Below, piece after piece: positions 1 to 55,542 of a DNA stretch of 55,542 nucleotides. This DNA comes from Verrucomicrobiota bacterium. Lineage in GTDB: Bacteria; Verrucomicrobiota; Verrucomicrobiia; Limisphaerales; UBA9464. The stretch covers positions 1 to 55,542 of the forward strand of contig JANYDN010000313.1 in NCBI GenBank assembly GCA_025363585.1, read 5' to 3'. Every line of letters begins with the position of its first letter. Positions within the stretch are counted from its first letter, which is position 1. The position numbers and the translations under genes are program-made. Under the pieces are notes generated by a model. The model did not search any database, had not been told where the DNA came from, and saw only the letters and a program-made list of their open reading frames with translations.

Positions 1-249
1 ATGGCGCGGAAACACGGCGCCGCGCGGGCGTGCCCGCTGATGACGGGGATTTTCTTCAACATCGTCGCGGGCGCGGTCGAGGACCAGTTGGCGGCCGGGA
101 CACGTCCGTTGGCGCCGTACTGGCGCATCGTGCGCGACAACCGTTCGCTCAATCCGAAAACGCCGTCGGGACCCGCCCGCCAGGCGGAGCATCTCCGGGC
201 CGAGGGATTGCGCGTCGACCGCAAATCCTTCGTGGTCGCCGAGGAGTGA
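1..249 (+). CDS. C-terminal part of MGMT/alkyltransferase-like family protein (possibly truncated by window edge)
   Basis: PLAPYWRIVRDNRSLNPKTPSGPARQAEHLRAEGL resembles the winged-helix C-terminus of MGMT/Atl-type proteins; ORF begins at base 1. Confidence 0.45.
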   Translation: MARKHGAARACPLMTGIFFNIVAGAVEDQLAAGTRPLAPYWRIVRDNRSLNPKTPSGPARQAEHLRAEGLRVDRKSFVVAEE

Positions 250-1904
250 TGAAGGCCGGCAACGCGACTTCGATGGCGCGGAGGATCGCCGGTTGGGTCG
301 GCACGCGTCGGCGCCGCGGATCCCTCCGCGCGGGAGCCGCGTGGTGGGTGGCGGTCGTCGTGTTGGCGTCGGCGTGCCGGCGCGATCCACCCGCGGACCT
401 CGTGCTCCACAACGGGCGCGAGCCGGAGACCATCGATCCGCAGTTGCTCACCGGGCAGGCCGACGGCCGCATTGGCGCGGCGTTGTTCGAGGGATTGACG
501 CGCTTCGATCCCGTCACGGCCGACGCGATCCCGGGTCTGGCCGAAAGCTGGACGACGTCGGCCGACGGACGCGTCTATGATTTCCGGATGCGCACCAACG
601 CCGCGTGGTCGACCGGCGGACGCATCGATGCCTCGGACGTCGTGTGGTCGTGGCGGCGCGCGGTGGATCCGAAGACCGCGGCCGATTACGCGAGCCAGTT
701 CTTCTACGTGAAGAACGGCGAGGCGATCTACACCGGCAAAGAGAAGGACACGTCGTTGCTCGGGGTGACTGCCATCGGCGCGGATCACGTGCGCGTCGAG
801 CTCAACCAAGCCACGCCGTTCTTCCTCGAATTGCTGGCGTCGCGCGTGTTCGCCGTGGTGCCGCGCGGCGCGATCGAGGCCCATGGCGACCAATGGATCC
901 GGACGAGGCCGTTGCCCTGCAGTGGTCCGTACCAGCTCGATTTCTGGCGGGTGAACGACCGCATCCGTCTCCGCAAAAACCCGCTTTACTGGGACGCCGC
1001 GCGCGTGAAGGCCGGGACCATCGACGTGTTGGCCGGGGAGTCGGCGCACACCGCGCTCAATCTTTATCTGGCGGGGGACGTCGACTTCATCGTCGACAAG
1101 GACATGTTCCCGCCCGAGTTGGCGGAGGTGCTGCGGGCGCGTCCGGACTTCCACCGCTACGATTACCTCGGCGCGTACTTCGTCCGGATCAACTGCACGC
1201 GAAAACCGTTCGACGATCCGCGCGTGCGGCGCGCCCTCGCGCTGGTGGTAGACCGCGCGCGCATCGTCGAGCGCATCACGCGCATGGGCGAGCGGCCGGC
1301 CGATCACCTCGTGCCCGACGGCACGGGGGGCTACGCGCCGCCGGCCGGGTTGGGACGCGATCCCGACGCCGCGCGGCGCCTGTTGGCGGAGGCGGGTTAT
1401 CCGGGCGGAAAGGGGTTCCGGACCTTCGAGTACACCTTCAACGCCGAGTCGAAACTCCACGAACAGATCGCGGTGGAACTCCAGGAGATGTTCCGCGGGC
1501 AACTCGGGCTCCGCATGGAACTGCGGCCGCTCGAGTGGAAGACCTACCTCGCCGACATGTCGGGACAGGACTACGACCTGATGCGCAGTTCGTGGATCGG
1601 CGACTACAACGACCCGAACACGTTCCTCGACCTGTTCCTGTCGAACGGCGGCAACAACCGCACCGGCTGGAAAGACGCCGCGTACGACCGGTTGATGGAG
1701 ACGGCGAACGCCACGCTCGACCGCGCCCAGCGTTTCGAGCTGCTGGGACGCGCCGAATCGCGACTCGTGCGCGACGGAGTGCCGATCATCCCGCTCTATT
1801 CGTACGTGGGATTCTACGCGCTCGATACGAACCGCGTCGCCGGCGTCTACCCGAACCTTCTCGACGAGCATCCGTTTTGGTCGATCGAACGGCTGAAGCG
1901 GTGA
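249..1904 (+). CDS. Peptide/oligopeptide ABC transporter substrate-binding protein (SBP family 5, lipoprotein-like)
   Basis: LHNGREPETIDPQLLTGQADGRIGAALFEGL, PGLAESWTTSADGRVYDFRMR, DDPRVRRALALVVDR, WIGDYNDPNTFLDLF are OppA-like. ATG at 249 overlaps the upstream stop; longer ORF from 30 is unlikely. Confidence 0.9.
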   Translation: MKAGNATSMARRIAGWVGTRRRRGSLRAGAAWWVAVVVLASACRRDPPADLVLHNGREPETIDPQLLTGQADGRIGAALFEGLTRFDPVTADAIPGLAESWTTSADGRVYDFRMRTNAAWSTGGRIDASDVVWSWRRAVDPKTAADYASQFFYVKNGEAIYTGKEKDTSLLGVTAIGADHVRVELNQATPFFLELLASRVFAVVPRGAIEAHGDQWIRTRPLPCSGPYQLDFWRVNDRIRLRKNPLYWDAARVKAGTIDVLAGESAHTALNLYLAGDVDFIVDKDMFPPELAEVLRARPDFHRYDYLGAYFVRINCTRKPFDDPRVRRALALVVDRARIVERITRMGERPADHLVPDGTGGYAPPAGLGRDPDAARRLLAEAGYPGGKGFRTFEYTFNAESKLHEQIAVELQEMFRGQLGLRMELRPLEWKTYLADMSGQDYDLMRSSWIGDYNDPNTFLDLFLSNGGNNRTGWKDAAYDRLMETANATLDRAQRFELLGRAESRLVRDGVPIIPLYSYVGFYALDTNRVAGVYPNLLDEHPFWSIERLKR

Positions 1905-1941
1905 GCCGCGACCCGACGCGTGCGCGCCTGCGCTTTGCGGG

Positions 1942-3465
1942 TCACAACCGCAGCAACCGGTTCAGGAACCACTTCGCCCGCGGCGTGAGGCGGGTTCGGT
2001 TGTAGGCGTCGCCGCACTGGCGGATGGCCTCGGCGAAGGTCGGGTACGGATGGATAACCGAAGCCAGTTTTCCCAATCCCATTCCCGCCGACATGGCGAC
2101 CGCGACCTCCGAGATCAACTCGCCCGCCCGCACGCCCACGATGGTCGCGCCCACGATTTCGTCCGTTCCCTCCCGGACAAGGATCCGGGCGAACCCGTTG
2201 TCCTCCGCGGCGGTCCGGGCGCGGTCGACCTCCGCGAACGACTTCGTGAACGCCGTGGTCTTGATCCCGCGGGCCGTTGCTTCCGATGTCGTCGAACCGA
2301 CGTGGGCGACTTCCGGATCGGTGTACGTGCACCACGGGATGACCAGCGCGGACACGCGCTTCCTTCCGAAGAACAACGCGTTCTGGATCACGATCCGGGC
2401 CGAGAAATCGGCCGCGTGGGTGAACTGGTGACCGAGGCAGACGTCGCCCGCGGCGAAGATCCTGCGGTTCGCGGTCCGCAAATGGTCGTCGACGGCGATG
2501 CCCCCGCGCGGGGTCGTCTCCACGCCGACGTTTCGCAATTCGAGTGAATCGACATTCGGCCGCCGGCCCGTCGCGACGAGGATGCGGTCGCATTCAATGG
2601 TCGTCGTCCCGGTCGGCACCGACACGTGGAGCCGATGGTTTCCGGGTCGTGGATCGACGCGGGACAACCGGGCATTGTCGACGAGTTGGACGCCGTCGGC
2701 CCGGAGTTGAAGCGCGAGGACATCGCCGGCCTCGGGTTCGTCGCGCGGCAAAGGGCGCGGGCCCGATGCGACCAGCACGACCTCGGAGCCCAGCCGGCGG
2801 AATGCCTGCGCGAGCTCGCACCCGACCGGCCCCGCGCCGATCACGGCGAGTCGACGCGGCAATTCCTCGAGGTCGAACACCGTCCGGTGGGTCAGCGGAT
2901 CGGCGTCGGCAAGGCCCGGGATGTTCGGGATCGCCGCGCGCGCGCCCGTCGCGATCACCGCCTTGCGCCATCGCAACAAAGTGCCGTCGACATCGGTCTC
3001 GCCGGTCCGGAGGAACCGGGCGTTCCCGAAAAACACGTCGACGCCGAGGGAACGGAACCGCGCCGCCGAATCGTTTCCCGAAATCGCCGCGCGCGTCTCG
3101 CGCAGGCGCCGCATCACGGCCCGGAAATCGACGGTGACCGGTCCCGTGTGGACGCCGAGGACGCCGGCATGGCGGGCCGCGTGGGCCGCGTGCGCGGCGG
3201 CGAGCAGGGCTTTCGAGGGGACGCAGCCGAAGTTGAGGCAGTCGCCTCCCATGAACCGCCGTTCCACCAACGCCACGCGCGCCCCCAATCCGGCGGCGCC
3301 GGCGGCGGCAACAAGTCCCGCCGTGCCGGCTCCGATCACCACGAGGTCGTAAAGAGGCGCGGGCTCGGGCGCGCGCCAGTCGGAAGGCCGGACCGCGTCG
3401 CGGAGCCGCCGGTTCGCCTCGTCGTCGGGCTGCATCGGGAAGGGTTCGTTGGCCTCGCGATTCAT
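1942..3465 (-). CDS. Pyridine nucleotide-disulfide oxidoreductase, mercuric reductase/dihydrolipoamide dehydrogenase-like
   Basis: GAGTAGLVAAAGAAGLG and GGDCLNFGCVPSKALL redox-active disulfide motif; GAGPVGCELAQ second Rossmann motif. Confidence 0.9.
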   Translation of the reverse strand: MNREANEPFPMQPDDEANRRLRDAVRPSDWRAPEPAPLYDLVVIGAGTAGLVAAAGAAGLGARVALVERRFMGGDCLNFGCVPSKALLAAAHAAHAARHAGVLGVHTGPVTVDFRAVMRRLRETRAAISGNDSAARFRSLGVDVFFGNARFLRTGETDVDGTLLRWRKAVIATGARAAIPNIPGLADADPLTHRTVFDLEELPRRLAVIGAGPVGCELAQAFRRLGSEVVLVASGPRPLPRDEPEAGDVLALQLRADGVQLVDNARLSRVDPRPGNHRLHVSVPTGTTTIECDRILVATGRRPNVDSLELRNVGVETTPRGGIAVDDHLRTANRRIFAAGDVCLGHQFTHAADFSARIVIQNALFFGRKRVSALVIPWCTYTDPEVAHVGSTTSEATARGIKTTAFTKSFAEVDRARTAAEDNGFARILVREGTDEIVGATIVGVRAGELISEVAVAMSAGMGLGKLASVIHPYPTFAEAIRQCGDAYNRTRLTPRAKWFLNRLLRL

Positions 3466-4179
3466 CCGATCCTTTCGGCCAACGCACGGCGCGCGAGGCG
3501 CGTGATGACCAAGGTCACGGCGATCGTCGCCGCGAGTCCGATCGCATACAGAACCTACTCCGCGGTCGTGCGCGCGGGCCGCGTGGCGTCACCGCGGAGA
3601 AAGGCCTCGCCGAGAACCGAACCCAGGTAAACATAGAGCACGGTGCCCGGCATCATCCCGATCCACGACGCCACCACGTAGTCGCGGAATCGAACGCGGG
3701 TGAGGCCGAGGGCGTAGTTCAGGAAGACGAACGGGAACAACGGCGACAGCCGCAGCAGGAGCACGATCTTCCAACCCTCCCTCGCGATCGCGTCGTCGAC
3801 GGCACGGAAACGCGGGTTGCCCGCGATCCGGCGCGCGACCGCATCGCGGGCGACGAACCGGCCGACAAGGAAAGCGAGCGACGCGCCCGCGGTGGAACCG
3901 AGCGACGCGCAGACGGAACCGACGACCGGGCCGAAAACCGCGCCGGCGCCCGGCGTGAGCAACGAGCCGGGAACGAACGCGACGCAGGCAACCGCGTACG
4001 CGATGACGAAGATCACGGGCCCGAGCGGACCGCGCGCGGATCCATTCCATCGCGTCCGCCACGGGAAGAAACCTCGCCGCCCCGATCGCCGCGACGACGA
4101 GGCCGAGGACCAACGCCCATCGCTTCCAGACGCCCGTGCGGGGCGCGGCGTCGGTCCGGGCGGCGTTCGGGGAACTCAT
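3462..4179 (-). pseudogene. TVP38/TMEM64 (VTT/SNARE-associated domain) family membrane protein, interrupted
   Basis: Central ORF 3555..4016 (VPGSLLTPGAGAVFGPVVGS..., FPFVFLNYALGLT) matches the VTT core. N-terminal TM segment lies in another frame after a 1-nt shift at ~4031-4039. The frame continues past TAG (3555-3557) as VLYAIGLAATIAVTLVITRLARRALAERIG to TGA at 3462-3464. Confidence 0.8.
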
Positions 4180-4203
4180 GGAATCGGTTCCCGCGATCAC
4201 GGG

Positions 4204-5262
4204 TCAATGACGCCGGATGTCGATGCGCGCGGGATCGGCGACGCCGAGTTCCTGGACCTCCGCGTTGAGATAGAGGTCGGTCTTGAATTCCTTCTCGCCG
4301 TCGATGGGATGCGCGGCGCGTTCCTTGCGGATCTCCTCGATGGCGAGGACGTCGAGAGCGACGGGATCGAAGCCGAACCGCAGTTCGTTCAGCGCGGTGG
4401 CGTAATGGAGGAGCGTGCGCTCCTCGCCGCGGTACTGGCACACCAACGCGTCATTCACGCAGAACAACAGCTTTTGCGCGATGTCGTCCAAGGCGCAGAT
4501 CTCGGGAATGGCGGTCGCCATCATCTCGGTGTTGTTCTCGAAGCGGAAGGTGTTGTCGACGGCGCCGAGAGAGAGGTTCGCCAACTGGCCCTGCACGCCG
4601 AGATGGCCGTGGTTCAGCAACGGCGCCACCACGACGATCTTCGTCACGTCCTTGGTCAACAGCTTCGTGACGAAGGAACGACGCCCCACGTCGTGTCCCG
4701 GCTTGCGCCCGAACTCGTGGTCGCCCACCAGCAGTCGCCCCGCGATTCCCGATTCGTACGATTTCGAATCGTCCCAACCGACGTCTTCCGTCGCGACCCA
4801 TCGGACGCCGAGCCGCTCGGCCACCGCGGAGTAGCCGCCGAGGATCAGGTCGCTCGGGCGTTTGTCCCAGACGACGATCCGGTGCGGCGGGTGCCCGGCA
4901 TCGAGAAGCGAGCGGACGAGAGCGGCCATGACGTCGGGACGCGTGCCGCTGACCGGCCCGGGCGCGCTGAAGACACGGAATCCGACGACGTCGTTGGTCG
5001 TGACCAATGCCCTCCACGCGGCCCGGGAATCGGGCTTCGAAGCAAGGGCGCGGAGGCCCGCGTCGACCATGCGCGCGACGACGGTCGGATCGGATTCGAA
5101 CGCCTTGGTGGCGTTGGCATCGTGGATGATGTGGACGACGGCGCGGTTGGTGGCGTCGCCGAAGGACGTGGCTTTCGGCGCGGGCGCCGCGAGGACGCCC
5201 TGGCACCAGAAAAGGCAGAGGGCCAGCGCGGGGACCCACGGGAACGGGAAGCGGCGGTTCAT
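4204..5262 (-). CDS. DUF362-domain-like exported protein
   Basis: MNRRFPFPWVPALALCLFWCQGVLA signal peptide; RPDVMAALVRSLLDAGHPPHRIVVWD, LLTKDVTKIVVVAPLLNHGHLGVQGQLANLSLG and VNDALVCQYRGEE are DUF362-like. Confidence 0.65.
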   Translation of the reverse strand: MNRRFPFPWVPALALCLFWCQGVLAAPAPKATSFGDATNRAVVHIIHDANATKAFESDPTVVARMVDAGLRALASKPDSRAAWRALVTTNDVVGFRVFSAPGPVSGTRPDVMAALVRSLLDAGHPPHRIVVWDKRPSDLILGGYSAVAERLGVRWVATEDVGWDDSKSYESGIAGRLLVGDHEFGRKPGHDVGRRSFVTKLLTKDVTKIVVVAPLLNHGHLGVQGQLANLSLGAVDNTFRFENNTEMMATAIPEICALDDIAQKLLFCVNDALVCQYRGEERTLLHYATALNELRFGFDPVALDVLAIEEIRKERAAHPIDGEKEFKTDLYLNAEVQELGVADPARIDIRRH

Positions 5263-5467
5263 CGTCAACGGGCAGCGAGAGTAGCGCGGCCGGCCGGGGA
5301 CGCCACCCCGCCGTTGGATCGGTTTTCGAAGGCCCCATTGTCGGAAACGGCCCGCGATCCGGCCCGGGTGCGTCGTGCTCGTCCGCGGGGATACCCGGGA
5401 AATGCCCGGTCGTTCGACGCAACTTGTATCTTCCCGGCGCGGCCGTCGCGGGCCACGCTTTCGGGCG

Positions 5468-6625
5468 ATGGGCACCACGGCATTTTCCTTTCCCACCCGC
5501 ACCCTCTACGGCGCCGGCACGCTCAACGAACTTCCGGCGAACCTCCAGCGGCTGCACGTCCGTCGTCCGATCGTCGTCACCGACGCCGGGTTCGCGCGAA
5601 CCGACGCCTTCGCGTCCCTGGTGAAGGTGCTCGGGGCCGAGCGCCTAAGCCGCGATTGGTTCGTGTTCGCGGAAGTGAACCCGAACCCGGTCGAGGACGA
5701 CGTCCGCCGGCCGGCGGCACTGATGCGCCATCACGGATGCGACGGCGTGATCGCGATCGGCGGGGGCAGCCCGCTCGACGCGGGGAAGGCGGCGCGGCTG
5801 CTGGCGAAACATCCGGGCGCGAGCTTCCAGCATTTTTATTCGGAAGCGCTCGACTGGACCGGGCTCGCGCCGTTGGTGGCGATCCCGACGACGGCGGGGA
5901 CGGGCTCGGAAGTGGGACGCAGTTCGGTGATCACGCTCGACGCGACGAAGCGGAAGGCCGTGATCTTCCATCCGGAACTCCTGGCGAAGCTGGTGATCCT
6001 CGATCCCGAACTCACGGTCGGGCTGCCCGCGAAGCTGACGGCGGCGACGGGCGCGGACGCGTTGACGCACTGCATCGAGAGCTACACGTGCCCGGCTTTC
6101 CACCCGATGTGCGACGGCATCGCGCTCGAGGGCGTACGGTTGATCGTGGAGGCATTGCCGCGCGCGGTGCGCGACGGAAAAGACATCGAGGCGCGCGGGC
6201 ACATGCTGGTGGCGGCGGCGATGGGCGCCGTGGCGTTCCAGAAGGATCTGGGCGTCGTGCATTCGATGGCGCATCCGTTGTCGACGATCTGCGGGATGCA
6301 CCACGGCCTGGCGAACGCGCTGTGCCTCGTGGCCGGCATGAAGTTCTGCGCCGCACGGAAGCCGGGGCTTTACCGGCGCGTCGGGATCGCGTGCGGACTC
6401 GAGGTCCAGCGCGTGACGGACGCCGAGGCGGATGCGCGGACGATCGCGTTCGTGGCCCAATTCCTCGCGGGCATCGGGCTCGACACGCGTTTGGGCGCGC
6501 TCGGCGTGACGGCCGCGCAACTCGACGCGCTGGTGCTGCAGGCCGTCGAGGACCCGTGCCACGCGACCAACGCAGTGCCGGTCACGCGCGAGGATTTCCG
6601 GTCGCTGTATTTGGAAGTGATCTGA
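5468..6625 (+). CDS. Iron-containing alcohol dehydrogenase
   Basis: FSFPTRTLYGAGTLNELP, DGVIAIGGGSPLDAGKAA, IPTTAGTGSEVG, HSMAHPLSTICGMHHGLANAL. Confidence 0.93.
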   Translation: MGTTAFSFPTRTLYGAGTLNELPANLQRLHVRRPIVVTDAGFARTDAFASLVKVLGAERLSRDWFVFAEVNPNPVEDDVRRPAALMRHHGCDGVIAIGGGSPLDAGKAARLLAKHPGASFQHFYSEALDWTGLAPLVAIPTTAGTGSEVGRSSVITLDATKRKAVIFHPELLAKLVILDPELTVGLPAKLTAATGADALTHCIESYTCPAFHPMCDGIALEGVRLIVEALPRAVRDGKDIEARGHMLVAAAMGAVAFQKDLGVVHSMAHPLSTICGMHHGLANALCLVAGMKFCAARKPGLYRRVGIACGLEVQRVTDAEADARTIAFVAQFLAGIGLDTRLGALGVTAAQLDALVLQAVEDPCHATNAVPVTREDFRSLYLEVI

Positions 6626-6639
6626 GTGGGCCAAGCGCA

Positions 6640-6713
6640 GAGCAGGGAGCAGGGAGCACCGAGCCCAAGAGCTCCAGGCCATCGGTTCTTCTGCTCCCTG
6701 CTCCCTGCTCCCC
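6640..6713. repeat. Inverted repeat with heptameric arms: (GAGCAGG)n / (TGCTCCC)n
   Basis: GAGCAGGGAGCAGGGAGCA (6640-6658) and TGCTCCCTGCTCCCTGCTC (6692-6710) are perfect 19-bp complements, each with 7-bp period. Confidence 0.9.
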
Positions 6714-6719
6714 GCCAAG

Positions 6720-8213
6720 ATGTCCCGTCGCCGCGAACTTCTGTTGTCGCTGAAGTACTCGACCATCGAGGCGTGTTTTTCCGTCCCGATGCTGAACTTG
6801 ACGATGCCGAGCTTCCCGTTCGTCATCGCCTTCGCGGTGACGGTGCTCGGCTGGGGACCGGCGGCGGTCGGGGCGATGGCGGCGTTGCCGCATCTGTGCA
6901 ACCTCGTCCAACCGCCCGTCGCGCTTTGGCTGCGCCGCCGCCTGCCGTTGTTCCAGATCATGGCGCTGACGTTCCTGCTCAGCGCGTTGCCGTGGGGTTT
7001 TGTCTCGGTGCTGCCCTTCGAAACCGAGACCGTGCGGCACGCGACGTTCGCGGCGATCCTAGTCGTCGCGACATTCGCCAATAGCCTCGGGTCGGTGGCG
7101 TGGGCGGCGGCGATCGCGGAGTTGGTGCCCGCGCGCATGGGCGGCAATTTCTACGGCCGCAGGAACCTTGTGTTCGGGTTCTGGACGTTGCTGGTCGTGA
7201 TCGTGGCGAGTGTCGTCGCCGCCCGGTCCCACAACTCGATGGTGGTGTTCGGCTGGATCTTCGCGACGGCCGGACTCGCGCGGTTGATCGGGTTCTTCTT
7301 CCTGACGCGGATGCGTTTCCCGCGGTCGGTGACCGAGCGCGCGCCGGATCCGCCGGGCTTCTCCGAGATCGCGTTGCCGTTCCGCAACCGGAATTACCTG
7401 CGGCTGGTGGCGTTCGTCGGCGTCTGGGGATTCCTCCTCAATCTCGGCCAACCGTTCTATCCGGTGTTCATCGTGCAGGGACTCCATCGGTCCGTCGCGG
7501 ACGTGGGCATCCTGACCGCGATCGCGGGCGTGGGCGGACTGCTCACGCTCCGGAGCTGGGGATGGATGTGCGGTCGGTTCGGCAGCAAGCCGGTGTTGCA
7601 GGTGTGCGCGATCCTCTGGGCCGTCGCGGGCCTGGCCGCGTGGACGTTCGCGGGCGAGCGCTTCTTCTGGCATCTCGCGCCGTGCTACCTCGTGGTCGGC
7701 GGGACCACGGCGTGTTTCCAGCTCTGCCAGTTCAACCTCATGCTGAAACTCGCGCCCGCGAACAAGGCGCCGTACGTCGCGGTGTTCCTCGCGCTCACGA
7801 GCGCGCTCACCGCGCTGGGCCCGATCCTCGGAGGCCTCGTCCTGCGGTGGGTTCCCGACGTCCTCGGCACCTTCCTTGGGCAGACGATCCGCGACTACCA
7901 CGTGCTCATCGCGGTCTCGATGGTCGGATGCCTGCTGAGCACGCATTTGCTGGCATGGGTCGACGAACCGGAGGCGCATGCGCCCGAGGAGGTGTGGCGC
8001 ACGATGAGCCGCATGCAACCGTTCAACCCGATGTTGATCCTCGGCAGCGCCGCGCAGTTGATCGTCAGTCCCGCCGGCTTGATGGCGATGGCCCACCAAT
8101 CGGTGCGGTTGGTCCGGCGCCAGATGAAGGCGATCGGGAACGTGGGCGAGGTCCTCGTCGACGGAACCACCGAGGCGATCCGCTCCCGGTTGCCGGGGGA
8201 CAGTGGTGAGTAG
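6720..8213 (+). CDS. MFS transporter
   Basis: 12-TM-like hydrophobic protein with MFS-style loops (RMGGNFYGRRNLVFGFWTLLVVI; SALTALGPILGGLVLRW). Confidence 0.8.
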   Translation: MSRRRELLLSLKYSTIEACFSVPMLNLTMPSFPFVIAFAVTVLGWGPAAVGAMAALPHLCNLVQPPVALWLRRRLPLFQIMALTFLLSALPWGFVSVLPFETETVRHATFAAILVVATFANSLGSVAWAAAIAELVPARMGGNFYGRRNLVFGFWTLLVVIVASVVAARSHNSMVVFGWIFATAGLARLIGFFFLTRMRFPRSVTERAPDPPGFSEIALPFRNRNYLRLVAFVGVWGFLLNLGQPFYPVFIVQGLHRSVADVGILTAIAGVGGLLTLRSWGWMCGRFGSKPVLQVCAILWAVAGLAAWTFAGERFFWHLAPCYLVVGGTTACFQLCQFNLMLKLAPANKAPYVAVFLALTSALTALGPILGGLVLRWVPDVLGTFLGQTIRDYHVLIAVSMVGCLLSTHLLAWVDEPEAHAPEEVWRTMSRMQPFNPMLILGSAAQLIVSPAGLMAMAHQSVRLVRRQMKAIGNVGEVLVDGTTEAIRSRLPGDSGE

Positions 8214-8214
8214 G

Positions 8215-8277
8215 CAGTGTTCAGTGTTCAGTGTTCAGTGTTCAGTGTTCAGTGTTCAGTGTTCAGTGTTCAGTCAG
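8215..8277. repeat. Heptanucleotide tandem repeat, eight perfect CAGTGTT units plus CAGTCAG
   Basis: Direct read: (CAGTGTT)x8 from 8215 to 8270, starting 1 bp after the MFS stop codon. Confidence 0.97.
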
Positions 8278-8367
8278 TCGGCGTTGGACGACCGAGGGTC
8301 CCTGCGCCGATTCCGCGACCGCTGAAAACTGACCACTTGGCCACTTGGCCACTGGCCACTCTCGGCC

Positions 8368-11163
8368 CTACTCGAACCGCACGTGGAGCACGGAGAAGTC
8401 GTCGTCCAACGGGCGGTTGCCGTTCGTGAGCCGGGCCCATTCGAGGACGTCGGAGGGATTTTTCCACCGGCTCTTTTCCAATTCCGCCTCGAATTGGCGC
8501 AGCGTGACGGCACTGCCGTCGGCCCTCGCCACCTCGTACACGCCGTCGCTGATCACCATCAGCAACGCGCCGGGCGGCACCTGCGTGCGGCCGCCGTTGA
8601 AATGCGATTCCGCGCGGCAACCGATCGGCGGTCCCTCGGTCCGGAGCGGTTCGAGCGGACGGTCGCCGACGAAAAGATAGGACGGCGGATGTCCCGCGGA
8701 CGCGAAGCGCAGGCTGCGGTCGCGCCGGTCGAAGATCCCGTACCACGCGCTGAAATACTGGTTGTGGTGCGCTTCCATCGGGAACGCGCGGTTGAGTTCG
8801 CCGAGCACGGCGACGGGATCGGCGTATCCCGCGCCGGCGAATTGCGTCGAGCGAAGCGTGTTGAGCGCGGACACCGCGAGCAACGCCGCGCCCACGCCGT
8901 GGCCGCACACGTCGAGCAGGTAGATCGCCATCCGGTCGCCGTCGATCCAGTGGTAGCCGAACGCGTCGCCACCGAGTTGCGTGGAAGGCTGGAACGTCCA
9001 GTCGGTCCTCACCGGGGACGTCTCGAGCTTGGCGGGAAGGAGCGAGCGAAGGTAGGCCTCGGCCTCCGCGACCTCGCGGTGCAGTTGGGCCTGGCTCCGG
9101 GCGATGGCGACGTTCGCCTCGCGGAGCGCCCGGTTGGTGTTCACGAACTGGCGCGCGAGATGGAGCGACGCGCTCGCGACGAAGGCCGACATCCCGACCG
9201 GGAAAAGCCACGCGGATTGAATGTCGTCGAAGAAGATCGTGGCCTCGAGCGGCGCAAGGAACTGGCAGACGAAAAAGAACACGATGCCGCCGCCGATGAG
9301 CCGCGATCCGGGCTTGCGCGCGCGGTACGCCTGCCACGCGACGCGGAGCATCTCGATGACCACCGCGAACGAGATGAATAGCACGAGGACCTGGAGCCAT
9401 CCGGGCACGCCGCCCGTGTGCGATCCGAGCAGGATCCGGAGCGTGGCGAGGACGTACACGCCGCCGATGACCCAGAACCGGCGCGGCACGCGATGGGTGA
9501 AAACCGAGTACACCATCCAGAGCCCGTAAAGGTAGGAGAGGGCGAGCAGCGAGGGACCCATCCAGAGCTTCCAGCCGTCGGCACTCCCGCGCGTCCACTC
9601 GGTGACGAGCATCCCCGCCGCGCCGGTGCCCGTGAACAACGCGTAGATCCCGTCCGTGCGGTTGCGTCGCTCGCAGAGGAAAAAGAAGAAATGCAGCAGC
9701 GCGAACGACCCGAAGATGCCCGCGAACAACAGCGCGATCGCCTGGGTGCGCCGCGTGTACACCGACCGCAGCACCGCCGGCACGGGACGCTGGCGGATCA
9801 TGGCCTGCAGGCGCTCGGTATCCATGGTGGGATTCGCGCCGTTGTCCTCGAGCAACGCGGCGATCGCGATGGGCGATTGCGAGGTCAGGCTCCGCAGGCT
9901 GAACGCGATCCGCTGGCGCACCGCCGGATCCTGTTCGAAGGGCAGGGAACCGGCCAACGCCGCCGCCGCCTGGGGGAACGGACCCAACGCCGCGAGATCG
10001 TTGGCCGCCATCTCGCGCAGCCACGGTTCGCCGAGGCCGAGATCCGCCATCAACATCCGGACGAATTGGTTGGTCGACTCCGCGCTGGGCGGCCGCGGCG
10101 GAAGCACCAACGGGAGCGGGTGGATCTCGCCGGCCACGAGACGTATCGGCGGCGTCGAAACCCGTCCGGACGGATGCGTGACTTCGAGGCGGATGGGTTC
10201 GGAGGTGTCATAGACCGCCATGCGGAAAACCCCGGGGCCCGCGACGTCATGGGAATCCGGCGAGCCGTCGGTGCCCGTCCGTCCGGCCGCGACGACGCGT
10301 CCGTCGCGCGTCCGCACCCTCACGTGCGCGAGGTTGACCGGATGGCCGTCGGCCGCGCGGAGTTCGCCGGAAACAATCGCGGGATGGGCAAGGGTGTCGG
10401 CCGAGGGTCGTTCGAACGTCGCGTACCAGGGCTGCGAGGAGGAGCGCAGCGCGCGTCCCGTCACGATGTCGTCCAGCGTGCCGTCGAACGGCCATGCGGC
10501 GACGAGCCCGGATTCGCCGCGGGTCGGGCCGTGCTCGAGATCCTTGAGGATGTTCTCGCCGCTTCGCGCGCCGCGATACAGGCGGACGTCGGCGATCCCG
10601 CCGTTCAGCGAGGCGTTGGAATCGTCCCAGGAACCGCGAAGCAGGCGGGCGTCGCCGGGCGAACGGAGTTCCGCGAAACCGATGGGCACCGAGTTCGACG
10701 CGACGAGGAGGCCGTTGAAGTACAGTCGCATTCCCCGGTGCCCGAGGACCGCGGCCACATGGGCCCACTCGTTGGAACGGAGGAGACCGGAGACATGCAG
10801 GGCCGCCCGGTTGGTGCTGCCTTCCCACACCTCGAAGAGGACGTTCGGCGATCGCTCGTAGTGGGTGAGGTTGATCGAGTGGTTCCGCCGGCCGACGTCG
10901 AAGAAACGGGAGTAGTTGCCGAACTCGTCGAAGCGGATCCAGCCCTCGAACGTGGCCTCGGTGAGGCCCTCGAACAGGCGGACCGGCAGGTGCAGTTGCT
11001 GGCGTCCGTCGGCGACGAGATAACGGGTCGGCTCGGCGGCACGCGGCGCGTGGATCCCGGCCCCGAGGAGCAACCACAGGATCATCAGGAAAGGCCGGAC
11101 GGCGCGCACGCCGCGCACCTTGGCGGACGGAAACGCGTTGGGCAATGCGCCTTGGGAGGCCAT
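8368..11163 (-). CDS. Membrane receptor-like SpoIIE/PP2C phosphatase with N-terminal LamG-like domain
   Basis: N-terminal LamG/ConA-like region (VRLFEGLTEATFEGWIRF...RLYFNGLLVASN...GIADVRLYRGAR), multi-TM middle, C-terminal PP2C motifs (YLLDVCGHGVGAALLAVSALNTLRS, ASAGHPPSYLF, LLMVISDGVYEV). ATG at 11163 preferred over TTG at 11184. Confidence 0.85.
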   Translation of the reverse strand: MASQGALPNAFPSAKVRGVRAVRPFLMILWLLLGAGIHAPRAAEPTRYLVADGRQQLHLPVRLFEGLTEATFEGWIRFDEFGNYSRFFDVGRRNHSINLTHYERSPNVLFEVWEGSTNRAALHVSGLLRSNEWAHVAAVLGHRGMRLYFNGLLVASNSVPIGFAELRSPGDARLLRGSWDDSNASLNGGIADVRLYRGARSGENILKDLEHGPTRGESGLVAAWPFDGTLDDIVTGRALRSSSQPWYATFERPSADTLAHPAIVSGELRAADGHPVNLAHVRVRTRDGRVVAAGRTGTDGSPDSHDVAGPGVFRMAVYDTSEPIRLEVTHPSGRVSTPPIRLVAGEIHPLPLVLPPRPPSAESTNQFVRMLMADLGLGEPWLREMAANDLAALGPFPQAAAALAGSLPFEQDPAVRQRIAFSLRSLTSQSPIAIAALLEDNGANPTMDTERLQAMIRQRPVPAVLRSVYTRRTQAIALLFAGIFGSFALLHFFFFLCERRNRTDGIYALFTGTGAAGMLVTEWTRGSADGWKLWMGPSLLALSYLYGLWMVYSVFTHRVPRRFWVIGGVYVLATLRILLGSHTGGVPGWLQVLVLFISFAVVIEMLRVAWQAYRARKPGSRLIGGGIVFFFVCQFLAPLEATIFFDDIQSAWLFPVGMSAFVASASLHLARQFVNTNRALREANVAIARSQAQLHREVAEAEAYLRSLLPAKLETSPVRTDWTFQPSTQLGGDAFGYHWIDGDRMAIYLLDVCGHGVGAALLAVSALNTLRSTQFAGAGYADPVAVLGELNRAFPMEAHHNQYFSAWYGIFDRRDRSLRFASAGHPPSYLFVGDRPLEPLRTEGPPIGCRAESHFNGGRTQVPPGALLMVISDGVYEVARADGSAVTLRQFEAELEKSRWKNPSDVLEWARLTNGNRPLDDDFSVLHVRFE

Positions 11164-11173
11164 CGCGGGAGTT

Positions 11174-11211
11174 CCAAGTTTCAAGTTTCAAGTTTCAAGT
11201 TTCAAGTTTGG
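11174..11211. repeat. Heptanucleotide tandem repeat (AAGTTTC)n
   Basis: CCAAGTTTCAAGTTTCAAGTTTCAAGTTTCAAGTTTGG read directly. Confidence 0.95.
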
Positions 11212-11236
11212 CGGTCCGTCGCAGATTCGGAATCGA

Positions 11237-11914
11237 ATGAATGCAACGGGCCAACCAAACCGGCCGGGAATTGTCTCCATCGCCCGGATCTGGGCGACGC
11301 GCGACGCCGTGCGGCGCGGATGGGACTGCCTCGACGCGGCCGAAAGGCTCCGGGCGGACGCGTTTCGCAGCGAGCCCGCGCGGGATCTATTCGTGACGGC
11401 GCGGTCCGCGGTGAGGATGGGACTTGGCGCGTGGTTGGGCATCGCCGCCCGCGACGTGTGTCTGGTGGTTTCGCCGCGCGGAAAGCCGGAGTTGGCGCAG
11501 ACCGGCGGGACGACGGGATGGCACTTCAATGTCGCGCATTCGGGGACGCTGGCCGTCGTCGCGTTCGCCCGGGGCTTTCCGGTGGGCATCGACGTCGAGT
11601 CGATGGCATCGATTCCGGAACACGAAACCGACGCGTTGGCCGCAACCCATTTTTCGGAAGGCGAACGACGCGAGTGGCACGAATCGCAAGGCACGGGAAT
11701 CGTCGCGGGATTCCTCCGGGTCTGGACGCGGAAAGAGGCGGTGCTGAAAGCCAGTGGCGAAGGATTGGTGGACGATCTCGCGGGCGTGGATACGTCGCGG
11801 CGCCCGCGGGTGCTCGGGAAATGGGACGTCCGCGAGATCGAGATGCCGCCGGGTTACGTGGGTTCGGTCGCGGCGGCCGGAACGGATTGGGATGCCGCTT
11901 GGGCGAGGGAATGA
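11237..11914 (+). CDS. 4'-phosphopantetheinyl transferase, Sfp/Gsp type
   Basis: WHFNVAHSGTLAVVAF, VGIDVESM, FLRVWTRKEAVLKASGEGL signature motifs. Confidence 0.88.
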   Translation: MNATGQPNRPGIVSIARIWATRDAVRRGWDCLDAAERLRADAFRSEPARDLFVTARSAVRMGLGAWLGIAARDVCLVVSPRGKPELAQTGGTTGWHFNVAHSGTLAVVAFARGFPVGIDVESMASIPEHETDALAATHFSEGERREWHESQGTGIVAGFLRVWTRKEAVLKASGEGLVDDLAGVDTSRRPRVLGKWDVREIEMPPGYVGSVAAAGTDWDAAWARE

Positions 11915-11976
11915 GCGTCAAATCCGGATGTTGGATTGCAACGGCCCCTCCGGTTTGGCAGGAAAGGCGGACTTCT

Positions 11977-13440
11977 ATGCGTTCGTCGTTGCTCGCGCTG
12001 GCGTTGGCCGCGCTTTTTGTCGTCGGATGTCACCGCGAGGACGGCGGCAAGGACGGCGCCGTCGTCGCCCGCTGGCGGTTCCGCGGCGTCGAGTTTTTGG
12101 GCAACGAATCCCGGATTCCCCAGTTGAAGGCGGCGCTCGCGTTGCCCGAGGCCGCCTTGGTCGGGCCCCGTGCGGCGACGAATATCGCCGCGGCATTGGT
12201 GCAACGGTTGACCGGCACGACGAACGCCTCGCTCGGCGCGCAGTTGCATCCGTTGGTCCAGGCGCTCGCGCGCCACGAATCGGCGGGAGAGATCGCGGCG
12301 GGCGGATGGTCGCTGGCGGTGAAAGTGCCGGCCGCGGAATCGACGGCCGCGGGGAATTCCGTGATGTCGTTGCCCCGTATGCCGGGACAAGCCGCCGGCG
12401 TTCCCGCCGTCCAGTACACCAACGGCTGGATCCTGGCGGGTTCGACCGCCGCGTGGATAGGCCGCGCCGCCGCGCTTCCGCCGCTGGCAAACGACCGGAT
12501 GTTGTCGGGTGATTTCGATCTCGCGGTGATCGGCAACTCGGACCCGAAGCATTGGCCCAAGGTTCACCTCGAGGCGTTCGCCACGAACGGTATGGTCCGC
12601 ACCTCCGGACGCCTGGTGTTCGCGTCGGCCCCGATGGGCTCGTTGCCCGAATGGAAAATCCCGGACACCCTGATCCACGACCCGATCATCCAGTTCACGA
12701 CCGCGCGCGGCATCGATGGATTCGTCGCGGCCAATCCGTGGTTCCAGACCCTGTCCGGCGGCACCGCTCCCGCGCAGACGACGGTCTGGTCGCAGCCCGA
12801 GGTTCCCTTCCGAACCTGGTTTTCGGCACCGGTCGAGGACGGACCGGCGCGCATCGCGAAGGTCCAGGAATCCCTCGACAAGCGTTTGGGCACCAACCCG
12901 CCCGCGGGCGAATACCGCGGCGTCACCGTCCTCAACACCAACAAGACCGCGGTGGCGGTCTATGATCCGGTCGCGGTGAAAGGGTTGCTCCCTTCGGTCA
13001 GCACGGCGCGGCAGAAGGAACAGGATTTCCTCGTCACCAGCATCATTCGTCCGTCGAAGAGCACGAACCCGATGCCCGTGGAATTGCTGGGGGAACTAAA
13101 CACGCCCGATCTCGTTTACTACGACTGGGAGATCACGGCCGAGATGTACTCCCACTGGAACGTGTTGTTCCAATACAACAACTTGATCCGCGGCATCAAG
13201 GCCAACGCCTTCCAGCCCCGCGCGTACAACTGGATCGCCGCCGCCGCGCCGAAGTTCGGGAATTCGGTGACCACCGTCCGTCGCGTTTCCCCGACCGAGT
13301 TCGACTTGTCCCGAAGCTCCAGCGCAGGATTGACCTCGCTCGAGTGGGTTCTCCTCACCCGGTTCCTCGACGGTCCGATCGTCACCCAGCACGGCGGGGC
13401 CCAGATGCCGGTTCCCGGATTGCCCGCGCCCCATCCCTGA
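11977..13440 (+). CDS. Predicted lipoprotein of unknown function
   Basis: MRSSLLALALAALFVVGC lipobox; continuous 487-aa frame; upstream extension of the ORF to 9418 is antisense to the phosphatase and rejected. Confidence 0.7.
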   Translation: MRSSLLALALAALFVVGCHREDGGKDGAVVARWRFRGVEFLGNESRIPQLKAALALPEAALVGPRAATNIAAALVQRLTGTTNASLGAQLHPLVQALARHESAGEIAAGGWSLAVKVPAAESTAAGNSVMSLPRMPGQAAGVPAVQYTNGWILAGSTAAWIGRAAALPPLANDRMLSGDFDLAVIGNSDPKHWPKVHLEAFATNGMVRTSGRLVFASAPMGSLPEWKIPDTLIHDPIIQFTTARGIDGFVAANPWFQTLSGGTAPAQTTVWSQPEVPFRTWFSAPVEDGPARIAKVQESLDKRLGTNPPAGEYRGVTVLNTNKTAVAVYDPVAVKGLLPSVSTARQKEQDFLVTSIIRPSKSTNPMPVELLGELNTPDLVYYDWEITAEMYSHWNVLFQYNNLIRGIKANAFQPRAYNWIAAAAPKFGNSVTTVRRVSPTEFDLSRSSSAGLTSLEWVLLTRFLDGPIVTQHGGAQMPVPGLPAPHP

Positions 13441-13446
13441 CGTCCG

Positions 13447-14187
13447 ATGCTCAAACTTGGCGTCAACATCGACCACGTCGCAACCGTCCGTCAGGCGCGT
13501 TACCGCGGACTCGACGACGGGGAACCCGATCCGGTTGCCGCCGCGTTGATGGCCGAGGAGGCCGGCGCGCACGGGATCACGGCCCACCTGAGGGAGGACC
13601 GCAGGCACATCCTCGATCGGGACGTCCGCCGGTTGCGCGAGCGGATCCGCACGCGCCTGAACCTCGAGATGGCCATCGTCCCGGAGATCGTCGAGTTCGC
13701 CCTCGGGGTGCGTCCGGACATCGTCTGCCTTGTCCCGGAACACCGGCAGGAAGTCACCACCGAGGGCGGCTTGAACGTCGTCGGGAATCTTGCCTCCATC
13801 GGCGAGGCTTGCGGTCGTTTCGCCGGCGGCGGCATCGAGGTTAGCCTTTTCATCGATCCCGATCCCGCGCAGATCGACGCCGCCGCGCGGTCCGGCGCGC
13901 AATTCATCGAACTCCACACGGGCGCCTACGCGGCCCAGTTCGCCCGCAAGCGCGAACGCAACGTCGAGATCGAGCGCTTGGTCGCCGCCGCGCGCCAGGC
14001 GCACGGACTCGGGCTCCGCGTGAACGCCGGACACGGGTTGACGGTGGAAAACGTGCCGCTGCTCCACGTGGTCCCGCACCTCGAGGAGTTGAACATCGGG
14101 CACACCCTCGTCAGTCGCGCCGTGTTCGTCGGATTGGCCCAGGCCGTCCGCGAGATGCTCGCGGCGATGGCGGGATATCCCGGCTGA
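13447..14187 (+). CDS. pdxJ: Pyridoxine 5'-phosphate synthase
   Basis: [18 protein letters not shown]..., [36 protein letters not shown]. Confidence 0.97.
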
Positions 14188-14189
14188 AC

Positions 14190-14567
14190 ATGGTCCTCGG
14201 GGTGGGCATCGATGTCGTCGAGGTGACGCGGATCCGCGCGGCGTGGGAACGCCACGGGGCCCGGTTCATGGAACGGATCCTGGTTCCCGCGGAGCTCGCG
14301 TACTGTGCGTCGCAACCGGACCCCGCCCCCTCGTTGGCAGCGCGGTTCGCCGCGAAGGAAGCGGTGAGCAAGGCCTTTGGGACCGGCATTGGCGGGCAAT
14401 TGGGTTGGCACGACATCGAGATCCTCCGCCTCGAGTCCGGGCAACCCTCCGTGCGTTTGCTCGGGAAGGGCGCCGAACTGCTGTCGGCGCGCGGCGGCCG
14501 GACCGTCCACGTCAGCCTCACCCACGCGGTCGCCTACGCCGCGGCGGTGGCGGTCGTCGAGGGCTAG
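14190..14567 (+). CDS. acpS: Holo-[acyl-carrier-protein] synthase
   Basis: GVGIDVVEVTRIRAAWERHGARFMERI, SLAARFAAKEAVSKAFGTG, HVSLTHAVAYAAAVAVVE; follows pdxJ. Confidence 0.95.
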   Translation: MVLGVGIDVVEVTRIRAAWERHGARFMERILVPAELAYCASQPDPAPSLAARFAAKEAVSKAFGTGIGGQLGWHDIEILRLESGQPSVRLLGKGAELLSARGGRTVHVSLTHAVAYAAAVAVVEG

Positions 14568-15610
14568 GCTCCCGGATCCCGGCCGTTCGGCGTGGCAACC
14601 GACTCGTGCCGCTCGATGCGCTTCCGCAGTTTCTCGAGGGCAATGTTCTGCAGTTGGCGGATGCGTTCGCGGGTGACGCCGAGCTTGCGCCCGATCTCGT
14701 CCAGCGTTCGTTCGGGCCCGCCGTCCAAACCGAATCGCTCCCGAAGGATCGACAACTCGCGGGGGGCGAGCACGCCGAGGAAAGCCCGTACCATCTCGTG
14801 GGTCGTGCGCTCCTCGAGGGCGCGGAAGGGATCGGGTTGCGATTCGTCGGGCACGACCTCGCCCAACCGGCTGGAATCATCGTCTCCCAGGGGTTGGTCG
14901 AGCGACGTGGTCCGCATCGAGGCCCGCTGCCACATCCGTACCTTCCGCAGGGACACGCGGAGTTCCCCGGCGATTTCCTCGTCGGACGGTTCGCGCCCCA
15001 AGAGTTCGTGGAGCTCGACCGCGACGCGACGCATCCGGGAGAGCTTGTCGACCAGATGGACCGGCAGCCGGATCGTTTTCGACTGGTTGGCCAGGGAGCG
15101 TTTGACCGACTGCTTGATCCACCACGACGAGTAGGTGGAAAACTTGCCGCCCTTCGCGGGATCGAATCGCTCGACCCCTTTCATCAGGCCGATGTTGCCC
15201 TCGTTGATGAGGTCGAGAAGGGGAAGCCCGAGTCCCTCGTAGTCGCGGGCGATCTTCACGACGAGGCGAAGGTTGGCGCGGATCATGTGTTCGCGGGCGG
15301 CCATGTCGCCGCGTTTGATCCTGGCCGCCAGATCGATCTCTTCCTGGAGGGTGAGCAACGGAATCTCCGCGGCGTCGCGAAGGTACGCGGAGAGCGCGCT
15401 CCGGGGTTCCGCGGGAAGGTTGGCCGTTGGATCGGGGGCAATGTCCACGCGCGGTATCACGATCGAATTCGCCGACACCCGCGCGCCATGCGCACCGGGC
15501 TTCACCGGCTTCGCCCGGGTCATTGCCGATCCAACGGTGGACCGGCCACGGGACATGCGTGGTTTGGCGGGCGACCGGCGCTTCAAAATGGTGGCAGTAG
15601 GGCGAGGCAT
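14564..15610 (-). CDS. RNA polymerase sigma-70 family factor (RpoD/SigA-RpoS-like)
   Basis: Regions 2-4: EHMIRANLRLVVKIARDYEGLGLPLLDLINEGNIGLMKGVERFDP, KFSTYSSWWIKQSVKRSLANQSKTIRLPVHL, TLDEIGRKLGVTRERIRQLQNIALEKLRKR. Confidence 0.95.
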   Translation of the reverse strand: MPRPTATILKRRSPAKPRMSRGRSTVGSAMTRAKPVKPGAHGARVSANSIVIPRVDIAPDPTANLPAEPRSALSAYLRDAAEIPLLTLQEEIDLAARIKRGDMAAREHMIRANLRLVVKIARDYEGLGLPLLDLINEGNIGLMKGVERFDPAKGGKFSTYSSWWIKQSVKRSLANQSKTIRLPVHLVDKLSRMRRVAVELHELLGREPSDEEIAGELRVSLRKVRMWQRASMRTTSLDQPLGDDDSSRLGEVVPDESQPDPFRALEERTTHEMVRAFLGVLAPRELSILRERFGLDGGPERTLDEIGRKLGVTRERIRQLQNIALEKLRKRIERHESVATPNGRDPGA

Positions 15611-15671
15611 GCGGTGGATCCGGTGGTTCCGCCGTGGTCCGAAACCCGTTGCCCACGGCGGCGTGGGGATT

Positions 15672-15689
15672 TGTCTAACAAATGTATAA
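15672..15689. promoter_or_regulatory. Candidate operator: TGTCTAA and TGTATAA direct repeats, 11-bp spacing
   Basis: TGTCTAACAAATGTATAA read directly; starts at 15672 and 15683, within an AT-rich patch upstream of the sigma gene. Confidence 0.5.
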
Positions 15690-15804
15690 TCATTTGCCAA
15701 GTGTCGAATGAGCGACGGCGCGGCGGGGATGGATGCTTTTTCCATGAAATCATCGGAGTTTTAATCAGCGTGTCGAACGCCGGGAACGCAAAACCGGGAT
15801 TGCA

Positions 15805-15822
15805 TGTCTAAGTTGTGTCTAA
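15805..15822. promoter_or_regulatory. Candidate operator: two TGTCTAA direct repeats, 11-bp spacing
   Basis: TGTCTAAGTTGTGTCTAA read directly; starts at 15805 and 15816, just upstream of ATG 15834. Confidence 0.5.
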
Positions 15823-15833
15823 TATACAGGGGC

Positions 15834-16763
15834 ATGCCCGAGGTTCGCCACTCCATCAAGTTCGTGTCCCTGCGCACGGGCCTGAGCCCGCACGTGATAC
15901 GGGTTTGGGAGAAACGCTACGGCACGGTCACGCCGGGACGGTCCGACGGGAACCGGAGGCTCTATCGCGCGGCCGACATCGATCGGTTTCGTCTGCTCAA
16001 GCAGGCGACCGACGCGGGACACGGCATCGGCGGGATCGCGCGGTTGCCGACCGAAAAATTGCGACGCTTGGTATCGGAGCATCTTTTCGGCAACGCGAAG
16101 GTCGGTGTCCCCGCATCCACGCCGGACGCGGATTCCGTTTCGGCCGCCGCGCGCGGGGCGGTGGTGGCGATGGATGGCGAGGCATTGGAGGTCGTCCTGG
16201 AGAAGGGATCGGTGGCGCTCGGCCAGATGCGGCTGATTTCCCAGGTGATCGTCCCGCTGGTCGAACGCATCGGGGACGACTGGCGCGCCGGAACGTTGAA
16301 GGTGGCCCACGAACACATCGCGACCGCCGCGATCCGGTCCTTTCTGGGACTCTCGTCGCGCCAGATGATGTTGCACCCGTCTGCCCCGTGGCTGGTGGTC
16401 GGGACGCCGGCCGGACAAGTGCATGAAATCGGCGCGGTGCTGGCGGCCGCGGTGGCGCGCTCGTTCGGATGGCACGTGGCCTACGCGGGTCCGAGCTTGC
16501 CGGCGGAGGAGATCGTTTCGGCTGCGTTGGCCCGGCAAGCGGTGGCGGTCGCGCTGTCCATCGTCCACCCCTCCGACGATCCGGAATTGCCCGCGGAACT
16601 AAAGCGCCTCCGCCGACTGTTGCCCGCCGGCATTCATCTGGTCGTCGGAGGCCGCGCCAGCGCGGCTTACGCCAAGTCGCTGGCGGCGTGCGGCGCGTCG
16701 CTCGTCGAGGATCTGGAGCAGTGGATCGTCACGCTGGATCGGTTGCGGGACCGGCCGGTTTGA
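15834..16763 (+). CDS. MerR-family regulator with cobalamin-binding domain (CarH/LitR-like candidate photoreceptor)
   Basis: MerR HTH (SIKFVSLRTGLSPHVIRVWEKRYGTVTPGRSDGNRRLYRAADIDRFRLL), four-helix region with W-RAGTLKVAH-EH (W-x9-EH), B12 domain with GQVHEIGAVLAAAVARSFGWHVAYAGPSLP. ATG 15834 preferred over 15804. Confidence 0.88.
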   Translation: MPEVRHSIKFVSLRTGLSPHVIRVWEKRYGTVTPGRSDGNRRLYRAADIDRFRLLKQATDAGHGIGGIARLPTEKLRRLVSEHLFGNAKVGVPASTPDADSVSAAARGAVVAMDGEALEVVLEKGSVALGQMRLISQVIVPLVERIGDDWRAGTLKVAHEHIATAAIRSFLGLSSRQMMLHPSAPWLVVGTPAGQVHEIGAVLAAAVARSFGWHVAYAGPSLPAEEIVSAALARQAVAVALSIVHPSDDPELPAELKRLRRLLPAGIHLVVGGRASAAYAKSLAACGASLVEDLEQWIVTLDRLRDRPV

Positions 16764-16829
16764 AGACGCTTCGTCGTCCGGTGGACGGGCCCTCAATGCT
16801 GCGTGAGGTCCAAAGGCAATCCCACGCGG

Positions 16830-16862
16830 GAAACAAAAAGGGCGGGGATGAACTCCCCGCCC
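16830..16862 (-). terminator. Rho-independent terminator for fba
   Basis: Minus strand: GGGCGGGG-AGTTCAT-CCCCGCCC-TTTTTGTTT. Confidence 0.85.
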
Positions 16863-16889
16863 GATGCGAAAATCAACGGCCGGCTTCGG

Positions 16890-17855
16890 TCAATCGAAGG
16901 CGTGGCCGGCGCAGCAGAGGACGTCGCGGACCTTGTGACGGACGAGTTCCTTGGTGGCCTTGCGGGCCGGCCCGAGGAATTTGCGCGGATCGAATTCCTT
17001 CGGCTTCTCGGCAAAAACCTTGCGGATCGCCGCGGTCATCGCGAGGCGGAGGTCGGTGTCGATGTTGACCTTCGTGCAACCCACGCGGCGGGCGATCTCG
17101 ATGTCGCCCTCGGGCACGCCGGCGGTGTCCTCGCCGAGTTGGCCGCCGTATTTGTTGATCTCGAGGATGAGGTCCTTGGGAACGGAGGAGGCCCCGTGCA
17201 ACACCAGCGGGTAGTCGCCGAGCCCGGCGTCGCCGAGGGCTTTCTTGATCGCCTTGAGGCGCTCGAGATCGAGGTGTTGCTCGCCCTTGAATTTGTAGGC
17301 GCCGTGGCTGTTGCCGATGGCGATCGCGAGGGAATCGCAACCCGATTGGCGGACGAATTCGACGGCTTCCTCGGGGTGGGTGTAATGGCCACCGGCGGAA
17401 AACGCGCCGCCTTCCTCGCCCTCGTCGAACTGCGCGCCCACGAGGTGGCCGAGTTCGGATTCGACCACGCAGTTGTGCTTGTGGGCGTAGTCCACCACGC
17501 GCTTGGTGATCTCGACGTTCTTTTCGAACGGCTCGTGCGAGGCGTCGATCATGACGGACGTGAAACCCTCGTCGATGCACTGCTTGCAGAGTTCGAAGGT
17601 ATCGCCGTGGTCGAGGTGCACCGCGATGGGGATCGTGCTGGTGCTGACCGCGGCCTCGATCAGTTTTTTGAGGTAGACCGGGTTCGCGTAGTCCCGGGCG
17701 CCCTTCGAAATCTGGAGCATGACCGGGGCCTTCTCCTCCTCGCAGGCCTCGATGATGGCCTGGAGCAGCTCCATGTTGTTCACGTTGAAAGCGCCGAGGG
17801 CGTACTTGCCTTTCAGGGCCTTCGCGAACAGGTCGCGCGTGTGTGTCAGTGGCAT
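16890..17855 (-). CDS. fba: Class II fructose-bisphosphate aldolase
   Basis: GAFNVNNMELLQAIIEACEEEKAPVMLQISKGA, VHLDHGDTFELCKQCIDEGFTSVMIDASHEPFE, LVLHGASSVP, VNIDTDLRLA. Confidence 0.95.
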   Translation of the reverse strand: MPLTHTRDLFAKALKGKYALGAFNVNNMELLQAIIEACEEEKAPVMLQISKGARDYANPVYLKKLIEAAVSTSTIPIAVHLDHGDTFELCKQCIDEGFTSVMIDASHEPFEKNVEITKRVVDYAHKHNCVVESELGHLVGAQFDEGEEGGAFSAGGHYTHPEEAVEFVRQSGCDSLAIAIGNSHGAYKFKGEQHLDLERLKAIKKALGDAGLGDYPLVLHGASSVPKDLILEINKYGGQLGEDTAGVPEGDIEIARRVGCTKVNIDTDLRLAMTAAIRKVFAEKPKEFDPRKFLGPARKATKELVRHKVRDVLCCAGHAFD

Positions 17856-17976
17856 AGCAAATGGTTCCGTTGCGCCGGGCCGACGGGCCCGGCAAGCGCG
17901 AAAGCTATGCGAGGCGTCCGGACGGTGAAACAGGAAATTTGGTCCCGGCCGGGCCCATGTTTTTCATGGTTCCGGG

Positions 17977-19308
17977 CTAGCCGCCGAATACCCAGCGGCA
18001 CGCCGCCACCGCCGCGATCGCGCCGCCCGCATCCGCCGCCAATCCCGCCCAGACTGCGTGCCGGGTCCGCCGTATGCCCACCGACCCGAAATACACCGCG
18101 AGCACGTAGAACGTCGTCTCCGTCCCGCCGTACAATGTCGCCGCCATCCGCGACAACAGGCTGTCCGCGCCGTTCGTTTTCACCACGTCGCCCAGCGCCG
18201 CCAGGGCGCCGCTTCCCGTCAACGGACGGAGCAAGGTGATCGGCAGCAATTCGGGAGGATAACCGATCGCCCCCAGCAATGGCGCCACCGCGCGGCTCAG
18301 CAGCTCGATCCCGCCGCCGCCGCGGAAAAACCCGATCGCCACCAGCATCCCCACCAGATACGGGATGATCCGCACCGCCGTCTGGAAGCCTTCCTTCGCG
18401 CCCTCGATGAATTCCGAGTAGACCTCGATCCCGCGCGACGCCGCGTGGAGCGGGAAGAAGGCCAGCAGGAACGGAACCGCGAGAAGGGAGACGGCGTCGA
18501 TCGACCGCAGCCAGACGGGTCGGAGCGCTTCCGTGGCGTCGGGCGTCAGGACGAATCGCACGGCGACGAAGGCGAAGAACAGAACGAGGGCGAGGACCGC
18601 GGGATTGCCCCACGGACGCGCCCGCGGCGGGGTGGCCGCGGCCATGATGACGCCGGTGTCGGACGAGTGGCCCGTCGGGCCGGCACCGGAAGGATTCCCG
18701 TCCGGTGCCGATTCCGCGGGACCGAGCCTGAACCACGGGAGACGCGCGAGGAGTTTCACCGCGACCAAACCGGTCGCCGCCGACGTGGCGGTGGCAAGGA
18801 TGGTGGTCCCGATGATCGCCGTGGGATTTCGCGATCCCTGCGCCGCCAGCAACGCGATGGCACTCACCGGAACGAGTTGGAGGCCGCCGGTGTTCAACGC
18901 GAGCAACGTGCACATCGCGTCGGTGGCCGTGCCCGGCCGTCGGTTGAGGGTCTCGAGATCCTTCATCGCGCGGAGCCCAAGGGGCGTCGCCGCGTTGTTC
19001 AACCCCAGCAGGTTCGCCGCGAGGTTCAGGACCATCGATCCCATCGCCGGATGCCCGGCCGGCACGTCGGGAAAGAGCCGGACCAGAAGGGGACGAAGGA
19101 ACCGGGCGATGCCGGAAACGATCCCGGATTTCTCCGCGAGACGCATCAGGCCGAGCCAGAGGGTCATGACGCCGACGAGGCCCAGCGAGAGCGTGACGGC
19201 GGTGGCGGCGTTGCCGAGCGCCATCTCGGTGGCGGCCCCGAATCGGTTGGTGACTCCGGCAAGGACCACGCCGACGAGCAGCAGGCCCAGCCAAATGCGG
19301 TTCAGCAT
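17977..19308 (-). CDS. SpmA/SpmB-like (spore maturation, nucleoside-recognition/gate domain) fused membrane protein
   Basis: GMVLNLAANLLGLNNAATPLGLRAMKDLE-type SpmA motif (GSMVLNLAANLLGLNNAATPLGLRAMKDL) and SpmB-like GAKEGFQTAVRIIPYLVGMLVAIGFFR ... GGTETTFYVLAVYFGSVGIRRTRHA. Confidence 0.88.
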   Translation of the reverse strand: MLNRIWLGLLLVGVVLAGVTNRFGAATEMALGNAATAVTLSLGLVGVMTLWLGLMRLAEKSGIVSGIARFLRPLLVRLFPDVPAGHPAMGSMVLNLAANLLGLNNAATPLGLRAMKDLETLNRRPGTATDAMCTLLALNTGGLQLVPVSAIALLAAQGSRNPTAIIGTTILATATSAATGLVAVKLLARLPWFRLGPAESAPDGNPSGAGPTGHSSDTGVIMAAATPPRARPWGNPAVLALVLFFAFVAVRFVLTPDATEALRPVWLRSIDAVSLLAVPFLLAFFPLHAASRGIEVYSEFIEGAKEGFQTAVRIIPYLVGMLVAIGFFRGGGGIELLSRAVAPLLGAIGYPPELLPITLLRPLTGSGALAALGDVVKTNGADSLLSRMAATLYGGTETTFYVLAVYFGSVGIRRTRHAVWAGLAADAGGAIAAVAACRWVFGG

Positions 19309-19419
19309 CGCGCGGCCAGAGTACCGGCGGATCGCACGATGTCAGTCGCGGAGTCGTGGAGACATCGGGCCGTGGCCGCCGCGGTGACGCGGTGGACGGG
19401 CGCATTCAAGACTCACGGC

Positions 19420-19547
19420 GTCCGCCATCTCACGATGGCTGCCACGCTCGTGAAGCATGCGTGGGTGGCGGCGGCCCGCCGCCACTTCGGGTCGCGGACA
19501 TGGTTTGGGGAGACTCGCGAGGTCCGCCATCTCACGATGGCTGCCAC
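19420..19547. repeat. REP-like palindrome cluster: GTCCGCCATCTCACGATGGCTGCCAC x2 flanking GGGTGGCGGCGGCCCGCCGCCAC
   Basis: Copies at ~19420-19445 and ~19522-19547 are near identical, each a CCATCTCACGATGG hairpin; third palindrome at ~19463-19485. Confidence 0.85.
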
Positions 19548-19561
19548 ACCGTGGTGCTGCA

Positions 19562-20593
19562 TCAACCCGCCGCGCGCACCAACTTCTCGAGCGTGTCGAT
19601 CCACCGGGGATGGTCGTTGAGGCACGGCACCAACCGGAAATCCGTGCCGCCGGCCCCAAGGAAATCGTGGCGCGCCCGGTCGCCGATTTCCTCGATCGTC
19701 TCGAGGCAATCGGCCACGAACGCCGGCGACATCACCACCATTCGTTTTTTCCCCTCCTTCGGCAAACGCACGACCTCGTGGTCGGTGAACGGCCGGAGCC
19801 ACGGATCGCGTCCGAGCCGCGACTGGAACGACATCGAGTATTTCGACGCCGGGATGCCGAGTCGCCCGGCGATGCCCGCGGCGGTGACGAGGCATTGGTG
19901 GCGGTAACACGTCGCGTGCGACGGATGGCTGCCGGCGCAGCAATCGGCCGACGCCAGGCAATGCGCGTGCGTGGGGTCGCTCTTGCGGAGGTGTCGTTCG
20001 GGAAGCCCGTGGAAGGTCACGAGCAGATGGTCGAACTCCTCGGCGACGTGCGGCCGCGCGGTCTCGGCGAGGGCGTCGAGATAGGAGGGATCGGCGAAGC
20101 ACGGCGGGACGACCGACATCGGCACGACGGGTTCGAACGCCTTCAGATCCTCGCGCACTTTCTCGACGGCCGACTCGAAGCTCGACATCGCGTAGTGCGG
20201 GAAGAGCGGGACGAGGATCACGCGCGTGACGCCGCGTTTGCGCAGCGACTCCAGGGCCGATCGCGGCGTCGGATTCTGGTAGCGCATGCAGATCTCGACC
20301 GGTGCCTCGACGCGTTCCTGCAACAGGTCCCGCACGCGCCGGCCCATTGCCACCAAGGGCGAGCCTTCCTTCGTCCACACCGTCTGGTAGGCCTTCGCGG
20401 ACTGTTGTGGGCGCGTGGGCAGGATGAATCCGTGCACGATCACGAAACGGATCGGCAACGGCGCGTCGATGACCCGTCCGTCCATCAGGAATTCCCGGAG
20501 ATACTTCCGGACGTCGGGCACGCTCGGCGAATCGGGCGAGCCCAGGTTGATCAGGAGGATGCCGGTCGTGCCCGTGTTGGAAGGTTCCGTCAT
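19562..20593 (-). CDS. hemH: Ferrochelatase
   Basis: GILLINLGSPDSPSVPDVRKYLREFLMDGRVID, VPLFPHYAMSSFESAV, LLVTFHGLPERHLRKSDPT, SFQSRLGRDPWLRP. Confidence 0.96.
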   Translation of the reverse strand: MTEPSNTGTTGILLINLGSPDSPSVPDVRKYLREFLMDGRVIDAPLPIRFVIVHGFILPTRPQQSAKAYQTVWTKEGSPLVAMGRRVRDLLQERVEAPVEICMRYQNPTPRSALESLRKRGVTRVILVPLFPHYAMSSFESAVEKVREDLKAFEPVVPMSVVPPCFADPSYLDALAETARPHVAEEFDHLLVTFHGLPERHLRKSDPTHAHCLASADCCAGSHPSHATCYRHQCLVTAAGIAGRLGIPASKYSMSFQSRLGRDPWLRPFTDHEVVRLPKEGKKRMVVMSPAFVADCLETIEEIGDRARHDFLGAGGTDFRLVPCLNDHPRWIDTLEKLVRAAG

Positions 20594-20609
20594 GGCGTGG
20601 TTCGGGATG

Positions 20610-22052
20610 CTACGTTTTCGAAATCGGCGATCGTGGAATGGGTTCGTCGCGGATCATCGTTCCGGTGAATTTCCCCGCGACGCGCAACCCGGCAACGAGG
20701 CAATCGCCCATCGAGATGCCGTCGCGGAAATGGCCGGCGAAGCTAAGGCCCGGGGCCGTTTTCTCGAGTCGCGCCATGCGTTCCCGGAATTCCCCGTAAC
20801 CGAGGTTGTACTGCGGGATGCCCTTCGCATGGACGCAGTGGTGGACGAAGGTCGGCTCGCCGCGGGCGCCGATGAGGCGGGCGAGCGCGTCGCGCACCAG
20901 CGGCAATCGTTCGTCAGCGGACGCCAGCGCCAACGTGGGGTTCCGCGATCCGCCGACGTAGCACGTGAGCGTGACGTGTCCGTCGGGCGCGCGGTTTCGG
21001 AACAAGGACGAATTGAAAATCGCGCCGAGGATGGGGAACCGCTCCTTCCCGGGCACGAGGAAGCCGAAACCGTCGAGCGGGTGCGCGACGTCCCCGCGAC
21101 GGAACCCCAGGACCACCGACGCCACCGGGGCGTGGACGATCCCGGACATCCAGTCGAGCGACTCGCCCGGGACGCCGCGCAACTCGATCCGCGCGATGCG
21201 ATGTGCCGGCGAAGCGAGCACCACCGCGCGATGCCGTCGGACGCGGGTCTCGCCCCCGACGGTGCTCGTCACTTCCCAACCGCCCGCCACGCGCGTCACG
21301 GCCACGACCGGCGATTCGAACTGGAGGCGTTCGCCGACGGCGCGAACCAACGCGGAAACCAACGTGCCGAGTCCGTCCACGAACGAAAGCTTCGGGGCGT
21401 TGGCGCGCGCCGTCTCGCCGGATTTGCGGCGTTCGCGTCCTCCCAGGATTTGTCCCAGGAACAAAGAGCGATGGCGGCGTTCGACGGCCTCGAGACGCGG
21501 GAACGCCTGGGAGACCGAGAGGAGTTCCGGATCGCCCGCGTAGATGCCCGCGACCAATGGATTCACGGCGTAGTCGAGGAACTCGGCGCCCAGGCGTCTA
21601 CGAACGAATCCGGCCACGCTCTCTTCCGGGGCGTCCGCGCGGTGCCGCGGAAGGACGAGATCCCCGAGGACGCGGAGCTTCGCGGGAAACGAAAAGAGAT
21701 CGGTGCCAAGCCATCCGCCGAGCGTTCCCGGAATGGGTTTGGGAACGCCGTCGCGGACGATGTATCGCCGGTCCGCGTCTGGATTCGAACGAAGGCATTC
21801 GCCCTCGATGCCGAGTTTGCGGATCAGCGCGCGGATTTGCGGGGAGGTTTCGAGGAGCGTGTTGGGTCCGTCCTCGGCGAGATATCCGTCGCGCCGGACG
21901 GAGTGCACCGGTCCACCCGCGCGCGTGCCGGCCTCGTACACCGTGGCGTCGACGCTCACTTGCGAGAGGCGGAACGCGGCGGCGAGTCCCGTGATCCCGG
22001 CCCCGACGATGGCGACGGAACCGCCTCCACGGGCTTTGGAATCGATGATCAT
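20610..22052 (-). CDS. hemG: Protoporphyrinogen oxidase (FAD-dependent, HemY/HemG type)
   Basis: VAIVGAGITGLAAAFRLS, AGGPVHSVRRDGYLAEDGPNTLLE, NPLVAGIYAGDPELLSV, PQYNLGYGEFRERM. Confidence 0.93.
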   Translation of the reverse strand: MIIDSKARGGGSVAIVGAGITGLAAAFRLSQVSVDATVYEAGTRAGGPVHSVRRDGYLAEDGPNTLLETSPQIRALIRKLGIEGECLRSNPDADRRYIVRDGVPKPIPGTLGGWLGTDLFSFPAKLRVLGDLVLPRHRADAPEESVAGFVRRRLGAEFLDYAVNPLVAGIYAGDPELLSVSQAFPRLEAVERRHRSLFLGQILGGRERRKSGETARANAPKLSFVDGLGTLVSALVRAVGERLQFESPVVAVTRVAGGWEVTSTVGGETRVRRHRAVVLASPAHRIARIELRGVPGESLDWMSGIVHAPVASVVLGFRRGDVAHPLDGFGFLVPGKERFPILGAIFNSSLFRNRAPDGHVTLTCYVGGSRNPTLALASADERLPLVRDALARLIGARGEPTFVHHCVHAKGIPQYNLGYGEFRERMARLEKTAPGLSFAGHFRDGISMGDCLVAGLRVAGKFTGTMIRDEPIPRSPISKT

Positions 22053-22079
22053 GGCCGCGGGGAAAGTCGGTCGCGCGAA

Positions 22080-23450
22080 TCAAACCGCGCGGCTGAACAC
22101 GCGTTCGCCCGGATCCTTGCGGGCGAGCCGCGCGTCGAGCGCCATGCACACGTTGCGCAGGAACGCGCGTCCGAGCGGCGTCACGGTGCAACCGTCGGAT
22201 TGGAGCTCGACGATCCCGTCCCCTGCGAGCCCGGCGAGCCGCGAATGGGCGGACTCGAGGAACGGCGTCCGAAGTTCCGGGGTGTTCCAACGGGTCGCGT
22301 AGCGCGTCATGACGTTGAGGATGTGGCGTCGCAACACGAGGTCCTCCTCCGTGAGGACGTGGCCGCGGATGATGGGCAATTCGCCCGCGAGCACCCGCTG
22401 GCTATAGGGCTCCACGGCCTTTTCGTTTTGCGCGAACGACCGCCAGGAATCGCCGATCGACGAAACGCCGAGGCCGACCAAGGGGAACACCGAGCGCGGC
22501 GTGTAGCCCATGAAGTTGCGGTGCAGCGAGCCTTCCCGCGCCGCCTTCAGCAACGGGTCCGACTCCACCGCGAAGTGGTCCATGCCGACCTCATGGAACC
22601 CACAGTCGGCGAGAAGGTCGCGGCCGATGTCGTAGAGGTTGCGTTTGGCCTCGCCGACCGGGAGGTCCTCCTCGGTGAACGTGCGTTGCCAGGGCTTGAT
22701 CCACGGAACGTGCGCGTAGCCGTAGAACGCGATCCGGTCGGGCCCGAGCCGCGAGACCGCGGCCAGCGTCTCGCGGATGCTGGTCTCGGTCTGGAACGGC
22801 AGCCCGTAGATCAGGTCGAAGTTCACGCCGGTGAACCCGAGTTCGCGCGCCTGCTCCACGACCTTGCTCACGAGATCCTCGCTCTGCGTGCGGTTGACCG
22901 CCTTCTGCACGGCGGGATCGAAATCCTGGATGCCAAGGCTGAGCCGCGTGAACCCGTGCTGCCGGAGCACCTCGAGATGTTCGCGGCGCGTGACGCGCGG
23001 ATCGGCCTCGATCGACAGCTCCGCGTCCTTGGCAATGCGGACGCCGGAAAGAATGCCGCCGACGAGCCGGCCGAGATCGATGGGCTCAAGGTACGTGGGC
23101 GTGCCGCCGCCGAGATGGAGCTCGGCGAGGGGAAGGTCGTTGGCGGGACTGAGCCTGCGGCGGTACATCTCCCATTCGGCGAGGACCACGTCGACGTACG
23201 GCGGCGCGAGCGAGCGGTTGCGGGTGATGCGCGTGTTGCAGCCGCAGTAGGTGCAAAGCGCCTCGCAGAACGGGACGTGGACGTAGATCGCCGCGCCGGC
23301 GCCGCGATCGTTTCCGGGCGGCGAGGCCAGGCTCTCGAGCCACGCCTCGGGCGACGGAGTCGCGGACCAGTACGGCACCGTGGGATAGCTGGTGTAGCGC
23401 GGCCCCGGGACGTCGTGGCGCCGGAGCAATTGGCTGTATTGGGATGTCAT
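22080..23450 (-). CDS. hemN: Oxygen-independent coproporphyrinogen III oxidase
   Basis: YTSYPTVPYW, AIYVHVPFCEALCTYCGCNTRITR (radical SAM CxxxCxxC), LHLGGGTPTYLEP. Confidence 0.95.
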   Translation of the reverse strand: MTSQYSQLLRRHDVPGPRYTSYPTVPYWSATPSPEAWLESLASPPGNDRGAGAAIYVHVPFCEALCTYCGCNTRITRNRSLAPPYVDVVLAEWEMYRRRLSPANDLPLAELHLGGGTPTYLEPIDLGRLVGGILSGVRIAKDAELSIEADPRVTRREHLEVLRQHGFTRLSLGIQDFDPAVQKAVNRTQSEDLVSKVVEQARELGFTGVNFDLIYGLPFQTETSIRETLAAVSRLGPDRIAFYGYAHVPWIKPWQRTFTEEDLPVGEAKRNLYDIGRDLLADCGFHEVGMDHFAVESDPLLKAAREGSLHRNFMGYTPRSVFPLVGLGVSSIGDSWRSFAQNEKAVEPYSQRVLAGELPIIRGHVLTEEDLVLRRHILNVMTRYATRWNTPELRTPFLESAHSRLAGLAGDGIVELQSDGCTVTPLGRAFLRNVCMALDARLARKDPGERVFSRAV

Positions 23451-24493
23451 GGAACCTCCGCGAAAAAACGGTGCTGCAGTTCGAGGAAAAGCCGGACGTT
23501 GGATTCCGGCGTTGTTTGCAACACGCCGTGGCCGAGGCCGCAGATCCATCCGGCGCGTTGTCCGGGCGCGAGTCGCGACATTTCCGCGAACCACGCCAGG
23601 ATGCGCGGCTCCAGCTCGGCGGCCGGAAGCAGCATCCAGTTCGGGTCGAAATTTCCCTGCACGGCGCGGTTCCCGCCGAGCGCCTCGATCACCCGGGGCA
23701 GGGGATGGTGCCAATCCACGCCGACGCCCGCGGCGGGCAACGTGTCGATCAGGGCCCAGTGCCCGGGCCCGGTGCCTTTCGAGTAGTACGTGATGGGAAC
23801 GCCGGGCAGCCGCGCGTGAACTTCGGCGAAAAGCCGGCGAAGCCACGGCACCACCGTGCGTCCGAAAACCTCGGGCTCCAGATCGCCGGCGCAAGTGTCC
23901 ATCACGGCGACGGTGTCGGCGCCCGCCTCGTATTGCAGCACCATGTTCGCCGCCAGCAACGGCAGCAGGCGTTCGCAGAATCCCTCGAAGCGACCGTCGG
24001 AAAGCCCCGCGATCGCGGACTCCAGGCTCCCCTTGTGCGAGCCTTCCACCGCGTACGCGAAAAGCGTCCAGGGCCCGCCGACGAATCCGAGAAGACCCTT
24101 GTCCGCGGGCAACGCGGCGCGGATCAGCCGCATGGCGTCGGCCTGGAACTGGAGCTCGCCGATCCGTCCGGCGCCGCCCGTCAGGCGCGCGAGCCCCGCG
24201 GGTTCGCGGAGATGCCACGCGAGGACCGGGCCGGGCTCGTACGAAAGCCCCATGCCCATCGCCTCGAGGGGAAAGAGGAGGTCGGAAAAAAGTATGGCCG
24301 CGTCGAAACCGAAATCGCGGATCGGACCCATCGTCGTCTCGCACGCGAGTTCCGGGACCTTGCACAGCTCCATGAAGGTGTGCCGCCGCTTCAGCGCCTG
24401 GTAGTGCGCGTGGTAGCGTCCGGCCTGCCGCATGAACCACACCGGCGGGCGCCCCGTGTTTTTCCGGGCGAGGGCTTTTTGGAATCGGTTCAT
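23447..24493 (-). CDS. hemE: Uroporphyrinogen decarboxylase
   Basis: PPVWFMRQAGRYHAHYQALKRRHTFMELCKVPELACETTMGPIRDFGFDAAILFSDLLFPLEAMGM, GFVGGPWTLFAYAVEG; ATGA overlap with hemN. Confidence 0.96.
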   Translation of the reverse strand: MNRFQKALARKNTGRPPVWFMRQAGRYHAHYQALKRRHTFMELCKVPELACETTMGPIRDFGFDAAILFSDLLFPLEAMGMGLSYEPGPVLAWHLREPAGLARLTGGAGRIGELQFQADAMRLIRAALPADKGLLGFVGGPWTLFAYAVEGSHKGSLESAIAGLSDGRFEGFCERLLPLLAANMVLQYEAGADTVAVMDTCAGDLEPEVFGRTVVPWLRRLFAEVHARLPGVPITYYSKGTGPGHWALIDTLPAAGVGVDWHHPLPRVIEALGGNRAVQGNFDPNWMLLPAAELEPRILAWFAEMSRLAPGQRAGWICGLGHGVLQTTPESNVRLFLELQHRFFAEVP

Positions 24494-25203
24494 GTCTCGT
24501 CGACCGCCGCGCCGTCCAGTTGGTAGCCCACGCCCCGCACGCTGCGGATCACCGTGGGTTCGTCGGGTTTCACTTCCACGAGGCGCCGCAGCTTCAGGAT
24601 GAAATTGTCCACCGTGCGGGGCGTCGGGTACTCGTCGCGCGACCACACCTCGTCGAGGATGAAGTCGCGGCTCACGACCGCGCCGCGGCGCTCGACGAGC
24701 AACTTGAGCAACGCCGTCTCGCGCTGTCCCAGCCGCGTGGTCTCGCCGTCGACGGTCGCCTCGTGGTTCTGGAAACTGACTTGCGCGCGTCCCACGCGGA
24801 CGCGGTCGAGCCCGCTCTCGCAAAACCGCGCGCGACGGAGCCCGTTCTCGATGCGAAGCAGCAGTTCCTGGAAATGGAACGGCTTCACCACGTAGTCCTC
24901 GGCGCCGATCTCGAGTCCCTTGATCCGGTGCGCGGGATCGCCCATCGCCGTCAGGAAGATGATCGCGGTGCCGGGAAAACGCGCGCGGACGATCTCGGCC
25001 AGCGAGAGTCCGGATCCGTCGCCCAGCCCGATGTCGAGCAACGCGAGGTCGAAGCGTTGCCGCGAAAGCTCGTCGCGCGCCGCCGCGACCGAGCGCGACC
25101 AGACCACCTCGTGGCCGGCGCGGACGAGGCGTTCCACGAGCGTCTGGCCGATGTTCGGCTCGTCTTCCACCACCAGCAGCCGTCGTGCGGTCCGGTCAGC
25201 CAT
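24490..25203 (-). CDS. OmpR/PhoB-family response regulator
   Basis: LLVVEDEPNIGQTLVERL receiver, DLALLDIGLGDGSGL, winged helix VSRDFILDEVW...RTVDNFILKLRRLVE...IRSVRGVGYQL. Confidence 0.95.
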   Translation of the reverse strand: MADRTARRLLVVEDEPNIGQTLVERLVRAGHEVVWSRSVAAARDELSRQRFDLALLDIGLGDGSGLSLAEIVRARFPGTAIIFLTAMGDPAHRIKGLEIGAEDYVVKPFHFQELLLRIENGLRRARFCESGLDRVRVGRAQVSFQNHEATVDGETTRLGQRETALLKLLVERRGAVVSRDFILDEVWSRDEYPTPRTVDNFILKLRRLVEVKPDEPTVIRSVRGVGYQLDGAAVDET

Positions 25204-26173
25204 TGGACACCTCCCGGCGGAACCGAAGCACGGTCCGGAAACCCCGCGGCGCGTCGGGCTCCGTCGTGGCTCCGAACGTCGCGGTGCCCCGCATGCGCCG
25301 CATGAGCGATTTCACGAGGTAAAGCCCGACGCCGGCGCCACGCGATTCGGGACCCTTCGCGAACAGCGAGCCGAGGTCGGTCGGCAACGTCCCGGGCGTT
25401 CCGCCGTCGTCGCTCACGACGAGCTCGATCCAATCCCCGGCCTCGCGGCTCGAAATGCGGACGGCGACCGGCTCGCGTTTCGCATGGCGCGCGGCGTTCT
25501 CGAGGAGATTGCGCAGGATGATCTGCAGCGCGGCCGCGTCGGCGAGGATCGCGCCGTCCTCGACCGCGTTTTCGATCGCGATGCGGCGGGTGCCGGCGGG
25601 ATGCCAATTGCGGGCGAGCTGCCCGACGAGGGCGCGGGGATTGAGCGCGGCGGTGAAGACGGTGCCCTCGCCCTCGACGCGGGCGAGTTCCAGCGCGCGC
25701 TCGACCTGCGCCTCGAGGCGCGACGAGTCGTCGAGGAGGCGATCGACGAGCGAGCGGGCGTCGGAGCCCGCGGGAACGATTTCCGCGAGGGATTCGGCCT
25801 CGAGACGGATGCCGGCGAGCGGCGTCCGGAGTTCGTGGGTGACCGAGGCGAAGAAACCCTGGAGCGCCCGGGCGCGTTTCGAATCGCGCCAATACAGCCA
25901 CGCGACGACCGCCAACGTGACGAAAAGCGCGGCGAAAAACGTGCCGCCCTCCCAGTGCAACATGCGTTCGGTGCGCGCCCACTGCGCGGCGCTGGCGGGA
26001 GTCCCGACGCCGAGTTGTCGCTCGAGCTCGGCGATCTGCCCGGCCTGCCGGCTCATCATCGCGACCCACCAGCCGCCGAGGGTCGAAAGGAACGCGAGCC
26101 ATCCGATCTGCAGCAACACGACGGCCCGCAGCGGATGGCGCGCGCCGTACCCGGATCGTCGCGTCGCGTTCAT
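25196..26173 (-). CDS. Sensor histidine kinase
   Basis: Two TM segments; HisKA FFASVTHELRTPLAGIRLEAESL; HATPase N box LRNLLENAARHAK and GVGLYLVKSLMRRM. Alternative start at 26263. Confidence 0.92.
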   Translation of the reverse strand: MNATRRSGYGARHPLRAVVLLQIGWLAFLSTLGGWWVAMMSRQAGQIAELERQLGVGTPASAAQWARTERMLHWEGGTFFAALFVTLAVVAWLYWRDSKRARALQGFFASVTHELRTPLAGIRLEAESLAEIVPAGSDARSLVDRLLDDSSRLEAQVERALELARVEGEGTVFTAALNPRALVGQLARNWHPAGTRRIAIENAVEDGAILADAAALQIILRNLLENAARHAKREPVAVRISSREAGDWIELVVSDDGGTPGTLPTDLGSLFAKGPESRGAGVGLYLVKSLMRRMRGTATFGATTEPDAPRGFRTVLRFRREVSNG

Positions 26174-26259
26174 GATGGAACAGATCGTTTCCCGGAAGGA
26201 TGGGTGGCGTCGACCTTCGTTTCCGGACGCCTGGGTCGGGAAACCCGTCGCGGACCCGT

Positions 26260-27288
26260 TCATGCCGCCGCCAAGGCGATGGCGCCCGGCCGCGCGAAGG
26301 CGGACAGGTCTTCCCAACCGTGGGCGAGACTCAGCGGGGCTCCGAGATCGCGGTGCTCGGCCCGTTCGTCGCAGGCGCGGCGTGCACGGGCCAGACGCTG
26401 CGCCCGGATGCCGTCGAGGGATTCGTGCAGTTCGAAGGCGTGGTCGAGGCTGAGGAAACCGGGAAGATCGTTCCAGCAACCGGCCTCGTTGCGTCCACCG
26501 CCCAGATGCACCACCACCGCGGGCGCCTTGCCGACGTGCGAGGCGCGCAGCCATTCGCAACGTTCCGAGTCCGCCATGGCGTCGAACGGGATGCACGGGA
26601 CGATCGCATCCGCGCCCTTCCACGCGGCCTCGGCGTCACCGGGTGCCACGGCCGCGACGGGTTTTCCCGGATGGGCACCGAGCTTGGCGGCCATTTCGAC
26701 GGCGCGTTCGTGGGTGCGGTTGACGATCCGGACGTTCCAGCCGCGGAGCCACGGGGCGACCTCCGCCGCCAACGCGCCGCCGCCGACGAGCAACACGGTG
26801 GCATCCGGACGGAGACCCTGGCGCCTGAGCAGTTGTTGCGCGAGGCGGCCGTACGAGGCGGCGCCGACCTGGGAAAGAAAACGGGAACGGATCTCCTTGG
26901 CGTCGGCGAAGAGCCACTGGAGCCACCGGGTGCCGCGCGCGTGCTGGCACCAAGCGGCCTTCATCTGGCCGAGGATGTTCGTCTCCCCGGCAACGCGGCT
27001 GGCCAGTCCCGTCGCCAGGCGCAGCAGGAAACGGTAGCCGTCGGTCCCTTGGTGGAGTTCGAGGCCCCCGGAGAGCGATTGCCACGACCAAGGATGCCCG
27101 TCGGGAAACACCACGACGCGGCGCTGGCAGGTTTCGAGGGTCCAGGCGCGCAGGCCGGCGGACGTCGCGGCACCGATCCACGCGCTCTCGTCCGAGGCCG
27201 TTTCCGGCCCCGACTTGGCGTGGTGCAGTACGCTGATTTCCCCGAACATCGGCATCGAACTTGGCAGGCCGGCGAAAGGCTGTGTCAT
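26260..27288 (-). CDS. hemA: Glutamyl-tRNA reductase (divergent/short)
   Basis: TLETCQRRVVVF, LATGLASRVAGETNILGQMKAAW, ATVLLVGGGALAAEVAPWL...RIVNRTHERAVEMA; head of a heme operon. Confidence 0.85.
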   Translation of the reverse strand: MTQPFAGLPSSMPMFGEISVLHHAKSGPETASDESAWIGAATSAGLRAWTLETCQRRVVVFPDGHPWSWQSLSGGLELHQGTDGYRFLLRLATGLASRVAGETNILGQMKAAWCQHARGTRWLQWLFADAKEIRSRFLSQVGAASYGRLAQQLLRRQGLRPDATVLLVGGGALAAEVAPWLRGWNVRIVNRTHERAVEMAAKLGAHPGKPVAAVAPGDAEAAWKGADAIVPCIPFDAMADSERCEWLRASHVGKAPAVVVHLGGGRNEAGCWNDLPGFLSLDHAFELHESLDGIRAQRLARARRACDERAEHRDLGAPLSLAHGWEDLSAFARPGAIALAAA

Positions 27289-27413
27289 GGGTTTGTCATT
27301 GGACGACACTTTTTTCGGCCGCTTGCCATGCGGGGCGCGTCGCCGAACTTGCCCATGGGCGCAACCTCGGTACGGTGCGTCCCGTCTCCCCAACCGTGTA
27401 CCGTCGTCCCACC

Positions 27414-29948
27414 GTGAAATTCCTGCCGTCGAACTGGATCCGGATCGTCCTCGCCGTCGCGGCGATCGCCGGCCCGCGGTCGTTCGCGGCCGATTCCCCG
27501 GCGGTCGCGGGGTTCCGGACGGAGATCCGTCCGTTGCTCAAGGAGTTCTGCTTCGATTGCCACGGCGACGGCGAGAAGAAGGGCAACGTGGCCTTCGACG
27601 CGTTCGCGTCGGACGAGGCGTTGGTGGCGGATCGGGACCTTTGGTTCCACGCGCTGAAAAACCTTCGGTCGGAATTGATGCCGCCGCCGAAAAAGTCCCA
27701 GCCGACGGCCGCGCAGAAGGCGAGACTCGAGGATTGGATCAAGTCCGGCGCCCTCGGGGCGAACCCGGCCGATCCGGATCCCGGCCGTGTGACCTTGCGG
27801 CGTCTCAATCGCGTCGAGTACCGCAACACCGTGCGCGATCTGCTCGGGGTGGAGTTCGACACGGAGAAGGAATTCCCCCCGGACGACGCCGGGCGCGGCT
27901 TCGACAATCTCGGCGACGTGCTGACCTTGCCGCCGATCCTTCTCGAGAAATACCTCGCGGCCGCGAGGACGGTGGTCGGGCGCGCGGTGCCGTCGGTGCC
28001 GCTCGAGCCGGCGGAGAGGGTGATCCCGGGCCGGGACTTCCGGAAGGCGCCGGCCACGAACGCGTCGCCGAACCTTTCGTACTACGAGAAGGCATCCGCG
28101 ACGAACGTGTTGTCCGTCGCCAAGCCCGGTCGTTACCGCATCGTGATGGACGCGACGGCAAACGAACGCTTCGTCGACAACCAATTCGACTACAACAAAT
28201 GCCGTCTCGCCTTCCGCGTGGACGGACACGAGTGGTTCGGCGGGGAGTATTCGCGGGAAGGCGGGCGTGCGATCCACGGGGAGTACGACGTCGACTGGAC
28301 GCCGGGCGAGCACGCCTTCGTGTTCGAGACGGACCCGGCGTTGCCGGCGAAGAAGCAGGTTCGCTCGCTGAGTTTCAAGATCGAGTCGGTGACCGTCCGT
28401 GGTCCGTTGGATCCGAAGGAGTGGGTGCGGCCCAAGAACCACGACAAATATTTCGCCAAGGAGATCCCCGCGGACGCGTCGGGACGCCGGGCGTACGCGC
28501 GCGGGATCCTCGCGCCATTCCTGGCCAAGGCGTACCGACGGCCGGTGGATCCGGCGACGACGGAACGCCTGGTGGGATTGGCCGAAAGCACCTACGCGCA
28601 GCCGGGCGTGACCTTCGAGGCGGGGATCGCGCAGGCGATGACCGCCGCGTTGGCGTCGCCGCGTTTCCTTTTCCGCGAGGAGCCGCTCGAGCCCGCGCGC
28701 GGTGGCTCGCGCTACCCGCTCGTGGACGAGTTCGCGCTCGCGTCGCGGCTTTCGTATTTCCTGTGGTCGTCGATGCCCGACGACGAATTGTTGCGATTGG
28801 CCGGCGAGGGAAAGTTGCGGTCGGGACTGGGAATACAGGTGCGACGCATGCAGGCGGACTCGAAGTTCGACGGGTTCATCCGGAACTTCGTCGGGCAATG
28901 GCTGCAGGCGCGCGACATCGAGACGGTCGCGATCGATGCCCGGCAGGTGTTGGCGCGCGAAATGCCGGTGGATCCGGAGTTCGAGAAGAAGCGCCTTCGT
29001 TTCCGCGAGCTGCGCGACAAACCCGAGAAGTCGCTGACGCCCGAGGAGACCAAGGAAGTCGATGCGTTGCGGACGGTCGTGTTCGGCGCGTTCCGCCAAC
29101 CGCCACGCACGGAATTGAACGGGGACATCCGGCGCGCGATGCGTTCGGAAACCGAGAAGACCTTCCAGTACATCGTCCGCGAGGATCGCCCGCTGCTGGA
29201 GCTCGTCGACGGCAACTACACTTTCCTCAACGAAAAACTCGCCCGCCACTACGGGCTCACCAACCTCGGCGTGTCGGGCGACGAGATGCGGCGCGTGACG
29301 TTCGCGCCGGGCGACCCGCACGGCGGCGTGCTCACGCAGGGTTCCGTGCTCGGCGTCACGTCCAATCCGACGCGGACCTCCCCGGTGAAGCGCGGGTTGT
29401 TCGTCCTCGACAACATCCTCGGCGCGCCGCCCGCGCCGCCGCCGCCCGACATCCCGTCGCTCGAGGAAACGGCGAAGAAATCGAAGGACAAGATCCTGAC
29501 GTTGCGCGAGACGCTGGCGATCCACCGCGAGAAGCCGTTGTGCACGTCCTGCCACAACCGGATGGATCCGCTCGGGTTGGCGCTGGAGAATTTCAACGCG
29601 ATGGGAATTTGGCGCGACCAGGAGCGGGGCTCGGCCATCGATCCGTCCGGACAACTCCTGAGCGGCGAGAGCTTCACGGACATCGTCGGCCTGAAGCACG
29701 CGTTGGCCGCGAACCATTCCACGGAGATCTACCGCACCGTCGCGGAGAAGCTTTTGACCTACGCCCTCGGGCGCGGGCTCGAGTACCACGATGTCGCGAC
29801 GGTCGACGGCGTGGTCGAGCGCGTGCGCGCCGCGGGGGGCCGTTCGTCCGCGTTGTTCGACGCGGTCGTCGACTCCGCGGCTTTCCAGAAATCGCGGGAA
29901 CGCGCGCCGGGCGCGGGAGCCGCGGCGTCCGTCGGCCAACCGAACTAG
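27414..29948 (+). CDS. DUF1587/DUF1592/DUF1588/DUF1585-type protein with PSCyt1-like c-heme motif
   Basis: LLKEFCFDCHGDGEKKGNVAFD (CxxCH), LRRLNRVEYRNTVRDLLG, ASRLSYFLWSSMPDDELLRLA, TRTSPVKRGLFVLDNILGAPPAPPPPDIP, LCTSCHNRMDPLGLALENFNAMG; GTG start at 27414 inferred. Confidence 0.9.
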   Translation: MKFLPSNWIRIVLAVAAIAGPRSFAADSPAVAGFRTEIRPLLKEFCFDCHGDGEKKGNVAFDAFASDEALVADRDLWFHALKNLRSELMPPPKKSQPTAAQKARLEDWIKSGALGANPADPDPGRVTLRRLNRVEYRNTVRDLLGVEFDTEKEFPPDDAGRGFDNLGDVLTLPPILLEKYLAAARTVVGRAVPSVPLEPAERVIPGRDFRKAPATNASPNLSYYEKASATNVLSVAKPGRYRIVMDATANERFVDNQFDYNKCRLAFRVDGHEWFGGEYSREGGRAIHGEYDVDWTPGEHAFVFETDPALPAKKQVRSLSFKIESVTVRGPLDPKEWVRPKNHDKYFAKEIPADASGRRAYARGILAPFLAKAYRRPVDPATTERLVGLAESTYAQPGVTFEAGIAQAMTAALASPRFLFREEPLEPARGGSRYPLVDEFALASRLSYFLWSSMPDDELLRLAGEGKLRSGLGIQVRRMQADSKFDGFIRNFVGQWLQARDIETVAIDARQVLAREMPVDPEFEKKRLRFRELRDKPEKSLTPEETKEVDALRTVVFGAFRQPPRTELNGDIRRAMRSETEKTFQYIVREDRPLLELVDGNYTFLNEKLARHYGLTNLGVSGDEMRRVTFAPGDPHGGVLTQGSVLGVTSNPTRTSPVKRGLFVLDNILGAPPAPPPPDIPSLEETAKKSKDKILTLRETLAIHREKPLCTSCHNRMDPLGLALENFNAMGIWRDQERGSAIDPSGQLLSGESFTDIVGLKHALAANHSTEIYRTVAEKLLTYALGRGLEYHDVATVDGVVERVRAAGGRSSALFDAVVDSAAFQKSRERAPGAGAAASVGQPN

Positions 29949-29975
29949 CACGTTTCCAACCAAGGCATCACTGAC

Positions 29976-31361
29976 ATGAATCCCCACGATGACCGTGCAC
30001 TGCAACGCCGCCTCTCGATGGACCGCCGGCGGTTCCTCCGCGGCCTCGGGACCTGCATCGCCCTGCCGATGCTGCCCTCGCTATTGCCCGCCTCGTTGCG
30101 CGCGGAATCGCCGGGCGCGGCCGCGTTGTCGCCCGGTGGCTCGCCCCGGCGCGCCGCGTTCCTGTTCTTTCCCAACGGCGCGATTCCCGCGTCGTGGTGG
30201 CCCGAGAAAGACGGCAGGGATTTTGAATTCAGCCGCACGCTGAAGCCGCTCGAATCGTTCCGCGACCATTTGCAGATCCTCGGCGGACTCGACCAGCACT
30301 CCGCCGAGGCGGGGGCCGACGGCGGCGGCGACCATGCGCGCGGCAACGGCGTTTTCCTCACCGGCGTCCGCATCAGGAAGAGCGCCACCGACGTCCATGC
30401 CGGCATCTCGATCGACCAAGCCATCGCGCGGGAGATCGGGCATCTCACGCGGTTGCCGTCGCTCGAATTGAGCAGCGACGCGATCCGCACCTCGGGCGCG
30501 TGCGATTCCGGCTACGCGTGCGCGTACCAGTACAATTTGTCGTGGCGTTCGGCGACCACTCCCGCGGCGGCCGAGGCGAATCCGCGCGCGGTGTTCGAGC
30601 GACTGTTCGGGGCGGGCGCCGCCGGCGAGCGCGCGGCCAATCTGAAGCGTCGCCAAATCGAACAGCGTTCGGTGCTCGACTACGTCCTCGAGGACGCGCG
30701 CGGCATGAACCGTCGGCTCGACGGACGCGACCGCGACAAGCTCGACCAATACCTGACGGGAATCCGCGAGATCGAGACGGGGCTCGAGAAGGCCGGCCGG
30801 TTCGGGTCGGCGAAGGACCCGGGGACCGACACGCCCCCGGGCATTCCCGAGGACCGCGCCCAGTACATGCAGTCGATGTTCGACATGCTGGTGCTGGCGT
30901 TCCAGACGGACTCGACGCGCGTGGCGACGGTGTTGCTGGGTCACGACGGCGACAACCGGTCGTTGCCCGAGATCGAGGTTTCCGAGGGGCACCACGACCT
31001 GTCCCATCACTTCAACCAGGCGGAGAAGGTCGACAAACTGAAGGACATCGACCGTTGGTACGCGACGCAGTTCGCGAAGTTCCTCGGGAAGCTCCGGGAC
31101 ACGAAGGAGGCGAATGGCGAATCGTTGCTGTCGAACTCGATGATTGTGTACGGCAGCGGAAACGCGGACGGCAACCGACACACGCATTCGAACCTGCCGT
31201 TGGTGCTCGCGGGCGGCGGCGGCGGGACGCTGGCGACCGGTCGCTACGTGAAGCACGACTCGAAGCCGATGAGCAACCTGCTGCTGAGCATCGCCGACCG
31301 GATGGGCGCGAAGGGACTCGAGCGGTTCGGCGATTCAACCGGACGATTGACCGACGTATGA
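29976..31361 (+). CDS. DUF1552 domain protein with Tat-like signal
   Basis: RRRFLRGLGTCIALPMLPSL; RRAAFLFFPNGAIPASWWP; SLELSSDAIRTSGACDSGYACAYQYNLSWRSATTP; follows the DUF1592 gene. Confidence 0.9.
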   Translation: MNPHDDRALQRRLSMDRRRFLRGLGTCIALPMLPSLLPASLRAESPGAAALSPGGSPRRAAFLFFPNGAIPASWWPEKDGRDFEFSRTLKPLESFRDHLQILGGLDQHSAEAGADGGGDHARGNGVFLTGVRIRKSATDVHAGISIDQAIAREIGHLTRLPSLELSSDAIRTSGACDSGYACAYQYNLSWRSATTPAAAEANPRAVFERLFGAGAAGERAANLKRRQIEQRSVLDYVLEDARGMNRRLDGRDRDKLDQYLTGIREIETGLEKAGRFGSAKDPGTDTPPGIPEDRAQYMQSMFDMLVLAFQTDSTRVATVLLGHDGDNRSLPEIEVSEGHHDLSHHFNQAEKVDKLKDIDRWYATQFAKFLGKLRDTKEANGESLLSNSMIVYGSGNADGNRHTHSNLPLVLAGGGGGTLATGRYVKHDSKPMSNLLLSIADRMGAKGLERFGDSTGRLTDV

Positions 31362-32131
31362 AACGAATTGGACTCCTCCTCTCCCTGGTCGCGGCGCTCG
31401 GCGCCCGCGCGGCCATCCAGACCAAGACCGTCGAGTACCGACAGGGCGATGCCGTCCTCGAGGGTTTCGTGGCCTATGACGACGCGGTGAAAACACCGCG
31501 TCCCGGCGTGCTCGTGGTGCATCAATGGAAAGGGTTGGGCGACTACGAGCGCAAACGAGCGGTGATGCTCGCCGAACTCGGTTATGTCGCGTTCGCGGCC
31601 GACATCTATGGAAAGGGAGTCCGCCCGACGTCGCCCGCGGACGCGGGGCCGCTCGCCGGCAAGTACAAGAACGACCGTCCCCTGTTGCGCGCGCGGGTCA
31701 CGGCCGCGCTGGACGAACTGCGGAAAATGCCGCAGGTCGACGGCAAGAAGATCGCGTCGATCGGCTACTGCTTCGGTGGATCGACCGTCCTCGAACTGGC
31801 GCGGTCGGGCGCCGACGTCGCGGGCGTCGTTAGTTTCCACGGCGCGTTGGGCACGCCCGCGCCGGACGATGCGAAACACATCCGATGCAAGGTCCTCGCG
31901 TTGCACGGTGCCGACGATCCGTTCGTGCCGCCGGCCGAGGTGTCCGCCTTCGAATCCGAGATGAAGGCGGCGAAGGTTGACTGGCAGTTGGTGCAGTACG
32001 GCGGCGCGGTCCACAGCTTCACGCTGTGGGCGGAGGACGGTTCGTTCAGCCCCGGCTCGAAGTACAATGCCGACGCCGACCGGCGTTCCTGGGAAGCGAT
32101 GAAGCAGTTCTTCGCCGAACTGTTCCACTGA
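31358..32131 (+). CDS. Dienelactone hydrolase family protein
   Basis: PGVLVVHQWKGLGDYERKRAVMLAELGYVAFAADIYGKGVRP, IGYCFGGSTVLELA, HGADDPFVP, GAVHSFT; ATGA overlap with upstream gene. Confidence 0.92.
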   Translation: MKRIGLLLSLVAALGARAAIQTKTVEYRQGDAVLEGFVAYDDAVKTPRPGVLVVHQWKGLGDYERKRAVMLAELGYVAFAADIYGKGVRPTSPADAGPLAGKYKNDRPLLRARVTAALDELRKMPQVDGKKIASIGYCFGGSTVLELARSGADVAGVVSFHGALGTPAPDDAKHIRCKVLALHGADDPFVPPAEVSAFESEMKAAKVDWQLVQYGGAVHSFTLWAEDGSFSPGSKYNADADRRSWEAMKQFFAELFH

Positions 32132-32153
32132 TCCGGAATGATGAAGCCCGGGT

Positions 32154-32241
32154 CGGTGGCGGCGGCCCTGCCGCCACTTCTCGAGCGGCTTCGGTTGGCA
32201 TCACCCTGCTCGCCGCGGTGATGGCAGGGCCGCCGTCACCC
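32154..32241. repeat. Inverted pair of REP-like sequences (GGTGGCGGCGGCCCTGCC ... GGCAGGGCCGCCGTCACC)
   Basis: Left 32154-32177 and right 32219-32241 are complementary over ~17/20 bp; lies just beyond the RAYT-like stop. Confidence 0.85.
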
Positions 32242-32270
32242 ACGGTTGGCTCCGGTTGGGGAGCGTCGGA

Positions 32271-33020
32271 TCACGCCCCGGGCGGGCGCCGTCCTGGCGG
32301 CGGTCCCGGATTGCCACCCGGCGCCCCGTTCGGTTTCTCGCCAGGCACGAGGTGGGCGCTGCTCCACCGCCAGTCGCGCGGTCGTTGGCAAAGGCCCGAA
32401 TTGACCGGAAGGAATTCCACGTCGCGGATCCGGTACTGCACGTCGGTCTCGTCCCGGCACGGCCGGACGAAGGCGCCACGGTCCCAGAATTCACGCGGAT
32501 CGACGTCGAGCCGCTGCGCCGCGTCGCGCGAGGTCGTCGCCTTCCACTGCCGGACCAGCGCCATGACATCGACTCCCTGGAGCACCGTCACGACCGCCTG
32601 GACGCGGTTCGGCACCACGGCCCACGCGCGGATCTGGTAGCGACGGCCATGGGACGCCCGGATGCATTCGGCGACGGCGTCGGCGATTTCCGGTTGCCGC
32701 AGCCAGCAGTTGCCGTGGCCCGCGTTGAGTTCCTGCTCGATGCGGCGCGCGAGTCGTCGCCGCACCTCGACTTCCTCGAGGTTTTCCTTTGCTACGGCGT
32801 CCTCGATCTCCGCGCGCCACCCCTCGATCCCGCCTTCCGGCAACGCGTCGGCCAGCCGGATCTGGATCCCGAAAGTGATCGGTCCGGCATCCTCCTCGCC
32901 CTGCGGGTTGGGTTGCGGTTCGGGGACCGCCGGTCGGGGCGGAGGTGGCGGCGTCGGCGAGGGTCGCGACGACGGTTGGGGCGGGGCGGGGCGGGGATTT
33001 CGAAACGTCGGGGTGTTCAT
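32271..33020 (-). CDS. RAYT/Y1-transposase-like protein with apparently lost catalytic residues; proline-rich N-terminus
   Basis: RYQIRAWAVVPNRVQAVVTVLQG...ALVRQWKATTSRDAAQRL...EFWDRGAFVRPCRDETDVQYRIRDVEFLPVNSGLCQRPRDWRWSSAHL aligns by eye to RAYT consensus; PNHVH is PNRVQ and RxYFxR is RGAFVR. Confidence 0.75.
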   Translation of the reverse strand: MNTPTFRNPRPAPPQPSSRPSPTPPPPPRPAVPEPQPNPQGEEDAGPITFGIQIRLADALPEGGIEGWRAEIEDAVAKENLEEVEVRRRLARRIEQELNAGHGNCWLRQPEIADAVAECIRASHGRRYQIRAWAVVPNRVQAVVTVLQGVDVMALVRQWKATTSRDAAQRLDVDPREFWDRGAFVRPCRDETDVQYRIRDVEFLPVNSGLCQRPRDWRWSSAHLVPGEKPNGAPGGNPGPPPGRRPPGA

Positions 33021-33074
33021 GGGCGACGCGGATTGCTACACGCGCCGCGGCCGAAAGTTACCGACGCGTTCCCA

Positions 33075-33692
33075 TCAAAGTGGCTTCGGCGGACGCGTCG
33101 AGAACCGGCCCGATTCGCCAAGGTAGGCAAGCGCGACCGCGAGGGCGTCGGCGGCGTCGGGCGCGGGAAGCTCCGCGAGGCCGGTCATGCGCTGGACCAT
33201 TTTCGCGACGGAAAACTTCTGCGCGCCGCCATGGCCGACGATCGCCTGCTTCACGCTGGCCGGCGGTATCTCGAAGATCGGGATGCCGGATCCCGCGACG
33301 GTCGCGAGTGCCGCGCCGCGCGCCTCGCCCATGATGATCGCGGTCTGGAGATTCTGCGCGAAGAAGAGTCCCTCGATGGCGCAGACCTCCGCCGGATGGT
33401 CGCGGAGGACGTCGCGCAGGGATTCCGCGATGGCGAGAAGGCAACGCGAGCGCGGCCAACTTTTCGGACACACGACGGTCCCGTGCGCGATCGCGCGGGG
33501 TTGTCGGTCGTCGACGGCGAGCACTCCCCAGCCGGTGCCGCGGAGCGATGGATCGATGCCGAGGATCGTGCGGTACACGGGCGCGGCGGGCTTCGCGGCG
33601 GCGCCGGGCGCGGAACCACGCGCCGGACCGGCCAGCCGGCGTTGGAGCTCTGCGAATTGCCTCGGGGAAATGCCCATCGCGCCGTGCGGCAT
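33075..33692 (-). CDS. ruvC: Holliday junction resolvase
   Basis: TILGIDPSLRGTGWGVL, CAIEGLFFAQNLQTAIIMGEARGAAL, PPASVKQAIVGHGGAQKFSVAKMVQRM, APDAADALAVALAYL. Confidence 0.95.
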   Translation of the reverse strand: MPHGAMGISPRQFAELQRRLAGPARGSAPGAAAKPAAPVYRTILGIDPSLRGTGWGVLAVDDRQPRAIAHGTVVCPKSWPRSRCLLAIAESLRDVLRDHPAEVCAIEGLFFAQNLQTAIIMGEARGAALATVAGSGIPIFEIPPASVKQAIVGHGGAQKFSVAKMVQRMTGLAELPAPDAADALAVALAYLGESGRFSTRPPKPL

Positions 33693-33774
33693 ACCGGACG
33701 CGCGAGCCGCTGGAAACGGAATTCCACGGAGAACTTCCTTGGACGATTACAAAAATAAACGATAGCGTCGTTCC

Positions 33775-34890
33775 ATGGAATTCGTGCGACCGGGCTGTCC
33801 GCTCGACCGTCTCCTGGGCTGGGCCGAGGAGCGCGGGGCGTCGGATCTCCATGGGCGCGCGGGTTCGGCGTTCATCGTGCGGCGCGAGGGGGTTCTCGAG
33901 ACGGTGCCCGTGGGCGAGTTCGAGATCCCCGAGGACGTGACGTTGTCGTCGTGGTTCCTCGACGCGTTTTCCCCGCCGCTGTGCGCCCGCATCACCACGG
34001 GGACGGAGGTGGACGCGAGTTTCATGCGCGGCGCGCTCCGGTACCGCGCGAACTTCAGCAAGCAGCGCGGACGGCAATCGTTCTCGTTCCGCGTCGTCCC
34101 GCAGCAGCGATACCGGCTGTCGGATCTCCGGCTTCCGGATTCGATGTCGGAGATCGTGCGCGAGCTCCGCGGGCTGGTGTTGGTGACGGGTCCCACCGGG
34201 CAGGGCAAGAGCACCACGGTCCGCGCGTTGCTCCAGCAACTCAGCGAGGAACGCGCGTCGCGCATCATCACCATCGAGGATCCGATCGAGCACGTGTTCG
34301 AGGACGCCCGGTCGCATTTCGAACAGCGCGAGGTGGGCATCGACACGCCGAGTTTCGCGGAAGGCATCCGCAACGCGATGCGCCAGGATCCGAACGTCAT
34401 TTTCGTCGGCGAGATCCGGGATCGCGAGAGCATCTGGTCCGCGATGCAGGCCGCCGAGACCGGCCATCTGGTGGTCACGACGCTCCATGCGGATTCCGTC
34501 CCGCAGGCCATCGGTCGCATCCGCGAGTTTTACCCGGCGTCCGAACAGGCATCGGTCGGCGCGTTGCTCGCGCGCAACCTCCACGCGATCGTCTGCCAGC
34601 GGCTCGTGCCCGCGGTGGGCGGCGGACGCGTCCCGTGCCTCGAACTCCTGCGACGCGACGCCGGTGTCCAGCAGGCGATCCACGAGAACAATCTCAACCT
34701 GCTCGGGGGAATCATCGAGGCGTCGAACCACGTCGGCATGCACACCTTCGACCAATACCTCCAGGAGCTGATGGTGGCCGGGATCATCACCATCGACACC
34801 GCGCGTGCCTTCGCGGTCAACCGGCACCGGCTGGAGCTGGCGCTCCGCGGGATCTCGACGTCGCAGCCGATCCTCGAACGGAGAACCTGA
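33775..34890 (+). CDS. Type IV pilus twitching ATPase, PilT/PilU-like
   Basis: GLVLVTGPTGQGKSTTVRALL Walker A, ITIEDPIEHVFEDARSHFEQREVGIDTPSFAEGIRNAMRQDPNVIFVGEIRDRESIWSAMQAAETGHLVVTTLHAD. Confidence 0.93.
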   Translation: MEFVRPGCPLDRLLGWAEERGASDLHGRAGSAFIVRREGVLETVPVGEFEIPEDVTLSSWFLDAFSPPLCARITTGTEVDASFMRGALRYRANFSKQRGRQSFSFRVVPQQRYRLSDLRLPDSMSEIVRELRGLVLVTGPTGQGKSTTVRALLQQLSEERASRIITIEDPIEHVFEDARSHFEQREVGIDTPSFAEGIRNAMRQDPNVIFVGEIRDRESIWSAMQAAETGHLVVTTLHADSVPQAIGRIREFYPASEQASVGALLARNLHAIVCQRLVPAVGGGRVPCLELLRRDAGVQQAIHENNLNLLGGIIEASNHVGMHTFDQYLQELMVAGIITIDTARAFAVNRHRLELALRGISTSQPILERRT

Positions 34891-34892
34891 CC

Positions 34893-35564
34893 ATGCTGGT
34901 GTTGTTCCGGATCATTTTCACCGGCCTGTTCCTCTGGCTGATGTCCCACGCGGCGCGCGGGGCGCAGGCGAACCTGTCCGACGACGTCGGCAATGCCGGC
35001 AGCTTCGCGCTCGCGGTGGTGGTGGGCCTGGTGGCGGGCCTGACGTGGGCGCCGGTGCTGGGCGAGGTGTTGTCGGGACCGATGACCGGGCTGATGACGG
35101 ACGGGTCGGTTTCCGAGGACCGGACGTGGTTCATCCGCGCGGCGCGCCGCTGCGAGGCCCGCGGCTGGCGCCTCGCGGCGGTGCTGTTGGCTTTCTGGGA
35201 CGCGGTGCTGCGGCCGAAAATGCCGGCGGCCTACGTGGTCGGGATGAACAACGCGCGGCCGGGCGGTTGGTTCGAGAAGGTCTTCGCGCGCGAGGTCTGG
35301 AAATTCAACAACATCGCCAACTGCGTCCGCGCCCACGACATCCTCAAGCTCCGGCACGACCTTGATCCCGGGGCGCACCGGGAACCCGAGGTGAACATCG
35401 CGTTGGTGGCCCATCTCCGCGAGCCCACCAAGACCCCGCCACCGATGGCGGTGCCCGCGGCCGGACCGGCCCCGTTGCCCGCGCGCAACGCCCGGATCCA
35501 GTTGTTCGGCGGCACGTTGCCCCCACGTGAACCGACCGACGAGGAGCCGCCGGCGGCCTCCTGA
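34893..35564 (+). CDS. Membrane-anchored protein of unknown function
   Basis: MLVLFRIIFTGLFLWLMSHA...FALAVVVGLVAGLTWAPVLGEVLSGP; follows the PilT-like gene. Confidence 0.65.
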   Translation: MLVLFRIIFTGLFLWLMSHAARGAQANLSDDVGNAGSFALAVVVGLVAGLTWAPVLGEVLSGPMTGLMTDGSVSEDRTWFIRAARRCEARGWRLAAVLLAFWDAVLRPKMPAAYVVGMNNARPGGWFEKVFAREVWKFNNIANCVRAHDILKLRHDLDPGAHREPEVNIALVAHLREPTKTPPPMAVPAAGPAPLPARNARIQLFGGTLPPREPTDEEPPAAS

Positions 35565-35581
35565 GTTTTCGGCGACGCACC

Positions 35582-36166
35582 ATGTTCATCCTGCTCAACC
35601 GCCTCGTGAAGGGCTTCGTGATCGCGTGCTGGATCGCGGCGGCCGCGGCGTTGTGGTCGCAGCGCGAGAGGGCGCGCCCGTTGGTCGACCAGTACCAACT
35701 CTGGCACGACGTCAATTGGTCGCAGCCCCCGGCGCTCCCGCGGATGGAAGCCGTGGTCGTGCGCTCGTTTTCCGAAACGAGCATCCAGATGAAGGCGCCC
35801 GATGGCCGGCTTTGGAACGTGGGCCTGCTGGGGCTCGGGACCAACGACGTGCCCTTCAGCCGCGACGGGCTACGGTGGGCGGGGGCGACGCGGACCAATC
35901 TCTCTCGCTCGTTGGCGGGGCGTCAGGTCCAGTTCGCCTGGACCGTGACCAACATCACGCGCACGGGGTTGGGATTCGTCTATGTCGACGGCACGAATTT
36001 CCTGGCCGGCGCGGTACGCGAAGGTTTGGTGGTGTTGAAACCGGAGGACGCGCGCGTCCTTCCCGTGCAGGAACAATACGCGTTGCGCTTGGCGGACCGC
36101 GCCGCGCGCGCGAGCGGCGCGGGACGCTGGGGCTTGACCAACGCCGCGCCCGCCGAGCCGCGCTGA
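35582..36166 (+). CDS. Small secreted/membrane-anchored protein, weakly nuclease (SNase-fold)-like
   Basis: N-terminal TM; WNVGLLGLGTNDVP...SLAGRQVQFAWTVTNITRTGLGFVYVDGTNFLAGAVREGLVVLKPE recalls TNase-like folds. Confidence 0.5.
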   Translation: MFILLNRLVKGFVIACWIAAAAALWSQRERARPLVDQYQLWHDVNWSQPPALPRMEAVVVRSFSETSIQMKAPDGRLWNVGLLGLGTNDVPFSRDGLRWAGATRTNLSRSLAGRQVQFAWTVTNITRTGLGFVYVDGTNFLAGAVREGLVVLKPEDARVLPVQEQYALRLADRAARASGAGRWGLTNAAPAEPR

Positions 36167-36181
36167 ATTGCGCGGGATCCT

Positions 36182-36481
36182 TCAGGCGAAGTCGTAAACG
36201 ACGACCTTCTTGCACACGCGTTTGAAGACCTTTTCGATGAACTCGATGTGCATCGGATGGACCTGGTAGTCGTCCTGCGCCTTCTTGTCCGGGAACACGA
36301 GGTTCAGCGCCACTTGATACGACTGGTCGACGACCGGACGAGGGCTCCCGACCATCTTGCCCGCGTGGAAAGTCAGCACGCCGGGAATCGGGCGAAGGTA
36401 CTTCTCGCAGCCGGCGAGCAACTCGTCGGCCGACGTGGGATTGGCGGGATCGGTCCAGAAAATGACGACGTGCGAAAACAT
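36182..36481 (-). CDS. Dabb (stress-responsive alpha/beta barrel) domain protein
   Basis: MFSHVVIFWTDPANPTSADELLAGCEKYLRPIPGVLTFHAGKMVGSPRPVVDQSYQVALNLVFPDKKAQDDYQVHPMHIEFIEKV. Confidence 0.9.
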   Translation of the reverse strand: MFSHVVIFWTDPANPTSADELLAGCEKYLRPIPGVLTFHAGKMVGSPRPVVDQSYQVALNLVFPDKKAQDDYQVHPMHIEFIEKVFKRVCKKVVVYDFA

Positions 36482-36533
36482 GCGGGCGCGACGCTAGCCA
36501 ATCCTCCGGCCGACGTGAAGCGGCTCTTGCGCG

Positions 36534-37670
36534 TCAACCGGTGCCGCGGTTCGCGCGCCAAAGGAGCCATCCGCCCACGGCCTGGAACAACAGGTTCGGG
36601 ATCCAGAGGATCAAGTGCGGATGCACGCTGGCACGCGTGTCGAGCGCCTGCCCGAGCACGATGAAGCTGTAGTAGACGGCGACGAGGAGCAGCGCCATCG
36701 CGATGCCGGCATTGGTCTCGCGGCGATGCGCGCGGATGCCCAGCGGGATGCCGACGAGGGTGAAGCCGATGCACGCGAAGGAAAACGAGGCCTGCCGGTG
36801 GAGTTGCACGAGGATCGGCGTGACGTTGCCGTTCGCCGCGCGACGCGCCGCGAGTTCCGTCCGCAATTGCCGGAACGTCATGTCGCTGGGCTTCGGCGCG
36901 GCGGCCGATTCCGGATGGAGCGCGGTCAGGTTCGTCGGCCATTCGGACGCGAAGAACCCGTTGTCCATTGCGACGCCCTGGACATCGCGCAGGAGCAGCA
37001 TTTTCGGGAGTCCGTTGGAGTCCGTCGTGTACTCGCCGTTGGGCGCCCACAGGTCGAGTTGACGGTGGCCGTTGGCGACCTGGTACACGATCACGTCCCT
37101 GAGGTTCGTCCCGCGGACTTCCTTCGCGTAGAGCGTGAGCGTCCCGAAATCGAGGTAACGCCCCTCGGCGACGCCGCCGAATCCGCGGGCGCGGATCACC
37201 TCGTTCTGGAGTTCCTTGAACGCGACGCGGGACGCCGGGGAAACGTGGCAGTTGAACGCGGCGCACACGCCGGAGAACACGACCGCCAGCGCCAGCACGG
37301 GCGCGATCGCTGCCACGAGGCTCACGCCGCCCGCGCGGATCGCCGTGATCTCGCCGTCGGTGCTGAGGCGCCCGAATACCAGCAGCGTCGCCGTGAGCAT
37401 CGCGATCGGCAGCGCGAAGGTCATGGCGAACGGAATCAAGAGGAGCACCGCGCGCAGCACGAGCGTGAGCGAGGCCTTGCCGGTCGCGAGGAGGTCGAAC
37501 ACGTCCTTGAGCACGTTGCCCAGCAGCAGGACGAACGTGAACACGCCGACCGTGACCACCAAGGTGGCCGTCGTCTGCCGGAGCAAATGCAGGTGGAGCG
37601 TTTTCAAGCGCGCCCACGGAGAAGACCACAAACCTCCCGCTGCGGGAACCACAGAGCCGCCGGTCTCCAT
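36534..37670 (-). CDS. LptF/LptG-family (YjgP/YjgQ) permease
   Basis: LLRQTTATLVVTVGVFTFVLLLGNVLKDVFDLLATGKASLTLVLRAVLLLIPFAMTFALPIAMLTATLLVFGRLSTDGEITAIRAGG. Confidence 0.9.
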   Translation of the reverse strand: METGGSVVPAAGGLWSSPWARLKTLHLHLLRQTTATLVVTVGVFTFVLLLGNVLKDVFDLLATGKASLTLVLRAVLLLIPFAMTFALPIAMLTATLLVFGRLSTDGEITAIRAGGVSLVAAIAPVLALAVVFSGVCAAFNCHVSPASRVAFKELQNEVIRARGFGGVAEGRYLDFGTLTLYAKEVRGTNLRDVIVYQVANGHRQLDLWAPNGEYTTDSNGLPKMLLLRDVQGVAMDNGFFASEWPTNLTALHPESAAAPKPSDMTFRQLRTELAARRAANGNVTPILVQLHRQASFSFACIGFTLVGIPLGIRAHRRETNAGIAMALLLVAVYYSFIVLGQALDTRASVHPHLILWIPNLLFQAVGGWLLWRANRGTG

Positions 37671-37671
37671 T

Positions 37672-37928
37672 TTTTACCACGGAGCACACGGAACACACGG
37701 AAGCGGGGTCAGAGTGTTTACCACGGAAATCACTGAAATCACGGAAGGGGGGAACCACGGATTGGAACCCGTTTTCGCGGATTGGTTTGTTGGGACCGAA
37801 AGCGCTTCCGATCCGTTGGAACCACGGCACACACCGAAGACGATGCGGGTGATTTCTCGCTCCGTGATTTCAGTGATTTCCGTGGTAAAAACCGAGCTTC
37901 CAACTTCCGTGTGTTCCGTGGTCAAAAA
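37672..37928. repeat. Nested inverted repeats with nonameric arms (ACCACGGAAATCACTGAAATCACGGA class)
   Basis: Inner arms 37717-37746 and 37860-37892 perfectly complementary over ~29 bp; outer arms ACCACGGAGCACACGGAACACACGGAAG and CTTCCGTGTGTTCCGTGGT differ by one 9-nt unit. Confidence 0.92.
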
Positions 37929-38036
37929 CCCCGCGGCAGACGACAAGCGTTGTTCAATCCGTTTTCGGTCCCGGACGATGTTGGCATCCGTGCAATCGAT
38001 TCATGCGAAACCCAGGCGGCCGCTACAACGGCGCCC

Positions 38037-38654
38037 ATGACGCAATGGATCGCGGTTCCCCTCGGGATCGTCGCCAGTGTTTTGGCGGCGGAGTTTGTCG
38101 CGGGCTTGATTCACTGGATGGAGGACACCTATGGCGACCCGGACGGAAGGTTCTTCGGGCGGTGGGTCGTCCGTCCGAACGTGGTTCACCATCATTTCCC
38201 GCGTCACTTCCTCCGGAACAATTGGTGGCGGAGTTCCTGGGATCTCGTGCTCGGCGCGGTGGTGTTGGGAGTGGTCGCGTGGGCGCTGGGACTCCTGTGT
38301 TGGCAGGTCGTTTTGTTTCTCGCCGTCGGCGCGAACGCGAACCAGTTCCACAAATGGGGACACGGGATCCGCCGGGAAAATCCCCGCGTCGTGGCTTTCC
38401 TCCAGTCCATCCGGGTGATACAAACGCCGGCGCATCATGCGCGGCACCACACCGATCCCAAGTCGAGCCACTACTGCGTGATCACCGAGCTTCTCAATCC
38501 CTTGCTCGACCGCGTCCGGTTCTGGAGACGCCTCGAGTGGTGCGTCCTCATGACGACCGGGATCCGCCGGCGGTTCGACACCTCGGTGCGGGGCGGGGGG
38601 CCGATGCCGGCATGGCTCGAAGCCTACCGGCCGCACAGGGTTTCCCAGGCGTGA
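38037..38654 (+). CDS. carF: CarF/TMEM189-like plasmanylethanolamine desaturase family (His-box lipid desaturase)
   Basis: AAEFVAGLIHWMEDTYGDPDGRFFGRWVVRPNVVHHHFPRHFLRNNWWRSSW, ANQFHKWGHG, VIQTPAHHARHHTDPKSSHYCVITELLNPLLDRVRFWRRLE. Confidence 0.9.
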   Translation: MTQWIAVPLGIVASVLAAEFVAGLIHWMEDTYGDPDGRFFGRWVVRPNVVHHHFPRHFLRNNWWRSSWDLVLGAVVLGVVAWALGLLCWQVVLFLAVGANANQFHKWGHGIRRENPRVVAFLQSIRVIQTPAHHARHHTDPKSSHYCVITELLNPLLDRVRFWRRLEWCVLMTTGIRRRFDTSVRGGGPMPAWLEAYRPHRVSQA

Positions 38655-38688
38655 AACGAGCGAATCCGCGGACGTCGGCGCGACGGGC

Positions 38689-39987
38689 ATGAAATCCACA
38701 CGCAACTACCCGCTGTTGTTGGCGAGCCAATTCCTGAGCGCCTTCGGCGACAACGCGATCCTCGCGGTGATCGTCGGGCAACTGACCGCGATGAAGCGGG
38801 CCGGGGCGATCGACGAACCGACGCTCCGCGGTCGCAGCGCGATGTACACGCTGTTGCTGTTCATCCCGTTCATCGTGCTGGCGCCGCTGGCGGGATACCT
38901 GAACGACCGATTCGCGAAGACGACGTGGCTTGCCGGCGGCAACGCGGTGAAGTTGGTCGGCACGTTCGTCTGCGCGCTCTCGATTTGGTTCGGCTACATC
39001 TGGCAGGCGCCGGGATATTTCATCGTCGGCATCGGCTCGTGTTTCTACGGGCCGGCCAAGTACGGGATCCTGCCCGAGATCCTCCCGAAGGAACGACTCG
39101 TGAAAGCCAACGGGACCGTCGAGTTGCTGACGCTCTCGTCCATCATCCTGGGTTCGATCGCCGGTTCGTTCATGTCGGACCGATGGTCGTTGCCGGCATG
39201 CTACGCGGTGCTCGTGGGGATCTTCGGCATCTCGCTGGCGATGAACCTGGCGATGCATCGGTCGCCGGAAAATCCCGCGACGCGGCTCGGGGCGAGCGTG
39301 GGCGAATTCGGCCGGCACGCGGTCGCGTTGTTCACCGCGCCGCGATTGGGTCGCGTGCTCGCCGGCACCGCGTTGTTCTGGGTTTGCGGCGCCGCGATGA
39401 AGATCAATTTCCAGGCGTGGGGATTGGGCGTGCTCAACCTTCCCACCAACCTGCAGGTCTCCCTCCTCGGGCTTTGGCTCAGCGTCGGCGTGATGGTCGG
39501 GAGCCTCCTTGCCGGACGATTCCACAAGGTGGGCGATCTCGGATGGACCCGGCGCTACGGCGTCGGCCTTGTCCTCGCGCTGGTGCTGCTGGGTTCGGTC
39601 GAATGGATTGGTTTTTGGCGCGCGTGGGTCGTGGTGCGGAACGATCTCCATTTCTTTCCCTGGGTGGTTTGCCTGCTCGTTGCCACCGGGATTGCCGCCG
39701 GGCTTTTCCTGATACCGCTCAACGCCTCGCTCCAGTCCGAGTCGGATTCGACGAAGCTCGGCAAGACGATCGCGGTGCAGAATCTCTCCGACAACCTCGG
39801 GATGTTGTTCGCGGGCGGCATCGTGCTGGCCTGCACGAAGTCCGAGCGCTGGTTTGGATTCCCGATCAGTTCGGGCGGCGTCTTCCTCGTCCTCGCCGGC
39901 TTCGTCGCGATGGTCGTGCTGTGGCTGCGGTTTCCCGCGGGCGGCGCCGCCGGGTCGGAAGAGCATCGCCCGACGCAAAGCCGATGA
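38689..39987 (+). CDS. lplT: LplT-like lysophospholipid transporter (MFS)
   Basis: NYPLLLASQFLSAFGDNAILAVIVGQL, FIVLAPLAGYLNDRFAKTTWLAGGNAVKL, FYGPAKYGILPEILPKERLVKANGTVELLT, IPLNASLQSES...LGKTIAVQNLSDNLGML. Confidence 0.85.
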   Translation: MKSTRNYPLLLASQFLSAFGDNAILAVIVGQLTAMKRAGAIDEPTLRGRSAMYTLLLFIPFIVLAPLAGYLNDRFAKTTWLAGGNAVKLVGTFVCALSIWFGYIWQAPGYFIVGIGSCFYGPAKYGILPEILPKERLVKANGTVELLTLSSIILGSIAGSFMSDRWSLPACYAVLVGIFGISLAMNLAMHRSPENPATRLGASVGEFGRHAVALFTAPRLGRVLAGTALFWVCGAAMKINFQAWGLGVLNLPTNLQVSLLGLWLSVGVMVGSLLAGRFHKVGDLGWTRRYGVGLVLALVLLGSVEWIGFWRAWVVVRNDLHFFPWVVCLLVATGIAAGLFLIPLNASLQSESDSTKLGKTIAVQNLSDNLGMLFAGGIVLACTKSERWFGFPISSGGVFLVLAGFVAMVVLWLRFPAGGAAGSEEHRPTQSR

Positions 39988-41519
39988 AGCCCGCATCGGA
40001 ATCCGCGCCGCCGGCGGAAGCGACGCGTCCGCGCAACGCGGTGTTGGCCGCGTGCGCGGTCGGCGTGGGCGCGTCCTACCAAGCCGCGTTCGCCCGGCCG
40101 TCGCTCGCGTGGTTGGCGCTCGTCTCGCTCGCGCTGGTCATCGAGCTCCGCCGGGCCCGCACGCCGCGCGCCGCGTTTTGGCTCGGCACGCTCGCGGGCG
40201 CCGGCGTGTTCGTGCCGCGGCTTGGATTTCTCTGGGGACTCTTTGGATTCCAGATCGGCGGTTGGACGGTGTCGTTGGTGGCGCCGGTGCTGTGGATGAT
40301 CCTCGCGTCGTTCCACGGCGTCTTCGTGGTTCTGCTGCGCGCGGTCGGGCTTCGGTTGGGTTCGCGGGCCGCGCTTTGTGCCGCGCCCGTCGCGTGGATG
40401 GGAATCGAGTACCTGCGTTCCGAGGCGTGGTGGCTGCGGTTCCCGTGGTTCACGATCGGCGAGGCGCTCGATGCCTACCCGGCGCTTGTCCGCGATCTCG
40501 GCGTGTACGGATTGGGTGCCGCGGCCGCTGCCGTCGCGGCGCTGGCACTGGCGGTCGCCGAGAGCCCGCGCGGTGGCGCCCGCGGCGCGCCGCGCTTTGC
40601 CGCCGTGCTCGCGATCGCCGTGGGTTTGGCCACGGCGTGGGTCGCGCGGCCCGTCGCGATGCCGACGTCCGCGGGGAAATCGGTCGAGGTCGCGGGACTC
40701 CAGTTGGAGACGCCGGCGGTGCAGGACATCCTGACCGGTCTCGACCGCGTGGTGGCGCTGCATCCCCGCGCCGAGCTCGTGGTGTGCGGCGAGTACTCGC
40801 TCGACGGACCGCCTCCGGAATCCCTGAAGCGATGGTGCGTGCGGCAGCGGCGGTGGTTGTTGATCGGCGGCACCGAGGCCGTGGTGGATTCCGGAACGCC
40901 GGATGCCGCGGCGGCAACGCTACGCGGCGGCGGGACCGGGACGACGCCGTTCCGGAACACGGCGTTCGTCGTGGGTCCCTCGGGCAACATCGAGTTCACG
41001 CAGGCGAAGTCGGTCCCGATCCAGTTTTTCCAGGACGGCCTTCCCGCCGCGACCCAGCGCGTCTGGGAATCGCCGTGGGGCCGCATCGGGATCGCGGTGT
41101 GCTACGACGCCGGATACCGGCGGGTGATGGACGGGCTGGTGCGCGGTGGCGCGGAGGCGCTGGTGGTGATCGCGATGGACGCGGAGGCGTGGGGCGACGT
41201 CGAGCACGGGCTCAACTCGCGCATCACGCGGCTGCGCGGCCTGGAATACGGGCTGCCGTTGGCGCGGTTGGCGACCTCGGGGATCTCGGGCGTGTACGAC
41301 GCGCGGGGCGCGGAGTTGGCGCGCGCGGGATTTCCCGGCCAAGGCGAGACGCTTTCGGGAACGCTCCGTTTCGCGGGTCCGTCGCGGGTCCCTTGGGACG
41401 CATGGTTTGGACCGTGCGCGACCGTGGCGACGACGGCGCTGGCTGCCTGGCTGGCATTCGCCTCGTGGCGCGAGCGGGGTTTCGGATTTGGAAAAAGGGC
41501 GGGAATGAAAACCCCATGA
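39984..41519 (+). CDS. lnt: Apolipoprotein N-acyltransferase
   Basis: N-terminal multi-TM, AAPVAWMGIEYLRSEAWWLRFPWFTIGEALD, nitrilase-like domain (VCGEYSLDGPPPESLKRW, RIGIAVCYDAGYRRVMDGLVRGGAEALVVIAMDAEA, EHGLNSRITRLRGLEYGLPLARLATSGISGVYDARG). Confidence 0.88.
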   Translation: MKPASESAPPAEATRPRNAVLAACAVGVGASYQAAFARPSLAWLALVSLALVIELRRARTPRAAFWLGTLAGAGVFVPRLGFLWGLFGFQIGGWTVSLVAPVLWMILASFHGVFVVLLRAVGLRLGSRAALCAAPVAWMGIEYLRSEAWWLRFPWFTIGEALDAYPALVRDLGVYGLGAAAAAVAALALAVAESPRGGARGAPRFAAVLAIAVGLATAWVARPVAMPTSAGKSVEVAGLQLETPAVQDILTGLDRVVALHPRAELVVCGEYSLDGPPPESLKRWCVRQRRWLLIGGTEAVVDSGTPDAAAATLRGGGTGTTPFRNTAFVVGPSGNIEFTQAKSVPIQFFQDGLPAATQRVWESPWGRIGIAVCYDAGYRRVMDGLVRGGAEALVVIAMDAEAWGDVEHGLNSRITRLRGLEYGLPLARLATSGISGVYDARGAELARAGFPGQGETLSGTLRFAGPSRVPWDAWFGPCATVATTALAAWLAFASWRERGFGFGKRAGMKTP

Positions 41520-43660
41520 AACTGATCCTGCGATTCATCCTTCGGGTTTGGTTCCGCTTCCGGGCTCACAACACCGCCGCGCTCGACGCGCCCGGCCCGG
41601 TGCTCCTGCTCCCGAACCATTCGTCATGGCTCGACTGGGCCTTCCTCTACGTCCTGCTCGACGACGACTGGAAATTCGTGACCAGCGCGACGACGGCCGA
41701 CGCGAGCTGGATCACGCGCAGGATGATGGTGAATTCGCGGACCTTCCCGGTGGAGACGACCTCGCCCTTCGCGGCGAAACACATGTCGGAATTCCTCGGG
41801 AAAGGCGGCCGCCTCGTGTTGTTCCCCGAGGGGCGCATCTCGCTCACCGGCTCGATGATGAAGCTCTACGACGGCACGGGCTTCCTCCTGCACAAGACGG
41901 GCGCGAAGGTCATCGTGGCATACCTCCGCAACGCGGTGCGGGTCCCGTTCGTGCGGCACAAGGGATGGACCCGGTGGTTCCCCGAGGTTTCCGCGCATTT
42001 CACGGACGCGATCGTCCCGTCGAAATCCACCGGCGTCTCGAACGCCGTCGCGCGGCAGAAAATGACCACGTGGCTCCGCGACCGGATGGTCACCTTGCAA
42101 TACGACGTCGAGAACGAGTTCGGACGGACGCACTTGCTGGCGGCGATCGCGGACATCGCGGCGCGGTTGCCCGGCAAGGTGGTGTTGGAAGACATCAGTT
42201 GGAAGGAACTGGACTACCGTCGGCTGATGGTGGGGACGGAAGTTCTGGCGGGATGCTGGCGACGCCTGCTGGCGGGCTCGCCCGAGGGTTCGCGCGTCGG
42301 CGTGCTGTTGCCCAACGTCAACGCGGTGCCCGTCACCCTCCTGAGCCTGTGGGCCGCGGGACGCGTTCCCGCCATCCTCAATTTCAGCACCGGGACGCCG
42401 GTGATGGTCACCTGTGCGAAACTCGCCGGGCTCCGCCACGTGATCACGTCCCACGCCTTCCTCGACAAGGCGAAGCTGGACCTGAAGCCGTTGGAAGCGG
42501 CCGGAATCCAGTTGGTCTATCTCGAGGAGGTCCGCGCCGGGGTGCCCAAGGCCGACAAGCTCAAGGCGGCGCTGCGGCACCGCGTGTCGTGCGGGGGACT
42601 GTTCCGCGATTTCAAGGCGGCGTCCGACGACGCGGCGGTGATCCTCTTCACCTCGGGTTCCGAGGGCATCCCGAAGGGCGTCGAACTCACGCACCGGAAT
42701 CTCCTGGCGAACATCCGGCAGATCGACCTGCACCTCGACACCGACGACCACGAGCGGTTCTTCAACGCGATGCCGATGTTCCACAGCATCGGCCTGACGG
42801 CGTGCACCCTCTTCCCGTTGGTGCGCGGGTTCTATGTGTTCCTGTATCCGTCGCCGCTGCACTACCGCGTGGTGCCGGCCGTGCTCTACGACAAGGCGTG
42901 CACGGTGATGGTGGGCACGAACACCTTCCTGAACGGCTACGCCCGGCGCGCGAATCCCTACGATTTCACCAGCGTCAAATTCCTGATCGGTGGCGCGGAG
43001 AAGGTGCAGGAAGCGACCGCGCAGACGTGGTCGCGCAAGTTCGGCGTCCGGATCCTCGAGGGCTATGGCGCGACGGAATGCAGCCCGGTCATCTGCGCGA
43101 ACTCGCGCATGGAGCCGAGGTTCGGATCCGTCGGACGTTTCCTTCCCGGCATGGAGTGGCGACTCGAGGCCGTCGACGGCATCGCGGAGGGCGGGCGCCT
43201 GTTCGTGCGCGGCGCGAACGTGATGAAGGGATATCTCAACGCCGAGCCGAACGAGAAATTCAAGGCGCTCGGCGGTTGGTACGACACCGGCGACCTCGCG
43301 AAGGTCGACGAGGATGGCTACGTGTTCCTGCTCGGGCGCATGAAGCGCTTCGCGAAGGTGAGCGGCGAGATGGTCAGCCTCACGGCGGTGGAGGACGTGT
43401 TGGCCGGGGCATTCCCGCAGTACGGGGCGCGGTGCGAGGTGGTGGTGGTCGCGGTCCCGTGCGACGACAAGGGCGAGAAGCTCATCGCGGTGACCAACGA
43501 GCCGAAGCTCACCCTGGACCAGATCCGGGAAGCCGTCCGCGGCCACGGGCTCACGAACCTCTGCGTCCCGCGCGAGGTCCGGTCCGTGCCCGAGATCCCG
43601 AAGCTGGGAACCGGAAAGACCGACCATCGCGCGCTGCTCGAGATGCTGACGAAGGCGTGA
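41516..43660 (+). CDS. aas: Aas-like bifunctional acyltransferase / acyl-ACP(CoA) synthetase
   Basis: PlsC motifs NHSSWLDW and FPEGRIS; AMP-binding LFTSGSEGIPKGVELTHRNLLANI, EGYGATECSPVI, YDTGDLAKVDEDGYVFLLGRMKRFAKVSGE; ATGA overlap with lnt. Confidence 0.92.
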   Translation: MKLILRFILRVWFRFRAHNTAALDAPGPVLLLPNHSSWLDWAFLYVLLDDDWKFVTSATTADASWITRRMMVNSRTFPVETTSPFAAKHMSEFLGKGGRLVLFPEGRISLTGSMMKLYDGTGFLLHKTGAKVIVAYLRNAVRVPFVRHKGWTRWFPEVSAHFTDAIVPSKSTGVSNAVARQKMTTWLRDRMVTLQYDVENEFGRTHLLAAIADIAARLPGKVVLEDISWKELDYRRLMVGTEVLAGCWRRLLAGSPEGSRVGVLLPNVNAVPVTLLSLWAAGRVPAILNFSTGTPVMVTCAKLAGLRHVITSHAFLDKAKLDLKPLEAAGIQLVYLEEVRAGVPKADKLKAALRHRVSCGGLFRDFKAASDDAAVILFTSGSEGIPKGVELTHRNLLANIRQIDLHLDTDDHERFFNAMPMFHSIGLTACTLFPLVRGFYVFLYPSPLHYRVVPAVLYDKACTVMVGTNTFLNGYARRANPYDFTSVKFLIGGAEKVQEATAQTWSRKFGVRILEGYGATECSPVICANSRMEPRFGSVGRFLPGMEWRLEAVDGIAEGGRLFVRGANVMKGYLNAEPNEKFKALGGWYDTGDLAKVDEDGYVFLLGRMKRFAKVSGEMVSLTAVEDVLAGAFPQYGARCEVVVVAVPCDDKGEKLIAVTNEPKLTLDQIREAVRGHGLTNLCVPREVRSVPEIPKLGTGKTDHRALLEMLTKA

Positions 43661-43741
43661 ACACGCGGCAGCCGTGGGACCGGCGGTCGACCCGTCCGAT
43701 CGATTGACGCCGGGGATCGCCGTGGACAGCATGTTCACCGC

Positions 43742-44422
43742 ATGGAAGCCCGGGATCCATTGGATGCCGCGCGGTTGCGGTGGGTGGCCGGCACGATCGT
43801 GTTGAACGTCGTGGCGGTGGGATTGCTCGCGTTCGCGCCGTGGTCGGATTGGCGGACGGGCGCCGCCCTCAACCTCCTCGACAACCTGATCCTGGCGACC
43901 TTCGCGCTCCGGCGGCGCGACGGGTATCTCGCCGGATTGATGTTGTTCGGACTGGTCGTCGGATTCGCGGAGCTGGCGGCCGACGCGTGGTTGGTCGACT
44001 CCACTCGGACCCTGGACTACTCGGTGGGTGGTGGTCCGATGCTTTGGCGGTCGCCGGCATGGATGCCCCTCGCATGGGAAGTCGTCGCGGTGCAATTCGC
44101 CGTGGTGGGCGGGGCACTGATGGCCTGGAGAACGGGTACCGGGCTGCTGCTGACGGCGATCCTCGGGGCGGTGAACATTCCTTACTACGAGGAGATGGCG
44201 CGCCGCATCCATTGGTGGAAGTACTCGGGCTGCCGGATGATCGGTGGGACGCCGTACTACATCGTGCTCGGCGAGTTCCTCATCGCGGGTGGATTCGCCG
44301 TGTTGGCCGCGTGGGTCCGGGCCGGCCGGTGGTTGACCACCCTCGCGGCGGGGCTGCTCGGGGGCGCGTTGATTTTCTGCGCCTACTACCTCGCGTTCCA
44401 GATCACGGACGGCGCGCGGTGA
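43742..44422 (+). CDS. Polytopic membrane protein of unknown function
   Basis: Several hydrophobic segments, continuous 226-aa frame (LNVVAVGLLAFAPW, YLAGLMLFGLVVGFAELAADAW). Confidence 0.65.
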   Translation: MEARDPLDAARLRWVAGTIVLNVVAVGLLAFAPWSDWRTGAALNLLDNLILATFALRRRDGYLAGLMLFGLVVGFAELAADAWLVDSTRTLDYSVGGGPMLWRSPAWMPLAWEVVAVQFAVVGGALMAWRTGTGLLLTAILGAVNIPYYEEMARRIHWWKYSGCRMIGGTPYYIVLGEFLIAGGFAVLAAWVRAGRWLTTLAAGLLGGALIFCAYYLAFQITDGAR

Positions 44423-44465
44423 AACAGCCTTGTGCACCCATGGTCTGCGGATGGCCAATGGGATT

Positions 44466-44582
44466 GATCCGCAGATGGCACCGATGACGCGGACCTTGTG
44501 ACGTGCCACCGCGGCCGACGGACCGTGACGATGCCTTCAAAATCCCGTCTGGATCTGCGTCATCGGCGCCATCTGCGGATAC
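44466..44582. repeat. Inverted repeat, GATCCGCAGATGGCACCGATGACGC class
   Basis: Left GATCCGCAGATGGCACCGATGACGCGGA (44466-44493) and right TCTGCGTCATCGGCGCCATCTGCGGATAC (44554-44582) complementary with few mismatches. Confidence 0.85.
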
Positions 44583-44657
44583 AGAACAAGACGCAAGGCC
44601 AAGCAAGATTCGGCATCACCCAGCCGATGTCCGACCCCGCGACGCAGGCTGTCCCGC

Positions 44658-44849
44658 ATGAAGAATCGATGGACGGTGGCGTTCCCCTTGGACGGCGAGC
44701 TCGAGGTGTTGGCGGTGTTCGGCGGGAGTCGCGTGGTGAGGTTGCGAAGCGGGCGGATGGAGATCCGGGGAGGCGAGGCGTCGGAACGCGCGGAGGCCCG
44801 CGAATGGACCTCGTTGTTTTGCCACGAGGCGCTGCCGGGCTCGCGTTGA
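44658..44849 (+). CDS. Small protein of unknown function (63 aa)
   Basis: MKNRWTVAFPLDGELEVLAVFGGSRVVRLRSGRMEIRGGEASERAEAREWTSLFCHEALPGSR; plausible but short. Confidence 0.35.
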   Translation: MKNRWTVAFPLDGELEVLAVFGGSRVVRLRSGRMEIRGGEASERAEAREWTSLFCHEALPGSR

Positions 44850-44895
44850 GCGAGCGGTGGACGGCGCGTGGGTGGCGGCGGCCCTGCCGCCACTC

Positions 44896-45108
44896 CTAAG
44901 CCGTATCCATGCAGTAGCGGCCGAGGAATTATCTCACGCCAAGCCGGGCCAAGGCGATCCAAGGCGGCCGAATCCGCCGGGGTATCAACTCGCCGAACGG
45001 TGGGATCCAATCTCTGGTTCCCGATACACGTTCCCGCCTTCTTGGCCGGCCTTGGTCCCCCTTGGCGTGAGTTTTTCTTGAATTCCGACTGCATGGATCC
45101 GGCTAAAG
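44896..45108. mobile_element. MITE-like repeat copy A (internally shortened)
   Basis: Left CTAAGCCGTATCCATGCAGTA, right GACTGCATGGATCCGGCTAAAG; inner core ATTATCTCACGCCAAGCCGGGCCAAGG...TTGGTCCCCCTTGGCGTGAG. Confidence 0.82.
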
Positions 45109-45116
45109 TTCCGGCT

Positions 45117-46250
45117 CTATAACCCGAACCAGCGGGCGCGACGGCTGGACCCGAAGTTATCCTTGTCGACGCGCAGCGCGACCGACGGCGCGTGATAGGT
45201 TCCGGTGGGTCCCTCGGGATCGGAAAAGAAATCGACGTCGACACGGCCGATCCGACCCGCGCCGAATTCGAGGTAACACGAGCCGGTTCCCTGGTGTGTC
45301 ACCGGGGCTTCCTCGCCCCGCAGGCGGGCGATCAGCGTCCTGGCAACGGCCCGCGCGGCGCCTTCCGCGAAGACGCCGGCCTTGGGCGTGCCTTGCCGCG
45401 CGCAATCACCCACCGCGTACACGTCGGGAAACCGCGTCTCGAGTGTCTTCGGCTTCACCGGCACATAGCCATCCTCGGTCATGCCGCTGGCCTCCAGGAT
45501 CCGGGGCGCGCGATTCACGGGCACGCCGAGGAAAAGATCGAAGGGGAACTCGCGTCCGTCGTCGATGGTCGCGATCCGGCGTTTGGCATCGATCGATCTG
45601 ACTTCCCGGTCCGCGACGAACGTGATGTCGCGTTCGGCGAAGGCCGCGAGCAACGCGCGCGAGGTCTCGGGCGAGGGCGGCACCGGGGTTTCGAGCGGCA
45701 GAATCAGGGTGATCTTGCAGGCATTCCGGATCCCGCGGGTCACGAGGTAATCGTGCATCATCAGCACCGTTTCGCTGGGCGCCGGCGGGCATTTGAACGG
45801 CGCGCCGCATACGCCGACGACGATGTTGCCCCCGGCGAACGCCGGCAGGATCCCCGCGACGCGCACCGCGCCCTCGACCGTATAGAACTCGTTGACGTCC
45901 GCGAGCCCGGGAGTGGCGTCGAAGTCATAGTCGGCCCCGAGCGCGAGGACCAGATAGTCGGCCTCGTGCGTGCCTTGGTCGGTCACCACGCGTTTACCCA
46001 TGGGATCGACCGACACGACGGTCTCCTTCAGCAGCCGCACGCCGGGCTTGGCGAACCGGCTATAAGGTAGGCGGACCCGGTCGAGCGTCGTGTGCCCGAA
46101 CATCACGTCGAGTTTCGAATAGCCGAAGACGAAGGCGTCGCCCTTGTCTATCAGCGTCACATCGACGGCGTCGCCGAGGGTCTCGGAAAGCGTTGTGCAG
46201 AGCTCGAGCCCGCCGAAACCGGCGCCGAGAACCAGGATGCGTTTCTTCAT
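45117..46250 (-). CDS. FAD/NAD(P)-dependent oxidoreductase, sulfide:quinone oxidoreductase-like
   Basis: RILVLGAGFGGLELCTTLSE, YLVLALGADYDFDATPGL, VVGVCGAPFKCPPAPSETVLMMHDYL, FPDVYAVGDCARQGTPKAGVFAEGAA. Confidence 0.88.
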   Translation of the reverse strand: MKKRILVLGAGFGGLELCTTLSETLGDAVDVTLIDKGDAFVFGYSKLDVMFGHTTLDRVRLPYSRFAKPGVRLLKETVVSVDPMGKRVVTDQGTHEADYLVLALGADYDFDATPGLADVNEFYTVEGAVRVAGILPAFAGGNIVVGVCGAPFKCPPAPSETVLMMHDYLVTRGIRNACKITLILPLETPVPPSPETSRALLAAFAERDITFVADREVRSIDAKRRIATIDDGREFPFDLFLGVPVNRAPRILEASGMTEDGYVPVKPKTLETRFPDVYAVGDCARQGTPKAGVFAEGAARAVARTLIARLRGEEAPVTHQGTGSCYLEFGAGRIGRVDVDFFSDPEGPTGTYHAPSVALRVDKDNFGSSRRARWFGL

Positions 46251-46422
46251 GGGATGATTGGATTGGCGCCCGTCCGCGGATCCCCGATGTCATCGATCCC
46301 CAATGCACCCGGGTATCCGTCGCGGCCGGACGATATCCTCGGGATGCCCGGGTCGCGGGCAAGAGGCAAATGGCGGGCGGCGGCGGCGTCGGATTCGTCA
46401 ACGCACGCCCCGCGTCGGGCTC

Positions 46423-47754
46423 CTATTCCCGCCGGCCGGGACGGACGGGTTTTCCGGAGAGGGAAAAGCAACGGAGTTCCTCGTCGTTCCGGACATATAG
46501 GTTCCGGTTTGCGAACGCCGGCGCCGCCCAGACGAACTTCTCCTGGAACAGCGGCGACGTCGGATCGATGAGGTGGACGCGGCCCAGTTCGCGGTATCCG
46601 GCCGGCGACAGGTCCGCGTGGATCCAGTCGCCCTGGTCCGTGAACAGGTACTGCGATGCGCCGATCGGCGTCACGTGGACGCACGCGCCGCGCGCCAGAT
46701 GGGTGACCACGTTGGTCTGCCATACCTCGCGCCCCGTCGCCTCCTCGAGACAGACGAACGTCCCTCCGGACCGCGGGCTATAGACGAACCCATCCCTTAT
46801 ATAGGGAGTAGAAGTGTCGCTGAGGATGCGACGCGTGCCGGACGGCGTGTCGGGCCACAGGACCTTTGCCGCGGGCTTCGTCGGGTCGAGGTCGAACATC
46901 CATCCGCTGACGAGCAGCCGGCTTCCGTCGATCACGGGGGTGGAGACGGCGGAGATCCCGGGGCTTCCGCCGGAGACGGTGGGTTCGCGCCAAAAGACGG
47001 CGCCGTTGGTGGGATTCAGCGAGGTGACGGATTGCCGCATCCAGACGATGAGTTGGCGGGTGTCGCCGGCCCCGACGATGACGGGCGAACTCCACGTGGC
47101 CGCCTCGGCCAGCGATTTCCAGACCTCGCGTCCGGTGGCGAGATCGAGCGCGACGACGCCGGCCGCAGGGCGTCCGCCGATGGCCAGGATGAGCAGGTTG
47201 CCGTCGACCATGGGCGACGCGTCGAGGGAGGAGGGGGGAAGTTGGTATTCGGCGTTCAGATCCCGCCTCCAGACCACGGATCCCGTGCGGGCATCGAGGC
47301 AGGAAAGCGTCGAGAACATGCCGATCGCGTATACCTTTCCGTCGTGGACGATCGGCGTGGAACCGGGACCGCGCGTTTGTTCCGAGCCAAAGAACCAGTC
47401 GGGTGCGGGCGCGTCGTATTGGGCGATCCAGATCCGCTTTCCCGAATGGGCGTCGAGACACTGGACCCGCTCGTGGACGACTGGTTTGTCGGTGACGAGA
47501 TCGGATAGGTATAATCTATCGCCAACGACAACCGGACTTGAAATCCCAAGGCCCACCGGGACCTTCCACTTCGGTGCAAGCCCCGTGGAAGGAAGGGACG
47601 GTCGGATGCCCGATTCCCTGTAGACGCCGTCGCGATTTGGCCCGCGCCATTGGGGCCAGTCCGCTCCGGTCACGTCCGGGGCAACCCAGAAAAGCCCCAA
47701 CAACAAGGGAGCGGATAGAATCCAATCCATCCCGGGCAAAGGGCGCGCTGGCAT
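46423..47754 (-). CDS. Secreted PQQ-like beta-propeller repeat protein
   Basis: ADWPQWRGPNRDGVYRESG, VQCLDAHSGKRIWIAQYD, SCLDARTGSVVWRRDL, ALDLATGREVWKSLAE, VCLEEATGREVWQTN; start at 47754 gives a signal peptide. Confidence 0.92.
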   Translation of the reverse strand: MPARPLPGMDWILSAPLLLGLFWVAPDVTGADWPQWRGPNRDGVYRESGIRPSLPSTGLAPKWKVPVGLGISSPVVVGDRLYLSDLVTDKPVVHERVQCLDAHSGKRIWIAQYDAPAPDWFFGSEQTRGPGSTPIVHDGKVYAIGMFSTLSCLDARTGSVVWRRDLNAEYQLPPSSLDASPMVDGNLLILAIGGRPAAGVVALDLATGREVWKSLAEAATWSSPVIVGAGDTRQLIVWMRQSVTSLNPTNGAVFWREPTVSGGSPGISAVSTPVIDGSRLLVSGWMFDLDPTKPAAKVLWPDTPSGTRRILSDTSTPYIRDGFVYSPRSGGTFVCLEEATGREVWQTNVVTHLARGACVHVTPIGASQYLFTDQGDWIHADLSPAGYRELGRVHLIDPTSPLFQEKFVWAAPAFANRNLYVRNDEELRCFSLSGKPVRPGRRE

Positions 47755-47962
47755 GATGCCGTGGACGATACCATGCGGCGTTGGGCCCGTCCCCGGGTAT
47801 TGTGCCTCCGCGTCATGGGGCAGCGTGGCGCCGGGCGGCGTCACGCGGCGCGGCCGTACTGGCTGCAAGGTTGGTTCTCGATCCCACGATCCCCATTCGT
47901 CCTTGGGTCGGTTCGAGTCGGGACCGAAGCTTCCGTCGGGGAATATAAGGGGCATCATCCAG

Positions 47963-48347
47963 CTTTTCGTGTGTTTCGTGGTTCAGAAAGTTCCGAAATA
48001 GAAACCACGAAATACACGAAACACACGAAAAGTCGCGATGGCTGAGTGGGTCTCCACGAGGCGGCCACGGGTTGTAATCGAGTCGCAGCGGATCCGCCTG
48101 TCGCGGCCCGGAATAGACATGTCCCATCCAACTTTTCGTGTGGTTCGTGTGGTTCGTGGTTCAAAAGTTCCGAAGTGGAAACCACGAAATACACCAAACA
48201 CACGAAAAGTCGCCGTGACTGGGCGGAACCCCAGGGTCCGACCCACGGCCCATTTAGTTATCGAGTCCCGGCGGACTCACCGGTCGCGTTCCGGAACATG
48301 GATGCCACCATCCAACTTTTCGTGTGGTTCGTGTGTTTCGTGGTTCA
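47963..48347. repeat. Array of ACCACGAAACACACGAAA-class inverted repeats (three units)
   Basis: 47963-48032 (both arms), 48131-48210 (both arms), 48315-48347 (single arm CTTTTCGTGTGGTTCGTGTGTTTCGTGGTTC). Confidence 0.93.
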
Positions 48348-48503
48348 AAAAACCCGAAGCAAGCGAGCATGAACCAAGCAAACGGCTGCGACGGGATCGG
48401 ATTTCGTGGTGGTAGAACGTTCCAAGGTTCGACGAGCGCGCGGTTTGCGGTGATGGTTCGGCTTTGAAAACCTTGCCGTGCCCTGCAAGGTCGTGGCCGA
48501 TTT

Positions 48504-49568
48504 ATGAGGAACGTGTTGTTGGCGTCGTTGACCGGCACGGTGGCATTCGTCTCGTGCTCCGCCGAGCCACGCGATGATTGGGCCCTGATGAAACCCATGG
48601 TCCCGCGCGGCTACCTGGCCGTGCGCGCCACCGAACCCATCGTCGTCGACGGAAAGCTGGACGATGCCTCGTGGGCGCGGGCGCCGTGGACCGAGGATTT
48701 CGTCGACATCGAGGGCGCCGCCAAACCGGTGCCGAAGCATCGCACCCGTGCGAAGATGCTTTGGGACGACACCTATTTCTATATCGCCGCGGAGCTCACC
48801 GAGCCGCACGTGTGGGGCACGATCAAGGAGCGCGACGCCGTCATTTTCCAGGACCCGGATTTCGAGGTGTTCATCGATCCCGATGGCGATAGCCACCAGT
48901 ACTACGAGTTCGAGATGAACGCGCTCAACACCGTGTGGGACCTGCGTCTGGTGAAGGCCTACAAGGACGGCGGGCCCGCGCTGAACGAGTGGAACATCGC
49001 GGGACTCAAGACGGGTGTGCACGTCGACGGCACGTTGAACGACCCCAGCGACACGGACCGTTCGTGGACGGTGGAAATCGCCATGCCGTGGGCGGCGTTG
49101 AAGGAGTTCTCGCGCCAAGCCTGCCCGCCGAAGGACGGCGACCGGTGGCGCGTCGATTTTTCCCGGGTGGAATGGAAGATCGAGACGGCCGGCGGGTATA
49201 AGAAGGTGCCAAAGACACCGGAAGACAACTGGGTGTGGTCGCCGACGGGAATCGTGGACATGCACCGGCCGGAGCGGTGGGGGCTGGTGGAATTCACGAA
49301 GGCGACGTCCGCGGATCACGCGGTGACGCCCGGACCCGTCGAGGCCGCGCGCGATCTGTTGCAGGGTATTTATTATGCCGAGCGGATGTATCACGCGAAG
49401 ACCAAGCAATACTCGGCGGACCCGGCGAAGATCGGACTGCAGGATCCGCCGGCGGGTCTCGAGTTGGTTTCGACAAAGGATGGGTGGACCGCATCGATTC
49501 CGTTCAAGGACGGGACGGTGACGCGCCGGGCCAAGATTCGGCAGGACGCGTTGTTCACGGTGGAGTGA
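48504..49568 (+). CDS. CBM9-like (carbohydrate-binding family 9 / DOMON-like) domain protein
   Basis: AVRATEPIVVDGKLDDASWARAPWTEDFVDIEG..., RTRAKMLWDDTYFYIAAELTEPHVWGT, DPDFEVFIDPDGDSHQYYEFEMNALNTVWDLRL, WTVEIAMPWAAL. Confidence 0.9.
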   Translation: MRNVLLASLTGTVAFVSCSAEPRDDWALMKPMVPRGYLAVRATEPIVVDGKLDDASWARAPWTEDFVDIEGAAKPVPKHRTRAKMLWDDTYFYIAAELTEPHVWGTIKERDAVIFQDPDFEVFIDPDGDSHQYYEFEMNALNTVWDLRLVKAYKDGGPALNEWNIAGLKTGVHVDGTLNDPSDTDRSWTVEIAMPWAALKEFSRQACPPKDGDRWRVDFSRVEWKIETAGGYKKVPKTPEDNWVWSPTGIVDMHRPERWGLVEFTKATSADHAVTPGPVEAARDLLQGIYYAERMYHAKTKQYSADPAKIGLQDPPAGLELVSTKDGWTASIPFKDGTVTRRAKIRQDALFTVE

Positions 49569-49619
49569 GCATTTCCCGGCTTTCCTTGCCGGCAAGGTTC
49601 GGGAAAGGATGCGCCCAGC

Positions 49620-50627
49620 ATGTCCCCGATCTCCCCGCGCCCCGCGTCCCGCCATGCCCATGTGCGTCCGCGATGGCATTGGCTCGCGCTGGCCTCGACG
49701 CTGGCGTTCGGCCGCCTTGGCGCCGTGGACGTCCCGACCATCCAGAGCGTCGCGCCGGTTGGCGGTGAGTTGCAGATCAAGTTCGCCTCGCCCACCGGGT
49801 TCAATGCGGTCATGGAACAATCCGCCGACCTGATCCATTGGCAGCCGGTCTACACGTTCCCCAGGTCCGCGGCCACGCAGACTTATACCGATGTGGGCGC
49901 GCGCTTCGACGCGCTTCGCTATTACCGGGTGGTGCAATCGACGGAAACCAACGCGCTCACCGGCGACCATCTCCACACCTCGGAGGGCGACGTGGTGATC
50001 CATCCCGTGAACCACGCGTCATTCGTGATGACGTGGAAGGACCAGGTGATCTACGCGGACCCGGTCGGCGGCGCGGCGCTCTACAAGAGCTTTCCGCGAC
50101 CGACCTTGGTACTGGTGACCGACATCCACGGCGACCACCTCGACAGCGTGACCCTGAACGGCATCGCCGCCACCAACGCGACGCTGATCGTCCCGCCGGC
50201 GGTCCTGCCGATGATGTCGGCCGGTCTGAAGGCGGCCGCGACGACGATGACCAACGGGGCGACGTTGTCGGTACTCGGCCTGCGCGTGGACACGATCCCG
50301 ATGTACAACACGACGTCGGGACGCACGACGTACCACACCAAAGGGCGGGGGAACGGCTATATCCTGACGCTGGGCGACCGGCGGATCTATATCAGCGGGG
50401 ACACCGAGGACATCCCGGAAATGCTGGCGCTGACGGACATCGACGCGGCGTTCCTGTGCATGAACCTGCCGTTCACGATGGACATCCCGCAGGCGGCGAA
50501 CGCGGCGAAGACCTTTTTGCCGCGGACGGTCTATCCGTACCACTACTCCGGCAGCGACCCGACACAGTTCAAGAAACTGGTCGGAACGAACGTCGACGTG
50601 GAGGTACGCCTGCGGAAGTGGTATTAG
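49620..50627 (+). CDS. Exported UlaG-like metallo-beta-lactamase fold hydrolase
   Basis: DVVIHPVNHASFVMTWKDQVIYADPVG, LVTDIHGDHLDS (HxxDHLD-like), NGYILTLGDRRIYISGDTEDIPEM. Confidence 0.82.
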   Translation: MSPISPRPASRHAHVRPRWHWLALASTLAFGRLGAVDVPTIQSVAPVGGELQIKFASPTGFNAVMEQSADLIHWQPVYTFPRSAATQTYTDVGARFDALRYYRVVQSTETNALTGDHLHTSEGDVVIHPVNHASFVMTWKDQVIYADPVGGAALYKSFPRPTLVLVTDIHGDHLDSVTLNGIAATNATLIVPPAVLPMMSAGLKAAATTMTNGATLSVLGLRVDTIPMYNTTSGRTTYHTKGRGNGYILTLGDRRIYISGDTEDIPEMLALTDIDAAFLCMNLPFTMDIPQAANAAKTFLPRTVYPYHYSGSDPTQFKKLVGTNVDVEVRLRKWY

Positions 50628-50668
50628 ACGGGATCCGGCGGGGATCCGGCCTGAGACGCTGCGCTGGT

Positions 50669-50756
50669 CTTTTGACAGGATTAACAGGATTTACGGGATT
50701 GAGCCTTGGCCAGCCAGCCTAGGACATCCTGTAAATTCTGTTAATCCTGTCAAAAG
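50669..50756. repeat. GACAGGATTAACAGGATTTACGGGATT-class inverted repeat, copy 1
   Basis: Left CTTTTGACAGGATTAACAGGATTTACGGGATT; right ATCCTGTAAATTCTGTTAATCCTGTCAAAAG. Confidence 0.95.
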
Positions 50757-50800
50757 GTGGTCGGGATGAACGGAATGTCGACGTGCGGTCGTGGGTTAGA

Positions 50801-50931
50801 GGTTCGGAATATTGAACCACGAACCACACGAAACACACGAAAAGTCCAAGCAATCAGACTTTCTTTGCCTTGGTGGAACATCAAATACGTCGAACAACTT
50901 TTCGTGGGATTCGTGGTTCAAACCATTCCGA
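50801..50931. repeat. ACCACGAA-class inverted repeat, opposite arm order
   Basis: GTTCGGAATATTGAACCACGAACCACACGAAACACACGAAAAGT ... ACTTTTCGTGGGATTCGTGGTTCAAACCATTCCGAA. Confidence 0.9.
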
Positions 50932-51110
50932 AGTATGGGATGAGGGATCGACGTCGTGCTGTGTTTTGAAAGGGCTATTGGGGAAAACGATCGACAGCCC
51001 CACGAGCGCGGCGATGCGTCTCCGGTTTTTGGCGAATCGTTTCATCGTGGAATCGGCAGGGGGACGGGATGCCGTGTGTCCAGGCCAACAAAGTCGCCTG
51101 CGCGGGAAGT

Positions 51111-51188
51111 CTTGACAGGATTGACAAGATTTACGGGATTAAGGTCCGGCCGGCCAAATCCTGTTCATCCTTATAATCCTGTCAAAAG
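51111..51188. repeat. GACAGGATT-class inverted repeat, copy 2
   Basis: Left CTTGACAGGATTGACAAGATTTACGGGATT; right AATCCTGTTCATCCTTATAATCCTGTCAAAAG. Confidence 0.94.
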
Positions 51189-51222
51189 CGAGTCGGGACC
51201 GGCGTGTCCTTCCGTGACGGGG

Positions 51223-51310
51223 TTTTCGACAGGATTTACAGGATTTACGGGATTGAGTGCTTGTCTGGGAATTGCCGGCATCCTGTAAATCCCGTTAATC
51301 CTGTCAAAAG
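51223..51310. repeat. GACAGGATT-class inverted repeat, copy 3
   Basis: Left TTTTCGACAGGATTTACAGGATTTACGGGATT; right CATCCTGTAAATCCCGTTAATCCTGTCAAAAG. Confidence 0.95.
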
Positions 51311-51340
51311 TGTCACCGTCGCCCGGTCGGGAAGACCCCG

Positions 51341-52228
51341 TCATTTCGCGGCCGGCTTAAGGATCCTGTCGAAGAACGCGAACATCGCCGCGTCGGCCTT
51401 CGCCGCGTCCTCGCCCTTGAAGCCGTGGCCGGCGCCGTCGAGCGTCAGCAACTCGGCCTCGACCGCGCTCGCCTTCAGGCGATCCACCATCCACTCGGCT
51501 TGCTCGTGGCCCACATAGGTATCCTTCGTGCCGTGGATGCAAAGGGTCGGCGCGGAACGCGGCGTCACCCAATACAACGGGCTTCCCGCGATGTGTTCCC
51601 TGCGCTTCTCGTCGAGATTGCCGCCGAAGAACAACGGCAACACCTCGTGGGCATCGACGCTCTTGCCGTAGGATTTCGTGAAATCGCTCGGGCCGTAGAA
51701 ACTCACCACGCACTGGACGTCGCTCGACGGCCCGGAATTGGCCTCGCCTTCGAACTCTTTGACGCCGGCCGTGACGCCGAGGAACAACGCGAGGTGTCCG
51801 CCGGCGGATCCTCCCATCGCGCCGATGCGATTGGGATCGATGTTATACTTCGCGGCGTTGGCGCGGAGCCATCGGACGGAGGCCTTGCAATCCTGGACGG
51901 CAGCGGGGAACCGGTAGGCCGGGGACAACCTATAGGTGACGGTGACCGCGACGTAGCCGCGCTCGGCGAGCGTCATGCAGAGGCGGTCGTAGCCATCGCG
52001 CGTGCCGGCGCGGAACCCGCCGCCATGGATGCAAACGACGGCTGGGAACGGGCCGTTGCCTTGCTTGGGTCGAGCGAGGTCCAGATGGAGATGCTGGTTG
52101 TCGTGGTTGGCGAACTCGATGCCGCGCTCGAAGGCGACGGTGTCGGGAACCACCGGATCGGCGGCGCGGGCGAAGATGGAGAACAACGAGAACGCGACCA
52201 CGGACGCGACCAATGCGAAGGGCTTCAT
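51341..52228 (-). CDS. Secreted alpha/beta hydrolase (esterase/lipase, BD-FAE-like)
   Basis: Signal peptide MKPFALVASVVAFSLFSIFARA; AVVCIHGGGFRAGTRDGYD, GAMGGSAGGHLALFLG, LCIHGTKDTYVGHEQA, GAGHGF. Confidence 0.92.
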   Translation of the reverse strand: MKPFALVASVVAFSLFSIFARAADPVVPDTVAFERGIEFANHDNQHLHLDLARPKQGNGPFPAVVCIHGGGFRAGTRDGYDRLCMTLAERGYVAVTVTYRLSPAYRFPAAVQDCKASVRWLRANAAKYNIDPNRIGAMGGSAGGHLALFLGVTAGVKEFEGEANSGPSSDVQCVVSFYGPSDFTKSYGKSVDAHEVLPLFFGGNLDEKRREHIAGSPLYWVTPRSAPTLCIHGTKDTYVGHEQAEWMVDRLKASAVEAELLTLDGAGHGFKGEDAAKADAAMFAFFDRILKPAAK

Positions 52229-52383
52229 GGGAGTGACGACGGTGGTACCGCGGGCGGGACTTGTTGGCGAGCGCCGGTTTGGTATCGCGCGGAGCGGGGA
52301 GCACCGCGTGTGGAGGAATTGGGGGAACCACGAACCACACCAACCACACGAAAGGTCGAGGCGGGTAATCTTACAGAAGGAAA

Positions 52384-52676
52384 CTAAACCGGAGTGATGC
52401 AGTAGCGGCAGAGGAATTATCTCACGCCAAGCCGGACCAAGGCCATCCAAGGGGGACAAAGACCGCAGGGGTGTCATTTCACCGAACGGTGGGATCCGAT
52501 GTCTGGGTCTCGATCCGCGTTCGCGCCTTCTTGGCCAGCCTTGGCCCCCCTTGGCGTGAGATAATCCGGTTATCCCAACGAATCGCTCTGGATCGGCTTC
52601 GGCTCTTGGTCTCTTCGCGCCTTCGCGGCTTCGCGTGAGTCTCCCTTGGGCTTCCACTGCATCAGGTCCCGGCTTA
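52384..52676. mobile_element. MITE-like repeat copy B (~293 bp)
   Basis: Left CTAAACCGGAGTGATGCAGTAGCGGCAGAGGAATTATCTCACGCCAAGCCGG; right TTGGCGTGAGATAAT...ACTGCATCAGGTCCCGGCTTAG. Confidence 0.85.
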
Positions 52677-52789
52677 GAGCCGCGGGTGGCGGCGGCCCTG
52701 TTGTCGCCGGTGCGTGTACAACACCTGCGCAGGCGGGCCTGCTCGCCGAAGCTCAGGGCGCAGGCGAGACGCCCGCGCTACATCCCGGC

Positions 52790-53125
52790 TCAGGCCTTTT
52801 TCACGAAGCACGCCTTCAGGCCCAACGCCACGCCGTCGATCTTGCAGGAGATCTCGTGGTCGCCGTCGACGAGTTTGATGCTCTTGGATTTCGACCCGCC
52901 CTTTAGAACCTGCGACGAGCCCTTCAGCTTCAGGTCCTTTATGAGCACCACGCAATCGCCGTCCGCCAACACGGTGCCGTGGGCGTCCTTGACCACCCGC
53001 GCGGCCGGCGGCGCCTCGGGCACGGCTTCGCGCGGCCATTCGTGGCCGCACGTCACGCATTCGAATCGATCGGCGTGTTCCAGGACGTCTTCCATGGTGC
53101 ACATCGGGCAGGCAATCGCGCTCAC
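52790..53125 (-). CDS. PhnA/YjdM-like zinc-ribbon protein
   Basis: CPMCTMEDVLEHADRFECVTCGHEW zinc ribbon; DAHGTVLADGDCVVLIKDLKLKGSSQVLKGGSKSKSIKLVDGDHEISCKIDG; GTG start at 53125 inferred. Confidence 0.9.
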   Translation of the reverse strand: MSAIACPMCTMEDVLEHADRFECVTCGHEWPREAVPEAPPAARVVKDAHGTVLADGDCVVLIKDLKLKGSSQVLKGGSKSKSIKLVDGDHEISCKIDGVALGLKACFVKKA

Positions 53126-53273
53126 GCCGACAGCGTGGACCGGGGAATTTCGGGTGGGAAGCCGGGAACGCATCGGTGGGCAGTTGCGAACGGCGTCGCC
53201 ATTTGCCGCGTGTTTTGGAACGATTCACGCCAATGTTTCCCCGCGCTTCACACGCACCACGTCGGAACATCTC

Positions 53274-55016
53274 ATGAACTCGCTCTCCGTCGTCCACCGT
53301 TGGCTCCGCATCCTTGTCGTCGCGGGACTCGTCGCCGTGTCGTCCGAGGCCGGGCCGATGTCGTCGCGTCCGCCCCGCGGCGGGGAGGATCTCCGGGCGT
53401 GGTTCGAGAACATGGCGGTGCACCATCGCTACACGCCTTCCGAGATTCAGGAGGCCACGGGAATGAGCGACGACGAGGTCGCGGCGGCTCTCCGGCGCTT
53501 CGCGTTTCCTGCATCGCCGGCGCCGGTGGATCGGTCGGGGCCGGTCAAGGTTTTGCCCTATCCCGGCGGACGCCATCCCCGGCTTGGATTCTTCGACGGT
53601 GCGGTCGATCCACAACGCGACACCAAGCTCAGCGTGTTCACGCCGTGGGATCCGAACGGCTACGTCGTGGTCGATGTCCCGGAGGCGATTTGGTCGAACC
53701 TCGGCCTGACGTATCTGGCGCACACGCATGTCCCGACGATCTGGGAAAAGGCGGGCGTGAAAATGGAGCCGATGGAATGGAGTCGGCGCGCGGACGGGAG
53801 TTATACCGGCGGGCGCGTTTTGCCGAACGGGATCGCGTTCGGGACGCGCGCGACCCCGCGGCGCGCGCACGTCGAGTTCCGGTGGTGGGTTCGCAATGGC
53901 TCGGCCGGGACGTTGACCGGGCTGCGGGCACAGGTCTGCGTGATGCTGGGCCGGGCACCGGGTTTCGAAGCGCAAACCGACGCGAACAAGTTGCTCGATC
54001 CGCCGTTCGCCGCGGCGCGCGATGCCACGGGCAAGCGCTGGATTATATCCGCGTGGGACGCGATGGACCGCGTGTGGGAGAACCCGCCGGTGCCGTGCAT
54101 CCATTCGGATCCGAAGCTGGCGGATTGCCCGCCTTCGATGACGCGCGAGGCACGCGGATGGGTGTGGTTTTACGAGGGCGACGATATTCGCGGCGAACTG
54201 GCAAGGTTAAGGCGGGAATTCCTCGCGGTGCCGATGGTTGCGTCGAATCCGCGCGAGCCCATCCCCGACAAACTCGTGGTGCTGACCTTCGACGATTCAG
54301 TTGCGTCGCTTCATGTCAATGTCCGGCCGTTGCTCGCGAAGCACGGCTTTGGGGCGACGTTCTTCATTACCGAGGGGTTTTCGTTCGCGAGCAACAAGGT
54401 CGATTACATGACGTGGGAGCAGATCGCCGGATTGCACCGCGAGGGATTCGAGATCGGGAACCACACGCGGAATCACATGGGGGTGTCGGCGGATTCGATG
54501 GGTCGTCTCCGGGGAGAGCTGACTTATATCAACGAGCGCTGCGCGGAACACGGGATCCCGCGTCCGTCGAGTTTCGCGTATCCCGGCAACTCGATCCATC
54601 CGGGCGCGCTGCCGATCCTGCGCGACCTCGGGATCGTCTTCGCCCGGCGCGGGGCTCAGCCGGAGTATGCCTATGAAACCGGCCGCGGGATCCCTTATGA
54701 GCCCCGCGAGGACCATCCGTTGCTGGTGCCGACGACGGGCGACGCGCGGCCCGACTGGACAGTGGAAAACGTGAAGCGAGCGGTGGAACAGGCGCGGGAC
54801 GGGCGGATCGCGGTGTTGCAATTCCACGGCGTGCCGGACCGGGAGCATCCGTGGGTGAACACGCCGCCGGAACGCTTCGCGGAATACCTCGATTGGCTGG
54901 AGGCGAATGGATACCGATGCATTGCGATGCGGGATCTGGCGCGCTACGTGGATCCCCATGACGTGCCCGCGGAACCGTGGGGAGTGATCGCGCGGCGGCA
55001 GGCCGTGGCGCAATAG
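53274..55016 (+). CDS. Polysaccharide deacetylase (NodB-like) with ~300-aa N-terminal region
   Basis: KLVVLTFDDSVASLHVNVRPLLAKHGFGATFFITEGF, EQIAGLHREGFEIGNHTRNHMG, PSSFAYPGNSI, IAVLQFHGVPD. Confidence 0.9.
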   Translation: MNSLSVVHRWLRILVVAGLVAVSSEAGPMSSRPPRGGEDLRAWFENMAVHHRYTPSEIQEATGMSDDEVAAALRRFAFPASPAPVDRSGPVKVLPYPGGRHPRLGFFDGAVDPQRDTKLSVFTPWDPNGYVVVDVPEAIWSNLGLTYLAHTHVPTIWEKAGVKMEPMEWSRRADGSYTGGRVLPNGIAFGTRATPRRAHVEFRWWVRNGSAGTLTGLRAQVCVMLGRAPGFEAQTDANKLLDPPFAAARDATGKRWIISAWDAMDRVWENPPVPCIHSDPKLADCPPSMTREARGWVWFYEGDDIRGELARLRREFLAVPMVASNPREPIPDKLVVLTFDDSVASLHVNVRPLLAKHGFGATFFITEGFSFASNKVDYMTWEQIAGLHREGFEIGNHTRNHMGVSADSMGRLRGELTYINERCAEHGIPRPSSFAYPGNSIHPGALPILRDLGIVFARRGAQPEYAYETGRGIPYEPREDHPLLVPTTGDARPDWTVENVKRAVEQARDGRIAVLQFHGVPDREHPWVNTPPERFAEYLDWLEANGYRCIAMRDLARYVDPHDVPAEPWGVIARRQAVAQ

Positions 55017-55028
55017 GTGGGCGGGGGA

Positions 55029-55056
55029 GTTTCAAGTTTGAAGTTTGAAGTTTCAG
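55029..55056. repeat. Heptanucleotide-type repeat (AGTTTGA/AGTTTCA)n
   Basis: GTTTCAAGTTTGAAGTTTGAAGTTTCAG read directly. Confidence 0.9.
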
Positions 55057-55136
55057 GCGGCCGCGACGGCTCGGGCTGGCGTAGAGCGGGCGTCTCGCCT
55101 GCGCAAACAAGGGCGTCCCCGCCCGCAGCTTCGGTC

Positions 55137-55159
55137 CGCCGTCTCACGACGGCCGCCAC
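55137..55159. repeat. REP-like palindrome CCGCCGTCTCACGACGGCCGCCAC (variant of the 19.4 kb repeat)
   Basis: CCGTCTCACGACGG core matches CCATCTCACGATGG with compensatory A/G and T/C changes. Confidence 0.75.
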
Positions 55160-55252
55160 GGCAAGCTGTAGGTTGTCTTCTGTTTCAAAGCGGTGTGGCG
55201 CCTTCCGAAGGCTTCCCACCGCAGTCCGAAAGCGCTTCGCGCGGGGGACATG

Positions 55253-55542
55253 CTTAGCCGTATCCATGCAGTAAGAAATCAATTGGGTATCTCGCCAAGA
55301 CGCCAAGAATCCACGCATTCCCGACTGAGCCGGGACGGAACCCTGCAATCGCGGCAGGGGAATTATCTCACGCCAAGGGGGACCAAGGCCGGCCAAGAAG
55401 GCGGGAACGTGTGTTGGGAACCAGACATCGGATCCCACCGTTCGGTGAAATGACACGCCGGCGGTCTTTGCCCCCTTGGATGGCCTTGGCCCGGCTTGGC
55501 GTGAGATAATTCCTCGGCCGCTACTGCATGGATACGGCTTAG
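55253..55542. mobile_element. MITE-like repeat copy C (~290 bp, opposite orientation to A and B)
   Basis: CTTAGCCGTATCCATGCAGTA ... TACTGCATGGATACGGCTTAG terminal inverted repeats; core shared with A and B. Right end coincides with the window edge. Confidence 0.88.

Follow-up and report, generated by a model that had tools for sequence, protein, structure and literature searches.

The window, a stretch of 55,542 nucleotides, belongs to a genome assembly of 5.13 Mb in 405 contigs that is about 90% complete. It carries a gene for a MerR-B12 protein of the CarH/LitR type (here carH), divergent from a gene for a group-2 sigma-70 factor. The genes, the operator-like half-sites between them and the domains of the regulator are as follows.

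14564..15613, minus strand: group-2 sigma-70 factor gene, the proposed CarH target (Pfam PF00140, PF04542, PF04539, PF04545)
15672..15678, plus strand: DR1 of the sigma-side operator, TGTCTAA, which fits TGTnnA
15683..15689, plus strand: DR2 of the sigma-side operator, TGTATAA, overlapping a weak -10-like CATTTG (minus strand, 15684-15679)
15702..15708, plus strand: DR3 of the sigma-side operator, TGTCGAA, 30 bp from DR1
15805..15822, plus strand: carH-side operator of two direct repeats, TGTCTAA-N4-TGTCTAA
15834..16763, plus strand: CarH/LitR-type MerR-B12 regulator gene, 309 aa
Residues 7-71 of the MerR-B12 protein: MerR helix-turn-helix (PF13411, 53.6 bits)
Residues 109-171: helical B12-binding_2 cap (PF02607), which holds W150-x9-E160H161
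Residues 186-286: Rossmann B12-binding domain (PF02310), with the lower-ligand H197

The start of the sigma gene is best taken as ATG 15613 in preference to the longest-ORF start at 15745, because a relative's protein (G010) aligns from residue 1 and because a start at 15745 would put the conserved operator within the gene. Convergent genes come next on both 3′ sides (an aldolase gene after carH, acpS after the sigma gene), so that neither gene heads an operon here, as the wording of a preliminary description had implied. An Rfam scan round the locus returned no match. Haem synthesis genes (hemH, hemG, hemN and hemE, identified by eye) lie near the locus on the minus strand, at 19562-24823 of the window, a stretch that contains no repeat pair.

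Domain architecture and signature residues

All three Pfam domains score above their cut-offs in the MerR-B12 protein, whose closest solved relatives are structures of TtCarH from Thermus thermophilus (3whp and 5c8d, E ~1e-23). An AlphaFold2 model built with 22 relatives in the alignment has a mean pLDDT of 90, and the top 30 Foldseek matches to it are TtCarH every time, dark- and light-state structures included. The whole-chain TM-score against TtCarH is only ~0.5, with a large rmsd, while that of the cobalamin domain is ~0.8 (by target length); we read the low whole-chain value as two domains that the model orients differently from TtCarH. The protein shares with TtCarH/LitR (5c8d, 5c8e, 3whp) the domain order, Wx9EH, the lower-ligand His and the fold, but is only ~31% identical to it and has Q for E175 and R for H132.

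The preliminary description had pointed to an exact W-x9-EH spacing and to a GQVHEIG segment with a His at the ligand position, and both readings hold (W150-x9-E160-H161 and H197). The light signature of cobalamin photoreceptors, given in the available text of PMC11796333 as GxxW, EH, GxxH and GxxxP, is complete (G147xxW150, E160H161, G194xxH197, G219xxxP223) and near invariant among 81 homologues. Within it, W150, E160 and H161 of the adenosyl-capping motif Wx9EH are invariant in the 81; the lower axial H197, together with S242xV244 and G272G273 of the B12 motif, is conserved in every or nearly every homologue. The recognition helix RxWERRY is present as RVWEKRY, with R23, W25, E26, R28 and Y29 kept in 80-81 of 81.

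Several positions depart from TtCarH. Val and Ser replace its R176 and D201, and its Glu175 is Gln195 in every homologue, so that the D/E of D/ExHx2G is absent. Because GQxHE was one of the scan patterns used to find the 80 named loci, the invariance of Gln195 among them, like that of the other residues of this stretch, is partly built in; a whole-protein search made without that pattern gave 22 relatives, however, and all 22 have the GQxHE stretch, Gln195 included. With Gln in place of D/E the protein is therefore filed in a divergent CarH-type subfamily, not as a canonical CarH; against the NCBIfam CarH equivalog NF052513 it scores 121.4 bits, where the cut-off is 400. The bis-His ligand H132, the upper ligand of light-state TtCarH, is present in many CarH/LitR proteins, not all; here it is Arg151, with Arg in 19 of the 22 relatives. 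CtMerR of Chloracidobacterium thermophilum (8jbs, 8jbt) shares the MerR-CBD make-up and the Arg at this position, and differs in its divergent DNA-binding domain; the available text on it (PMC11796333) describes a light-responsive protein that passes from tetramer to monomer in light, and an anaerobic light structure with no bis-His, and it names no operator or target.

The MerR-B12 protein is very probably a CarH-type regulator operating as in known systems, and from known CarH proteins we infer AdoCbl binding, light-driven disassembly and repression. An ATP:cobalamin adenosyltransferase gene is present in this genome. A sensor of AdoCbl itself, repressing when AdoCbl is plentiful and with light incidental in nature, would use the same pocket to report AdoCbl level, and nearly every relative does have the adenosyltransferase, whether or not it has carH. 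We nevertheless consider such a sensor unlikely: W-x9-EH and the remaining light signature residues are retained, no gene for transport or synthesis of B12 was noticed beside carH, and sister lineages have these operators in front of crtI (phytoene desaturase), the classic CarH target, an arrangement that suits light and not B12 supply. The replacement of the Glu of D/ExHxxG by Gln in all homologues would also fit a light- and B12-independent regulator that has kept fold and operator with AdoCbl unused, as CarA keeps the B12-binding motif yet needs no B12 (PMC9304148). However, CarA is without the Trp of Wx9EH and the residues that flank it (PMC9304148), whereas the Trp is invariant here, and a CarA-like regulator is accordingly quite improbable.

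Operator half-sites here and in relatives

The CarH operator is built of 11-bp direct repeats, nnnnTnnACAn (PMC9304148). All five half-sites in the intergenic region fit TGTnnA, the complement of the TnnACA shared with TtCarH, which supplies the match to a consensus that the preliminary description did not give. Both repeat pairs it had located, TGTCTAACAAATGTATAA at 15672-15689 and TGTCTAAGTTGTGTCTAA at 15805-15822, are spaced 11 bp start to start, and the second does lie 12-29 bp upstream of ATG 15834; its operator account stands for these pairs, but the third half-site at 15702 had been missed. TtCarH has three tandem repeats, whereas the sigma-side operator here is a pair plus one repeat past a 19-bp gap (0/11/30).

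The half-sites overlap or adjoin promoter-like elements. On the sigma side, the complement of DR3, TCGACA, is a -35-like hexamer, and the promoter reads TCGACA-N17-CATTTG, with a weak -10 whose register at DR2 was borrowed from relatives (CANNNT 17 nt from TTGACA); a consensus promoter scan did not find this -10 and gave one weak minus-strand match outside the relatives' register. On the carH side, the pair sits between a -35-like TTGCAT (15800-15805) and a -10-like TATACA (15823-15828), 17 nt apart, boxes that were read by eye and that the same scan did not find. Myxococcal CarH sites in several cases have the -35 box within a repeat, and there one or two perfect repeats plus degenerate ones suffice (PMC9304148).

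Searching with TGTMTAA-N4-TGTMTAA at up to two mismatches gave two matches in the window, both of them the known pairs, against 0.03 in shuffles, and the genome-wide search proposed at the outset found the exact pattern solely at these two places in 5.13 Mb. The three-repeat 0/11/30 pattern likewise occurs once in the genome. A relaxed pattern, TGTNNA-N5-TGTNNA, matched 10 times genome-wide against 13 in a backwards control, with two of the 10 in the carH-sigma intergenic region; the other eight, at chance level and without convincing promoter context, were rejected as operators. Since the relaxed pattern is not specific, the case is built on the strict form, its position and its conservation.

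The preliminary description would have been contradicted by repeats absent upstream of orthologues; they are conserved there. In the upstream regions of 26 relatives, the carH strand holds 31 pairs spaced 11 bp and the other strand none, against 0.22 (maximum 2) in dinucleotide shuffles. A non-redundant set of 78 regions (the named loci and the window), which overlaps the first in that several named contigs come from the same genomes, contains 102 pairs, with five on the other strand and 0.94 (maximum 4) in shuffles; half-site spacings peak further at 19, 22, 30 and 41 bp. Pairs lie either close to carH (22 loci) or close to the divergent gene (47 loci), and 20 loci have both. Only degenerate repeats were seen in two of 10 linked relatives (G002 and G011).

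In relatives the offset-30 repeat is often TTGACA on the divergent strand, followed 17 nt on by a CANNNT that overlaps the next repeat. Because this -35/-10 register overlaps the repeats, the 19-bp gap of the 0/11/30 layout is plausibly set by promoter spacing. A TTGACA -35 within a repeat (as in M. xanthus Pcrt) and operators over divergent promoters are shared with CarH of Myxococcales, whose targets differ in being carotenoid genes. Repeats lying over the -35 and -10 of the divergent promoter suit blocking, which makes it very improbable that a light-altered protein turns the sigma gene on positively in the manner of Streptomyces LitR, which is reported to promote litS transcription in light (PMC12705666).

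The sigma factor gene as the proposed target

The sigma gene product has regions 1.2, 2, 3 and 4 (Pfam) and is RpoS/RpoD-like; its best NCBIfam match is rpoS_proteo at 293 bits, under the cut-off of 379, and the genome encodes two other paralogues of this sigma (54% and 43% identity), as befits group 2. The sigmas of the window's lineage group in a single CarH-linked clade (SH-aLRT 100), which also takes in two relocated ones. In a quick carH tree with a very long outgroup branch, the window falls in a clade of 32 (SH-aLRT 99), in 30 of which the sigma gene adjoins carH.

The two exceptions (L051 and L052) are contigs of genomes G001 and G004, where carH has moved. The upstream regions of both relocated carH genes are without a repeat pair, and the sigma gene, on another contig, retains its operator, with at least four half-sites in G004 and one pair in G001. 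No repeat pair was found at eight sigma orthologues in carH-less genomes, at three unlinked sigmas in carH genomes or at seven sigma paralogues. This distribution, with the operator retained at the sigma gene after relocation of carH, is the best evidence that sigma is the regulated gene, and because sigma keeps it when carH lies elsewhere, sigma is the most strongly supported target. Both targets proposed in the preliminary description are thus supported, carH itself less strongly.

The 80 named relatives differ in what lies divergent from carH: 40 have a group-2 sigma, 13 a fasciclin-domain protein, six crtI and two an ECF sigma, and in 19 the gene is of another kind or not identified; the crtI, fasciclin and ECF genes were named by eye from sequence and used as search seeds, not Pfam-scanned. 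In sister lineages the divergent position is taken by crtI, by a fasciclin gene or by a sigma gene with crtI behind it, the last of these in several named relatives. This genome has no crtI, and of 23 other genomes of the family examined 20 lack it too. The fasciclin-domain-like proteins have a signal-like start (L066, L076, L077, L079, L089, L095, L097, L101, L103, L112, L118, L120 and L121); most of the 13 loci have the same 11-bp repeats, making this gene a candidate for light regulation. At L102 and L109 an ECF-type sigma lies divergent, ~80 bp upstream of carH, with a repeat pair, which recalls Streptomyces litR-litS. In a Gemmatimonadetes MAG (L119), the gene divergent from carH, again with repeats, is a sigma of far lower similarity (37%), and this pairing perhaps arose independently.

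A photolyase gene was found in most genomes examined, in 23 of 26 with carH against three of 13 without, a co-occurrence that is not counted as evidence because it follows family membership. As a direct operator target photolyase was rejected, the regions scanned at 25 loci containing no operator bar one match far from a start. Directly before the photolyase start, at a constant distance, TGnTAnnnT (often TGCTA) occurs at eight of 23 photolyase genes against 0.85 in shuffles (G000:C11:4469 (L155), L141, L143, L144, L145, L148, L150 and L154), all in carH-bearing genomes of this family; none was found at pdxJ, acpS or the aldolase gene. The motif was first seen by eye, and the count was made on those very sequences. 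It suggests an extended -10 with a short or absent leader, and as a possible promoter element of this sigma it is a lead only.

Proposed light response and its significance

Taken together, the locus probably encodes an AdoCbl-dependent, light-released repressor of the CarH type that acts on its own gene and on the divergent group-2 sigma gene. The domains, signature residues, operators, their conservation and the sigma link are read from sequence. In the dark, a CarH oligomer would occupy the 11-bp repeats, three of them spanning the -35 and -10 of the sigma promoter and two lying over carH's own promoter. Green or blue light would cleave the Co-C bond of AdoCbl, and the oligomer would disassemble and come off the DNA. 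With the repressor released, the group-2 sigma factor would be made and would then switch on a photoprotective programme in trans. What the sigma would transcribe is the least supported part of this explanation.

Carotenoid genes are the known targets of B12 photoreceptors, joined in Streptomyces by an ECF sigma. The new part is the connection to a group-2 sigma in a genome where no CrtI-type carotenoid gene was found. TtCarH differs in having carotenoid gene targets where sigma stands here. Streptomyces LitR/LitS shares a MerR-family B12 photoreceptor controlling a sigma that relays the light signal, but LitS belongs to the ECF sigmas and drives crt genes, whereas here a group-2 sigma-70 stands in a genome without crtI. 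An open-access literature search returned no paper joining CarH and Verrucomicrobia, the matches being unrelated by title.

The conserved target is thus a group-2 sigma in lineages mostly without a carotenoid desaturase. By record names, many of the carH-sigma lineages come from lakes and ponds. We tentatively suggest, as a possibility somewhat short of an even chance, that in this Verrucomicrobiota clade without a CrtI-type gene B12 light sensing has passed from control of a carotenoid operon to control of a stand-alone group-2 sigma, so that a light-gated change in RNA polymerase drives a photoprotection regulon of scattered genes, photolyase perhaps among them. The proposed repressor would predict that light sets off a transcription cascade in a phylum of which little has been cultured, and its operator code, TGTnnA repeats at 0/11/30/41, would allow its targets to be found.
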